Shown one piece after another: positions 1-64,000 of a DNA stretch of 64,000 nt. The notes under the pieces were generated by a model that worked only from the letters and a program-made list of their open reading frames with translations, did not search any database and was not told the origin of the DNA. Made by a program: the position numbers and the translations under genes. Origin of the DNA: Puccinia triticina (taxonomy: Eukaryota; Basidiomycota; Pucciniomycetes; Pucciniales; Pucciniaceae). The stretch covers positions 4,836,001 through 4,900,000 of the forward strand of contig NC_070566.1 of assembly GCF_026914185.1 (NCBI RefSeq), in the 5' to 3' direction. How positions within the stretch are numbered: the stretch's first letter is position 1; each line of letters opens with the position of its first letter.

Positions 1-623
1 ATCTCGTCAGTACTAGAACAGCTGCGGATCTCAAGCCCTTGAGCTCTTAAGACCTCAAGCCCTCAAGACCTCAAGCCCTCCAAATCTCAAGCCCCAAAAC
101 CATTATCATCAACAAAAACCTAACTCCTTCAATCACTCAACCGCTCACTCATATCGACTCTTCCTCACTTTTCCCCACTCTCTCATCTGATCCTCAATCT
201 CAAAACCATAACCATCATCCACTCCATCACCACTCCTTTCGTCTCTTTCTTCCAATCTTCCTTCTCTTTCTTCCGATCTTCCTTCTCATCATCCTCTCCT
301 CTACTTCACCAATAAACTCTCCAAATCCTTGCGGTCAATCCTCGTCGACCTACTAATCTGTCTCGCGGTCAATCAACGGCCAACTTTCAACAACAACTGA
401 CTCGTGTTCAACTTGGTGAGAAATGAACTCAAAGTTCTCTCTCTTGACGCTCATCTCCTTGGTCGTTGGTCAATCACTAACACTTCTTCTTCAGTCCTTT
501 GTCTCTTTGTTCTCCTGTCCTCTTTTTCTATCTGGTTGTCTGCTTGTCTACTTCAAATCAATCTCGGGTATGCTGTTATTTCATCTCTTCTTGTTTCTAT
601 CTCTCTTCTAACATCTTTGTTGT
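1..623. other. Pyrimidine-rich spacer, no gene seen
   Basis: No coding frame with recognisable protein features is present. The first 100 bases hold short imperfect direct repeats built on a ctcaagcc core, and 120-330 is C/T-rich. It lies immediately beyond the truncated 3' side of the gypsy pol fragment, so it may be unrelated flanking DNA. Confidence 0.4.
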
Positions 624-1076
624 TTAGTCTTCTGGTCTTGTGTCTTTAGCAATCAAATCTAGGTTCTTTAATAACTTACCACTTTCATCTGGCTGACTTA
701 AAACCACCGCAATCGCAAAACCTGAGCTATCCACATGAACGTATCTAGCCTTATCAAAATTAAAATGAACCAACAACAGCTCATTAACAAATAATGATTT
801 AAGCTTGTCAAATGCCATGACCGATTGCTCTGTCCTCCATCCAACTCTGGCACCTACATCACCTTTAGTTAACAACATCAACAGACCGGCCACGTCGGAA
901 AAAGCCGGAATAAACTTCCTGTAAAAATTTGTGAAACCTAGAAATTTTTGTAATTCTTTCAAATTTGAAGGATAAGGCCACTTTTTGATAGTATCAAGCT
1001 TTTGTATATTCATTTTGAGCCCTTCTTGAGTTATATCAAACCCAAGAAAGGTCACTTTAGCACTAAAGAACCCACA
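624..1076 (-). pseudogene. Ty3/gypsy pol fragment: RT thumb and start of RNase H
   Basis: The minus-strand frame contains the segments VTFLGFDIT, LQKFLGFTNFYRKFIPAFS and HVDSSGFAIAVVLSQ. These are the connection after the RT palm and the first strand of RNase H in Ty3/gypsy polymerases. The RNase H segment stops matching soon after the first catalytic motif, so the RNase H remainder, integrase and 3' LTR are missing. The frame continues the RT fragment that ends near 5546; both parts share strand and element type. A few codons upstream of the first in-frame ATG (to about 1076) still read as retroelement. It is dead and truncated. Confidence 0.85.
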
Positions 1077-1465
1077 TCCAAGTATATTAAAGCTTCAGGT
1101 TTGTAGAAAAAAAATTCAAGGGTTCCCCCACAATTAAGCAAATCACATAAAAAAAAATCAAAGGTTCCCCTGTTTACAAAAAAAGCAATCACAGGGCCAC
1201 ATTCATCCTACAATTCCAGCAATATACAAAAAAAAGCAGGCCATACAACACAAATGACCAAAAAAAGTTGGCCTGCACCCAGCCACCCAGCGCAGCAAGC
1301 TGACACACCGTGGCCCAACACCCATCCCTGTCTAGCAGGGTTAAAAAGCGTTGGGAGGAAGACCCCCAGCCCTAAAGCACAGGGGGGTCCCCGAATATCC
1401 CCCGCCAGACTGCGCAAATGCAACAGCGGACAAGGGTGAGACGACCCCCGGACTGGAATTACAGC

Positions 1466-1829
1466 TAAGGTTCCGATCCGGTGCCCCGGAGCCGGATATC
1501 ACCCATCCCGCACCCTGACCCTGGTCTTATCCGGAATCCGGCCGGATTTTCCCGGATCTGAAAGCAAGGGGCATTTCCCAAAAAAAGTACCAATTTGATC
1601 GGGTATGCCGGGGATTCCCCGGTAGGGTGCCCGATTCATGCGGGCTTAACGGGTATTCCCCGAGAAAAGACCTTATTTTCGGGTGGGTTTACCCGCATAA
1701 ATCTCGCTTTTGGAGCGCTGTTCACTATCCGACCGGATTCCGGATCCCTTGAGCTCAATCCCGAACCCTGATCTGGCGTGCGGGGTTTCCGGATTTCTCC
1801 GGATCTGCGGGGTCCGGATCGGAACCTTA
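1466..1829. mobile_element. 364-bp MITE with perfect 8-bp TSD (hAT-like)
   Basis: The ends are TAAGGTTCCGATCCGG and its exact reverse complement. The element is flanked by identical 8-bp sequences ATTACAGC at 1458-1465 and 1830-1837. The interior is GC-rich with many copies of the subterminal motif CCGGAT in both orientations, and has no transposase. An 8-bp duplication fits hAT-type mobilisation, but the terminal sequence differs from the autonomous hAT at 19.6 kb, so a different transposase is implied. Confidence 0.85.
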
Positions 1830-2639
1830 ATTACAGCCCGTGAGTCACCTGGGGATTCAACTTCCGACAATGGCTGCTTTTTATAGACCTCCCCTCCTCA
1901 CCCACACCATCCATGAACGCACCACCAAGCACACCTAGCCCCCCCACCCCGGCCCTGACAACAAACCAGCCCACCCAGGCAATGGCACAACCATTATTGT
2001 GGTTACCCGCCTTCGCCACGCCACCTCAACGCCTTTGCCCAGCGGACCCCCCACGCTTTACCTGTGCATCTCCCTTTTTGCTTATCCCCTTTCATCATTG
2101 TCTCATTACTGACGCCTAACAACCCATCTGTCATAACCATCCCGTCACCCCTGCCCCACTGCTCTCCCTCCCGCGCTACCCTCGGCAGGAAGCCTAGAAC
2201 CTCGTCAGTATGTAGCATCCAGTTCTGACTCACCGCAACATACACGGCTGACCAATTGTTTTTTCAAACAAGAACAAAAGAAAGTTTTGAAAATAGCTGT
2301 GGTCCCTCCATCAGCTATTCTAGCACCTCCTCAAGAGGACCACCGAGACCTTCTGACCTGCCTATTCTAGACGTCCGGTTCTGGCCCGGCAGTGTAATGA
2401 TAAACAGGCCCCCGACTCTGCTGATTGCTCCCCTGCTGGCCTCGATACCCTGAGTTTCTCCACCCTCGAATCCGTCGTTCGGCCTAATACCGCCACCGAC
2501 CCTCGCGAGGGTCAGTACCGCATGGGCCTCAATCCTTCTGGCTATGAAAAGGTCCCCTATCTCTCTGCCTCTCTCTCTACCGTTTGTGCACAGGAGCAAG
2601 ACGGTCTGACAATCTGCATTTCTTCTTCTCCAGCAGCAG

Positions 2640-4256
2640 GCCCAGGGGTCGACCGTGAGCCAGCCAGACAAGCTCGATCTATTCAGCTCGACGTTGTCTT
2701 TGAGCAATCCGAACCAGGAGGGCGAGTTCAAGTGCGTGTTCCAGGCCTCTCGGCTCACCTTGACCTCAAACTCCTCCGACAAGCTCGCCCCTGCAGCAGC
2801 AACAGCACACCTTCTTCGCCCCGGAGTTTCCCTCGCTCGTCGACCGCATCACGCTCCCCGACATCCTCATCCAGCTCGACCACTTCGATGGCACCCCCAT
2901 GGCCCACTCTGCCCGCGACCAGTGGCTCCAGGATCGTTGGGGAAGGGACTTATATAGCCTCCGACTCCCTCAAGTAAGTCGCCATCTTCCCGCCTCACCT
3001 CCGTGTTTTGTATTCCATGCTTACGGGGTCACTCATACGCGTAGATTGACGTTCGCCCGAATTCCGCGTTTAACTCAACCTTTGGGGCCGCCCAACCCCC
3101 TTCCCCCCCTTCACGCATCTTTGCGGGGTCCCTTGCTAGCACATGGAACTTTCACTACGGCCCCTTTCGGATGGGCGTTATACATTTATACAGGCAAATA
3201 CAGCCCACAAGGTACCGCACTACGCGGCAACTGACTATACTCTTCCTGCCGTACCAGGCACATCAAACCCCAGCCCCAGATCAATTTTCTTGGTATTGGA
3301 GCTAAACAGTAGCGGACCCCGACCTCTACTCAGCCCTAACTTAACTAAGCCCCTCTCTTTGTGGAGGGGGGACGACGTCCCGCAGGGACCCTCCGAAGGA
3401 GGAGGGAATTAGCTAAGTTAGTACTCAGCCTGACCCTGACTAATTTATTTTTAGGGCTTCATTTGTATTGGCAAAGATTTCGGCCCGTCCACTGGGCTGC
3501 GGCCGAACGGCTTGAACATCCATCATCAGGCGGAGGAGGACCAGTCAAGAGCCGTCAACAGGTGTTGCTCTCACGGGAAAAATCGGCGGAGGCCTCGGTG
3601 CATTCCCCTTTCCATCCAGACCACCCCAATCCCGCCAATCAGTCGGCCCTCAAGAGCACGCGCAGAAGTTTCTGCCACCATGACGCACTCGTGTGTTGGC
3701 AACAACAGCAGGACCGGATCTTGTTGCCCTCCCCAACCTGTCCACTTCCCGATTCATCGCCTACCATCATTGCCAGCAGTAGCAGCTCTCCCATCCCGGC
3801 CCGCCTGACCCCGCGTCCTCCAGTCGGTTCTTGTTCATCAACACAGCTTTGTTCTAGCGCTGAGTCGTCCATCACCGCTATTCATTTTTATTCCAGCTCC
3901 AAGAGACACATCAAAATTACCAATGATATTTTTTAACCCCCCTGCGCTGGTTGTTTATGGCGCACTTGTGGTGTTCTTTACCGCCGGGGGAGTGGTCCGT
4001 CTGCAAATGCAGGCTCAAATTGCTCCAGATCTCCTCCGTCCGCCCCGCTGCCCTCCAGCAAATGGATTACCCGGTCTGCTGGAAGAATATGTTGTGGCGA
4101 CTTGCGACTGCGTCAACGGCTTTGCCTCCATCAAGGCTATTCATGTTGCCTGGAACATGGCCGAGGTCGCCGCCTGAAACATCCTCACTTCCGTCGCCCA
4201 TCTTGAACCCATCTTATCCAATCCTGCTCTGGAGTCCGGGCACATGGAACAAGTAG
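2640..4256 (+). pseudogene. Broken, unidentified gene-like sequence
   Basis: GC-rich DNA unlike its AT-rich surroundings. One frame (about 2655-2800) reads a protein-like stretch around EGEFKCVFQASRLTL. Near 2800 the plausible reading moves to another frame that includes FPSLVDRITLPDILIQLDHF and ends near GRDLYSLRLP at about 2970. Further frame-broken pieces follow to 4256. I do not recognise the family. It could be a gene fragment carried in with the insertion, or chance open frames in GC-rich sequence. Confidence 0.3.
3336..3421. repeat. Small palindromic element, CTAACTTA/TAAGTCCCTC family
   Basis: Ends are ctaacttaactaag and the inverted ttagctaagttag. C-rich and G-rich arms (cccctctc, gaggaggg) can pair across a centre containing gtcccgcagggacc. 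Related copies occur at 25774, 26284, 26416, 26921 and 62631. Confidence 0.6.
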
Positions 4257-5545
4257 AGCTCAAATTGTATGTGCCCAGCCCATCCATGGTCAAGCTCACC
4301 CTCTTCCTTCTGACCTTCTGATTTACCCTCTCTTCTCAAAACCTCCAGTCTCACCTTTCTTCCATGGCTTACTTATCTTTCCCTCTGCATGTTCGCTTCC
4401 TCGTAGTCGTCGGCAGCACCACTTCGCGACACAGCTGAGCTCTTCCAAAGACCCCTTCCAGGTTGTTGTTGCCAAGAAAACCGTTGTGTATGTCGCCAAA
4501 AACATCGATGGCGACGGGCAAACATCCGCCTGGAGACAGATTTTGAGCTGCTACATACTCTTCAAGGAGGACCAGGTCTGCAATATTCAAAACTACAAAT
4601 TAATTTTGTGATGTTGTGATAAAATGCTACCATTTTAAGTTGTCCCTTTTCAGCTATACTCAAATTAAGTTCCTCTACACTGCTCAACATCAAATAATAT
4701 GTTTACAACTGAGAGTGCCAGAATGATAAAGCACCTTAGACCATCAATTTGTGATGAGTTTATGAATGGGATGGATGATGATGAATATTTGTGTCTTATC
4801 GTCATCAGCTCAATTGGTAACTTCATAATAATAATGTTCTCAGCTCTCTAATTGAGGATAACCAGTGTATTGAAGTTTCCAGAATATCCAAATGCTAAAA
4901 ACAACAGAGGGAAGCTAAGACTATCAAATCCATAATTGTGTTATGGGTCTCTGTTCAAATTGAGACCAATCAAGAAGTATGTGTGGAAAGAGGCTGGGAG
5001 TGGATGATGAATATTCCATATTAGGGAGAGCTCTGCAGACCACACTGCTTAAAATTAGCTTTGTGTGACATTCTTCACTGCATTTGGGACTAAAATAATG
5101 AAGAGTGCTAAATTTTGAGGGATGTTAATTGATACAACATCTTGGTAAGTACTCCAGAGACAGAGGATTATATGAAGAGCAACCACATTGATGTTGGTGT
5201 AATTTTGGAAGTATGTACTCCTGGATTAGTGCTACTCCTGGCTGTCAACCGCATTGTTTGTTGGATGTATGTGGTATGCACCTGTAGATTATGTCATCTT
5301 TGTCAGGTGCATACCTTTGAGTATAAGCAGTGCTTACATACATGTGAAACCTGCTTACTCCCAGGATTAGTCACTACTCCATTTACTATTCCCAGGAGTA
5401 GTTACTCCAAAACTAATCTACCCCAATACAGTTGAGGGGTTGGATTAGTTACGCTAATCCAAGCTAAAATGGCAACCAATGTGGTTTCTCTAAGGGGCTA
5501 AAGCAATCAGAATTTGGGTTTGCAGCGGCAAAGCCGCCTTGGCCT

Positions 5546-6083
5546 CTAGTTTGTTTAAAGACGCTTTCAACAAATACTCTCTCAGTTTAGTCAAAATGTT
5601 CTTCAAATCTGTTAAATGCACTTCCTCTGTTCGCGAAAAAATTAGAATGTCATCAATATAAACAAAACAACAAACGTCCAAATACTCTCGTAAAACATGT
5701 TGTATGAATTGCTGAAAGGTCGCCGGTGCATTAGCTAAACCAAAAGGCATTACTTGATATTCATATAAGCCCCAAGGCGTCCTAAATGCCGTCTTCCACT
5801 CGTGACCCGGTGCCACTCGTAAAAGGTTAAAAGCCGCCTTCAAATCAATCTTTGACAAGAACTTACACTTATGCAAATTATTCAACAAGTGAGAGATAAC
5901 TGGCAAGGGATATGAATCTCTTATTGTCATGTCATTCAGCAACCTGTAGTCAACACAAGGGCGATCCGCCTTCCCTTCCACCTTTACATAAAAAATAGGC
6001 GCGGCCGCAGGTGAAGAGGAAACCTTAATGAAACCCTTAACCAAATTTTCATCAATATATTTCTTCAAAGAATCTCTTTCAAC
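5546..6083 (-). pseudogene. Ty3/gypsy reverse transcriptase fragment
   Basis: The minus-strand frame holds RT palm motifs in order: RPCVDYRLLND, LSKIDLKAAFNLLRV, TPWGLYEYQVMPFGLANAP and the catalytic CFVYIDDILIF box. This is a classic Ty3/gypsy RT. It is joined in the same frame to the upstream protease region by a single stop codon at 6084-6086, and is cut on its 3' side by the foreign block. The thumb and RNase H lie 4.5 kb away at 624-1076. The YIDD box itself is intact. Confidence 0.92.
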
Positions 6084-6584
6084 CTACCTCAAATTATACA
6101 TCTTGCCAAAAGGAGGATTGGCATTCAATTCAAGATTTATCTCACAATCAAAACCCAGACGATGAGGGGGTAGAGAAGCTAAACTATCTGTTACAAATAC
6201 ATCAGAGAAATCCTTCAATAAACATTCTGTAGGAGATTTATCAATCGCAGAAACAAAAGAAATACAACCATTGATAACGATATCGTTATTGCGCCCGCCA
6301 ATAAACGTATTAGTATCTTTTGACCATGTAGAGCCTAAAATAATTTTTGATGTGGAAAGCCGAGTCACATTCAACCGGACCATTGACTCCAAAAATTTAC
6401 CGTCCACAATCGGAATGAGAAGAGAAACATCTACATAAGAAGTCACATCTCCCAAAACAGCCGTAGAACCATCAAAGGACCTAATCAATAATGGCTGTGT
6501 GAGAGCATGAGTTTTCAACTCCTGAGACAAAACCAAACAATCATCAATAAAAGAATTAGATGCCCCAGAGTCAACAAGAACCAA
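6084..6584 (-). pseudogene. Ty3/gypsy aspartic protease region
   Basis: The frame opens with LVDSGASNSFID, the DSGA active-site motif of retropepsins, followed by SFDGSTAVLGDV and a degenerate flap and ILG region (IILGSTW). The C-terminal part LPPHRLGFDCEINLELN is the linker typical before gypsy RT. A stop codon (6084-6086) separates it from the RT frame, so the polyprotein can no longer be made in one piece without readthrough. Confidence 0.88.
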
Positions 6585-6900
6585 GACATCAAGAATATCA
6601 TTCCGGAGACTAATTAACTTCCCAATAAAGGTCGGTCAATTACTTAAGTTAGAAACCACGACATGATAAAAAGGCTTGCATTCTTCATGTTCTTCCTTAC
6701 TTAACTCTTGATTGAAAAAAAGTTCCGCCACCGTCCACGTAACAAACCCCACCATATTCCGCTGATGAATCTTGCTTCATGGAGATAGAAGGAGCTGAGG
6801 TCGCAAGGTCCGGAACCGGATGAGTGCGCTTCTTTAAAACCGGTTGATCCACTACCTCTGAAAGAGACTCTTGCTTCTTGCCCTTATCGGCGTAACAAGG

Positions 6901-7143
6901 TCAATGAGAATCCGAACGATTTTGATCCTTGCGCAAGGATCCCCCCCAACTCTTCCAAATGGAGAGTAATGCGTACTCAGGAGGAGGACAACCCTGCTTG
7001 TGATAGTGCTCCTCATCAAACTTCTCCGCACAACGGATGCACAGAGCACGTTGCTTCGCCTCCTCCCTCCACAATGGAAAAGAGAAACCCGCCTTGGCCA
7101 ACAACATATCATTATCCATTGGAACCTGCTGATTGGTTTTCAC
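6901..7143 (-). pseudogene. Gypsy Gag C-terminus with zinc knuckle
   Basis: The frame contains a CX2CX9HX3C cluster (LCIRCAEKFDEEHYHKQGC), matching the CCHC knuckle of fungal Ty3/gypsy Gag nucleocapsid segments. It lies between the main Gag region and the protease, in a different frame from both, so frameshifts have occurred. Confidence 0.7.
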
Positions 7144-7176
7144 TGGAGGATTGATTGGAGCCGGAGGGACTGCTGC

Positions 7177-8444
7177 TCAATATTTGATTCTGGGTGCTGG
7201 CGCTGATCTTCGATGATTTAAATTTGCCACTTTGCCCGCATCCGGAGCCAATTCTACCGCCCAAAGTTGCTTTTCTTCCAACGTCTTAATGGATGACCAA
7301 GTTCCATGAATCACTCCACATTCATGAATCTTCGGATTGACACCGGCTTGATAGAGAGCGACCAAAGTAGACTCTGAATAATCAACCATATGTAAGAGGG
7401 AATTGAATTCAATGTTGAAATCGGTGATTGTTTTAGAACCCTGACGGAGTGCCGATAGCTTGTCTTGAGCCTCTTCTTTTTCTTTGTGATTGGAAAAGAC
7501 ACCTTCTAAGCACTGTGGGAAAGATTCCACGTCCGCCAAAACCTGGATAACAAAATCTGACTGAGAAGACGCCCAAATTGGATCAATACCCAGCGCCTCT
7601 GCGTTTTTCTTCAAAAGTCCACCCCACCAATTAAACGATGGAAAGTTGTCCCCCAAGTTACTGGAAGCCGCTCAAAAATAAGAGGCAATCCAAAGAATCT
7701 TTTGACAATCGGAAGCAAAATGATCAGGAAACTGAGAAAACGTATCTCGCGTCTTAGAACAAAAGCAATAAGTTTCCTTAATATTCCCCGAAAAGTAGAT
7801 ATGGGAAAAATGAGGAGGTTGAATATTAGATCTTGTCACATTACGGGAATGAGCCGGGTCCTCCAAAATCACCAAACAAGAGTGAATGGAATTAGAGACT
7901 GTATTGACTGAATTTCTAACTTGAAGGAACTCTTGAGCATAATGCGTCTTCATTCTGGTAAAATCATTTGCAAAAACCAAAAGTTGAGACAAATCCTTGA
8001 TGGTCGCTTCATTCCGTTTGATGATGTCTTCATTACGTTGTGCCTGAAGTTGAAGGGTAGCAATAGCTTGAGAATTTGCAACAATTGTCTGATCCCTATC
8101 TGGAAGGGTGTTAACATCCAAACCCACAATGAGACCAGAGACATCCTCATGCCGGCCGATTCAATGAGGCAATGATCCCGACTCCTCTTGATTTGGTGCT
8201 GGAGAGGTCAAAATCGGAAGAGACTCAATAGGTCGAGGTTCAAAATCAGCCAGAAGAGGACCAAGTGGAGGAAGAGATTGATGGGAGTTGTTGGAAACCC
8301 TAAAGTTAGGCAACGGGCTCTGAAAGGGTGTTGCAAAAGCTTGAGTTCTTGTTGAAAAAAGGCATTCAGAGAGGGAGAAGCAGGAAGAGGGGAAGGTGCT
8401 AACGACATGCGTAAAGGAAGATTTGGGGAGGAATTGTTGGACAT
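7177..8444 (-). pseudogene. Ty3/gypsy Gag (capsid region), broken
   Basis: From 8444 downward: a likely Gag start (MSNNSSPNLPLRMSLAPS), then a coiled-coil-like stretch (ANSQAIATLQLQAQRNEDII), then the capsid homology region with FSQFPDHFASDCQKILWIASYF, FNWWGGLLKKN and YSESTLVALYQAGVNPKI. These match the retrotransposon Gag arrangement in fungal gypsy elements. A single TGA near 7674 interrupts an otherwise continuous frame, and at least one frameshift separates the first part (8208-8444) from the rest. Confidence 0.8.
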
Positions 8445-9654
8445 GTTGATAAAAGAAGAAATATACTGTTATTTGAAATCAAATCGGCAGTGATATTGAG
8501 TCAGTTGAGCTCAAATCGGCAGTGATTGATGTTGAAAAACTTGACTGAATCAAATATGCTGGACCGATTTGGAAGAACGTGATAAATTTACTGGAATGAT
8601 TTGACCTGATACAATAAGCAAAAAGCTGAGAGAAGATAGAGCTTAATGTTGGAGAGATGTGTTGAAATTTTCTAAGTACAAAAAATTGAGAGAAGATTGA
8701 GCTTTGATGCTTGAGAGATTGCTGAGAATTTCCAAGTTTTGAGAAAGAAGATCGATTTCTAAGTTTTGAGAAGGAAGATTGTGATATAATTGTGAGGGGC
8801 CCCCTATTACTCTTACTTCTTAATTGGCTATGAATAGACTTGAGAGAGACTATTGCCTATGTTCAGATGTAATAAGGGTAGTTTATCTTCAGAAGAAGAA
8901 TAAACTCTTGAAAGGGGTTTAATAAGGAAACTTTATCATGTGATTCTTTTTGGATGATGATGATAATAATGAAACAAAAATATCACGATGAGAAAAAGAA
9001 AGGAAGAGGGAGAAAGACAAGAACATCTATCACTTATTAAAGGAATGCGATAAAGCGCGCAACACAATCGAATGTAATGAAACTATGTACTAATCACAAA
9101 TCGAAATGAAATTACCATAGCGTTTATGAATACCATTCAACCCGTAATCAACCTATAGTTGCGCATATCATTAGTAAATTCCGGAAAACGTTAGATCTGG
9201 GCCTGGATGCCGGCTCTGTGTGGTGGGCTCGGCGGGTTGTGGGCCGCGGACGTGCAAGGGGTTTGCGCTTGGCATGTTTGGGTATCCTTTCTGGCTCTGG
9301 CGTTCCCCGTCGGGTGATGGCAGCGGAGTGTGTGTGGATGAGTGCTCCCCAGCGCCAGTGGGACTGTTCGCCGAAGAAAGGGAAGCAGCCAGGTGTGCGT
9401 GTTTCTGAAGTGTGGATGTGGTGCCCCTGTTGGCGTGTTTAGGGGGGCGCAGTTGTGTTTGAGATGGCGTGTGAAATGTGGGTGTTGGGGTGTGTTCTAC
9501 TGCTGGCTGTTGGTTGTTCATGAGCTCAGCTGGCGTGTCTTTTGGGTGGTGGATGTTCAGTTGGAGTTCTTCAAAAAGCCTTCAGCCCAGCCCAGCAGCC
9601 TCCGCCCACTACACACCCCCACTAGAATAACAGTATCCCACGGGACCGCCAAGC
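8445..9654. other. Gypsy 5' leader/LTR candidate and spacer before the HTH gene
   Basis: The AT-rich part from 8445 to about 9170 lies directly upstream of the minus-strand Gag start, where a 5' leader and LTR would be expected. It has internal direct repeats (gctcaaatcggcagtgat twice; ttgagagaagat twice). The second LTR is absent from the window, so the LTR edges cannot be set. From 9200 the base composition shifts to GC-rich, leading into the gene at 9655. Confidence 0.4.
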
Positions 9655-12189
9655 ATGCTCTCCCGCCCTAGCCCCTCCGCACTCGCCCTCCAGCAACCTC
9701 CCTACCAGCACCCAGCCCCCAGCCTCATGCAGCTCGACTACCCCCACCCCCACCCCCACCACCGATCACTCTCCGCCGCAACCGTCTCCGGAAGACCGCC
9801 CCCAAAGACCGCCCGCAGACAGTCCAAGCTCAACAACCTCGACCGCCGCCGCATCTGCGAGTATGCCGCCGCACACCCCAAGGCCACCCAGGAGGACATC
9901 GCCGTCCAGTGGGGCATCGACCGCTCCTCGGTCTCCAAGATCCTCAAGTACCGCGACAAGTGGCTCTCCATCTCCCCCACCGCACGCGCAGCCAAGGTCA
10001 TCAAGCACCGTGGGGGCCGCTTCCCCCAGCTCGAGACCGAGGTCGTCCGGCGCTGCAAGGAGAAGTCCGGCGCAGGCGGCTTCCTGGGCGACCGGACCAT
10101 CAAGGACGTCGCGCTCGACGTCTCCCACGAGATGGGCCTCGCCGAGGGCGCCTTCAAGGCCTCCAACGGCTGGCTCGACGCCTTCAAGGAGCGGGCCCAG
10201 ATCAAGGGCGGCCGCTTCCTCGACCTCAACGCCCACTCCCCCACCCACCCCGCCCTCTCCTTCGCCGCCGATCACCACCACTACCATCATCAACAACACC
10301 CATACCCCCCCGCTGCTGCTGCTGCTCAGGCTCAGGCTCCGGCTCCACTCCAGCTCGCCCCGATCCTCCACCAGCCGATCGAGCAGAAAAACGTCGACGA
10401 GCTCGAGGAGGAGGACGACGAGGAGGAGGAAGACGAGGACGACGACGAGGAAGAGGACGACGACGACGACGAAGAAGAGGAAGAGGACGACGAGGACGAC
10501 GAAGAGGAAGAGGAAGAGCGAGACCCCGCCCACAAGGCCCAGCACCACCAACCCACGCCCTCCCTCTCGAGCTCGAACTCGTCGACGTCCCAGGAAGACG
10601 GCTCGAACGGGGTGAAGATGCACGACCTGGCCGAGTCGCTGAAGACGCCGGTCGACGGGGCGCCGATGGACGGGCGGGCGGTGGAGACGGGCGGCGGGCC
10701 GGGCCGGGCCGGGGCCCACCGCGGGGCCCCGGCGGCGCCTGCGCCCGAGGAAGAAGAGGACGGCGGGCCGGACGCGATGGACGGCGTCGAGCCGCTGCTC
10801 CCGCCCGCGGGCGGCGCCAGCCCGGTGTTCAAGGCGCCGGTGTACACCGGCGGCGCGGGCGGGCCATACGGCGGCAGCCACCCGGCGCCGTACGCCCGGC
10901 CCGTGCGCGGCTCGTTCGACTACCCGCACCACCATCAGGGCGGGCAGCCGATGGGCCGCAGACAGCCCAGCTCGAGCCACTCCCGCTCCTCCTCGCTCTC
11001 CATCAGCTCGCTCTCCCAGCACTCCTCCTTCGCCCCGGACGACCGGGGCCCGACGCCCGGCGGCGGAGCGCTCAAGATCCTGCCCACACCCGGGCCGACG
11101 GGCGTGCCCCCGCTGACCTCCTACGGCTCCCACCCCAACTTCCACCCCGCCCCGCTCCGCTCCACGCCCGTCAGACGCACCTTCCCCAGCCTGCGCCACG
11201 CCATGTCCCACCCTGCCTTCAGCTCCTCCTCCGACCCCGCCCCCAGGCCGCCCTTCTCCGCCTCCGGCCACCAGTACGCTTCCTACCATCCCCAGCAGCA
11301 ACCGGGCGCCTTCCCCTTCTCGCCCTTCTCCGCCCCCCCGCCCCTCTCCGCCCGCGCCTCCGTCGCCGCTGGAGCCGCCGGAACACAGAGGCTCGAGCTC
11401 GCCCCCGTCTGTCCCTCCCGCGTCGGCCACGCCCTGCCCCTGCTCTACAGGGACGATACCCCCGTCGACTGGCCCCTCTCCGCCCCCCCCAACCCCGCCG
11501 ACGACGGGCCCCCGCAGGTCGGCTTCGACCAGGCGCTCGCCGCCATGGACACCCTCATGCGCTTCCTCCAGGACCAGCCCACCGGGTTCGCCAGCCCCAG
11601 AGACTACATGGTCGTCGGCGAGCTCTTCGGTACTTTCTTTCTCCCCTTACTCCGTCCTCGCTGGTCTTCTTTGCTGACTGCTCTTCGTCCTTGCTGACTG
11701 CTTGCTGGGATTCGTGCAGGCCGGATGAAGGACAAGAAGCTCGAGATGGCCGCCGCCCCCGGCCCCCCGCCCGCCAGACGCATCGGATCCTCCGCCGGCA
11801 GCTCCGCCGCCACCAGCCCTGCGCCCCCCGCCGCCGCCCCGCCGCCGCCCGCGTCTGCAGCCGCCATCAGGGGCGCAAGGGCCCCGTCGATCAGGGTCTT
11901 GCATCACCATCAGGCGCCGCATCAGCAGCATTCGCAACATTCGCAACATTCGCAACATTCACAACAACATCAACATTCGCAACATTCGCAACATTCGCAA
12001 CAACATCAGCAACACCAGCAACAACACCAGCAACAACAACATCAACAACAGCAGCACCAACAGCAGCATCACCAGCAGCAGCAACATGACTCGGACAACA
12101 CCCAGGCTCTCCCGCCCACTCTCGAGCCCAAGACCAACGGGCTCGGGCTCGTCAAGGAGGACTGCACCTCCGACCGCATGCAACTCTAG
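9655..12189 (+). CDS. CENP-B-type HTH DNA-binding protein, 814 aa
   Basis: Two exons, 9655-11629 and 11720-12189, are separated by a 90-nt GT-AG intron that restores the frame across a split glycine codon. Residues about 50-105 form a first HTH (RRICEYAAAHPKATQEDIA...SSVSKILKYRDKW). Residues about 120-190 form a CENP-B-type HTH (FPQLETEVVRRC, IKDVALDVSHEMGL, FKASNGWLDAFKERAQIKGG). A run of about 45 Asp/Glu residues follows near 245-290, then long Pro/Ser/Gly/His-rich disorder and a His/Gln repeat tail. I see no DDE transposase domain, so this is probably a host nuclear DNA-binding factor derived from, or resembling, pogo/CENP-B proteins rather than a transposase. The gene is markedly GC-richer than its surroundings. 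The DNA target is unknown. The start gives a short N-terminus before the HTH. Confidence 0.8.
11926..12087 (+). repeat. Coding trinucleotide/9-mer repeat (His-Gln-Ser tail)
   Basis: Repeats of cattcgcaa and caacat/cagcaa encode a QHSQHS then QHQQ tail at the C-terminus of the CENP-B-type protein. Near-identical 9-mers suggest slippage and length polymorphism. Confidence 0.85.
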
Positions 12190-12333
12190 CTCGCCCTCCT
12201 GCGCCCCCTCTCCTTCTTCCCTTTTTTTCTCTTTCTGTGGCGTGTTATGGCTTGGCGGATCGGTGGATCGTGGATGGATCGTGGTGGATGGCTGGAGCCG
12301 CCGGCGCGCCTCTTGAGCGCCTTTGCTTGGATA

Positions 12334-12736
12334 CTCTTTCCTTGATCGCTCTTTCCTTGATCGCTCTTTCCTTGATCACTCTTTCCTTGATCACTCTTTC
12401 CTTGATCACTCTTTCCTTGATCACTCTATGCTTCCATCCTCATTCCTTGAAAATCCTCATTGCTTGAATACTTATTGCTTGAATCCTCTTTGCTTGAATA
12501 CTTATTGCTTGAATCCTCTTTGCTTGATCACTCTTTGCTTGAATCCTCTTTCCTTGCTTCTTCTTTGCGTGATTCCTGATTGCTTGAATACTGTGTGCCC
12601 GAATACCCGTCTCCCGTCCACCATTCCTGAATACTCCTTGCTTACATTCTCATTGCTTGAACACCCTTTCCTCGAATACCCTTTCCTCGAATACCCTTTC
12701 CTCGAATACCCTTTTCTCGAATACCCTTTCCTTGTC
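12334..12736 (+). repeat. 15-bp minisatellites downstream of the HTH gene
   Basis: At 12334-12427 there are about six copies of a 15-bp unit (ctctttccttgatca, with early copies ending tcg). Decayed variants continue to about 12570. A second 15-bp array (cgaataccctttcct) occupies about 12659-12733. A (GT)n run lies at about 12916-12935. All are in the presumed 3' UTR or downstream region of the HTH gene. Confidence 0.85.
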
Positions 12737-13446
12737 CCGCGTTCCTTGGCCAATCCGCTCCCCTCATCGACCCTCCCTCCCGGCCGCTCATACCCATCCA
12801 TCCCTCTGTAGAAAACCCCCGGCCCTATCCTGCCCCGCTTATTTATCTCCCACCCGTCGCGTGCGTTCCTTTCTTGTCTCCGTGTGCGTCTCCGTGTGTG
12901 TCTCCGTTTGTGTCCGTGTGTGTGTGTGTGTGTGTAGCCCCCGTAATGTTTCTTTTCTTTTGATCTCAAGTAAAAAATACTCCCAGTTGAAGCTGCAAGC
13001 TTGGTGGTGTGTGGGAGAGCTCGGCGACCGGGCCGATTGCCCGCCGGGCGCCCCTCCGTGAGCAGCAATCAAGAGGCGAGCCAAAATCCCCTCGTTTCAG
13101 GGGGGGGACCCGGCGCCTCGGAGTAACGTCCCAGCCGTGGCCTGAGAGCTGTGGCTTTTTTTGCCTTTTTGCAACTCAGGCACTTGTACACCACGGGCGC
13201 ACAAATTTCAAAGTTCGTCGTCAAACCGCCCATGGCGAAAATTCGACATCGAACCGCCGCAGGTACGGCAACTGTCAGTCCCCATCAGGCAAGACGGCCG
13301 AAAGCCATCCACCGACGGGGCTAGGCCAGCCTCCCCCAAACAGACCTTCTAGCCCCGTCGGGCATAAATTGCCGTCGAGGAGCCGGCAATCTGACCACAT
13401 CACGACGGTGTCGCAATAGAGTGCCCGCCCGCCGTCCAAAACAACA
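12737..13446. other. Spacer with GT microsatellite, no gene seen
   Basis: GC-moderate sequence with a short (GT)n run and no recognisable protein. It separates the HTH gene from the CDC24-like fragment. Confidence 0.4.
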
Positions 13447-14158
13447 TTGCCCGTACTTGTCCCGGCAAGAATACCGCCCCACCACGGGCATGGCTTCACG
13501 ACACAGCCCCTCCACAGGCACGCATCACACCACGGCCCCATCACCGGCATGGCTCCAGGCCACGCAGTGGTCAATGGTGGGAATGGCTCCCCCGGGGCCG
13601 CTGCCTCCCCCGCGGGCTCCCCCGGGCGCCTACCCCCAAGGACCGCCCCAAGCACCACCCACCCCTCAAGCCAGCCTCTTCTCATCTCCATCCGCTCATC
13701 CGCAACCACCATGGCCACCACAACCTCCTCCTCAGCACACTCCTCCTTTGCCCACCACCGGCCATCAAACCTCTCCATCGACATGCCCATTGCAACATCC
13801 TCAGTCGTCAACAAGACCGCCTCCAGATCTGCATCCCTCTACCAGAACTGTCTCGAAACCAGGGCCCTGCTCAGAAGAGTCCCGGGCTTCAAGCAAGGCC
13901 CGTGGATCACCAAAACAAGAAACCCAAACAGTCTGCTCAATGGTACACCCACCCCCTTCCTCACACAGAAAAAACAAACAAACAAACAACTCACTGACTC
14001 ACTCACTCATCCTTGCAACAGACTCGCCTACCGACCCCAACACCCCGCACTCCAAACACTCCTCCAATCCACTTGATCCAGTCACCCAGACCCTCGAAAA
14101 TTATAGGAGATACTTTCTTCTCTCAGCTGGATGCGGACACCATTTGGCCCCCCACTGA
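13447..14158 (+). pseudogene. CDC24-like N-terminal fragment, probably truncated
   Basis: A proposed exon 13447-13942 and a second exon 14022-14158 are joined by a 79-nt GT-AG intron in phase. The N-terminal part is Pro/Ser-rich. The end of exon 1 reads SASLYQNCLETRALLRRVPGF and exon 2 contains DPVTQ. These match the start of the N-terminal calponin-type region of fungal Cdc24, the guanine-nucleotide exchange factor of Cdc42 (family pattern: SLYxxCLxLRxRLxRVPGF ... DPVTxLW). After DPVTQ the homology stops and a TGA follows within about 30 codons, so the RhoGEF, PH and PB1 domains are absent. An overlapping alternative frame to 14240 (containing FFSQLDADTIWPPTELEVMA) also looks coding, so the 3' exon structure may be chimeric. 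It could be a partial duplication of CDC24 or a short expressed gene. Confidence 0.5.
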
Positions 14159-14240
14159 GCTTGAAGTCATGGCAAAGATGGCCATTCTTGCGGAAGAAAG
14201 TGCAGTTGCTGCTCTTGCTTCCGGTCCTGCAACCCGCTAA

Positions 14241-15073
14241 GCGTCCGCTCTCATGTTTCTGGACTGTTTGACCCCCCCACCTGTACATAAAAACTCCTAT
14301 GTACAGATTTCTCTTTTATTTCTGTGTTGCTGTTTGACTCGTGTCCATGTTTCATCCCCCCTTTACACAAAACTCCTATTTCTCTTTTCTTTCTGTTTCA
14401 TTTGTGTCTACAGTAGCTTTTTTGTATTGTGTTTGTTGGGGCAGATTGCTTTTCTATCCCTGATATGTGCACAATTGACATCTCACTCTTTTGTACTTGT
14501 TGGTGGCACTGTGTCATCTGTAACACTTTGTGTGCCGCTGCCGCGAGCAAGGGGGCAGTTCAACTGAGATTTTTGCAACCTTTATCTTGCCTTAGACGGT
14601 CACACGCCGTAGCTGAAGTACAATGCCGTACATATGGCGTGCATTGGTTTCGGCCGTGTGATGTATATATTGGACGTCTGGTATGGCCAGCCTGTTTGGT
14701 TGACGTGATCCAAGCAGCTGGGTAACGTCAGCTGCTTGCGTCTTGTGACGTTGGATTCAGACGGCGGAAGATGCGAGGGGGTGGAAGACGGCCCCACGGA
14801 GCCGTCGTGGGGCCTGGCACGGGGCCCGTAGCTTGGCCGTATGTCGTTGCGGGGGAGGTCCTGTCCTGAGACGGGAGGATCAGCCCTTCCCCAGACGTGC
14901 TTGTGCTCCCGGTGTGTAACTCGCAAACCTTCAAGCCAATTAATATGCCGTGAACTTGGGCATGTAGTCTCGCATCTTGGCTTGATGGCCGTACCTTTCT
15001 TTCGTCATATTGTTGGCTGATAGTATCCATTGCCTGGCGTTTGAGCGGGGTCTCTCTTGGAGACACCTTGGCT
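14241..15073. other. Intergenic, no gene seen
   Basis: T-rich sequence to 14480, then GC-richer sequence to 15070. No conserved protein frame or RNA gene was recognised. Confidence 0.35.
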
Positions 15074-15906
15074 CAGGATGTAAACGGGTCGGGTTCGGGT
15101 CGGAAATCTGTGCCCGAACCCGACCCGACCTAAATGCCGGGTCGGGTCGGGTCGGGTCAAATATTTAAATACGCTGACCGAACCCGCACCCAATTAGGCA
15201 TGATGCGGGTCGGGTCGGGTCCGGGCGGGTCTTGCGTTGACCCGACCTTTTACAAGATAGGAGAAAAAAAAATGAAAGAAGGAGAATAAGGAGAAAAAAT
15301 GTGAGATTGATTTTGAGTCCTGGAGCTTTCATGTATATACAACAGGAGATCAAGTGAAATAATAAGAATAAAGACTATTTTGAGCCAGAAGGTGCAAGGG
15401 ATACCAAATCCAAGTCGTCATCATCACACACTATCAGCCCCTCTTCAGCTTGGATCCAGTTCTGCGCGCATACAAGGGCTTCAAGAGTGGTCGGTTGTAA
15501 TTGTGTTTGATTACTGCCAAGTACTCTTGCGCCTGTGGAGAATGCCAACTCTGATGCGATGGATGTCATCGGAGTCATAATCTGCTTTGTCAGACAAACT
15601 GGGAATCACGGCCGCGGGTTGTTTTCTCTTGGACGGTCACATTGATGGGGTAGGATGGGGCTGGGCTGGTGGATGGGTGAGGGGATATCTGATATCCTGA
15701 TTACATTGGACTTAATCGGGTCAGGGTCGGGTCATCGGGCCAACCCAAAAAGGAATTTGCCCGCCCAAACCCAAACCCGATTAACAATTGGGTCTTGCCA
15801 GGTCGGGTCGGAAATTGAGCTTATGACTATTAGGCTACCCAAACCCAACCCAAGACCCGTCAGGTCTTGGGTCTCTGTCAGGTCAACCCAACCCACTTGC
15901 ATCCTG
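15074..15906 (-). mobile_element. Decayed hAT copy, same family as the intact element at 19.6 kb
   Basis: The ends are CAGGATGTAAACGGGTCGGGT and the inverted, diverged counterpart ending at 15906. Subterminal sequence is packed with GGGTCGGG-type motifs in opposite orientations, exactly as in the intact hAT at 19566-22385. Only a C-terminal transposase remnant remains (15375-15578). The 8-bp flanks (15066-15073 and 15907-15914) do not match, so the insertion is old or rearranged. Confidence 0.75.
15375..15578 (-). pseudogene. hAT transposase C-terminal (dimerisation) fragment
   Basis: The minus-strand frame reads PMTSIASELAFSTGARVLG, then LQPTTLEALVCAQNWIQ. This is the hAT C-terminal dimerisation motif and closely parallels the corresponding end of the intact transposase at 19841-22094. 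The BED finger and catalytic core are missing. Confidence 0.85.
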
Positions 15907-15972
15907 AATATCAGCCACAGATCCATACAGTTACTCGGGTAGTACAAACACACAGCAAAATGGAAACATTAA

Positions 15973-16156
15973 TTAGGGTGTTCAAAGTTGACTTGCATAA
16001 AATCATAACACCATAAAATCATAAAATTCTGAGGTGAAAAAAAAATGTACACCCAAACACTCAAATTAGAGCAACATTTCTAAAATGGTACATATAAAAT
16101 CATCATTTGAAAGTTTTATGATTTTATAATTTTATGATTTCAACTTTGAACACCTT
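15973..16156. mobile_element. MITE family A, full copy (about 184 bp)
   Basis: Ends are agggtgttcaaagttg and the inverted caactttgaacacctt. AT-rich arms with aaatcataaaat motifs face each other. Further copies or pieces lie at 16297-16430 and 23483-23544. Confidence 0.75.
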
Positions 16157-16296
16157 TCTCTTGTTGGGCCTGCTCCTCTTTTAGCATCTTCATCACTTCT
16201 GAAAGTTGGTGGCAAATCTCATTGGATTCTATCTGGAATGTGAGGGTTTTGGAGGGGCTGTCTGTGGATGATTTGGAATTGGGGAGGTGAAGCAAT

Positions 16297-16430
16297 TAAG
16301 GTGTTCAAAGTTGAAATCATAAAATTTTCAATACATAAAATCATAAAACTTTCAAGTAATGATTTCATATGTACCATTCTAGAAATGGTGCTGTAATTTG
16401 AGTGTTTGGGTGGTACATGTTTTTTTGGTA
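16297..16430. mobile_element. MITE family A, truncated copy
   Basis: It begins taaggtgttcaaagttgaaa, shares the AT-rich arm and the internal gtgtttgggtggtacat segment with the copy at 15973, then stops without the second inverted end. Confidence 0.65.
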
Positions 16431-16756
16431 GCTTACCGGGAGCATAGCGGGAGGTGGGCCTAGTCCAAGGAGCGGTAGTAGAATAGGTGGCGTGCCGCGT
16501 AGGCGCGCGCCAACAGCTCCGGCGGCAGGCAGAGCAGGGAGCCCAAGAACCCTCGCGCGCCACGCAGCACTGGTCTGCAGCAGAAAGGCTGCAAACCTAG
16601 TTAGGCAAAGTTCAACTGGTACCGGCAGGAAGCATCTGGCAGATCCGCCAAACTCAACCTAGTTGCCGAACTCAACCTGCCAGCTCTTGCAGGATAAATT
16701 TTTGCAAATCAAGGTATTGAGAAGCAGAGAAGTGCAGAGTGCTAATCAAAGAATCA

Positions 16757-18480
16757 CAATATGCTCAGTATAGCAGAAGCGTTGGCAGCGGTGAAAGCGG
16801 CATGAAGGGACAAGGACCGAGACACAGATGTCCAAGCAACGGGGGATGCGGCTCTAGGTACGGCAGACAGAGAGGAAACTATGCTAGCAACGGCCCCAAC
16901 AGGGGGCGACCCACCGGGCAAGAAAACGGGTCTACAAAAGAAGACAGGAAAGAATCCCGCACCAAAAGGGCCAGTGAAAAAGCCCACAACCAGGTCAACA
17001 TCAAGGATCCCAGAAAAACAGTGAGATCCAATGGAGATAATCAAGGAAGTTGGATAGGGGGAGAGGAGGGAAACAGGGAGTATACAGGGCAAGGGAAAGG
17101 AAGCGGTAAGTGAATCAGATCCAATTAGGAATGCCAACCAGGAATGCGAACGGGAATGCCAACCATGGAATAGAAGGAACTGAATCTATGTATTGTCTTA
17201 CAACATACAGTGGATGACCCAGTGGACGCCAAAGAGGAAGCTGCAGCAGTGGGAGCCGCAGAGGAGAAGAGGGAGCTGAGAAGAACAATGTTGGAGATGA
17301 TTGGGCAGGCAAAGGCAGCAGCAGCCGCGGGGAGGAAGGCCGAGTCCTTGATGTTCTATCAATTATGCGCGGGCCTAGGGGGTACAATCGTCAAGGATCA
17401 ACCACAGACTCCTGCGACCAACCATATGAATCCAAGGCGCAAACCCAGCCTCCCCCAAGGACCACCCCAACTTTTGTCAGCAACATCACTGGCCGGAATC
17501 AAGGTACCCGTCCCACCACCGGCCAACCCGACAAAAACACAAGACCACAAAGAGATGGCCTCTGGTTATCAGCCTCAAGACGGAGGAATCATATTCGACG
17601 ACTCCGCAATACCAACAAACAATGACTTAGGGTTCACACCATTCTTTGAGAAGAACTTGGTTGTGTTCAGGGCGCCACTCCCATTGACAATCTTCAATCA
17701 AGAGTGGCAGGATAAAGCCCTCCTTTATTGCGCAGACAAACAGAGAAAGTGGGAAGAGGCAAACAGGGACAAACTCAGGTATACCGGATACCCGTATCCA
17801 AGCGAATACGCCCAAACTTACCAGGACTGGTTGGTGCACCATCAGGGGTTCTACAACGCCATCAGCAAAATCCCATCACATGCAAATCTTGCGGTCTGGC
17901 TCATTGTCCACAAGAAGAATGCAGACGGAATAATTGGGAGGCACGGCTTCATGACGGCCCTACGGTACGATATACACGTTAGGACGAATGCATTAACTCA
18001 TAGAATGCGCCTTCTGGACGTAAGGTTGTCGGTAGCTAACATATCAGTGTACTGGGCGGAGATAGCCCTGGACATGCATGCAAAGGCAGTCCGGTTTGGC
18101 GAAACCGAATACACGGATAACCCATACGAGGTTGGATGCTGCCGTGCTTTGTGGGATCCAACAACAGGTCAGCCAATAGCAAAAAAGGACGAGTCAAAGA
18201 TCCCGCTCCATTTCCAACAACCCCACCATCCAACAGCAAAAGGGGCCCCTACAAGCACAAAAACCGGTCCTGACCCACCCAAAGGCCCTAGCGGGTCCAA
18301 GGAACATCCAGGTAAGAGCAGCGGCTACAAAGGGAACCGGTGGAACCCAGCATACCACTAACGGGATGGTAACGGATACAGGGACGGTGGCAAATCTGGA
18401 GGTGGAGGCGGAGGCGGAGGAGGATCAGGAGGAGGAGGAAGAGGGAGGAACAAAGGAAATGGAAAAGGGAGGAACTACTA
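16757..18480 (+). pseudogene. DIRS-like element Gag ORF with Gly/Arg-rich tail
   Basis: The main open frame runs 17210-18361 (383 aa): an acidic/alanine-rich N-terminal helix, a Pro-rich linker, and a conserved core containing FTPFFEKNLVVFRAPLPLTI and MRLLDVRLSVANISVYWAE. A TAA at 18359-18361 interrupts it. The same frame then continues through a glycine run and GGRGRNKGNGKGRNY to a TAG near 18480, so the nucleic-acid-binding tail has been cut off by one nonsense change. Upstream, a frame starting near 16760 (MLSIAEALAAVKAA) reads sensibly but has a TGA, suggesting a damaged N-terminus. The role as Gag is inferred from position and tail composition. Confidence 0.6.
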
Positions 18481-19249
18481 GTTAGCGTTGTTTTCCCAAA
18501 ATTTTCAAATTTCCTTTCCTTGTTTGGTTTTTTTTTTCAATGCCAACAACGTAACGCATGAGACAAACATATTTGGTCTATTACTGGGAAGCGGATGAGA
18601 GAAGGGAACCAATGAGGCCCCTTCCATCAGGAAGTAATGAGAGAGAGATGAGGTTCTGATTGAGTAATTTGCGCAGTAGTTCTCCTTTTTTGGGAAGCAG
18701 CTTGAACAGGCACAAAACAGGAAGCAGAGATGACAAGGACAAGCCGGTAAAGAGCGGAAAGGGAAACAAAAATGTGATAAGCTGAGATTGGCCAACAAAA
18801 GTGACTTGCAAGATGGACGTTGACGCCTGGGAAGAAGCACTCCGTAAAGCAGGTTTAGATACAAAACACACAGACGTCCTGTCAGGTTTTTGCAAAGGTT
18901 TCGACCAAGGAACAGAAGGAGCCAGTACTCTTAGCGCTATTTGATTGGGAGAAAGCCTATAGGCAAATCCCAACAGCCCCCAACCAGTGGCCATACCTGA
19001 TGGTACGGGACTTCAATGACGGACTCCTTCTGGACACGCGCATCACCTTTGGGGGGGTTGCCGGATGCGGTTCATTTGGCAGGCCCGCAGATGCATGGAA
19101 AAAGATCATGATGCACGAGTTTGAAGTCCTGACCATTTTCTGCTGGGTGGACAATAATCTGTTCATCAAGAAAATGGACTCCCCTGCCTTGATGACGGAT
19201 GTGGTGAAACGATCCAACAAGCTAGGGGTGAAGACTAACAAAGAGAAGT

Positions 19250-19383
19250 ACTCACCTTTCCTAGAAGAACAAAAGTTCCTTGGCTTCATATGGAACGGGA
19301 AGGACAAGACAGTACGACTCACCTTTCCTAGAAGAACAAAAGTTCCTCGGCTTCATATGGAATGGGAAGGACAAGACAGTACG
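19250..19383 (+). repeat. 67-bp tandem duplication inside the RT
   Basis: Positions 19250-19316 and 19317-19383 are near-identical copies, differing at two bases (tt/tc and ac/at). Because 67 is not a multiple of three it shifts the RT frame. Confidence 0.92.
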
Positions 19384-19557
19384 GCTACCAGAAAAGAAGC
19401 TCACTAAGAGGATCCAGCAGGTACAGCATTTCTTAGAAATAGGCGCAGAATTCTTGTACAGCAAATTAGAGGTCATAGCAGGGAGGTTAAACCACGTTTC
19501 TTATGTCTTACCACAACTACGGTGCTATCTATGCGGGGTGTATTGTTGGCTGAAAGA

Positions 19558-19565
19558 CTGGGTAC
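19558..19565. repeat. Left target-site duplication of the hAT element
   Basis: CTGGGTAC immediately before TAGGGGTG; identical to 22386-22393. Confidence 0.95.
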
Positions 19566-22385
19566 TAGGGGTGTAAATGGGTCGGGTCGACCCGCAAAGA
19601 CCCATGACCCGATGGGTTTTGGGTCGGGTTTGGGCAGCCTTCTGGCCTCCCTTTGAGAAACCGACCCGATTGTATAATTGGGTCGGGTTTGGGCAGGGCT
19701 TTTTGCATTTGGGTCGGCCCGTGAACCCAACAAAGACCTGATTAGGAAAGGTCCCTGACTCCTGAGGAGGCTGTTGCTCTGCAATCCAGAGTCCCCGCTT
19801 TGAGAGTCTCACCGCCACACCTCCAATTACTCAATCACGAATGGCGCGATCCACCAAGCAAGCAAATAAGAATGTCATTCCCTCATCATCCGACGAATCC
19901 GACAACATTCAAGTTCATGTTCCGGAATCCGATTCTGCCTTGACTCAGAACAACCTAGCGACTCCAGGAACATCCCAGACTCCAAAGAACCCAAGAGATA
20001 ACAAGCCTACCAATCAAAATACGGAATCTGATCCGGCCGTAAGGAAGCGCAAGGCCACCAGTGATATCTGGACGCATTTTAACAAAAAGGCACATGGTAT
20101 GTTTTTTTTTTCAAATTTACAAAACGGAAATTTATTGATTTATACTTGGCTGCGCCCCAGGAAAACACGTGAAGGCAAAATGTGCCTATTGTCTATCTGA
20201 GTTGGATGGGAAAAGCACAAACGGTACGAAGCACCTTTGGCGCCACCTAGAACGATGTAGCTCCTATGCTACAAAGAGCAAACAGTCTCTGCTGAAGCTT
20301 GCGGACGGATCGGTGTCTTCTTCGTCAACGTGGAATTTTTCTCAAGAGAAATCTCGTGATCTACTTATCAAGTTGATAATTGCACACGAACATCCGTTCA
20401 CTCTAGTCGAGCAGCCGCTATTCCGAGCGTTTGTGAACTCCTTGCAACTGCGATTCACACTCTTCAGCCGTGGCACTGCAACAACCGAGGTCCTCAAATT
20501 ATATCAGTCAATGAAAGCCCAGCTTGTGAAAGATATTAGCAAAGTCAACCGGATTTCCCTGACAACCGACGTCTGGACCTCATCAAACCAGACACCCTAC
20601 ATGGTAATAACTTGCCATTTCATTGATTCCAATTGGAACCTCCGCAAACTAATCCTTAGTTTTAGGGAGTTTCCAACTCCTCATACTGGTATAGCAATCG
20701 CTGAACAGTTACTTACAACTATTGCGGAATGGAAGATTTACAACAAGGTCAGCTTTATAACGGTGGACAATGCACTAGCAAACAATACAGGCCTAGCTCG
20801 AGTGTGCTCAGTTCTGAAAGATCGAAGCACCGATCCGCCAGATATGAATGGAAAGTTTCTCCATGTTCGTTGTGCTGCTCACGTCATTAATCTTATTGTT
20901 AAGGATGGCCTCAAGCATGTCTCCTATGCCATCAACAAGATCCGGGATGGTGTCCGATATACTAGAAGCACTCCCTCTTGCAAACAGCTCTTCAAGGAGG
21001 CCATCAACCTAGCTAACATGAAAGAAGGACAAGCTCTCCCCTCGCTTGACGTTCCGACTCGCTGGAACTCGACATATCTGATGTTGAAATCAGTAATTCC
21101 GTACAAGGAAGCATTCAATAACTTGGCCTTGCAAGATGCCAACTTCACTAACTGCCCGACCGACGCTGAGTGGCACGAGATATCTGCTATGAAGGGATTT
21201 TTGGCCATTTTCGATGCGGGTGAGTATTTTTTCAAGTCGGTTTTTGTTTCACTGAATGTTCATATCATTATCTGAGCAGTTTATCTCTTTTACTGCCTGC
21301 TAGCTACAAACAAACTGGCCATGACACACTATCCAACAGCGCATGTCATCTACAAATACATGAAAACTATTGACACACAACTCAAAGCGCGCGCAAACAA
21401 CCTCAAGGATGGCCAAGCAGACCTGAGCGGCTTAATTACACCGATGCAAGATAAATTTGACAAGTACTGGGAGAAGATGAAGGACTTTGCGGCGATCAAC
21501 CTCATCTTTGATCCTCGCTGCAAACTGGCGATGATAGAATTTCTTCTTGCTGACGATCTCGGTACGGACGAAGCAGCAATTAGTGTCACCGCTATAAAAA
21601 AAACGGTCTCTACCTGGTTTAACGAGCTGTTGTCAAAGCAAACTAACTCGCATGTGGATCAAGAATCCACAGCTAGTCAACCACCTCAACAAAAATTGAC
21701 TCAAGACGACGATGATGTTGACATGCGCTTCAAGAAATACATCACAGAGATCCACTCCACCCAAGCTGTATCAACCACTGCCGAGCTCGATCTGTACCTC
21801 CAAGAACCACCTGTCGTGTCTGAATCTCGGAAATTTTCAGTTCTTGCCTGGTGGAGCACCCACCAGGGAAGATTTCCGAACCTCTCAAAGCTGGCAAAAA
21901 CTTTGCTGATGGTTCCGATGACCTCGATTGCTTCGGAATCTGCCTTCTCAACCGGTGGGAGAGTGCTCAGTGACTACCGAACGAGGATGAAGCCCGAAAC
22001 ACTCGAGGCCCTCGTATGTGCGCAAGACTGGATCCGCGGCCATGAAGGCCTATACCCGGACTCTCCGGAAACAGAAGAACTCACAGATGACTAAACATTT
22101 CATTGTTTTCATATCTTGTCAGCTATTCTACAGCAATACACAGAATTTTTCATTTATTTCTTTTGCTTACAAACTGTGCACTCATTTCTGAGATTTGCTC
22201 AGCATAAAATGTCGGGTTTACCCAAGACCCGACCCGGACCCGACCCCGACCCGACTCCTTGTAACGTGGGTCGGGTTTGGGCAGTCAATATTCACTTTTG
22301 TCTCGACCCGACCCGACCCGGGGTTCACGTTGGGTCGGGTTTGGGCACCATTTTTTGACCCAAACCCGACCCGTTTACACCCCTA
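19566..22385 (+). mobile_element. Complete hAT transposon, 2,820 bp
   Basis: Terminal inverted repeats start TAGGGGTGTAAAYGGGTCGG on both sides. Perfect 8-bp duplications CTGGGTAC flank the element, the hallmark of hAT insertion. Subterminal regions (about 19570-19740 and 22210-22380) are dense in GGGTCGGGT-type motifs in both orientations, probably transposase binding sites. The element contains one three-exon transposase gene without visible lesions. It inserted into the RT/RNase H junction of the DIRS-like element, after which the host reading (LKDW ... WVHKNKHQP) resumes. Confidence 0.95.
19841..22094 (+). CDS. hAT transposase (BED finger, RNase H-like fold, C-terminal dimerisation domain), 701 aa
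   Basis: Exons 19841-20096, 20161-21219 and 21304-22094, with introns of 64 and 84 nt, both GT-AG and phase-consistent. The first splice rebuilds a BED zinc finger: C93-X2-C96 ... H110-X3-H114 (KCAYC, GTKHLWRH). Core motifs include LTTDVWTS (Asp222) and TVDNALANN (Asp288), candidate catalytic or metal residues of the hAT RNase H-like domain, then CAAHVINLIVKDGL and VPTRWNSTYLML. The C-terminus has the dimerisation block VLAWWSTHQGRFPNLSKLA, then SIASESAFSTGGRVLSD and TLEALVCAQDWI. It cuts and reinserts DNA at 8-bp targets. No stop or frameshift is seen, so it may be functional. Confidence 0.93.
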
Positions 22386-22393
22386 CTGGGTAC
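22386..22393. repeat. Right target-site duplication of the hAT element
   Basis: CTGGGTAC directly after CACCCCTA; identical to 19558-19565. Confidence 0.95.
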
Positions 22394-23056
22394 ACAAGAA
22401 CAAGCACCAGCCAATTCCTAAAGACGCGGAGGAAGATGTACACGCATGGCTAACAACCTTGAAGAACTTCACGCCGACGCGACTCATTGCGCAGCAAGAC
22501 CCAACAGAGATAGGATGGGTTGGCAATGCATCCACTGGCTGTGCTAATTGGCCGGCAGTGGGCTCAATTCCGCCTTAGATCAATGGAGGAATTGGAAAAA
22601 GACATGGAGGAAGGGGAAAAGGAAGAAAAACGGATTTCTAGACTAGAAACGGTGGCGGTAAAACTCAGGCTCATGATGCTGCTGAAATTAGGCGCACAGA
22701 AGGGGAAGACTTTCATAGTGTGGACCAACAACACAACAACAGAGAGTGTGATCCTCAAGAGGAAATAAAAGGACCCCTTTGTAAATCAGGAGTGGAAGAA
22801 GATCCAAAGCATGTTGATCAAGCGCCAAGTTAGCCTGGTTGCAAAGAGGGTGACATCCGCAGAAAACCAAGCCAACAACTTGTCAAGAGGAATCCGTTTG
22901 GGACACCGGAATAGAGATCAGCTAAGGATAGAGGTCCTGAGAGACCTTGAAACACTTGTTGAGCAGATAATGGAGGAATTACATGGAAACCATGATAATT
23001 TGACAAGGTTAACTAAACCACAACAGGAATGTCACTTCACGCAGAGGACGCCTTAG
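22394..23056 (+). pseudogene. DIRS-like RNase H and Pol C-terminus
   Basis: After the hAT the frame resumes with WVHKNKHQPIP, then DPTEIGWVGNASTG (first RNase H strand), RLETVAVKLRLMMLLKLG, VWTNNTTTESVILKRK, and after one stop KDPFVNQEWKKIQ, VAKRVTSAENQANNLSRG. The family motif WTDN appears here as WTNN, losing a catalytic Asp. Frame changes occur near 22560. This part is a degenerate relic like the RT half. Confidence 0.78.
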
Positions 23057-23482
23057 TGGGCATGAGTTTGGATAAGTAGTGGCAACTCTACAGGAGGCCT
23101 AGAGTTATGGGGTCTGAGCAGGCTCCAGGCCACCTGGAGTTACGGGTTGGGCTCAGACCTTAGGGCTTAGTACTCTAACAGAGAGAGAAGGATCCACATC
23201 CCAAGGCGGAATGTGGTCATCTCTTTCCAATCCTCCCACCTTCCACTCTACCTTCAGCCGTCACGGCAACAGGCGGAGGGAAGGGAGGGAGAGGAGAAGC
23301 CAACCTTATCCCACACTTGGAAGGCTTGGGGAGTTATAGGAGTAACTCCCGGGTCAGCCTAGGCAACTAGCGCCAAATAGAGGGCTAGTGGCTGAAGAAG
23401 TAAACTGAATAGACAAACTGGGGAAGAAGATTAATCCCCAGTCCGCCACAGAGGCAACATGAGAGTAGATTGGATCAGCTCA

Positions 23483-23544
23483 GAATTTTATGATTTTATG
23501 GTGTTATGCTTTAATGCAAGTCAACTTTTAACACCAACACCCTA
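23483..23544. mobile_element. MITE family A, terminal fragment
   Basis: The reverse complement begins tagggtgttggtgttaaaag, then gttgacttgcat and the ataaaatcataaaattc arm, matching the left end of the copy at 15973. Confidence 0.7.
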
Positions 23545-23617
23545 AATGAAGCAAGTGGTTGGAGTAGGGATAATCAAAGTCACAGATTTGGAGAGGTTTG
23601 GAAGGGGTGTGGAGTGG

Positions 23618-23690
23618 GGATGCACAAGGTTTTGGAGTTGGGATGCACAAGATTTTGGAGTTGGGATGCACAAGGTTTTGGAGTTGGGTT
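23618..23690 (+). repeat. 23-bp tandem repeat, three copies
   Basis: Unit approximately gggatgcacaaggttttgga plus gtt, with one copy carrying aagatt for aaggtt. Confidence 0.85.
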
Positions 23691-25773
23691 TTTCAGGCTT
23701 TTTGAGGCAGTGCAATTTGGTTTCTGGTGTTCTTCTTAGTTCAATATCTTTGTTGTAATTTAGATCCTGCAATATTTTGAGGTCTTTTCTGTGGGGAGGA
23801 AGAGGGGATCAGGAGTCTGGGGTACTGGGGGTTGGGGATCCTATATGGTAGATTGCAGGATGAGGAAGGCCTGGATCTCCAGCCTCTGAAACCATCACTA
23901 TGTGGTCTGTGAGATGTAAATGATAGCTATGTACATTCAAGTCTGGGCCACACAGAGCCCACGCCACCGCTCATAAAACTGCTTCAGGAGAGGATTATTT
24001 GAGAGAAATGGGTGCACGTGCCAGAGGATACTCCAATTATGGGTCAAGAAACTCCATGGTTGATTATGACCCAGGGAACTAGAGGCTCTTTGCCAAGATT
24101 CAAACACTGGCCCCAGTAAAAACCTACTGTAAAGTAGGGATAACAGAGACCTACGGGATGATCCTCAAGTTGATGTGGTGGCAAAGAGGATCAACCCAGG
24201 AATGTGTACAGATGATGAAAAAATGGAGACAGCTTGGACAGTCTACACCACAGGCCATCCAGGACATCCATTGTTTGGACCAATGTTTGCACCTTTGGCT
24301 GTCCAGCTCTGGTTTGGGGGGGTCCATCCCTTGTGTTGGATGGTTTGGACAGACCATCCCACAGACAGACCAGGGAACGTTCAGCGGATGATTGAAGGAC
24401 CATCTGCTGGATGGCTCCACACTTCAGTGGGAATGAAAAAAATGATTCATCCTGGCTAGCCCGCATATTTCATTGCTCATAGACGGGGTCAAACATGCAA
24501 CCTGCCACACACCAGCCTAGGGACCCTCACTCTCCCAACTACACCATGTAGACAACACCTGCAAACATCCCCACCTTCATCACACAAAGACCACAACCAA
24601 TAACACCCCTTTGCTTTCCAACAGTCTATTGGACACTCTTGATCTGATATGTGTATTGGTATTTATTGATATTGAAATTGGTTTTGGTTTTGATATATTG
24701 TATTGGTATTGGATTGGGTTGCTGATCTGATCTGAGACATTGGATTGTATTGCAAATACAATCCAATATGATAAAATACTAAGTGTATCTCTGGCGTGGG
24801 ATGCTGTATTGAGCCCCAATTGCAGAGAAAAGGTGTCTTTCTTCAGATATGATACTGCCATATTGTATCTGTTTTTTGATACAATAAACGGTATCAAATT
24901 CTTAAAACTGGATTGGATCATGTTGTTCAACCATTCGCTCAACTGCCACCATTCTAAATTTTGCATGCTCTGGTTTTACTTTGATTTCAACTCCACTTGA
25001 TTACAATAGCAAACTTTGTTGGACAGTCACTATGCAATCGGGACAGTGACTGTGCATTGAAACTTGATAGAATGATTTTCAAGAAAGGTTGGAGGAATAC
25101 CAAATGCGTCCTTTGAGTTTGCACATGTCAACTGGTGGCATTTGCTTCACTTTTTCTCAGAATGTTGAGAGCAGCAAGTACAGCCCTTATGTACCACAGG
25201 TGTGCAGCTGCATGATAAATCATGGAATCATGAATCCATGATTTTACATTCCTTGTAGGCTTGAAGGCCAGATCCTTCAATTTGGAACCAGGGCGGGCCA
25301 TTTTGGGCACAGGATGCTACCAGCCATCCTCCACAAGCTTGCAGTTGGGTAGGCTCAATTTTGGGACTGCAGATCTCAGCCTCTGAGCCTTTATATGTGG
25401 CTCCTGTATGTCAGGTTGGATCCAGTCACATGATCAGAAGAAGAATCCTACTTTCTTTGTTTTGAACTTGAGGCCTCAAGGGTTTCACCATTGAAGTCCT
25501 GGAGTGTTTTTGCCTGAATCTGGCCCTGCAGCACCCACATCAAGCCAACCCAGCTGCCCAGTGGGGTTTTGACTGCCTGTACTGTGAATCTGTACAGGCC
25601 TGTATCTGAAATCCACAACCACACAAGCCTTTTGGCAATGGCTGTATGTGTTTTTTCCATGGATACTTTTAATAGTGGTGTCACTGTAACATTTACAAGA
25701 AACCCCCTTGTGCCATATATGAAGCTTCTGTCAGTATGCAAAATCAAAGAGATATATGAAACTGCTTTCACAG

Positions 25774-25835
25774 TCTAACTTAGCTAATTCCCTCCTTGGG
25801 GGAGCAAAGTGACCTCCAAAGGAGGCACTTACGCG
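25774..25835. repeat. Small palindromic element, CTAACTTA/TAAGTCCCTC family (incomplete)
   Basis: Starts ctaacttagctaattccctcc and ends with the inverted ggaggcacttac; the outer right arm is lost. Confidence 0.5.
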
Positions 25836-26283
25836 CTATGTAGACCCCGCGGCAGTAGAGAATCAGGTATTTTGGTGGGGACTTTTTCAAAACCAATCTC
25901 CCACATGAGTTTCTGGACCTTTCTTTCTCTAATTTAAATTTCTGGGATGGCTTAAGCTGTCCCCTTCTTTCTACTATTTTTTCTCATCCTCAACTCCTCT
26001 GGTTGAGCTGCAATCATAGTTGTAACATTATCAAGTTCAGATTCTGTACAGTGCAAAATGTGGAATGCATGATGAATTGGACACTTGTCAGTCACAAAAC
26101 AGTACTTCATGGGGCATCCAAGGCCCCAAAAAATTTGTAAAATATTTTCAAAGAAATTCCATGATGTTGTGCACATTTTGCTCCCCCAATATTTTATTAC
26201 CTGGTGACAAATGGCGCGTCCAGAGAGGATTGAAAAACATCATTTTTCTAATTCTCTACTGCCACGGGGTCAACATAGTGCAT

Positions 26284-26347
26284 AAGTCCCTCCTTTGGAG
26301 GGTCCCTGCAGAACGGCGCCCCCCCTCCAATAGAGGGACTTAGTTAG
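26284..26347. repeat. Small palindromic element, TAAGTCCCTC family
   Basis: taagtccctcc at the left, gagggacttagttagt at the right, with G/C-rich pairing arms between. Confidence 0.65.
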
Positions 26348-26415
26348 TTTCACAGTGTGCACTCTGGCAGGCTCAAAAGAGGATAAAATCATGGTCACCT
26401 GTTACAGCCATTAAC

Positions 26416-26475
26416 AAAGTCCCTCTATTTGAGGGGGGACACTGTCCCGCCAGGACCTTCTGAAGGAGGGACTTA
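26416..26475. repeat. Small palindromic element, TAAGTCCCTC family
   Basis: aagtccctctatttgagggg at the left and gaaggagggacttac at the right; the centre is gacactgtcccgccaggacc. Confidence 0.65.
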
Positions 26476-26920
26476 CATCCAATGTCCAAGTTTGGGCTGA
26501 CAGAATCAGAACCATGTCTTTTTTCAAACGTTTCTGGCTTCACCCTTTCCCATTGGGCAGCAAAGGTTTGGGGGAACAAAAGATTCCCAAGATCAAGGAG
26601 AATCTCTCCAAATTTTTCTGAATTTTTCAAGGCCTTCAGAACCCCTCAGATCCACTTTTTGTGACTATCTTTGGTCCGCTTCATCCTATATTACAAAGTT
26701 CACACTGTACAGAATCCAAAACTCATGATGTTACAAGGGACATTGCAGATCAAGAAGACAGGTTGGGGATAGGTGGGTATAGTACATGGATAAAGAAGAC
26801 TTTTGTCATCATAGAAATCCAAACAATAATGAAATTGGGCAGGAAATGGATGGGTGAGAGCAGTTTTAAAAAAGTCCCCACCAAAAAACCAAATGCTGTC
26901 AGCCTGTAAGTCCATTTACC

Positions 26921-27006
26921 GCCTAAGTCCCTACCTCCGGTTGGCGCAATGCGACCAGTGTTTTACCACTCCACCTGTAGGAGGGTGGGACTTAATTAAG
27001 TTAGTA
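26921..27006. repeat. Small palindromic element, TAAGTCCC family, with tRNA-like core
   Basis: ctaagtccctacctcc at the left and gggacttaattaagttag at the right. On the minus strand the core reads ggagtggtaaaacactggtc then gcattgcgccaacc. This resembles the A-box/D-arm and anticodon arm of a tRNA, so the family may be Pol III-derived. Confidence 0.55.
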
Positions 27007-27384
27007 TTTTCAGCCTCAAAGCCTGCATAGCCCCTGTATGACAGGCTGCATACAGTAATGTGATTGTAAGAAAATCACTACTTTCTTTGTTTTTAACTTT
27101 GGGGCCTCAAGGGTTGGACCATCAGAATCCTGGAGCAATTTTACAATGATCAGATGCTTTGCCGCACCCCCCCCCCCCTGCCCTGTGGCCAGCGCGGCAA
27201 CCTCGGTGACCAAACAGCCGCCCAAAGGGATTTTGACTGCCTCAGTCAAGCTGTACAGGCCTGTGGCTGAGATAAAAAAAAAAAAAAAATTCAGCCTCGA
27301 GCCCGCAAGCTTTTCAAGAATGGCTGTAATTCAAAGTGCTTGGAAACAGTTGGTGTTGCATTGAGATGATAGGCAAAAAAACAG

Positions 27385-27477
27385 GGGCCTCATCGGGAAT
27401 TGAACCCGAGACCTCTCCCATGCATGCTGCCACCGGCACCACCCAAAGGGAGAATCATACGACTAGACCATAAGGCC
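27385..27477 (-). tRNA. tRNA-Pro (anticodon UGG) with 21-nt intron
   Basis: Minus strand, 93 nt. Acceptor arms GGCCTTA and TGAGGCC pair over seven base pairs. The D-arm follows as TGGTCTAGTCGTATGA. The anticodon stem TCTCCC/GGGAGA encloses loop TTTGGG...T with anticodon TGG (proline). A 21-nt intron (27421-27441) sits after the base 3' of the anticodon, the canonical position. The T-arm is TCGGGTTCAATTCCCGA. A run of seven T residues follows the 3' end, a Pol III terminator. All stems are intact, so it should be functional after splicing. Confidence 0.95.
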
Positions 27478-27888
27478 GATGACGTGATGGCACAATTGTG
27501 ACTATAGATATACAAGAGCTCCCCTATCATCACCCAATTCTTCTACATCTGTGTGCGGATGGTGATTTTTTGAGCGCAACAATTGGGAGGAAGTTGGGCT
27601 GTACTGCATACCAGCAAGCGTGTGTAGTAGTTGGATTTGATAAATGTGTTCTGCTTTCGGTGTTTGCCTCAGCCTGGGAAGGTCAACATGTAAAACATAG
27701 TCAATAATACTTAATCACGGCATCTTGTACATACAACATAGTAATACATCAAAGCGACAAAGGGGCGGGGTTGAGTATGGCAAGTAAGATAGTTTTTTTT
27801 TTGGGTATCTGCGTATGTTTGGGGGTATATATATCTAGGCGGCCGTTTGGAAGAGACAGGACGGGGTAAAGCAGGAGGATAAAGTAAA
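27478..27888. other. Spacer between tRNA and membrane-protein gene
   Basis: No gene seen. It includes the expected 5' flank of the tRNA and the 3' UTR region of the minus-strand gene ending at 27889. Confidence 0.4.
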
Positions 27889-29308
27889 TCAGTCAGTTTT
27901 GAAGGTGACTTTCTTTTTGCGATTCGAGGAGGATGAGTACGAATTGAGAGGGGGAGGGGAGTGTTTGAGGATCGAGACGGAATCGGAGTGGGAGTGTGCG
28001 AGTGTATCGGGGAGGACGGAGGCCGGGGATGGAGAGGGCTCGTCGTCTGAGGAAAGATGGTGTTGGTAATGCCGTTGTCGGGCGGAGGAGGAAGCGGCCG
28101 ACGGGGATCGAAGCTTCTGGACCGCCGAGGTGTATCGTGTTTGGTTCGGCTCAAGGGTGCTCGATAGCTCTGTCTCTAATTTGAAGGCCGTCCAGTCTTC
28201 GTCTGGCTCTTCCGATAGGTCCGCATCCACCGACGGGCTCGAGTCGTCCGACGCTTCCATCACGTCTCCTATTCCGCGTCCGTTTTCGGTCTTTGGAGGA
28301 GAGTCTTTTGAGCCCGGCTGGTCGACCCGGTCATCGCCCGCCGTGCGGTCGCTCTGTTCACGCCGCTTCTTGCGCCCGATCAAGCTCGTGTCTTTCTTGC
28401 TTTGCTTGTCGGTCTTGTGCTGCAAGGGGAACAGCCAATCGCCGATCCACAGATGGGTCGAGCTGCCAATCATCCCGATGAATATGCCCATCCCGATCGC
28501 AGATATCAGGAAGAGGATCACCGGTTTCAGCTTCTTCAACATCGCCTTGGTCAGGTCCAGCGGCTTAATAACGACAAGCCAAAAGACCAATCTGATCGGA
28601 AACGTCATTGGACTGTGTGCGATTCCAGACAAACAAGACCGGGATGAGCAGGCAAATAATATTTGGGTTGATGAGGAAAAGAGGAGAGTGCTCTGACAAT
28701 AAGATTTCGTCCCAGAACCAGACCATGAGGTGGGTCAAAAAGCCGAAGAGGGTGCCGATTACAGCGCGACAGGAGCGAAAGAAGATGGAGAAGATGCCCT
28801 TGAAGATCTTGAAGGAGAGCGTCCAGATGGGGTTCTTGGTCGTGCAGAGGACGAAGAGCCAGGCAACGAATCGCCGGATCGGGGCCAACAAGCGGGGTTT
28901 TTTTTTAGGTCTTCGAGATTGGAGATGGAGAGGGTCGGAGGAGTCGTTGAGGACCAGCTTGGAGCTCTCCTCTCGATGCTCGAGTCGGCGGTCATCCTTG
29001 GCCAACGGGGCCAGATGTGAGCGGCTATTGTTCTCCCGTCCAAGACGGTCTGTTTCGCGCTCTTTCCCCGCGGCCAAGAGGAACCCACTCGGCGCATCTT
29101 GCGGTAGGAAGCTTTTCGGGGTGGCTGTGGGGTCGAGCTCGTTGGTGAGCTGGTTTTCTATCGTCACGGTCTCCGTCCTCGCCGTTGCTCGTCGTCTGTC
29201 CTCGACATCCTGCTTGGGGTTCTGGCTGTCGAGGGCCTCGGCCGAGTATGCTCGAGTGAGGTTGAGGAGGAGGATGGCGATGAGACAGAGCTTGCTGCTG
29301 AGGTTCAT
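27889..29308 (-). CDS. Multi-pass membrane protein with signal peptide, unknown family, 444 aa
   Basis: Start at 29308 chosen because it opens with a signal peptide (MNLSSKLCLIAILLLNLTRA) directly before AYSAEA. Exon 1 is 28698-29308 and exon 2 is 27889-28612, joined by an 85-nt intron (28613-28697) with GT and AG ends. This splice is preferred because it keeps two hydrophobic blocks in frame; the donor (gtcaga) is weak. Residues about 30-140 are polar and lumenal or exposed. Hydrophobic segments lie at about 145-200 (FVAWLFVLCT, GIFSIFFRSCRAVIGTLFGF) and, from exon 2, IRLVFWLVVIKPL and KPVILFLISAIGMGIFIGM. The last 150 residues are acidic, Ser-rich and probably cytosolic, ending NRKKKVTFKTD. 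I do not recognise the family. It lies close to the secreted-protein gene at 29941, both on the minus strand. Confidence 0.65.
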
Positions 29309-29940
29309 GGTGCTTTTGCTGTGGTGGTGGTGGTGGTGGTTCTTGGCCGTTCTCTCTCCCTCGACACTCAACACTTCTCTGCCAACTCTGCTCCTGTCTG
29401 GCATAGGGGGCACATTGCCACACCCGAGGAGCCTCATCCACCCCAACGATACATATTTCAAAGAACCTTGCTTGGCCGACGATACTCTGCCCTCACTCGC
29501 TTTCTTGAACAATCAAAGAGGTGGGCCCCTAAAACAGATTTACAACTCATCTTGTTAAAAAAGTATGGTCGATTGAAGGGTCCCAATCAAGCTACACAGC
29601 CTTCCCTTCTCACCCTCTTTCTCTGTTTCTCATCCCCGGACCCCAACATATGTATCCATGTTTACTTCTGGCCCGTCTTTTTGTACTCGCATCTGCTCAT
29701 TTGGGATTAAATTGGACATGTTGATCAGATTTTCCATTGACAACATCATAATTGCCAGACACGATGTTATCATTTAATAGCTGAGACGGGACCGCATTAG
29801 GGTCGAGACAAGGAAAATGCAAATGCATGGACATCATCACTACGGATTCATAAGATCTGATATCTACCGCAAAAACATTGAAAATGGAATTGTATGTGAA
29901 AGGATGGTGTACGGCAGGCCATGACAATATTCGCCAAATT
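29309..29940. other. Intergenic, shared by two minus-strand genes
   Basis: The first part includes the 5' leader of the membrane-protein gene, with a ggt-type run at about 29320-29340. No other feature was recognised. Confidence 0.4.
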
Positions 29941-30609
29941 TTAACGGTTCCGGAGTGATTCCGCCTGGCGGGCTTTCTTCCGTTGTGACTCGATTTCCTT
30001 CTCCTGAGCTTTCGTCGGTAGAAGCGTCAATAGCTTGGGGGCTGATGATTCCGCCTCGATGGCTTGCTTCCGTTGCTCTTCTTCCTGTTGTTTCGTTAGT
30101 AGAAACGGGAGTTCCCGGGGGGTTGATGATCCCGCCTGGTCGGCTTTCTTCCGTCGCAACTCGGGTGCGTTGTTCTTCGGCTGCAGAAACATTGAGGTGC
30201 GCGGGGGGTGTGACGCGGGGGGTTCGACTCGGGTGCGCGAGGCGGGTAACGCGGAGGGTTGGAGACCGGGCGAGTAGCGTAACCCGGCGCGTGCGACTCC
30301 GAGGGCAAGTGCGGCTTCCAGTGTCAGGAGCCGCTTGTCATCATGGTAACAATCCTGAGGATTGCGTGCCAAGTTGCGCCAGAATATCACCCCGCACCTC
30401 TCCATGTTATTACATCTCCATATTGACTTAGGACGGAGTACTGGACATGGTACTGGGCCAGGGGCTCCACACACTGCCATCACTTTGTCCTTAAGCCGAT
30501 AGCTGGAGCTGGGGTCTGGACACCTGGGACATGAAGGATTGGGAGCCGTGACCATGATGGATAGGATGAGAGCCACGAGAAGGCCGTAGGCAGCAATTGA
30601 GAGTTTCAT
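29941..30609 (-). CDS. Cysteine-rich secreted protein, candidate effector, 222 aa
   Basis: The start at 30609 gives a signal peptide (MKLSIAAYGLLVALILSIMV). The mature N-terminal half carries seven cysteines (27, 30, 47, 55, 66, 72, 87), starting with a CPRC pair. From about residue 135 the chain turns into charged imperfect repeats of roughly 35 residues (motif SSxPRELPFLLxxQQEEEQ, then SSAPKLLTLLPTKAQEKE), ending in Lys/Arg. A TATA-like tataaaag on the minus strand lies at about 30750, some 140 bp upstream. There is no intron. Small, secreted and cysteine-rich is the profile of rust effector candidates, but no homologue is recognised and the effector role is inference. Confidence 0.7.
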   Translation of the reverse strand: MKLSIAAYGLLVALILSIMVTAPNPSCPRCPDPSSSYRLKDKVMAVCGAPGPVPCPVLRPKSIWRCNNMERCGVIFWRNLARNPQDCYHDDKRLLTLEAALALGVARAGLRYSPGLQPSALPASRTRVEPPASHPPRTSMFLQPKNNAPELRRKKADQAGSSTPRELPFLLTKQQEEEQRKQAIEAESSAPKLLTLLPTKAQEKEIESQRKKARQAESLRNR

Positions 30610-30812
30610 CAGCGAGATAGTGCAATGTATGCCGTTTGCGGATCGAAGCAGCTTTGGCGTGGCGCTAAGAATTTCTTGAACGGTATGTTGAGAAGTATGC
30701 GAGGGTGTTTTGCTGTCTCTGAAAGGGGAAGCGAGGGTGGGTCTTTTATACCCTGCCGCCATGAATAGAAAGATACGAGCGAACAACGATGCAGCCTCAT
30801 GAGACTACCCTG

Positions 30813-31225
30813 AGGTGTCTGAGACAGGTAGGAACAGGCGGGCGAGACCGGCTACTATGAAGCTATGTATCAACCGGTACGGAAAAATTAATCGGGCTCG
30901 CCTCAAAAATCAAGAAATGACTCTAAGCCTCATCCCGGAGGACGGGGGAATAGTTGTTAGCGTGTGATAAAGATTGTAGCCGCGTCTAGCCGCGTGCACT
31001 CGGCTGTACTTATCGGTGACTACAAAGGAATTACTACCAAATACAAGCCTGTCACTCGTCGGAACCTCCAGCGGCTTCACTACCCACTGGCACCCAACAA
31101 CCAAACGGGCTGACATACATAAATAGCTCCAAACTCAAGGGTGTCTGAGATAAGCAGGAATAGAAGGGCAAGGCGAGTGGGTAGTGAAGTGATCCATGTC
31201 CGGTACGGCACAACCAAACGGGCTA
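30813..31225. repeat. Diverged direct duplication upstream of the secreted-protein gene
   Basis: Sequence starting gtgtctgagacaggtaggaa (about 30813-30900) recurs as gtgtctgagataagcaggaa (about 31140-31225), including the ccggtacgg...cgggct block. The middle has no gene. Confidence 0.65.
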
Positions 31226-31236
31226 TAGCCCCAGAT

Positions 31237-31244
31237 TAAAGAAA
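31237..31244. repeat. Left TSD of giant foldback element 1
   Basis: TAAAGAAA immediately before GGGAGTTG; identical to 32690-32697. Confidence 0.93.
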
Positions 31245-32689
31245 GGGAGTTGAAAAATTGACTCCCATAAATTAATTAATCGACTCCCAAAACATGTTTA
31301 CGTCGCGCGGACCACCTCACGACGTCCAAGCCGGGTCCGCGGGACCAACTTTTGACCCGCGCGGATGTTGGGAGTCGGAAAATTAAGTCCGCTATCCAGA
31401 ATGGGAGTTGGAATTTTAATTTCACAAAAAATTACGGAAAATAAAGAAAGATTTATACCTCCACACTGGGGCACCTAAAGCCCCTCAAAATTTTACAGCG
31501 GCCATAAAGTACTCTGAATAGCACCTGATGAGCTTCACTGCATTGGCACACCCCAGGAATGGGGTGTGCTACTGTGGGTCTAATTTGGTAGAATTCCTAC
31601 TAAGGAAATCCGCCAAAGCCTTAGCTACAGTGCCCCAAACCCCCCAAAATTTTACAGTGGGCATTAAAGCCTCTGAAAAGAACATGTTGAACTTCTTGAC
31701 AGTGGGAAACCCCAGGAAAGAGGTGTGCTACTGTGGGTCTAATTTGGCGGATTTCCTTAGTTGCACCAAAGTGCACCAAAATTTTGGATCATGAAACAAA
31801 ATACTCTGTACCCAAATTTTTAGCTGCAAGGCAGTAACACACCAGCATAAAATAATTTTGAGGCAGCTGGGGCTTTTGGTCATATCTGCTACTAATTGAC
31901 TCCGCAACAGATAATATTGCCTCTGCCACAGTTGATAGCGCCTCCGCAAGAATTAATAGTGCCTCCGCCACAGTTAACAGTGCCTCCACCACATTTAATA
32001 GTGCCTCCACCGCAGTTAATAGTGCCTCTGCCACAGTTAATAGTGCCTCCACCACAGTTAATCCCAGCTGCCTCAAAAATATTTTATGCTGGTGTGTTAC
32101 TGCCTTGCAGCTGTCAATTTGGGTACAGAGTATTTTATTTCATTATCCAAAATTTGGTGCACTTTGGGACACTGTGGCAAAGGCTTTGGCGGATTTCCTT
32201 CGTAGGAAATCCACCAAATTAGACACAAAGTAGCACACCCCTTTCCTGGTGTTTCCCACTGTCAAGAAGTTCAACATGTTCTTTTCAGAGGCTTATATGC
32301 CCACTGAATTTTGGGGGGCTTTAGGGCACTGTAGCTAAGGCTTTGGCGGATTTCCTTAGTAGGGATTCCACCAAATTAGACCCACAGTAGCACACCCCTT
32401 TCCTAGGGTGTGCCAATGCTGTGAAGCTCATCAGGTGCTATTCAGAGTACTTTAAAATGATGGCCGCTGTAAAATTTTGGGGGGCTTTAGGTTCCCCAGT
32501 GAAATTTTTCTTTATTTTCCGTCATTATTTGTGAAATTAAAATTCCGACTCCCATTCTGGATAGCGAAATTAATTTTCCAACTCCCAGAATCTGCATGGG
32601 TCAAACTTTGGTCACGCGGACCGGGAACGGACGTCCTGAGGTGGTCTGCGCGACATCAATGGCTTTTGGGAGTCAATATTTCAACTCCC
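31245..32689. mobile_element. Giant foldback element 1, 1,445 bp, perfect 8-bp TSD
   Basis: Two inverted arms of about 615 bp (31245-31860 and 32075-32689) read the same outward features in reverse: GGGAGTTGAAA ends, gggagtcg/aaaatta blocks, ttttacagcggcc, and gtgtgctactgtgggtctaa repeated. A loop of about 190 bp holds a 21-bp minisatellite. Flanks are identical TAAAGAAA. There is no transposase, so it is non-autonomous and depends on an enzyme that makes 8-bp duplications. Confidence 0.93.
31898..32065 (+). repeat. 21-bp minisatellite in the foldback loop, eight units
   Basis: Units of the form gcctccgccacagttaatagt repeat at exact 21-bp spacing from 31898 to 32065 and fill the loop between the two arms. 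Confidence 0.92.
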
Positions 32690-32697
32690 TAAAGAAA
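32690..32697. repeat. Right TSD of giant foldback element 1
   Basis: TAAAGAAA immediately after CAACTCCC; identical to 31237-31244. Confidence 0.93.
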
Positions 32698-35600
32698 TGA
32701 GGACATAATATCCAATCTGCTAGTCAATCATTTTGTTGCCGGGCCTTTCCAGGATTACCTTTCCAGGCCCATGAGCCTTATTCCTATGGATGTAATTTCT
32801 TCAATGTCTTTGTGATCCACCTATCCTTAGCTAGGTGCAGCCCAGAGACAAGCTTATGTCTCTCAAGCTGTCTGAGTATGGGTTGTAGAGGAAGTCCCCC
32901 GCTTTCAATTGCCCTGCGTCTTTTAACTGCCCCTTTTTTGTCAGGGTACCACTGCAAAAAAAAACTTGAGAAACTGATGTCAGTTGAAATGCAGTTACCA
33001 TGCTAGTACTTTGATCAGTACCTGGGTTCTTCCAGGGTACTTCCAGCATAGCTCAGCATGGCCAGGTGCCAAGCCACAAGGCACAGCTGCTCAGTGCTTT
33101 ATTTTGAGCACTGTGCCTCCAGGTGTCCTCAGACACTCATCCTTGACAATGGACTGCACAAGTCCATGGTGTAACCTCATGGACGCCTCCCTCCCAGCAG
33201 AGAGGCCATCCACTTGGGTACAAGCGTGAAGCGTGTTGACTGGGAGCAATCCCTCCCAGTCAAGTCCGGTCCAGGTTGGCAAACCATGGATCTCCTGAGC
33301 ATTTGCCTCAGAGACCATGGATCCCAGCTGAGCAATTGCCTCAGAACTCAGTCTTGTCTAGTGCACTGCACTAGAATGATGTTCAGCAAATTCCTGATAT
33401 TCCAGGCTGTTCCAGCCTGGGATTCATTTGTATGAACCTGGTTCTAATTGAGTATTGACTCAAGTATGCTGCATGTCAACTGGCAGCGGTTTCTTGAGTT
33501 TTTTTTTTTCATAGTGGCACGTCTCTAAAGTTACCTTACCCTGAATGAAAGCAACAACTTCATCTATCTAGGCAGAGTACTAACTAGCAAAAACAAGGCC
33601 GGCATGTAGTATTGCTTGCATAATTGGTGTTCCATAGAGGACTAGCTTTGCAAATGTGTAGGTCTTTATTGGTACTGGGCGGAAAAGTTCCAAAAAAATA
33701 TAAAAAATGATGACACTAAGATCTAAAGATAGCTGGGCAACTCCTACTCCCAACATGGGAATTGCAAGAAAAAATGCCAAAAATACCAAGACTTCCAGGT
33801 TTGCCCACTGAATGTCAAGAGGTGGTATACACAACAATGCCTAACATTTGGGAGTTGCTGATGGATTTATTGGAGTTATTTTCCCAAGCCTCTATAATAA
33901 TATGAGAGTACATTTATCTGATCAGAATCATCTTTTTTACAATAGTTTGTTTGGCTTAAGGGCAAAATCAGCTCTACTTGCAATGGTGAGCCGCTACACT
34001 AAACCAAGCTAAACAGCCCCTGTGTGATAGCCTAGTGGCTTTTAGCTTTGGCAGCTTCAGCCATAATGTTAGCAGAATTTTAGCGGCACTACACTAAAAC
34101 TCCGCTAAATTATGCCGCTTTTAGCCAAAACCCCCTCTAAAAAGAGGCATAGCGCAGCGTAGCATGGTTGGTTTTTGTTTGCCTGCAGTTAGCGCTGCAT
34201 TAATTCCGCCAAAATTAATGGGCTTCTGCTGCGCTATTGCTAATGATAGCATAGCTGACCCAGTGTTACTACTTTTGCACTTTCAGTTGCTTGAATTTCA
34301 ACTCAAGATGATCTCTTTTGTAATTGAATAATTTGGTTCATCTTGGTGCTATTTGTTTTGAGAAGAGAAGAATCCAAAATTTTCTTTTTCTTTTATTATC
34401 TGGGTTTTCTGAATTCAGTGCATTATAAGTGTGGGAGTCTTATTCCCCCTGTTAATTCAGGGGTTTTATCCATCTGTATTGATATGAGAGAAAACAGAAA
34501 AGGGAAAGATGAATTGGTAGAAAATAAATCAATAGTGTTTGAAATTGTTGAGATTAAGGGAAACATGGGTGTCTCTAAATTTGATGTGGGTGTACCACCT
34601 TTCAAAGGAGAAATGCTCTGAATTTTATGACCTACAAAGAGATAGTCTAAGGGTATAGGGGTAGTGAACCCTCCAAATATTCAAAAATGATTCACAGATG
34701 GGATATAAGGTAGTATTTTTCTTCATTTTTTTATGTGTATCTGTGTATCAATTGCATCACTTCTGAATTGGTTAGTTGAGAGCCTTCAGATGATCCTCGA
34801 GATTCTGGAGAGAACAAATAGAGATATAAGATCAATTCATCAGCCTAGTGTCAGTGAATAGGAATGATTGAAATGAAAAGAAGAAAAGACATAATGAGAA
34901 GCCCTTACAGATATTCCTTTTTCATCTCTCTCCTAATCCAATATCACAAAAGCTGGACAAAACAGATCATATAAATATGTAAGAAGAGGAGATTTGACTC
35001 TTAGTCATTGATAGATGAGCTTATCCATAGAAAAAAGCATACATTATTCCAGTATGTCTCCATTCCACTGTAGTAGTTCCTCTGCTGGGGTTTTGCTTGT
35101 TACTTGAAACAATTTTTCTAATGGACCCTTGATTTGTCCTCCTGTTCCCGTATTTTTCAGTTGGAAATAATAAAATGAGTCCTCCACCCATTTATTGCAG
35201 AATTCACCGGAAATTGAGCAATCTGCATGTAGAACAGGCAGAGATGAAAGCATTCATCTGTGAGCCTAAAGTTGATTTCATGTACAAGTCATGAACAAAA
35301 AACATAGATCATGAACAAAAAACATAGATACCACGACGCACCATATTCTGGTGCTTCTTTCAGCTCCTCCATCCCCTTTTCTTGCCAGTCGTTGGATTTG
35401 GCAAAATTTGCTGATGGTTCTCCTATTCCACTGGATCCTTTCACTTCTTGTCCCGCATTTTCTGCTGCAGTACGGTGTTCCTTGCGCGGGAGCTTAGCGG
35501 CTTGGAGACAGAGATCGCAAGTGCAACTTAGATCATGGAGCCCAGGTTCTGTTTGGCAACAAAATCATCACAGGCTGAGTTTGCAGGGGCTGAAGAAATG

Positions 35601-36626
35601 TAAGAAAACCCGAGCACAAAGAGACATTTACCATTCCACGGAAGTTGCTGCAGGTAGACTGGAGGCTCTCCTGGAAGATCTGCAAAAAGATTTCTTCGCC
35701 CATTGGGAGCTTTCGATAAACGCCTATCATGCCTTCGCTCATTCGGAGACTTGACATCTTTGCCTACAAACAGCGAGTACGTCCAATTTCTCGAAGCGAA
35801 GACTCAGTTTGAAAGCATATATTTATTTATTTTCAACAGAATGAGAATCTTCAAGGAACACTCACGACAACACGATTTACACGAGGTAAACATCGAGGCA
35901 GCTCTCAATGGTGAGACCATTAAGCAAGATAGATGGACTAGGAGGATGATGTGGTATCTCATGAAATTAAAAGGCTGCATCAGTTGCGGTCCCAAAGAAT
36001 CTGTTTTTCTTTTGTCAAGCTTGATTGAAAATCAAAATGGATCCAGAGGACGACCCGTCTCAAGTAGAAATATGGGCTTTGTATTCAGTTTTTTACCAGT
36101 GGTAAAAGGAAGCAGAGATATGGGTCACATCGAGACCGGTCACGGTCACTATAGTCAGTCGCCCAGAGGCAGAATCATCTGCAGCATGCGGATGAGCTGC
36201 TGAATTGTTTGTGACGGAGAGCGGCCTTTTTGATGCAACACGGCAGCATCAGTATGTATCAGACCTCGAAGGCTTGAAGGACCCTAGGAGGCTGTATTAT
36301 CAATGGTGTTTCTACGGTGCTCTGGCCTCAAAGACCTGATGATGACAAAGGAATGTACAGATTCACGACAGGCTAACAAACCCCCGGCGTGCAAGTTGTG
36401 CAACACAACAAGCCGCCAAGCGTAACTTCACAACAGCTGCCAAGCGCTATGCAATATGCATCAGTAGATATGACCAAATTGAATATGCAACTGCATCAGT
36501 GGATTACACCAGATTTTTGTTCATCCCACCGCGGCACCCGAACCTTGCATCATTTCTTCTCCGTCTGATTTCTGGAACTTGCTCAAGCAGAATAGAACTT
36601 CTTCGAACATCCGAAAAATAACAAAA
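32698..36626. other. Intergenic, possible gene relic at 35.3-36.2 kb
   Basis: No convincing gene was seen. At about 33960-34270 there are repeated agc/gct motifs (ctacactaaa twice, ccgctaaa/tagcgg), suggestive of an old MITE with no clear edges. At 35311-36203 two overlapping plus-strand frames (starting MNKKHRYHDAPYSG and MGAFDKRLSCLRSF) look partly coding but fit no family and do not join cleanly. That stretch could be a broken small gene. Confidence 0.35.
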
Positions 36627-39074
36627 ATGGCTCGAGGAAAGCCACAAAGGCCTGGGAAACGACCAAGCCGGTCGAAACCCCAGAACGTCAGACCCGATGT
36701 TGCGAAGTTCGACCCGAGGCAGAGCAGCATCAAACGATTGGCCGATTGGGACCAAGAGGAGGCCCAAGACGAACAGGATGACTGTAAGACTCACTGCGCA
36801 ATTGAATTTCACTTCCTCATCCTGTCAAAAACAATTGAAACTGACTTTTTTGACCCATGTGCAGTCTTCGAAGGATTGGATAAAGTTTCGCTCCAACAGA
36901 CAAGTCGGGATACGAGGTTTGAAAACGACTTGGAGGATCCAGAACAGCTGTTGGACATCGATGACGGTGAAGAAGATGATGAACAGTATGTTGACGACCA
37001 ATCAGAGAGTGAAAGCGAGAAATCGAAGCCGAGGAAACAACGCAAGCCGAAAGTCTCAGTTGACAACTCTCACAAAGGCCGGTTCGCAAAAGGAACCTCA
37101 GCCTTGGAGACTCATTCCGACTCGATCAATTCGGAAGAAGGATCGGACGACGATGAAGATCAGCTGCAGCTGGATCAAAACGATCTCGAGCTAGAAGGAG
37201 ACGGAAAAATGGACGAGAATGATGGTTCCTCAGAAGAGGATGAATCAACTTGGAAATCGTATCACGTAACAAAGTCAAAATCGAAAAAGAAGAAGACCAC
37301 CAACGATCCAGAAGCTGTCGCGCAGGAAGAGGAGCGAAGGGCGTTGGAACTGGAAGAAGTCAAAAGACTACAAGTCAAGGCCAGATCGAAATTGACATCT
37401 AGCGATTTCTCGTCATATTTGGACTATGCGTCCGACGAGGAAATCCTTGCTACCAAAGCTACCGAGAAACTCAACCAAGATAGAATCTCTTCTTCGCATT
37501 CAACTCTAGTGAAAGAGTTTGATTCAGAACCTGCAGCGGTTGCTTATCTTCTCAAGACTAAGCCGGAGTGTCTGGCTCTTTTGACCGATTTTCGACGATC
37601 GTTGGGCGCCTTGTCTGAGCTTCAAGACAAGGTATCCTCTCCAAGTGAACTGATCGATGGAGATCCGGATAAGAACGAATTCAATCGTGCAATTGACCTG
37701 CTGCATTATCGTGTGTCTCCCTACTTCACATTCATGTTTTCCGGATGATCTAGGACCCCTGTGAGAAAACAGCTTACCATGCGATGTTTTCGTCTTTTTT
37801 TAGATGTCCTATCCACATACGTATCGACCACGGCATTCTATATGCACCTCTCACTCCACATTCCACCCCCTGCTCCCGCATTGCTAGGATCGGTGACGAA
37901 ATCGCTGATCGACCTACGAAACACATTAAATCTGATGGAGCAAGTGGGCTTGATTGGAGACGGCTCAGGAGATGAACTCGGCGGGTCTGGGACGTTTGAC
38001 GGCGAATTTCCTGCCTCGGAATTCGATCAAGAGCTGCGCGATCTGCTCTTTGATCAATCAGATCTGGATGAACACATCGAGCCGAGCAGCAAGCGTCGTA
38101 AGTCGTCAGGCCAAGGTTCCGCGAAATCTCAGCCCGACGAAGACAAAGGGTCAGCTCAAACTCAATCCCAGAAAACGAAGAAAAAGAAAAAGAAAGTCTC
38201 GAAGAAAGTCTCTCACATTGAAGTGGAGGATCCGAACGAGTTATTGAAGAACCTACCGCCAAGACCCTCGAAGTCAATCCTCAACTCTTCTGAGCTTAAT
38301 GATAGAATCGATGTCGATTTCCTCGAATCAACTTCGTTATCTGAAAAGGAAGCAACCGAGAAAGAGAAGAAGAAGAAAAGCTTACGATTTTATACTGCCA
38401 AGATTGACGCCAAAGGCAAGAGGAGAGAAAAAGCCCTCGCGGGTACGGGGATCGTTAGTGGGGATAGTGACTTGCCTTACATTACGAAGGAATCTCAACG
38501 CCGCGAATTTCTCAAGAAACAAGATCATTCCATGCCAGATATTGACGATGATGTTGGCCAGTTTGATGATAGTCTTGATGGCTATCAGCCTGATGTATCT
38601 TTCGACCAGGATGGCCAATCAGATTACTATAGCACTATCAAGGAACTAAAATTATCGGCCAAGAAAACAAAGAAAATGCAACATGATGGGAAGAGAATGG
38701 CAGACCGGTAAGCTATTGATGTTTTATATATTCCTAGTAGGAGAAAAAAGAGGAAACTGACCCGAGTAAACTATTGCCGACGCGTTTGATACAGTAATGC
38801 CTTGATGACCGAAGCAGAAGGCGGCGCAGCAAGCGGGCCGCGCGAGATCAGTCGACAGATCCTGAAGAACAAAGGATTGACACCCAAGCGGGCAAAGGAA
38901 AACCGGAATCCGCGAGTCAAGAAACGCAAAAGATTCCAGAAGGCTGAGCAGAAGATATCTAGCCAACGGCCCACGTTCAAACCCGACCAGGCCGCACAAA
39001 GTCGAACCCTTAATGGCTACCAGGGCGAGAAATCTGGCGTCAAGGTCGGAGTCGTCAAGAGTCGTAAACTCTAG
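36627..39074 (+). CDS. UTP3: UTP3/SAS10, U3 snoRNP (SSU processome) protein, 728 aa
   Basis: Four exons: 36627-36783, 36865-37710, 37804-38707 and 38795-39074. Introns are 81, 93 and 87 nt, all GT-AG with consistent phase. Start MARGKPQRPGKRPSR. The N-terminal half is acidic and Lys-rich. A Sas10/Utp3/C1D domain follows, with FDSEPAAVAYLLKTKPECLA, LLHYHVLSTYVSTTAFYMHL. Further Lys-rich nuclear-localisation-like stretches follow (KKKKKKVSKK). The C-terminal Sas10 domain has the family signature GPREISRQILKNKGLTPKR, then NPRVKKRKRF and VGVVKSRKL at the very end. In yeast the protein is part of the small-subunit processome and is needed for early 18S rRNA maturation in the nucleolus. This is a single-copy-type housekeeping gene, apparently intact. 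Confidence 0.93.
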
Positions 39075-40250
39075 CCTCGGCCCTTCCTACTCTCTCTTGC
39101 TTGTTGTCCTGTCTCCAATTTGCGCTCTTTTGGTATCCGTCTCCCGTTGCCTTTATCACCTTTCTTTTTTATCGGTAAAAGAAAGTGGCGAAGCGTTACT
39201 CAAATCGTGGAATTCGATATTCCAATAGTGCGTTAAGCTTGTGCGCAAGACACTGTTTATCTAGAATACCATTGAACTACATAGCCCAACCCCAACAATA
39301 TCCCCTACTTGCTCATCGTTGTTGATACTCTTTTAGCCTCTATCCCACGTTCTACCTTCTGTATGTGCGTTGTTGCTCCCCTATGGAACTGAGGAATCGT
39401 ACTCTACTAGTCTTATCACAAATGGGGAAGAGAGTGCTGCCTCCACAAAAGAAAAATAAACACTGATAGATTACGTAGTTAGACACACGTCTACTGCAGT
39501 TCTTTGTCATTAATGCGCACCACAAGCCGGTAAATGGGTGCGGATCGTTCCAGGCCCAGGTCTCAATGCAACTTTCCTCCAGTTTTGAGCTACAGATCAG
39601 GAATGGACGGATCCAAAGCTGGAGAAACGGATGAAGTAATGCTACCCCGCACGACAGGGGCGCCTCATACCAGAGGTCTCCGTGCTATGTATCAGACTGC
39701 CAGTTGCGGATGCTCAGAGCATCCGCATTAGTGACGGTCGGGCGGCGTTGAGCGAATTCCCACCGCGGGCGCAGAACCGGGCGGAGACGCACAACCGGGT
39801 GGAGAGAACTTGCTGGCCGGCCGGCCGGCTCATAATGCTTTGCCAAGCTATGTATGTAAAGAGAACATACATCAGCTGAAACCTCCGGAAAGAGATACAC
39901 ATTTATGTACTCCAAACCTTAAAGGGTTGAAACCTGTTGCCAATTGTATGTGTACAGATGTACCTTAACCTCACTCAAATCATCGGAGTGCGAGGCTTGT
40001 TTCCTCTGAAGTAGGTGAACGATTCCATCTCGGATGGTTGTAACTGGGCGAAGCTGGCGGTTCCCATGTCTGTGTGTATCCTTGACTGTACGCCATTCGT
40101 TCCGACACATCCTAGACAGGGGTCGGATTTTCTAGCTGATCACTTGATTTCCTTTTTTCCACTTCACGACCGCATGATCGTATGAATTAATGCATCTCAA
40201 TCTGCATATAACCTTGCCTCTTCTGAAGAGCCCATCCTACCTACAACACT
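39075..40250. other. Intergenic, no gene seen
   Basis: Includes the 3' flank of UTP3. At about 39711-39846 a GC-rich block with ggccggccggccgg and partly inverted ends (gagcatccgcattagtga versus tcataatgcttt) may be an old MITE. Confidence 0.4.
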
Positions 40251-40352
40251 CGTTAACCATCTCGTGTCGTTAACCATCTCGTGTCGTTAACCATCTCGTG
40301 TCGTTAACCATCTCGTGTCGTTAACCATCTCGTGTCGTTAACCATCTCGTGG
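40251..40352 (+). repeat. 17-bp tandem repeat, six units, just upstream of a start codon
   Basis: The unit cgttaaccatctcgtgt repeats exactly six times (the last ends tgg) and stops 19 bp before the ATG at 40372, so it occupies the 5' UTR or core promoter of the AIG1-family gene. Confidence 0.95.
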
Positions 40353-40371
40353 GAAATAGAAGACTTGAAAT

Positions 40372-41643
40372 ATGGCCGATAATGTCGCAACGAAATCTCC
40401 ACTGGCGACCTTGTTTCATTTCCTGGGACTTGGTTTGCTATTGAATGCCTTCCGGCTCACTTATCGCCCAGGTCTGGCCTCATCTTTCTGCCTTGATTTC
40501 GAGAAATGGAATACAAAGCCTCAACTGACGGATAGCTACATATTAAATCGCCCGGGGAACTATGCCATCTCTATTTCGATCTTCCAGACTATTTTATCTT
40601 GGCTTTATTCGCCAAGATGGGCGGTCGCGCCAATTTTCTCACTATGTGGGGGTGAGTCAGTTTTCTTGACATGAAATTGCTCACATAGAGGTAATTCCTC
40701 ACCCGGAGGCTGACTTCCTCGTTTCTTCTTTCCCTTCTCTGTTGGATTGCAAAAATCGCAAAAAATGTTGAAATCTGAACTCCGTTTGCGAAAAAAATAA
40801 TCCGATTGAAATATTTCCCTCATAAAGCTTGTTCTTTTCGACGGTCACTTTCGTTTTCAATACTTTGATTACCTTGTTTCCCAGGAATTCGTGTGGGTAC
40901 AAGGTCTCTTTGGGGACCTGGTAGTTTCCAAAGACGGCGCTTTCGCTTACCAATTAATTCTCAATTATCTAGCTCTACGGGATTTCAGAAAGTTATCACT
41001 TGCGATTGCATTGCCGATCGAGTCGGTAGTTACAACGCTTTATTGGCCCATAGTTCTCTATAATCCTAAGATGGTGAGTTATGTTTGATGATAGACAATA
41101 ACTAAGAATCGCTATTTAACAGCACAGACGGTGACATTTTTACGGGGACCTTTTTGAAAGATGATGAATCCCGAGCTCGAAGCAGTCTTTCCTCTTACTG
41201 TGGATCTGGCTCTGCATCTCTACCCAGCAATATTGCTTTGGATAGATTATTTTGCTTTTTCAGATCGGTTTGCTAGCTCTTCGAATGGCAAGATCAAGCT
41301 CTCCAACAGTATCCAACTGAGCACCTTGGAACTGAATACCATAATAACCGTGGCATATGTCTCTCGAATTGAGCTGTTGTCTAGCCTAAAAAGCGAAGTT
41401 CCACGTAAGTTGGTCCATCCCTATACCAAATGCTGATAGAGCCTTGAAATTAAATATGTAAATGTGTTGTTTTTTGTTTTTTGACAAAATAACATCGGCA
41501 TGTCATTACCCAAAGTCCCCTATCCCTTTTTGAACGTTGTCAATTTTTCAATCAGGTTACCAATCTACGTAGCATCAGCCAGCCTTAGCTATATGTACAT
41601 CTGCGTTGCTGAGAGTCTGCATAGCTTTTTCATAAAATCTTAG
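40372..41643 (+). CDS. AIG1/FAR-17a-family integral membrane protein
   Basis: Exon 1 starts at 40372 (MADNVATKSPLATLFHFLG). Later exons: an exon ending 41073 (GLFGDLVVSKDGAF, FRKLSLAIALPIESVVTTLYWPIVL), then 41161-41404 (VDLALHLYPAILLWIDYFAF) and 41516-41643 (PYPFLNVVNFSIRLPIYVAS) to a TAG. The last two introns (41074-41160, 41405-41515) are GT-AG and in phase. The exon 1 to exon 2 joint (about 40620-40885) cannot be settled: the best donor (gtgagt near 40650) is out of phase with the plausible acceptors. Multi-pass topology and the YWPIVLYNPKM/ALHLYPAILL motifs match the AIG1/FAR-17a family. Human members hydrolyse fatty acid esters of hydroxy fatty acids, with a His equivalent to the one in ALHLYP. 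Confidence 0.75.
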
Positions 41644-41892
41644 CTTATTTTGGAGATGTGAATATATTTGTATCAACAACTATCGATGAGGAGAATGAAT
41701 CTCCTTCCATGAACACAGCATTGGCAATGACAGTGTGTTGCAAGACGGAGCTACGCTGAGTAGTCCGTTGGCTGGTTCAAATCAGTTCAAATCGTGTTTC
41801 TTATACCAGCTATTCCCAGTCAGTTTATTATTAGTACACTTGACTGGCACCAGATTTACTTCATAACCATGAATCACATTTGGGTTACATTT
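41644..41892. other. Short spacer before foldback element 2
   Basis: 3' flank of the AIG1-family gene; nothing else seen. Confidence 0.4.
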
Positions 41893-43309
41893 AGGGGCTT
41901 ACTAAATGCCCCTGGTTTTTCCGCGTTCATACCCGGTTTTTGCGTGCCCCTTTTCTGCATTCATACCCGGTTTTTTTCTGCTTCTTTTTAGGCGACACAA
42001 ATTATATCTAAATTCCTCTAAAATTATGATAAGAATTAGGGTGCATTCAAAAGCGCCAAAAGTCCACTTTTGAATAATTAAATAATGCATACCGGTTTTT
42101 TGTGTACCCACTTTTCTGGGGTAATTACTAAGAGAATCTTTTTTGTTACATGTCCCAGCCCCACAGTAAATTCAGGGCACTTAAAATTTGCATATCCTGC
42201 GTTCCCTGAAATTTTTGGGATACATAGAGGGTGTGCAGCGGGCTTAGTAGGAAAATTCCTACTAACTGTATAACTTTTTTGCTACATTTTAAAACAGTCT
42301 GAAAATTTGAGGGATTCTGAATCTTTGTATATTATTTGCGGTTGCATCAAAACATGAGATATAAGGGGTGTGTGGCAGTCTTAATATGAAAAATCTGGCT
42401 GACTGTATAACTTTTGTGTTACATTTCCAAACAGTCTAAGGCCCCGTTTGAAGCCAATATAATTGCGCAATATAATCTGGAATTTTGTGACATCTGATCA
42501 AGTTTTGGCGGAGCTGATCAGATGTCACATAGGATGTCAGGCAAAAAAACTCATATATTGCCTGAATTATATTGCCTCCAAACGGGGCCTATTAAAAGTT
42601 CCAAAGATTATTAATTGTCATATATTATCTGTGCCCTGAAATTGATTGCAATTATTTGGCATGAGACATGGGAGGTGTACACTAGGAGGTGTTATGACTG
42701 CCATACATCCCCTGCATCTCATGTTTTGATACCACCCCATTGCTAAGAACTGCAGGGTGCTGATAATTTACATACAAAGATTAATAATACCTGAAAATTT
42801 TAGACTGTTTGAAAATGTAACACAAAAGTTGTACAGTTACCCAGATTTTTCTTATTAAGCCTGCTGCACTCCCCTTATATCTCATGTTTTGATGCACCCC
42901 ATTTCTATCAGCTTCAGGGCACAAATAATATACAAACATTAAGAATCCCTCAAATTTTTAGACTGTTTTAAAATGTAGCAAAATTTTAGACTGTTTTAAA
43001 ATGTAGGAGTTTTCCTACTAAGCCCGCTGCACACCCTCTATGTATCCCAAAAATTTAAGGGAACGCAGGATATGCAAATTTATAAGTGCCTGAAGAGTAA
43101 TTACCCCAGAAAAGGGGGTATGCACAAAATTAAGAATTTTTTTTTTTCAATGCTGAATGTATGATGATTATTTTCATGATTTTTGATGAATTTTGATCTC
43201 ATTTGCGTCGTGTAGAAATGAGTAGAAAAAAGGGGGTATGAATGCGGAAAAGGGGGTACGCAAAAACCGGCTATGAAAGCGGAAATACCCGGGTACGTTT
43301 AGTAACCCT
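41893..43309. mobile_element. Giant foldback element 2, about 1.4 kb, with a nested MITE
   Basis: Long inverted arms (about 41893-42440 and 42795-43309): the left end AGGGGCTTACTAAATGCCCC matches the inverted right end AGGGTTACTAAACGTACCC. Then tttccgcgttcatacc, gttttttgcgtgcccc and tcctgcgttccct blocks recur inverted, as do actgtataacttttgtgtta and ctcatgttttgat. The flanking 8-mers TTACATTT (41885-41892) and CTATATTT (43310-43317) agree at 6 of 8 positions. A 150-bp MITE (42440-42589) sits at the inner end of the left arm. No transposase. Confidence 0.87.
42440..42589. mobile_element. 150-bp GGCCCCGTTTG MITE nested in foldback 2
   Basis: Ends GGCCCCGTTTG and the inverted CAAACGGGGCC. Subterminal inverted gcaatataat motifs and a central pair ctgatcaagttttggcggag/ctgatcagatgtcaca are present. 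Flanks TAA and TAT suggest a 3-bp target as in PIF/Harbinger elements, with one mismatch. Confidence 0.82.
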
Positions 43310-43652
43310 CTATATTTAACTATAATAGAGGAGGACTTCCCGTCAATTTGGGAACCCCTTCCAGACCCAGATCTGAGCCAAATTTTACAGGGAGATCTAG
43401 GCTTTGGGACTCTGGGAGGCTCCCAGATTGCGACGGGAACTCCTCCAGAAAGCAGATAGAAAAAATAAATCTGAATTCCAATTGGGTGCGAGCACATATT
43501 TATATAGATTATTCCCGCAGAAGTACTTTTTGGAATACAAATGTAAGACAGCAAAATGCCCATGATAGTTCAGATAGAAATGATTGCTGAGTAAATTGAC
43601 GGCTTGATAGTCCATAACTAATGCAAATCTTCTTGGAGGGTTCAGATATAGC

Positions 43653-44691
43653 TTATTGGAAAAAAAACGAGGACAAAAAGGTGGCAACGGCCAAGGAGAA
43701 GCCATTCCAGCCCAATGAAGCTCCGGAAGAACTTTTGGGGCTGGCTTCCCTGCAAACATGGAAAGATGATATTTCTTGTCAGCAAACTGTGAATTGTACC
43801 GCTGGGAATGAATCATAACGGTATACATACTGTTTCGGGGGATCGGCATTGCCATCCGTGGGAGAACTTGTTGTCGTCGGCGGAGTGCTGGTACTGCCGG
43901 TTGTGGAATTGGTTTGAGGTGGAGCATTCTTGTCGGTCGGGGAGCCTCCGGGAGCGGACTTGTCACCACTTCCATCGTTCTCCCCGTTTCCTTTCCCTTT
44001 TCCATCGTTGCCGTTTCCAGAGCTTCCGGATTCACTGCACCCTTTACACCCTGTTTGCAATTGACGGGTTAGCCGGAGACAAGACGCATGTATCGAAACA
44101 TCGGGGATGTCTTACTAGCTCTGCCAGTCGGTCGCCCGTAGCAAATGAAACTCCGATTCTCTGCAACGCAAACTGAACCCCCCATTTGATTTAGCTTGAC
44201 ATCGACAACCAATTGGTCATATCGCACTGTCATGAGATAGGCGGTGGAGCTCACTTGACATGGTTGCAGATGACCTGCCGTATGAGACGGTACATTTTTC
44301 AGTAGTTAGCGGGGGTTTTGGGTCGTCCATTTTGTGACTAGTGGTACAGTTTGTGGCGGCTAATCCGATGTCCCATGGTCAGCTTAGCAGTTGGGAAGAC
44401 AATATAACAAAGCAACTCACTGACGTAGCCAGTGCAGCCGCCAGCGCACACCCTATTCCGGACGCCGTTGCAAGCTGCAATGAGGAAATAAGTGAAGCGA
44501 AGGTTAGCGTTGCTTCGACTGTGGTCACAGTTTGAATCGACATGAGCCTTACAGGCAGCAGTGGAGTTCGCATTGTCGTACCACCAACAGTCCTGGTCCC
44601 AAGGTGCCGCAGTCTTCCCTTCTGCAAGCACGCCGGATGAGAATAACACAGCAACAAAGAGGGAGGCGATGGTTATAGGATGGAAAGCCAT
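43653..44691 (-). CDS. GPI-anchored secreted protein, 248 aa
   Basis: Four exons on the minus strand: 44421-44691, 44116-44274, 43831-44050 and 43653-43749. Introns are 146, 65 and 81 nt, with good donors (gtgagt, gtaaga, gtatgt) and consistent phase. It opens with a signal peptide (MAFHPITIASLFVAVLFSSGVLA). The mature part has DQDCWWYDNANSTAACKAHV and ACNGVRNRVCAGGCTGY, then AYLMTVRYDQLVVDVKLNQM with further cysteines. The next segment is a Gly/Ser/Asn/Thr/Pro-rich stalk. The C-terminus (SSSGASLGWNGFSLAVATFL plus SSFFFQ) is a small-residue omega site followed by a hydrophobic tail, a GPI-anchor signal. It probably sits on the plasma membrane or cell wall. Family not recognised. A TATA-like motif lies about 210 bp upstream (44899). 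Confidence 0.78.
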
Positions 44692-45038
44692 TGGAAATAG
44701 TAGTGCTCTTGCTATGGTGTAGGTGCGAATGCAATGTTATGTTCGAAGAGCTCTGTGAGATCGAGCTTGTAGGAACGCAGCTGGATCACGGAGGGGGCAC
44801 TGGGGGATGGCGTGTCGCCAGGCTGAGGAGGTTAAAGTTATTAAGCCGTACCCTGGTCACCACACCAGGGCCCGGTGTACTTGCACATAGAAAGCGAGGC
44901 TATATAGGCCCCTTGTATTGAGACCACAGGGACCCGACAGTACTGGGGGCCCTGGATGGCTGTATGTATGCCTTCAGACATTGAGCGGCTGGGCTACTCG
45001 TGTCTCCAGAGCCCAGAGCGCCTCTTGCAAGTTGGTGT
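44692..45038. other. Promoter region of the GPI-protein gene up to the KDZ element
   Basis: Contains the likely upstream sequence of the minus-strand gene, with tatata near 44899. No other gene seen. Confidence 0.4.
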
Positions 45039-45046
45039 ATGTTTGT
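45039..45046. repeat. Left TSD of the KDZ transposon
   Basis: ATGTTTGT directly before CACCCGAGAC; identical to 54251-54258. Confidence 0.96.
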
Positions 45047-45164
45047 CACCCGAGACAACACGATTTCAACTACTCAGTAGCCAGGCTCAGAAAAATTCAG
45101 AGGCTACTGAGTAGCTGAAATGCGGCTTCACGCAACCTCACTCAGACGCGCGCTACCTCACCCC
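45047..45164 (+). repeat. Left terminal inverted repeat of the KDZ element
   Basis: 118 bp starting CACCCGAGACAACACG. It contains an internal hairpin: ctactcagtagcc and the inverted ggctactgagtag separated by about 20 bp. One base differs from the right repeat (aaaattcag versus aaaatacag). Confidence 0.95.
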
Positions 45165-45649
45165 CTCACTTGTGCACTTGTAAGACTTTAATATAATAAC
45201 ACTTCCGAGACCCTTACAAGCTCGGCAGAACCTCAAGTCCGGTAAACCTTTCTTTTTGGACTTTGACATATATGAGCATGTAACTACATACACATATGAG
45301 TAACAACCTACCGGTGCCAGCTGCAAAATATCAGAGATCAACCCCCGAGCCCCGTACCCGGAGTGGGAGCCCTGAGAGCTCTTGCCCACCCGTGATAAAT
45401 CTTTCTCAGAGCAACACTGCTCCAACTCGAGCAATCGAACTTCAACTGACCAAATACACGCACTGATTCAACAGCATCAAAACTTTTGATTCTCAACCTC
45501 TCTCAAATCATCACTTGGCAAGCAGCTGTTGGGTTTGGATCACAATTTTCCTTATTTAGAACCCGTTCCTATTAAAGAAGAGTCAGCTAACTACTTCTTC
45601 TATTTCTTGATATTTTCTGTTTGTCAAGGCTTATTTATCATCAGAAACC
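45165..45649. promoter_or_regulatory. 5' region of the KDZ partner gene
   Basis: 485 bp between the left TIR and the ATG of the partner gene, so it must hold its promoter and leader. No TATA or specific operator could be named with confidence. Confidence 0.45.
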
Positions 45650-48130
45650 ATGAACAACATGTACGGCTACCCTACTTCGAATGGGCTGGAGCGGACCTCT
45701 CCGCATGATGGATATTTGAACCCCCGCAACAACTTCACTCCTCCAACCACGCGGTTCTCTGATATTCAACCAATTGATGATGGTTTGCAGCTCAACAGAA
45801 GCCTGTTATTCGATGGTAGCCAGCGGCTCAATACCGGATTGAATTTGAATGACGGCTTACAGCTTGGTGGCAGTCAGCAATACGCTGGTGTTCAACAGTT
45901 TGGCAGTGGTCAACAATTTAGCGGTCGAGGTCAACACTTCAGCGGCGGCGGTCAAAAATTTGGTGGTGGCAGCGGCGGTCAACAGTTCAGTGGTGGTGGA
46001 CAACAGTTTGATGATGGACAACAATTTTTCAGTGGTGGCGGACAACAATTCAGCGGCGGCGGACAACAATTCAGCGGCGGCGGACAACAATTCAGCAGCG
46101 GCGGACAACACTTCAGCGGCGCCGGTCAACAATCCAGTGTTGGTGGCCAAGAATTTGGCCATGGTGGTCAGCAATCTCATTCCAGCCATGGAGGCCAGCA
46201 GAACGACTCCGATGTGATGAATCCTGCCCCACAAACCTCGGCTCTTCTGCCCCCTCACTTTCCCGCCTCCACCATTGCAACCGGTCCCCGAAAGCGCAAG
46301 AGAACTAACCGCTCCACCGTCTCAGCTGCTGTCCCTGAAAGTACTCCCCCTGTGCCCACACCATCAGCACCAATTGTTAACACAAACGCAGCCAACTCAA
46401 CCACGCCAGCTACCACTGTAACCCAGTCTCAATCAATCAATCGATTCCTTGCAGACGTTAATCAACAAGTTGAAGACCGAGAGCCAGAGGAGGAAGTCGA
46501 CTATAGTCAAAAGACAGCAGATGAACTTCGAGGGATTTCAAAGGATAAGTCCAAGAAACACATGACAAATTCAGATGTTGAAGTGTTTCTGGAGTTTTAC
46601 CTTACCCAACAGAAAGACTTAGCTCTCCTAGCTATTGAACGGCAAGTCTCTGTTGAGATGGTCGAGAAGCTCTTGTTAGTCTATCTTTTTTCCATTGACA
46701 ATTCATAAGTAAATTGACTTGTTATTATCTGATTCTTCCAGGGGAAGAAAACAATCCCTTCGAGCTGCAACCATCTGGAATAACTTCATGAAGACACCCA
46801 TTGCACGAGCAATATTCAAAGAAAGTGAGAGGAGGCCCTATTAATCTTCAATTGAAACAGGCTAACTTGTATGATTCAGGCGGCAAGGGTGTTAAGGACA
46901 AAGAAGCGATGGGGAAGCTTTCTGCGATGTGGGACGCAATGACACATGATGAGAAGAGGGCCTTTGCAACCGATCCAACAGTCGGACCAGATCAAGATGC
47001 GGCATCGGAATCCAATCCAACTGGGGCGGCCGTTGTTGATATTACAACAACTGGCAACAATCCTCAAGAAACCACTACGGCAGATTTGGTTCCTACACCT
47101 CGAGTTCCGACTGTTGGCGGCTTACGGGTCTGCTCAAAGTCCTTGAAGGCAGCTCACTCACGTGTTGATAAGTGGATGACCGAGTGGCAGGCCAAAGTAA
47201 GTGCCGCCTCATTTAATCAGATGTTCTTCTACCCTCCACTGACATTATATGAACATAGGTGGTCCATGTGGCCAAGAGCTCTCACTGTGAATTTGTCCTG
47301 ATAGGCATATCCAACCACCTCTCGGCACACAACTTCCAATTTACTCGCAGTACACCTGGAGCTGCGCCATTTTCCAAACAGATCGAGCATGCAGATGGAC
47401 TGCAAAGCTACCAGAATCGACTTCAAGCATTTCTTTCTGGGTTCCGAATCAACAACATTCCAGCCCTTGTAAACAAGGCAAAGATTTGTAAGCTTATCAG
47501 CTGGTCACCCCCATCGATTTCTATTCTAACTGATGTGGTCAATTTTCACACTTTAGCACTTGCTCGTGAAGCTGCTACCGACCTGCGAACTCGTCTTGGA
47601 TCTTTTGTTGGTAAGCCAATTCAGATAAATTCAAGCGACAAACCCTTGGTTATCTCATGTAACTGATCTTCCCATACCTAGCTGAAGAAACCAATGGCTT
47701 GAAACAGTCTTGGAGCTGGGGTGACTGTGACAGTCAACTTGGTGCAATCGGTTTCAAGCTTGTCTTTCTTCCTGGTGCCAAGTCCAACCCAATATGGCTC
47801 AAGACTCTGAGCCGCGAACTCAAAGGTCCTATGATCACACTGATTAATCACGACCTCAATCAGAACCTCATTCGTGTAGTGGCCGATCAAGATGCATTGC
47901 TTGGCGTGGTTCCTCGTCGCAAGAAGAATCTTCCAAAGAAGCAACCACCTCGCACCACTGATGATACCAACAGCGAACTGGGAGCCCCGACCACCTCCGC
48001 CAACTCCACAACCAACCAACCCAAACGTAAGCAATTAACAACTTCAGGGTCACGCCATTGCGCTCAAACCCCGCTCACTGCGGCTGAGAAGGCCTTGGAT
48101 GATTCAGACGATGAAGGCGAAGACGAATGA
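45650..48130 (+). CDS. KDZ-element partner protein with Q/G repeats and HMG-box-like segment, 718 aa
   Basis: Six exons: 45650-46674, 46742-46824, 46880-47196, 47259-47487, 47557-47610 and 47682-48130. The five introns are 67, 55, 62, 69 and 71 nt, GT-AG, with all phases consistent. Residues about 75-185 are repeats of GGGQQFS. KRKRTNRS near 215 is a basic, NLS-like patch. Residues about 340-390 (LRAATIWNNFMKTPIARAIF, then MGKLSAMWDAMTHDEKRAF) have the spacing of an HMG box. The C-terminal half (CEFVLIGISNHLSAHNFQFT, KQSWSWGDCDSQLGAIGFKL) is not recognised. It ends Asp/Glu-rich. Lying wholly inside an intact transposon, it probably assists transposition or regulates it, for instance as a DNA-bending cofactor; this is inference. 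Confidence 0.85.
45889..46165 (+). repeat. Coding minisatellite for GGGQQFS repeats
   Basis: A unit around ggcggacaacaattcagcgg (21 bp with wobble) repeats roughly a dozen times in frame within exon 1 of the partner gene. Three consecutive copies near 46040-46100 are almost identical. Confidence 0.88.
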
Positions 48131-48397
48131 ATGAATTCTACAAGCTCTGTGCTCTGAGTTTTTTTGCTGTTCACTTGCGGCTTGACCGAGATTGCCTCCC
48201 TGCTCTCATTGTGTCATTTGCTTGTTGCCTTGTTGATCGCAGAACCATTACCAATTGATATACAATACATAAGTCCCTAAGTATGACATGCCACTCGATT
48301 TGATACATGTACTTCCCTTATGAGCTTCGGGGGATCCGGGGCCCCGAGATGTGAAAGCCAACACCGAGTTCCATTAGCCCTAACTTCCTACATTGCC

Positions 48398-48600
48398 CTA
48401 ACCACCGGCAAAAAGACCTACATGGCATTCGCTGCAAGACCTAGCGCGGTCCGCAGCAGGCCGCACATGGTCCGTACCCGGTGAAAACATTGCCCTAGCC
48501 CTAACCACCGGCGAAAAGACCTACATGGCATTCGCTGCAAGACCTAGCGCGGTCCGCAGCAGGCCGCACATGGTCCGTACCCGGTGAAACCATGGGGGAC
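48398..48600 (+). repeat. 103-bp tandem duplication inside the KDZ element
   Basis: Starts ctaaccaccggc at 48398 and again at 48501. Both copies include the GC-rich core cgcggtccgcagcaggccgc. Only a few bases differ. Confidence 0.9.
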
Positions 48601-50030
48601 CACTCTCATCGAGTCAGCCACATCCCAACGCATCCTACCACCACCCCCTGCCATACGGATACCGCCCCAGCTCTTCCTCTGACCATCAACATCCACCCAA
48701 TCGGTGGCTTGGTCGCTCCATCTCCATCTCGTTGCACTGGCTTCTTTGGACAGGCAAGTCCCTGTTCACTCCCTTCTCCTCCCCTCCCCAGCTAGGTGTA
48801 CGACTCTGCAACCCTCCTCCCCTCCCCAGCTAGGTGTACGACCCTGCAACCACAATTCACACTTGGCTCTCCCAAAGCCCATTTATTGCATGTACTCCTC
48901 TGACCTTCTTCTTGACCATCAGTATGTACTCGATTGATTCCTCGTTCGCTCCATCTCCATCTCCATCTCGTCGCGCTGGATTCCTTTGGATATGGTCAGA
49001 AACCCAGGCAGGTCCCTTTTACGGCTGTCTAATCCTCGGAGTGTACTTGCTTCAGTATTAGCTTCATTGCGGTGTGACTTTCACCCAACTGATATTCCTT
49101 TTTTACATCATGTTTTACGCATTAATTCTAGTGATCACCAGAGTTTCTAGATCTGCAGGTCACCGCTCTCGCTCGCTTCCTCTCATGTACATTATCGGTG
49201 CTAATGAGGCACCAATTCTGCGTCAGCCCCGAACAAAATGACTGCCTCCTGGTTGACTGAATTTTGGTGTATGTTGGTCTATGTGTTGCGTCGATATCTT
49301 GTGTAGAGATACTACTGTTAAATGTAATATATAGTCATCTGTACTGCGCTGTGTTTGGCTTCTGCAACCAGTTTTTTGTGTTTTAAATTGTCTCAGAGGC
49401 CTTGAATTGGCAAAATGCATGAAAGTGTTGTTATGCTTTTGATTTGAAGGGAATCCAAATGATTGAAACATACCTACCTACGAATGATTGAAATCATCAC
49501 TATTTAAATCCTGGTGCGGGTTGTGACAATATCAACTAACCTTATGGATACTGCTAATTCAAACTAACCAGCCTTATGGATACTGCTAATTTAAACTGGC
49601 TGATGATATGTGCCTACCAAAGGCTATACTTGATAGGAGCAGCACTTACCCAACAGCAATAAATCATGAGAACTTTCAACATTAGGCAAAAAGACATCAT
49701 GAAACTTGGGAAGCCATATCATGTTTGGCACCCTTCAACTGGAATTTTATTTGACAGATGTAGAATCTTAGTGTTTCTTGGAGTGCAGGCAGTTTTAACT
49801 GCAAGCATTGACACATTTTGCGCATATCAGATTATGTGAAACATTAGAAAAATAAAAGACAAAATTGCCCTAAAACAGGTGCTTTTTGTAGGGCAGCTGC
49901 GTAGCCATTCCCCGTAGCCTTTCACCGTTGCCTACAGCAATCTGTGCAAAGTTTGCACATCATGGATTGGTCTCTTTCTTAGTGCCAGTCATTATATGCA
50001 TCTCTGTTTTGAGTTTAACTTGGATTACAA

Positions 50031-50099
50031 TGGAGTTGAGGAAAAAAGATAAATGGAGTTGAGGAAAAAAGATAAATGGAGTTGAGGAAAAAAGATAAA
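50031..50099 (+). repeat. 23-bp tandem repeat, three exact copies
   Basis: The unit tggagttgaggaaaaaagat plus aaa occurs at 50031, 50054 and 50077, close to the 3' end of the transposase gene. Confidence 0.95.
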
Positions 50100-50262
50100 T
50101 CCAAAATCTGAAGGAGTTTTCTGTTACTCCGTATACTATAAGTTTACTGAAACTACCGTAAATTTTACAGTGTAGTTCAATAACACAAGATAGTCTGCCA
50201 GGAAGAGTGAAAGGTGTCTTTCTGATCGGCCCTGAGCTTAAGGAAGCGGCGGTAAGACATGA

Positions 50263-53200
50263 TCATCTTAAATGAATACTGTTGGCAAAAGCTGCATTTA
50301 GGTCTTCCTCCTCAAGAGCTCGCTCAAATTCTTCCTCGTCACCAATTACATTCTCCGTACCATCATCTTCATCTGCTTGTTCTTCCTGGTTATTCGTGGT
50401 TGCTGCGTTTGCACTGGCATCAAGAAAGTAACGCATGGTCACTTGATCCATTTGGCGCCAAGATTCACCCAACGTGTTATCAAAATCACCCTTGATCATC
50501 GACAGACAGCCACTTTGTTCGAGGAAAGCTATTCGGGTGACTTGGTTGCTCCAGTCGTCCATGAGCTGATCATCGTTCTCGTATGGACCTGTCTGTTGTA
50601 TAATCTTGGTCATATCTTTCTCCCAAACCAACTGAAGGGATGTGATTTCGAGAAATGCAGTGTATAGTATTCCTTTGATAAAAGATAGCTGGTCTTCGTT
50701 GACAAGAGAATTCAGTATTGGATCGGCAAGTATAGGCTTGATCCTCTCGGTTGCCCAATCTGTATCGTGCTGGAGCCCGACAATGAGAGGAAGGATTCTG
50801 TTGTGCTCGTTTATAGCCCATCGGACCGATCTTCGTACCTCTCTACCAATTCGGCGGACTTCTTCCTCCGCTCTAGTGAGCCTAGCTATGTCTCTCATTC
50901 CAGCTTGAGTGCTGGAATCAATTGCCCATGGCTCGTTGTGATTTGTTAGAATCCCATCGTTCCAAAAAGGATCATCAGGCAGCATTTGTAAAAGGGAATC
51001 GTAATCGGGTGCACTGGGTGTGGGTCGATGGGGGAATGCCCTGGTGTAAGAGATGCGGGCCCGGTTATACTTGTCTAGAACGGCTTTTAGGGCAACCGCT
51101 CGTTTCCGTAGTGATTTGACCAGGCGCTCTTTGCCTCGGGTACCTTTGATTTGGTCACTTTATCAGCTCATGGAAGAAAGGCAGGACCAGAGAGACCGTG
51201 ATCACCTCACCTAACTTTGAAGCACGCCCCATGCGCACCCGATCAAGCGGCCTTTTTTCTTCGAGAAGGGCCAAGTGCTTCCGTCGGAGTTCGGTCTTAG
51301 CGTACAACATCTTTAAAAATGCTTTTTGGTGCTCTTCAGAAATCCCTTCCAAGATTTCCGATGAGCCAAGCTTTTCCCGCTGCTCCTGGATCTGATCCAT
51401 CATGTTGCGGATTGAACGAAGTCGCGAGATAGCATCTTTGGGCGATCGGGGAATATCTGACCTATTTGAGTGCATCAGTACAAGATAGATGGGTATGAAC
51501 ATGGTCTTATCTTTACCAGGCTGTCCTGAGCTCATCCTCTAAGGAGAGCAGTTTTCCAAGCTCTATAGCTTGGTCCGCCTCGTCATCTTTGTGATTTCGA
51601 TAGTGGTCCCGCTCCTTGGTCCACTGCTCCTCAAGAAATATTTGTGTGTAGTTTTCTCCAGTGTACTGATTGGGAGACTGGTACAGGTGATTGAGACGAG
51701 ATTCACAGTCTAGAATACATTCAAGCGCCTGCTCAAGATGACGGAAAGACCAGCTCACTGGTTTGAAGAAAATTTCAACGAAACATGAAAAACACATGTA
51801 GGTAGTGTAACAATTGGCTGTCTCACTGGAATTTATCTTGAGCTTGCCTCCATAGTATTTGCAAAGGAGGGAGATTGATTGCAGTCTGTGAATTCGGGTG
51901 GCACTGCGAAGGGGCCCTACCAGATTGGACAACTGCGACCAGAGACGTTCCATGCCCTCGCCATCTGAGAGCCCCCAGCCGAGGTTGTAGCGAGGGTTGT
52001 ATTCGAGTTGGCACGACCACTGGTGGACATAAGCATGAAAAACAGATGTTCCAAACTTCACCCGCCGAATGTTGCTGCCTAAGAGGTTGCGCTGAGAAAT
52101 AAAAAGTAAGCAAAAAGGAAGAATGCAGTAATGTTGGTTGGAGGCACGACTAACCTTGCGAACATGGGCATCCAAATGACATCCAATGTCATAAAGGACC
52201 CCAAAGCTCTTTTGCGGAAATGCTTTGACCAGGTTGTCGATAATGCTCACCGGATAGTAAAGCCTATCATATTTACATGGTAGATAGTTAGTACTAGCTA
52301 AAAATATACAACATAAGAATGATACTACTCACTTTTCACCACTTTGCTCAATATTGTTGAGCTTTAGGGGAATATCGTGCCGACAGCAGCTGCCAAATAG
52401 CCCAGTATCGTCACACTTATCCCAAGAGCACGCATTGCGAACATCATTGGCTGCTTTGTGAGCATCTGAACAAGATGTCTAGATGATTGGGAATTTGCAT
52501 TCAGTAGCTTCTGAAAATCCAGGAGGTGACAAGAACATACCTCCAATCCTTGTGCATTGTTGGCAGTTGTTTCTTCATTCTGTTGGTGACCATCAATCTG
52601 AGAGGGGGGGATGAAATTGGAAGGATAATCAGCCTCCATGGGCACATCCTTACTCGCATACCTATGATGCCGGTGCTGGAAGTTCCCGTCCATCGCTATG
52701 ATGGCGTAGACCTCATCATTCGAGCCTTTCTCGTCAGCAGCCTCTGGTCCAAAGCATGATGGACACGTTGCTGCCCATCTGTCCTGGGTTGTAAGACCTA
52801 ACGTCTTGCCGAGTATTTCGGTTCGAAGGATCTGAATTCGGTTATAAATGTCAAGGGCTTGTGAAAAAGGGAGTCGTAGTTGGCGAGAGGTCCCCCGGCG
52901 GCCACGAGCTTTCAATTTCTGCTGAGAGCGCTTGTCTTGATGGAACGATAATCCAACAATGAACGAAGTGTACGGCAGACTAGATTCATACCAGAGGCTT
53001 TGGTAGAGCTGGAGCGTTGGGATCGCAAAAGCTGTACGGGGTGTTGTAGGCGAGGCTGCAATGTAACCGTAGTGGAGCAGGCGTATCGGGTCTGGGATGC
53101 ATTTGCAAAAGGTAAAGCTTTGACCCGACAATCGGTCTAAGTACGAGTTAAATTTTGTCAACAAACTGTCATATCTCTAGCTACCAGGGATTGAATATTA

Positions 53201-53694
53201 TTTCCTTATAATAACTGACCATGCGTGTGAATCAAATCAAGCTCTCGGGTAGTTACCAGCTGTGGGGCGCATGTACATTTGGTTAGGGGGAGGAGGTACA
53301 TTTGAGAGGTGGTCCAGTTTCGGGTGTGATGTTGACATGTGAAATACGCCGCGGTCATGGAGTTCTCGAGCTGCTTCCATGCTGTCACTAACTGATCGCG
53401 ACGCCGAGCATAATCAGAAACATAACTAGAAGGTTGAGCGGGGCGCATGGTTTGGTCGGCATGATTTTCTTGTTCCCCAGCTTCGTAGATATTGAGATTT
53501 TCATCAGCCCATTCGTCTTGGGGAGCAGGAGCTGCTATGCTTGTTGGCGGGGGTGGCGGGGCTTGGTTTCTTCTATTAGAGATGCGCTCTACCATACGAA
53601 TCGAGCTCGCAAGAGTACCTGGAGAGGCTGACCGTCGCTGTCGGGTACCAGGTCCTCGAGCAATAACAAAGCCAGCACGCCGCCTACTGACCAT
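50263..53694 (-). CDS. KDZ-family transposase with CxC cysteine cluster, 1001 aa
   Basis: Eight exons (minus): 53216-53694, 52541-53174, 52333-52478, 52155-52263, 51827-52091, 51517-51757, 51211-51461, 50263-51143. Introns are 41, 62, 69, 63, 69, 55, 67 nt; all phases agree and no stop interrupts. The first intron (41 nt) is unusually short. A CxC1-type cluster comes first (YFTCQHHTRNWT, TKCTCAPQ, FTFCKCIPDPIRLLHYGYIA). Then come the acidic motifs of the KDZ core: MDGNFQHRHH (Asp322), DKCDDTGLFGSCCRHD (394-396), VLYDIGCHLDAHVRK (Asp445) and GLSDGEGMERLWSQ (Glu501/504). A long helical C-terminus follows, ending acidic. It should cut at the 118-bp ends. In mushrooms KDZ elements have expanded together with TET/JBP genes; none is present here. 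Confidence 0.94.
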
Positions 53695-54132
53695 GATTCC
53701 AAGGCAATCGTGTTCTGGATTCTAATTCAAATGATGACGCAAACCAAAAAGAACTCAGTTTCTTAATATTCAACTGGAGACTGGAAATTTGCAGAGAACT
53801 CAACATATGTGTTCAGTCGTTACCAGGGATGGTCATGAATGATGGAGGAAAGTCCGTTTGATTGATTTGAGCGAGGTCGGTTTTGTATAACGTTGAGTGT
53901 ATAGGCCGGCCGGCAAGCATGAGATCCCCGGCGCGAGACGGGGGTTTGCACCGAGAAGGCTCACAACGGGAGAGGCACCTTTGCCGACGGCCGGCTGCAA
54001 GCATGCATGGACTTGAGATTTTACTGAAATATATGATTACATATTTCTGTAAGTAGCCTTGTGTAAATATTTACATACACACAGTCTTGCGGTCGACTCC
54101 TATGGAAGGTAGTGCGACTTGGCCATCGCACA
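53695..54132. promoter_or_regulatory. 5' region of the KDZ transposase gene
   Basis: 438 bp between the transposase ATG and the right TIR, so it holds the minus-strand promoter. It includes a GC-rich patch with ggccggccgg and gacggccggc near 53910-53995. Confidence 0.45.
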
Positions 54133-54250
54133 GGGGTGAGGTAGCGCGCGTCTGAGTGAGGTTGCGTGAAGCCGCATTTCAGCTACTCAGTAGCCTCTGT
54201 ATTTTTCTGAGCCTGGCTACTGAGTAGTTGAAATCGTGTTGTCTCGGGTG
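54133..54250 (-). repeat. Right terminal inverted repeat of the KDZ element
   Basis: Reverse complement of 45047-45164 with one mismatch; carries the same ctactcagtagc hairpin pair. Confidence 0.95.
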
Positions 54251-54258
54251 ATGTTTGT
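54251..54258. repeat. Right TSD of the KDZ transposon
   Basis: ATGTTTGT directly after GTCTCGGGTG; identical to 45039-45046. Confidence 0.96.
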
Positions 54259-55625
54259 ACATTGTAGTAACCACGGCCGGCAAATCTCGGCAAATCGGGG
54301 CGGTATCAGCCTGTATCGGTACTATCGAGTATCGAGCAAAAAAAAATGCAGCCGCAATAGGCCACAATGTCTCATATAGACATGGGGTGTTGTGCAGGAA
54401 ACAGGCCAGAGCCTTATATCGGCAGCTACATGACCCAATTTGAATGAAAAGAAGCGCACTCCGGACTGGCAACCTCAACAGGCCAATGGTTGAACTTTAA
54501 AAAATGAAAAGAGTGAAAAAAGTCTGATACAAGCTGATCTTCCTGGGGCTCTCAGGCCGGATACTGCAAAAGGGGTTGTACACCGCGGGGCGAATCCGAA
54601 AAGGCCTTGGTGCCAAAGTGGCCCAGTCGCCTCTGTGGCGCGCTTTCACCATGCTCCCCGCAGGCGCCCGTTATGCGCCGGCCACACGCCCGCTGTGCGC
54701 CGGCTCCACGCCCACTATACCTTCACGTGGTGTGAGGGGTGACACCTCAGAGCATTCACATTTATTTGCTAGATTTTCAGGTCAAGCCATCTGATCCCCA
54801 TTTGGGCTTAGAAGTTAGAAATTCAACAGGTCTGCTAACCACTATGCTATAGCATAGTTTAGCTATCCATCCATTCTACCTAGGTGCCTAGGGAGGACCC
54901 TCTGGCGCGGCCCCGGCCTCGTCTCATGACTGCGGCGCAGCGTGCGCTTTCTCCCGCGCGGGGAAGTGCGTGCCTCTACTATCGTTATACTGGACACTGC
55001 TCACGTGTTCGGCACTATAGGTGCCTAGAGAGCCCCGGAAGCTGAGTACCGGCTTCCCAAGGCTCCCACGTGTGGGTCGGGGGAAGGAGGTGATCCCCGA
55101 TCCACTTTTCCTGCCTCTCCTCCGGGCCGTGCCTCGGCCATGGATCCCGGGAGGGGATTCCCAGGCCGGGCAGTGCACGTGAGGGAGGGAGGATCGCGGA
55201 GCGGGCCTTCCGGGAGCAGGCACACACCCAGGGGTGTGAGGGCCAGGCGCTAGACCCCACGCCTGGGTGTGCATGTCTTAACTTAGTAGGGTGGGTGGGA
55301 GGTAAAAGAAATTAACTCTTTTGCGGTTCTCGCAATGCAGAGTCTCGGTAGGGGTAGGAGAGTTGGTGGAGAGAGCGGAGAGGATACCGGAGGGAGCTCT
55401 GGGGGGAGATCGGATAGGTCTCTGGACTTTTGAGCGACCTCTCAGGGATGGTTTCCTCGCCTCGTCGGCTCCTCCAGCCCTGTGTCTCGTTGGGCTGTCC
55501 TTGTATGAAGTACAGGTCAGCCCGGCCGCATGGGATCGCGCCCGGATCTGACACTCTACAGGGCTCAGGCTTGGACGGTCCCATGGACTCCGCCTACCTC
55601 CCGCTGCACTCCCAATAAACAACAT
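54259..55625. other. Repeat-like GC-rich sequence, no gene seen
   Basis: From 54880 to 55620 the sequence is GC-rich with open frames on both strands that overlap each other and resemble no protein. On the minus strand at about 54815-54840 tagtggttagcagacc resembles a Pol III A-box, so an old tRNA-derived SINE may be present. Confidence 0.35.
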
Positions 55626-55628
55626 TAA

Positions 55629-56832
55629 GGCCCCAATTATAAACAGAATTTTGAGATTATTTTGAGATTATTTTGAAATCGTTTTGAAATCAAAACCAAC
55701 TTTGTTTTGAGTTCTTTTCATTTCAAAATAATCCCAAATCTCTTCAAACACACCCAGGAGGGGTGTTCGAGATTCCAGAATCTCCAAATTTGAGGAATCA
55801 AAATTTTGAACAGGCAGTATGCCTGTATGGTCGCCAGGCCACTGGTGCCTTAGACCCCCCCCCAGGACCCCGGAAAGCCCCGACCAAGCCGCCTCATGTA
55901 ATTTTTGCTGATTTTGGGTTTTGGATACGTGGGGAAATTGGGTTTTTCCCCATTGAACTCAGTTTGGATACGTAGCACATGAGGAGGATTTTTTGGGAGA
56001 AAGCCCCAACGGGGCAAAATTAGACACAAAAAAGCCTTTTTTTGGCCGGGAATTGAACCCAAGACCTACATTGTTGGTTTTTCTTTCCAGGCAAGCCCAA
56101 AATATACCAACTACATTAGGAACATCTTGGAAAAATCAACCAATTTAGATACTTAGCCGGTGATTTACATGAGGAGCATTTTGCAAAAAAATGTCCCCTG
56201 GATACGTGTTACATGAGGCGGCTTGGTAGGGGCTCTCTGGGGTCCTCCCCCCCCCCCCCCCCATTTAATGGCTGTATTGGGTCGGCGGAGTTTGCCGGGC
56301 GGGGGTCGGCCGGCACATGAAAAAAATTACTGCTGCAGTGCCAATATACCCGATTGCCTCAACGTTCCACGATTGGATCGCAGTCACTACAAAAATCCCG
56401 ATGGCCTACCGTTACAAACAGCTGCAGGAAAACCAAATTCCCCAGAAAACCCGGGACCACCAGGGGCAATATGATCCTGACCTTGGCAGCGGAGGCACGG
56501 GAAAAAACGCTTGGCTTTGATCTCGGCGCTGATGATCCGAATGTCCATGGAGGCGGCCGCGCAGGAAATGTCACACCATTCAGCCAAGGCTGAACAGGCA
56601 AGCTGTATTCTATCCAGCTTGCCTGTGTCACAGACATCTTGCCCCTGCCTGCCCACTCCGGCAGGCTACTTGCTCAGGGATGCACAAATGTTTATATGTG
56701 CACCCTGTTGTTTGAAGCTTTTCCAAGAGAATTTCAAAATCAAAAATCTTTCATCTTGATTTCACTTTTGTTTTGAAATTCTTTTCAAATACTTTCAAAA
56801 TAAAACTTGAAAATTGGTTTATAATTGGGGCC
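55629..56832. mobile_element. PIF/Harbinger-like non-autonomous element, 1,204 bp, TSD TAA
   Basis: Ends GGCCCCAATTATAAAC and the inverted GTTTATAATTGGGGCC, flanked by TAA at 55626-55628 and 56833-56835, the 3-bp target typical of PIF/Harbinger. Subterminal arms carry inverted attttgaaatc-type motifs (about 55640-55700 and 56725-56800). No transposase. The interior includes a poly-C run (about 56248-56262) and a tRNA-like B-box sequence (about 56046-56065). Confidence 0.83.
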
Positions 56833-56835
56833 TAA

Positions 56836-57262
56836 ATACAATTCTTGGTTTTTTTTTTCTCATCATTACCCAACATCCAGAATCCTTGGCATAGAGATGC
56901 AACAAGTAGACCCAGGTCCCGCGGCGGGTCCGGGTACCGCCTGTTTTTTTGCCCAAAAACCCAGACCTGGACCTGGACACGCCTGAAGCCAGGGGCGGGT
57001 ATGTAAGCCCCCATCCCTGGATTCTTACAAGAACCTTTCACAAGAGTTGTCACAGTATTACATAAGCTAAACAAGTACTTAGTCTCCTCCTGCTCTTTCC
57101 CTAGTCCGGCAGAGAGCTTCACTCTCTCCCAGCCAGGTAAGCTACTTTCCATTCTTCTCATTCTCTTAGTTGTTCTAGTTATACTTACCCTAGAGAGAGC
57201 TTCACTCTCCCCGGCTAGATACCTGCAATACAGCCCCTATGTTGGTACTAGACGGTTTCTTA
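56836..57262. other. Spacer, no gene seen
   Basis: Contains two similar agagagcttcactctc segments (about 57110 and 57192). No coding frame recognised. Confidence 0.35.
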
Positions 57263-58623
57263 GGGCCCGTTTGGCCGCGCGGGGGCCAAAATCTCAATCT
57301 TGCGAGATCAGAATGTGCCCATGGGCAGATTCTGATCTTGCCCAATGACAGCCAGGCAGCCGAACATTCCCGGAATCTGGATCTGTGACACTGAGATCCA
57401 GATTCTACTGATCAAGGGTGTTTGGCTGCACAACTAGATATGCATGTACACCGGCCCCCTCTCACCCTCTTGATGGCCGGCCGAACAGGTCATCAAGACA
57501 AATACACATCCTCTTGATGGCTGATTAAACCGGCCATCAAGAGGAGGACACAACCTCTCAATAGCCAATTGAACTGGCCATTGAGAGGAGTGCACACCCT
57601 CTCAATGGCTGATTGAATTCCGGCCGTCGAGAGGATATTGTGTTTTGAATAATTTTTGGACATTTGGGTAATCCCCCCCTCCATCACAAAAACACCAACT
57701 TCACTTGATGTACACCAAAAATGGGGTTCACTCACAGATTCTACTCATATCCAGCTACCAGTGCCTCCCAGACCCCATAAGTGTAGTTTTTGGAGTTTCC
57801 GGTGCAGAACTGATTTTGGAAAAGTGTCCAAGCTTTTTTCAAAACACAATATGTATTCCTCTCAATGGCTGGTCCGATTGGCCATCGAGAGGATGTGTAT
57901 TCCTCTCGATGACCGGTTCAACCGGCCATTGAGAGGTTGTGCACTCATTGGCCATCGAGAGGATGTGTATAATCCTCTCAATGACCGGTTCAACCGGCCA
58001 TCGAGAGGGTGTGCACTCCTCTCGATGGCCGGTTTGATTGGCTATCAAGAGGTGTATTCCTCTCAATGACCAGTTCAACCGGCCATTGAGAGGGTGTGTC
58101 CTCCTCTCAATGGCCGGTTCAATCAGCCATCAAGAGGAGGTGGTGACATGATACATAGTTGCCCGTTCCAAAGTGCTTGTCAAGGGCCTGCTTGCAGTGA
58201 ATCGGGTTAGGCTGGGAGGTGTGTTGACTGAGGATCATCGGGAACAAGCCGTTGGCCATCAAGGTGAGAGGGGTTGTTGGGTGTAGTACATATTGTGGTG
58301 GGTGTTTTTGAAGTCCCTTGTGTGTGTCAAGAGAGTTGAGATTCTGTTTCAGGTCTTGAGATTCAGCAAAATAGCTATATCTCAGTGCAATCTCTCTTTG
58401 GTGGCTGACAAGATCGCCAATCAGAGATTTTTCCCAGATATTTTGGCAGCCAAACGGTTTTTTGGAATCTCACAAAAATCTCATTTGACAAGATTCGGAA
58501 TCTCGTCAGAATCTCACTTTTGCGGGGGACCGCGAGTTCAGATTGAGATTCTGCCGCACTTAGGCTTTTGCCTTGTCTTTTGTGCCCCTCAATGACGACC
58601 AGTGAAGGACTCAAACGGAGTCC
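57263..58623. mobile_element. Candidate Harbinger-like element, about 1.36 kb, carrying a palindrome array
   Basis: The left end GGGCCCGTTTGGCC and the inverted right end GGACTCCGTTTGAG are imperfectly matched; flanks are TTA on both sides (57260-57262 and 58624-58626). Inside both ends, agattctgatct/gagattctg motifs occur in opposite orientation. The core is filled by about ten palindromic units. No transposase. The terminal match is weak, so the edges are provisional. Confidence 0.55.
57466..58135. repeat. Array of about 44-bp units, each a palindrome of about 35 bp
   Basis: Each unit reads cctctcaatggccggttcaa followed by its near-complement ccggccattgagagg, then a short spacer such as gtgtgcact. 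About three units lie at 57466-57636 and six or seven at 57857-58135, separated by 220 bp of unique sequence. Paired substitutions keep arms complementary in several units. The same unit occurs at 61240-61485 in another element. Confidence 0.9.
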
Positions 58624-58626
58624 TTA

Positions 58627-61050
58627 CAGGGTACACCACGGGTGAAGATTCAAAGTTTCCATCCAGAAAATTTACTGGATGGTACAAAAACCCAAAAACC
58701 AATTGGAATCATTCCGGTATGGTCGAAGGACCAAAAACAAATTGGAATGCTTCCGGTATGGTCAGAGGACCGGAACCATTCTGATCACAATTTGGGTTAA
58801 ACCCAAACCCAAAGAAAAGCATCCAAAATGGAACAAAGTCAAAATTGATTAGACTTCATTCCAGGAAACAGACCATTCCAGTTTTTTTCCTGGATTTTCC
58901 CTGGAATATTTTCAAATATGGCTGACCATGCCTCACAGAAGCATGGTCATATACATAAAACAAAACCAACATCCCACAGTGTGTCTAGGGCAGTTGGCAA
59001 GGAGCTTGGGTGGGGTTGATCAGCAAGATGTTGCATGTTCAAGCCCCCCCTTTTGTCTACCTAATTTGCCCAAACCTTGTTTTGAGCCTTCCAAAACCTG
59101 CAAAAGCCCGTAACCATTCCAAATTGCACACAAAAGCAATTCGGAAGTGCGTTGGGAATCCGAAATGATTACGGATTGCCTTGCAGTAGGGTTCCTGGAA
59201 TTTTCCAGTGGAAACGCCGACCGTCTGGCGACGGTCCCCCCTTGCAGGCAGACCAACCAAAATGATATTGGCTGGCAATCGAAATAATTTCGTTGGGCTT
59301 CGCCCGTGGTGTACCCTGGTATTTTTTGCGGGTACCCGACGTTACCCGCTGATTAAGCAGTGGCCTCCGCGACGACTGCGGCGCCGAGGGCATGACCAGC
59401 GACCTGGCGTGGTCCCCCTGGAGCGCCAGCTGGGCCTGTTTGCCTTCTGCGCGGACCCAAATTCTCTGTAATCCTCCTCGGGACCCCTCCTCCCCCCACC
59501 AGGGGAGGTGGCACGGCGGGTAACAGCGGATGTAGCTGGGTACTGCCAATACATTCTGGCTGTTGCTTCTCACCTGGTACTTGCCGCGGGTTACTACTGC
59601 GCAGCTCCCCGCAGCACGTGCAGGAAGAGAGGCAAAAGGGGGGTTCCCCTCTTCTCACCTTGACCAGGGAAGAGAAATGAAGCTGCAATGGTTTTGTTTC
59701 TATTCCGGCAAACAAAAGAGTGTAGGGTTCAGGTGCAAGCCTGCCCCTACCAAAACAAGGGTGGGTGGGAGGTGTTTTTGAAAATGTGAGAGCAACTCGG
59801 AAGTGAGGATGGCTCTGGTGATCTGGGGGGGGGGGGGGGGGGGGGGGGAGGGAGAAGTTTGTTGCAAGGACTTTCCAACTCCCTCAACAAGGGGGTATTC
59901 CTATATGAATCCCACAAGGCCTGGCTGTGACCGCATACACATGACACAAGAGCCAAAGCCTGGACCCTGTCTGGATCACCTCAGGTTCCTATCTCAATTA
60001 GCCGCCGCCATGGACAGGGGCGAACTTGCTGGTTCCCTGCTTGATCCCCTGCAAAACAAAAAAAAAAAACAAGAAAAACCCACACCCGGACCCGTACTTG
60101 GAACCTGCAACGCAGGTACCCACACCCCTGATGAGTACCCACAACGGGTACCTGTATTACATCTCTACAGGCTTGACACTTTTTTTTTTTTGTTTTTTTT
60201 GAAAAATGGTAATCTGGCTACACCCTTCTTACCACAAAGGAGATATATGACAATTGATCACAAAAGAAAAAGAAAAGATCAATTTGTTGAAACTTCACTC
60301 ATGGCCCTTCCTTAATTCTTTCCTTCTGCCTTAATCCCCTTGGATCACAATCTTAGCTGAAGTATTTCCCTGATCTTATTTCCTTCTCAAATCTTGTTTT
60401 CTCTATTATCTTATGGTATGCTTGTTATATTGTGTTCATGTAGGCCTCTAACCTTGTATGTTGTTTCCTTGGCTAGATTGTTGACTTTCCCTACACCTGT
60501 TATCATCTTGTGTGATTTGATTGTGACAGGTCTGATATTTTTGATAGCTTTCCCTGAGTTTCTATTAGGTTCTTTTCCCTTCCATTCATATTTATTGTCC
60601 TTGCAACAAAAATTTGATCTCATGTATTTAGTTATTTAATTTAGCTTAATACATGAAATTGAAATCAACCCTTATTGCTTCTCTCTCATTTTTCCACTCT
60701 GCAAATCCTTGAGCCGCATCTTGTGATCACAACATCCTCACTGCTCTTCCTGTCTTGAGCTTCTACACCCAACACTCATCTTGTTCTCAGTTTGTGTGTT
60801 AATCTTCAGAAGGTTAAAATTCAACACAATTCAATGATTGCTTGCCAAACAAGGATGTGCAGTCAGGGCGTCTTGAAGAGCTACATTTTGCTGTTCATCC
60901 AACCCAAACTCAGAAGGAGTACATAAACTTGTGATTTTACAATGATTCTTATAAAATCACAGTTTGAACTTTTTTTAAACTGGGACAAGCAGATCAAGCA
61001 GCCTGGGCATGCCAAAAAAAGTCATATCAGGACAAAAACCATTATAAAAA
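58627..61050. other. Intergenic and repeat-like sequence, no gene seen
   Basis: Includes a duplicated segment (ttggaat...ttccggtatggtc, about 58700-58770), a tRNA-like A/B-box pair (gggcagttggca near 58990, gttcaagccccc near 59037), a 24-G run (59825-59848), and T-rich sequence from 60300 to 60830. No supported gene. Confidence 0.4.
59825..59848 (+). repeat. Run of 24 guanines
   Basis: Uninterrupted G tract; could form a G-quadruplex and is prone to length error in assembly. Confidence 0.95.
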
Positions 61051-61636
61051 TAGATTTACTTTGCACACGGAGGGAAACTTGTTGTGCACAGGAATGTTTG
61101 TTGGTTCAACGTCACTTGACGCCAGGCCCCCCTCCGTACACACCACCGTCTCCCCCCAATAAACTATCTGCACACGGGGGATGCCCACAGGTGGCCGGGT
61201 TGAGAAACACTGGCCATCCAGACACTCTTTATGGCCAGTCATTCTGGTCATCAAGAGAACACATTCCTCTTGATGACCGGAATAGATCTAAGTGGTCATC
61301 AAGAGGACACATCACTCTTGATGTCCTCTGGATGACCGGTATATGCTGGTCATCAAGAGGGATTTGTCCTCTCAATAACCGGTAATCAAGAGGGTGGTGT
61401 CCTCTCAATGACCAGTCATCAAGAGGGTGGTGTCCTCTCAATGACTGGTCATCAAGAGGGTGGTGTCCTCCGGATGGCCGGTGTTTCTCAACCCGGCCAC
61501 CTGTAGGAACCCCCTGTTTGCAGATAGTTTATTGGGAGCCAGTGGCGCACACCGTGTCACGGAGGGGGGGCCTGACATTGAGCCAACCAAAATTCCTGTG
61601 CACAACAAGTTTCCCTCTGTGTGAAAAGTAAATCTG
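61051..61636. mobile_element. Foldback element 3, 586 bp, hAT-like TSD, palindrome-array core
   Basis: Inverted arms of about 180 bp: the left YAGATTTACTTTGCACAC end, then cggagggaaacttgttgtgc, caggcccccctccg and aataaactatctgc. All recur inverted on the right. The flanking 8-mers TATAAAAA (61043-61050) and TACAAAAA (61637-61644) agree at 7 of 8. The core (61240-61485) is an array of the palindromic unit shared with 57466-58135. No transposase. Confidence 0.82.
61240..61485. repeat. Second array of the palindromic CCTCTCAATGACCGG unit
   Basis: About six diverged units such as cctctcaatgaccagtcatc followed by aagagggtggtgt; the last few copies are nearly identical 34-bp repeats. Confidence 0.87.
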
Positions 61637-62630
61637 TACAAAAATAATGAGCAGTGATAAAGAATACTACCTAACACCAACCATTATCAATGTAGCATAA
61701 CCCCTTCCTTTACTACGCTCAGGCATTATTGGTTTTAGTTACAGCTAATCTTAATCCTTGGCCTGTATTGTAACAGGCTAATTTTTTTACTGTGTTACTC
61801 ATGTCACGTTACTACTAACACATTAAATTCTTTATAACAAGATAAAGAGTCTGATATCTACCTTTCTGCGCCGGCAGATATTGTAACAGAATCTAAAAGA
61901 AATGCCTCCCACAAAAGGTGTACCATAACACGCATGTATTAATGTTATTTGTAACAATAAAAGACCCAAAATCCATACAGTACTGTTACATTACCAATAA
62001 ATGTATTGTATATACCCACTGTTGCTAATAACAAAACAATAACAAGAAGCAGGCCTTCATTGTCTGTGAAGCAAATTGGTTGGATGTGAATAAAAAGAAG
62101 CTAGGGTGTGAGAAAGGCAAAATAGAGGGTATTCTGCCCAGATTGAAAAACTCATCATGCAGGAATTTTGAAATAAGGCATAGGCCTCCACTGGTGTGGA
62201 GAGCTCCGCTGCTCAGGAGTCATACCTGCTCCCCACCTGTGCAGGCCTAGTTCAGCTCAAGGTTGCGGGTCTGTTGGGTTGGGCCAACATTAAAAATTTC
62301 TCCCAAAAGCGAACCCAAACCCCTGAACCTGGCCGGGTTCAGGCGGCCCATTGGCAGGCTGGCACAATTGCCACCCCTACAGGAGTGTGCCAATGTTATG
62401 AATGTGGCATCCAGAAATCTGTCCATATCCGCAGGTTTGGGAACATTGGATCTCAGATATCTGGCATGATCCGCGGACCGTTTCCAGATATTCCAGATTT
62501 TCTACCAGATGTCCCGCGCGGATATCTGACTAAGGTTTGAAGTGCATGATTGCTTCCAGGCAGACTGATCCAAGAAACCAGTTAATGAAAATCTTCTGCA
62601 GTTGAGAAGCTGAAAGATGGACCAAACTCA
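61637..62630. other. AT-rich spacer, no gene seen
   Basis: Rich in gtaacaxtaa-like simple motifs from 61760 to 62030. No supported gene. Confidence 0.35.
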
Positions 62631-62682
62631 ACTAAGTCCCTCTTGAGGGATGCCAAAGGCCTCCCTCTGGGAGGGACTTATG
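62631..62682. repeat. Small palindromic element, TAAGTCCCTC family
   Basis: taagtccctcttgaggg at the left, ctgggagggacttatg at the right; centre ccaaaggcctcc. Confidence 0.65.
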
Positions 62683-64000
62683 CCTTATTGGTGAAATTTT
62701 CCTGAGAGAAATGCCAATATTCCTTACTTTTTTATGCTAAGGCCCCTGCACGGTGCCATCTTGGTGTAATCACCATCCAGATTTACACTTAGAAACATCA
62801 GATGCCTGTCCATCTCCTGCCACCTTTGTGTGCATTTTCCTCCTTCCCAAACCCAAGATACAAGGTGTGTAGTAAACAAAAACTTCTTCCTGGCAAAAAC
62901 AGTTGAAGTATAACTGTTTTTCAAATTAGCTCTCTCGGAATCTTGAGTGAACAGGCCCAAATGCATTTTCTCACGCAGTTGGTTGGCAAGGCTGGACATC
63001 AGTCCTGGATAACTGTCATTTTTATGTTGAGGCAAGTGTATGAATTTGCGCTAAAAATGATGTTTTACAGAGCTCAGGCTTGGCTCTTGCAACCCCCCAT
63101 CTTGAATGGGTTATTGTGAGCAAATAATGAGGAAATGTGATGATCTAAGAGCATCAAAAATTAGACAAGATGCTGGGCTTTCATAATATCCAGAAATCTT
63201 GATGAACTCTTTGGAGGTAAGCGCACCAGGGGAGATATGTTCCCACTCCCCAGGGAGTGCCTTACTGTAACTTTTTTCCATAACTGTGCTGGAGGCCTTT
63301 GGTGAAGAAATATTGAATAGGTATGAACAAGACTGGAAGTCAGCTTGAAATCAGTTGGAAATCATCCTGAAATAAACCATAAATTGCCAAGGAATAATCC
63401 AGAACTCATCTGGAATTCATCCAGAACTCATCCAAAATATAGGCCTTTCTTGGCTCCATGACCAGTGTGTCCCTTTCATGGGGATGTGAAAGGCGCAGTA
63501 TGTCATATTGTCCCCCTCATGTACTCACGTACATCAGGGGGACAATTGGTGTCTTAACACGAAGTTTTTACTTTTCATGTGGCTGTGAAAGGCCCATCCT
63601 GTGATATTTCCACCTCAATGTACGCGCGTACATTAGGGTGACTATTAGCAAAGTGCAAAAAAGTTCACTTGCATGTGTACATGTGGATTTTGAAAAGCAA
63701 AAAAAAAACAAAAAATCACCCAATCATTTTTGTGAAGAGGCCAGGATATGTGGCCAAACTGGGGTGGCACTGCAATCCAACCTTGACTTACCTCAGACTT
63801 TCACCCCAATACAATAGTTTTTAACCATTTTTTTAGCCAAATTCAAATTAATTACAGCATTTCCAAGAAAATGGGTTTCACTAATTTTACTGCAACATTA
63901 GCACATTCCGAAATTCTAAACCCAATAATACCAAGTTGACTTTTACTTTAATTTTGTACATGAGGGCATATAATGTGAATTACAAGAAACTCATTTTTTT
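62683..64000. other. Intergenic to window end, no gene seen
   Basis: AT-rich sequence without a supported gene; it contains the duplicated palindromic block at 63478-63660. Confidence 0.35.
63478..63660. repeat. Duplicated block with palindromic cores
   Basis: Two diverged copies of about 100 bp, each with a gctgtgaaaggc-type lead and a hairpin: ccctcatgtactcacgtaca/tcaggggg in the first and aatgtacgcgcgtacatt (a perfect 18-bp palindrome) in the second. Confidence 0.75.

What the first reader, a model, noticed from the sequence alone, without database searches (positions are those of the whole stretch)
45047..54250. Complete, apparently intact KDZ transposon in a rust-like genome
The boundaries are fixed by a perfect 8-bp duplication (ATGTTTGT) and 118-bp inverted ends differing at one base. 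The transposase rebuilds to 1001 aa over eight exons without a stop and keeps its CxC cluster and the acidic motifs. Well-delimited KDZ elements with both ends and TSD are rarely described, and the near-identity of the ends points to recent movement.
Basis: partly seen in the sequence, partly recalled or inferred. Interest (0 to 1): 0.88.

Follow-up and report, generated by a model that had tools for sequence, protein, structure and literature searches.

The report
Two-gene KDZ transposon in rust-like fungus
The stretch is a real, recently mobile KDZ jumping gene, and besides its transposase it carries a second gene, probably for a DNA-bending protein, that faces the transposase gene in dozens of related elements of the same genome.

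Summary
In detail: a 9,204-bp element (45047-54250) with a perfect 8-bp target duplication, 118-bp inverted ends with one mismatch, and a 1001-aa, eight-exon transposase above the Pfam KDZ and CxC1 cut-offs. Three sister copies (99.5-99.8% identical) sit elsewhere with three other perfect 8-bp duplications, so the family moved recently. Only the window copy has a full open transposase frame; two sisters carry stops, one is truncated. The window copy is not complete: it lacks about 1.7 kb that two sisters have. Relatives of its product occur at 54 places in this genome; 45 lie within 15 kb of a KDZ transposase hit, all 45 convergent (shifted control: at most 6). It has a weak but consistent HMG-box signature and two conserved regions without known relatives. 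The element ends share CACCC and a CTAN5TAG box at base 24 across ten end types; four of the ten also have a second such box at base 58. I read this as a KDZ lineage that encodes its own DNA-bending or end-binding partner. The linkage is shown; the function is inferred.

The parts
45039..45046 (.). left target site duplication ATGTTTGT
   Evidence: sister copies have other perfect 8-mers
54251..54258 (.). right target site duplication ATGTTTGT
45047..45164 (+). left terminal inverted repeat, starts CACCC
54133..54250 (-). right terminal inverted repeat, 117 of 118 identical
45070..45080 (.). left box 1, CTACTCAGTAG, end position 24-34
   Evidence: box 1 is at 24 in ten end types
45104..45114 (.). 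left box 2, CTACTGAGTAG, inverted copy of box 1, end position 58-68
   Evidence: CTAN5TAG there in 4 of 10 end types
54183..54193 (.). right box 2
54217..54227 (.). right box 1
45650..48130 (+). partner gene, exons 45650-46674, 46742-46824, 46880-47196, 47259-47610, 47682-48130; 741 aa
   Evidence: open in 4 of 4 copies, four GT-AG introns; relatives
45881..46185 (+). 21-bp repeats coding GGQQFSG units (N-terminal low-complexity part of the partner protein), length varies between copies in multiples of three
46742..46975 (+). HMG-box-like region of the partner protein (exons 2 and 3)
47259..47610 (+). conserved region B of the partner (exon 4), no known relative
47682..47935 (+). conserved region C of the partner (first part of exon 5), no known relative
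49506..49507 (.). junction where about 1.7 kb present in two sister copies is absent
50263..53694 (-). KDZ transposase gene, exons 53694-53216, 53174-52541, 52478-52333, 52263-52155, 52091-51827, 51757-51517, 51461-51211, 51143-50263; 1001 aa

Best explanation
A cut-and-paste DNA transposon of the KDZ superfamily with two genes. The 1001-aa transposase (CxC1 cysteine cluster plus KDZ catalytic domain) cuts and joins the ends and makes 8-bp target duplications. The facing second gene encodes a partner protein with a Q/G-rich N-terminal part, an HMG-box-like region and two conserved regions of unknown fold; I propose that it binds and bends the element ends, which carry the CACCC terminus and the boxes at bases 24 and 58, so that the transposase can bring the two ends together. 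Shown: element, copies, TSDs, both reading frames, the partner's constant place and orientation beside KDZ transposases, its sequence constraint, the shared ends. Inferred: DNA bending, end binding, and that mobility needs the partner.
For: KDZ and CxC1 over Pfam cut-offs. Four copies, four different perfect TSDs. Partner frame open in 4 of 4 copies, transposase in 1 of 4. 45 of 54 partner places within 15 kb of one of the 150 listed (of 193) window-transposase hits, 45 of 45 convergent; 2000 shifts gave mean 0.63, maximum 6 convergent. 21 of 27 pairs of CACCC-N18-CTAN5TAG ends enclose a partner (shift maximum 3), the partner points inward from the nearer end in 21 of 21, and 21 of 21 also hold a KDZ transposase hit. 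Perfect 8-bp TSDs in 13 of the 14 elements whose two flanks I read (the miss). Partner region B under purifying selection: dN/dS about 0.10 (C5 against C6b) and 0.21 (window against the old C4 copy), 74 codons each. HMG-box: profile of nine rows finds HMGB1 at E 5e-4 and 29 of 32 listed PDB sequences are HMG-box proteins by name; 6 of 9 rows match Pfam HMG_box, best 3.4e-5. HMGB1 is described as a host cofactor that Sleeping Beauty transposase recruits and that bends DNA at the inner of two sites in each end (passages of PMC7827188).
Against: The window's own HMG-like segment is below Pfam's cut-off (15.6 against 25.4 bits), the single-sequence PDB search did not find HMG proteins, only 1 of 5 joined relatives hit HMG_box (E 0.1), and within the best PDB hit the single stretch has i-E 0.93. 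Box 2 in its strict form is in 4 of 10 end types, the four from which it was read. Most of the 125 KDZ clusters have no detected partner, so KDZ transposases as such do not need it. No biochemical, expression or isolate data. The structure model of region B was useless (mean pLDDT 38).
Confidence: 0.5

Rival explanations
1. The partner is an anti-silencing or regulatory protein rather than a part of the transposition machine: it protects the element from the host's methylation and C-to-T mutation or controls transposase expression, as proposed for the TET/JBP genes of sibling elements.
For: The family is under C-to-T attack: 25 of 36 one-copy differences are C-to-T, 19 of those 25 at TCG (5% of C sites) and 22 of 25 at CpG (17%), the pattern reported for Pucciniomycotina in PMC12730594. 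Four partner/KDZ elements also hold a 2OG-FeII_Oxy_6 hit between the two genes, so accessory genes against silencing do occur here.
Against: The partner has no match to an enzyme family above a cut-off, and it is far more constant beside the transposase (45 of 54 places) than the dioxygenase (4 elements seen).
Confidence: 0.27
2. The partner gene is a captured host gene, a passenger without role in mobility.
For: Accessory genes are said to be frequent in fungal KDZ elements (PMC12477816 passage citing Iyer et al. 2014; the 2014 paper itself was not held).
Against: Same place and orientation in 45 of 45 linked cases across families whose region-B proteins are 32-51% identical to the window's, with purifying selection.
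Confidence: 0.06
3. The HMG-like signature is spurious and the partner is a different kind of DNA-binding or structural protein (the two-gene element itself stands).
For: Scores below cut-offs for the window protein, no hit with the single sequence, rows joined by eye.
Against: The HMG hits of six rows and of the profile cover the same stretch, and the PDB list is nearly all HMG proteins.
Confidence: 0.15

Closest known systems
Dileera (KDZ) families of rusts, e.g. Zisupton-1_PGr of Puccinia graminis (PMC12730594)
   Same: KDZ transposase, 8-bp TSD, rust host, accessory genes beside the transposase; four partner/KDZ elements of this genome also hold a 2OG-FeII_Oxy_6 hit.
   Different: The window element has no dioxygenase hit in the listed rows; the sections of that paper that I read (10, 19, 24 part 1) do not mention a facing HMG-like gene. 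Its supplement and the Repbase entries were not seen, and whether this element is Dileera, Kyakuja or Zisupton was not tested.
Sleeping Beauty with HMGB1 (PMC7827188, passages)
   Same: Two sites in each inverted end and an HMG-box protein as helper (as a working model).
   Different: There the HMG protein is the host's; here the element would encode it. Different transposase superfamily.
PIF/Harbinger (Nuwa) transposons with a Myb/SANT protein (PMC12730594, section 10)
   Same: DNA transposon with a transposase and a separate DNA-binding protein.
   Different: Other transposase, other TSD length, Myb/SANT instead of an HMG-like region.
Giant KDZ elements of Ectocarpus (PMC12477816, passages)
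   Same: KDZ elements with extra genes, nested insertions and broken transposase genes that are thought to move in trans.
   Different: Brown alga; elements above 10 and up to 30 kb; no HMG partner in the passages seen.

Membership tests
KDZ superfamily | KDZ transposase domain PF18758 over the cut-off | tested here: met
   197.2 bits against 26.6
KDZ superfamily | CxC cysteine cluster ahead of the catalytic domain | tested here: met
   CxC1 PF18802 89.1 bits against 26.9; CxC2 19.9 bits is below its cut-off of 27
KDZ superfamily | 8-bp target site duplication (as for Zisupton-1_PGr; Kyakuja has 7 bp) | tested here: met
   4 of 4 copies perfect; expectation from PMC12730594
Dileera, Kyakuja or Zisupton clade | position in a transposase phylogeny with named references | not tested
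TET-positive KDZ elements | TET/JBP-type dioxygenase gene inside the element | tested here: not met
   no hit within C9:4881047-4890250 among the listed rows (152 matches, the list is cut); none in the nine ORFs
HMG-box proteins (partner) | HMG box over the Pfam cut-off | tested here: inconclusive
   window segment 15.6 bits against 25.4; 6 of 9 rows match at E up to 5, best 3.4e-5; profile against PDB E 5e-4
HMG-box proteins (partner) | three-helix L-shaped fold | not tested
   only region B was modelled, without useful confidence

The most novel reading that the evidence does not exclude
A whole lineage of KDZ transposons carries its own HMG-box architectural factor as an obligatory second subunit of the transposition complex, matched to a two-box end code at fixed positions 24 and 58, so that what Sleeping Beauty and RAG borrow from the host is here part of the transposon.
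Probability: 0.3. Interest if true: 0.75.

Novelty: new variant of a known kind. Interest (0 to 1): 0.55.

Why it matters
KDZ elements are large, little-studied transposons tied to DNA-methylation erasers in fungi. A second gene that stays with the transposase, facing it, across many families, together with a fixed design of the ends, gives a concrete candidate for a missing subunit, a simple signature (CACCC-N18-CTAN5TAG) that found new full and short elements here, and a way to tell transposition machinery from passenger genes. It also bears on how dikaryotic rust genomes keep mobile elements despite TCG mutation.

Tried and rejected
Rejected: the partner as a TET/JBP dioxygenase (no such Pfam hit; 2OG hits lie elsewhere). 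Rejected: the four copies as one segmental duplication (different flanks and TSDs). Rejected: the 1.7-kb segment as an extra gene (1,189 bp of it have 34% G+C and no frame above 64 codons) or as purely a later insertion: about 540 bp of it (C3a 4482-5022) is a high-copy repeat, but C3a 5021-5905 is in the old C4 copy next to 4417-4482.

Led nowhere: empty site search, flanks unique apart from a short repeat; PDB search with the single partner sequence and with regions B and C (no hit to E 5); structure model of region B (mean pLDDT 38, not used); no inverted ends found in the 12 kb fetched at C8:7275000-7287000; no tRNA in the window. Against my reading: the loose end pattern has fewer matches in the genome (108) than its reversed control (286), so only its pairing around partner genes is evidence, not its count; the old C4 copy has unlike flanks, CTGAACTG and CTGAAGAC.

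Literature: no paper joining KDZ and an HMG-type partner was found (searches returned none; the one KDZ paper opened, PMC12477816, has HMG only in a reference title; the others were seen as listings). Iyer et al. 2014 was not held, so an earlier mention cannot be excluded.
Full report
Setting. The window is C9:4836001-4900000 of a held genome of 122.8 Mb in 18 contigs. The species is not given. Eighteen contigs and abundant KDZ, hAT and TET-like genes fit a Puccinia; P. triticina has 18 chromosomes per haplotype (abstract of PMC8358450, which however gives about 147 Mb), so I leave the species open.

The element. The four copies of the family in this genome are the window copy (9,204 bp, ATGTTTGT), C3:97520-108466 (10,947 bp, CCTCTAAC), C3:6627528-6633964 (6,437 bp, GGAAATGG) and C17:236944-247928 (10,985 bp, CTGATCTC), each TSD perfect. 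They are 99.46-99.77% identical over aligned bases. Of 13 two-to-two sites 12 join the window copy with C3:6627528 against the other two. The transposase frame is open in 1 of 4: two copies have a stop at residue 598, one of them another at 311, and the third lacks the C-terminal part. The two copies with the shared stop sit at different sites with their own TSDs, which suggests that broken copies were moved by proteins made elsewhere; since that stop may lie at a mutation hot spot, an independent origin in both is possible. Older, diverged ends lie on C3, C4 and C11 (80-87% identical).

Mutation. Of 36 differences seen in one copy only, in columns present in all four, 25 are C-to-T; 19 of these 25 are at TCG, where 5% of C sites are, and 22 of 25 at CpG, where 17% are. 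This is the TCG pattern that PMC12730594 reports for Pucciniomycotina (section 24). Divergence between copies therefore overstates age.

The missing segment. Two sister copies have about 1.7 kb at window 49506/49507. About 540 bp of it is a repeat found at 98-100% identity at 38 other listed places, and C3a 5021-5905 is present, at 89-96%, in the old C4 copy directly after C3a 4417-4482. The window copy has thus lost sequence, without long open frames, and is complete only as to genes.

The second gene. The plus strand of the left half holds a five-exon gene, 741 aa in the window copy, open in 4 of 4 copies, with repeat-length differences in multiples of three. In a search of the genome, a 373-aa part gave 99 exon-wise matches that group into 54 places. 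In a first test 26 of 54 lay within 15 kb of a KDZ cluster, 1.65 expected, with the nearest cluster convergent in 21; that test used 150 of 185 KDZ matches. With the window transposase as query (150 listed of 193 matches) 45 of 54 places lie within 15 kb of a hit and 45 of 45 are convergent; random shifts gave at most 9 near and 6 convergent. Copies of a family are not independent, but region-B proteins of the relatives are only 32-51% identical to the window's. Exon order is the same in the relatives inspected. Purifying selection is visible where synonymous sites are not saturated. Conversely most of the 125 KDZ clusters have no detected partner, so the gene marks a lineage and not the superfamily.

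What it encodes. No Pfam family passes its cut-off. Nine rows of one region, aligned in A1, gave an HMG-box signal: HMGB1 at E 5e-4, and 29 of the 32 listed PDB sequences are HMG-box proteins by name (that SSRP1, SMARCE1 and PMS1 hold HMG boxes is recalled); 6 of 9 rows match HMG_box, best E 3.4e-5, but the window's row stays at 15.6 bits under a cut-off of 25.4. Regions B and C, with invariant residues, have no PDB relative.

The ends. I read the ends of three other families that hold both genes: C6:6219771-6230276, C6:501524-512847 and C8:1886064-1896236, TSDs CCAGCCAA, CCGAAAAT and CTGACCAC. With the window family they share CACCC, and CTAN5TAG at exactly 24-34 and 58-68, in otherwise unlike ends. 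A pattern made from these four found 25 places (reversed control 1): 23 outer ends, one inner copy of an end in the C8 element, and one single place on C7. One pair was new, C18:1319499-1327583, with TSD GTCTTCTG, a KDZ-like frame and a partner hit inside, but with only half of box 2. The looser CACCC-N18-CTAN5TAG gives 108 places, fewer than its reversed control with 286, so the count proves nothing; of the 100 listed, however, 27 form convergent pairs under 20 kb and 21 of these enclose a partner place, against a mean of 0.14 and a maximum of 3 in 2000 shifts, and 21 of 21 hold a KDZ hit. Five further pairs were read at the base level: 5 of 5 have perfect 8-bp TSDs, among them a 4.0-kb element on C15 without partner or listed KDZ hit. 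Box 2 in strict form is absent from the six ends outside the first four; two of those six fit CTN6TAG and five of six begin with CT. Box 1 is sure; box 2 holds for part of the families.

Working model. The transposase makes the cuts and 8-bp-staggered joins (established for DDE transposases; recalled). The ends offer one or two near-palindromic sites, and the partner is a candidate to bind or bend them. The nearest described parallel is Sleeping Beauty, where host HMGB1 bends DNA at the inner of two sites in each end (passages of PMC7827188). Here the helper would be on the element. The alternative, a role against silencing, is kept as the main rival, the more so as four partner/KDZ elements also hold a 2OG-FeII_Oxy_6 hit between the two genes.

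Novelty. KDZ elements with 8-bp TSD and accessory genes in rusts are known (PMC12730594; abstract and sections 10, 19, 24 part 1 read). The facing HMG-like gene and the end signature were not found in print in the searches named under Tried and rejected; Iyer et al. 2014, Repbase and the supplement of PMC12730594 were not seen. Hence: new variant of a known kind.

Noticed in passing
C8:498651-512456, C10:1071722-1084765, C3:3059687-3069555, C10:4142538-4152465 of the own genome: Apparent three-gene elements: partner, 2OG-FeII_Oxy_6 (TET-like) hit and KDZ transposase inside one pair of ends.
   Followed up: partly
C15:2024193-2028219, C15:2074449-2078664, C15:2139991-2144220, C7:3694233-3699372, C12:4585574-4591218 of the own genome: Short (4.0-5.6 kb) pairs of the same end type without a partner or listed KDZ hit, three of them within 120 kb on C15; one has a perfect 8-bp TSD. 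Probably non-autonomous relatives.
   Followed up: partly
the four copies of the window family: Differences between copies are dominated by C-to-T at TCG (19 of 25), a sign of host mutation of repeats.
   Followed up: yes
window 20169-22094, + strand: Frames with a BED zinc finger and hAT RNase-H and dimerisation domains: a hAT transposase gene.
   Followed up: no
window 9655-11697, + strand: 680-aa frame with a Tc5-type DNA-binding domain (28.5 bits, cut-off 22.2), overlapped by a 726-aa frame on the same strand and a 554-aa frame on the other.
   Followed up: no
C3:97520-108466 element, positions 4482-5022: A nested repeat of about 540 bp, with 38 further places listed at 98-100% identity; the segment missing from the window copy starts at its left border.
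   Followed up: partly
window 48395-48593, 48776-48851 and 50029-50100: Tandem duplications of 96, 38 and 23 bp between the two genes' 3' ends.
   Followed up: no
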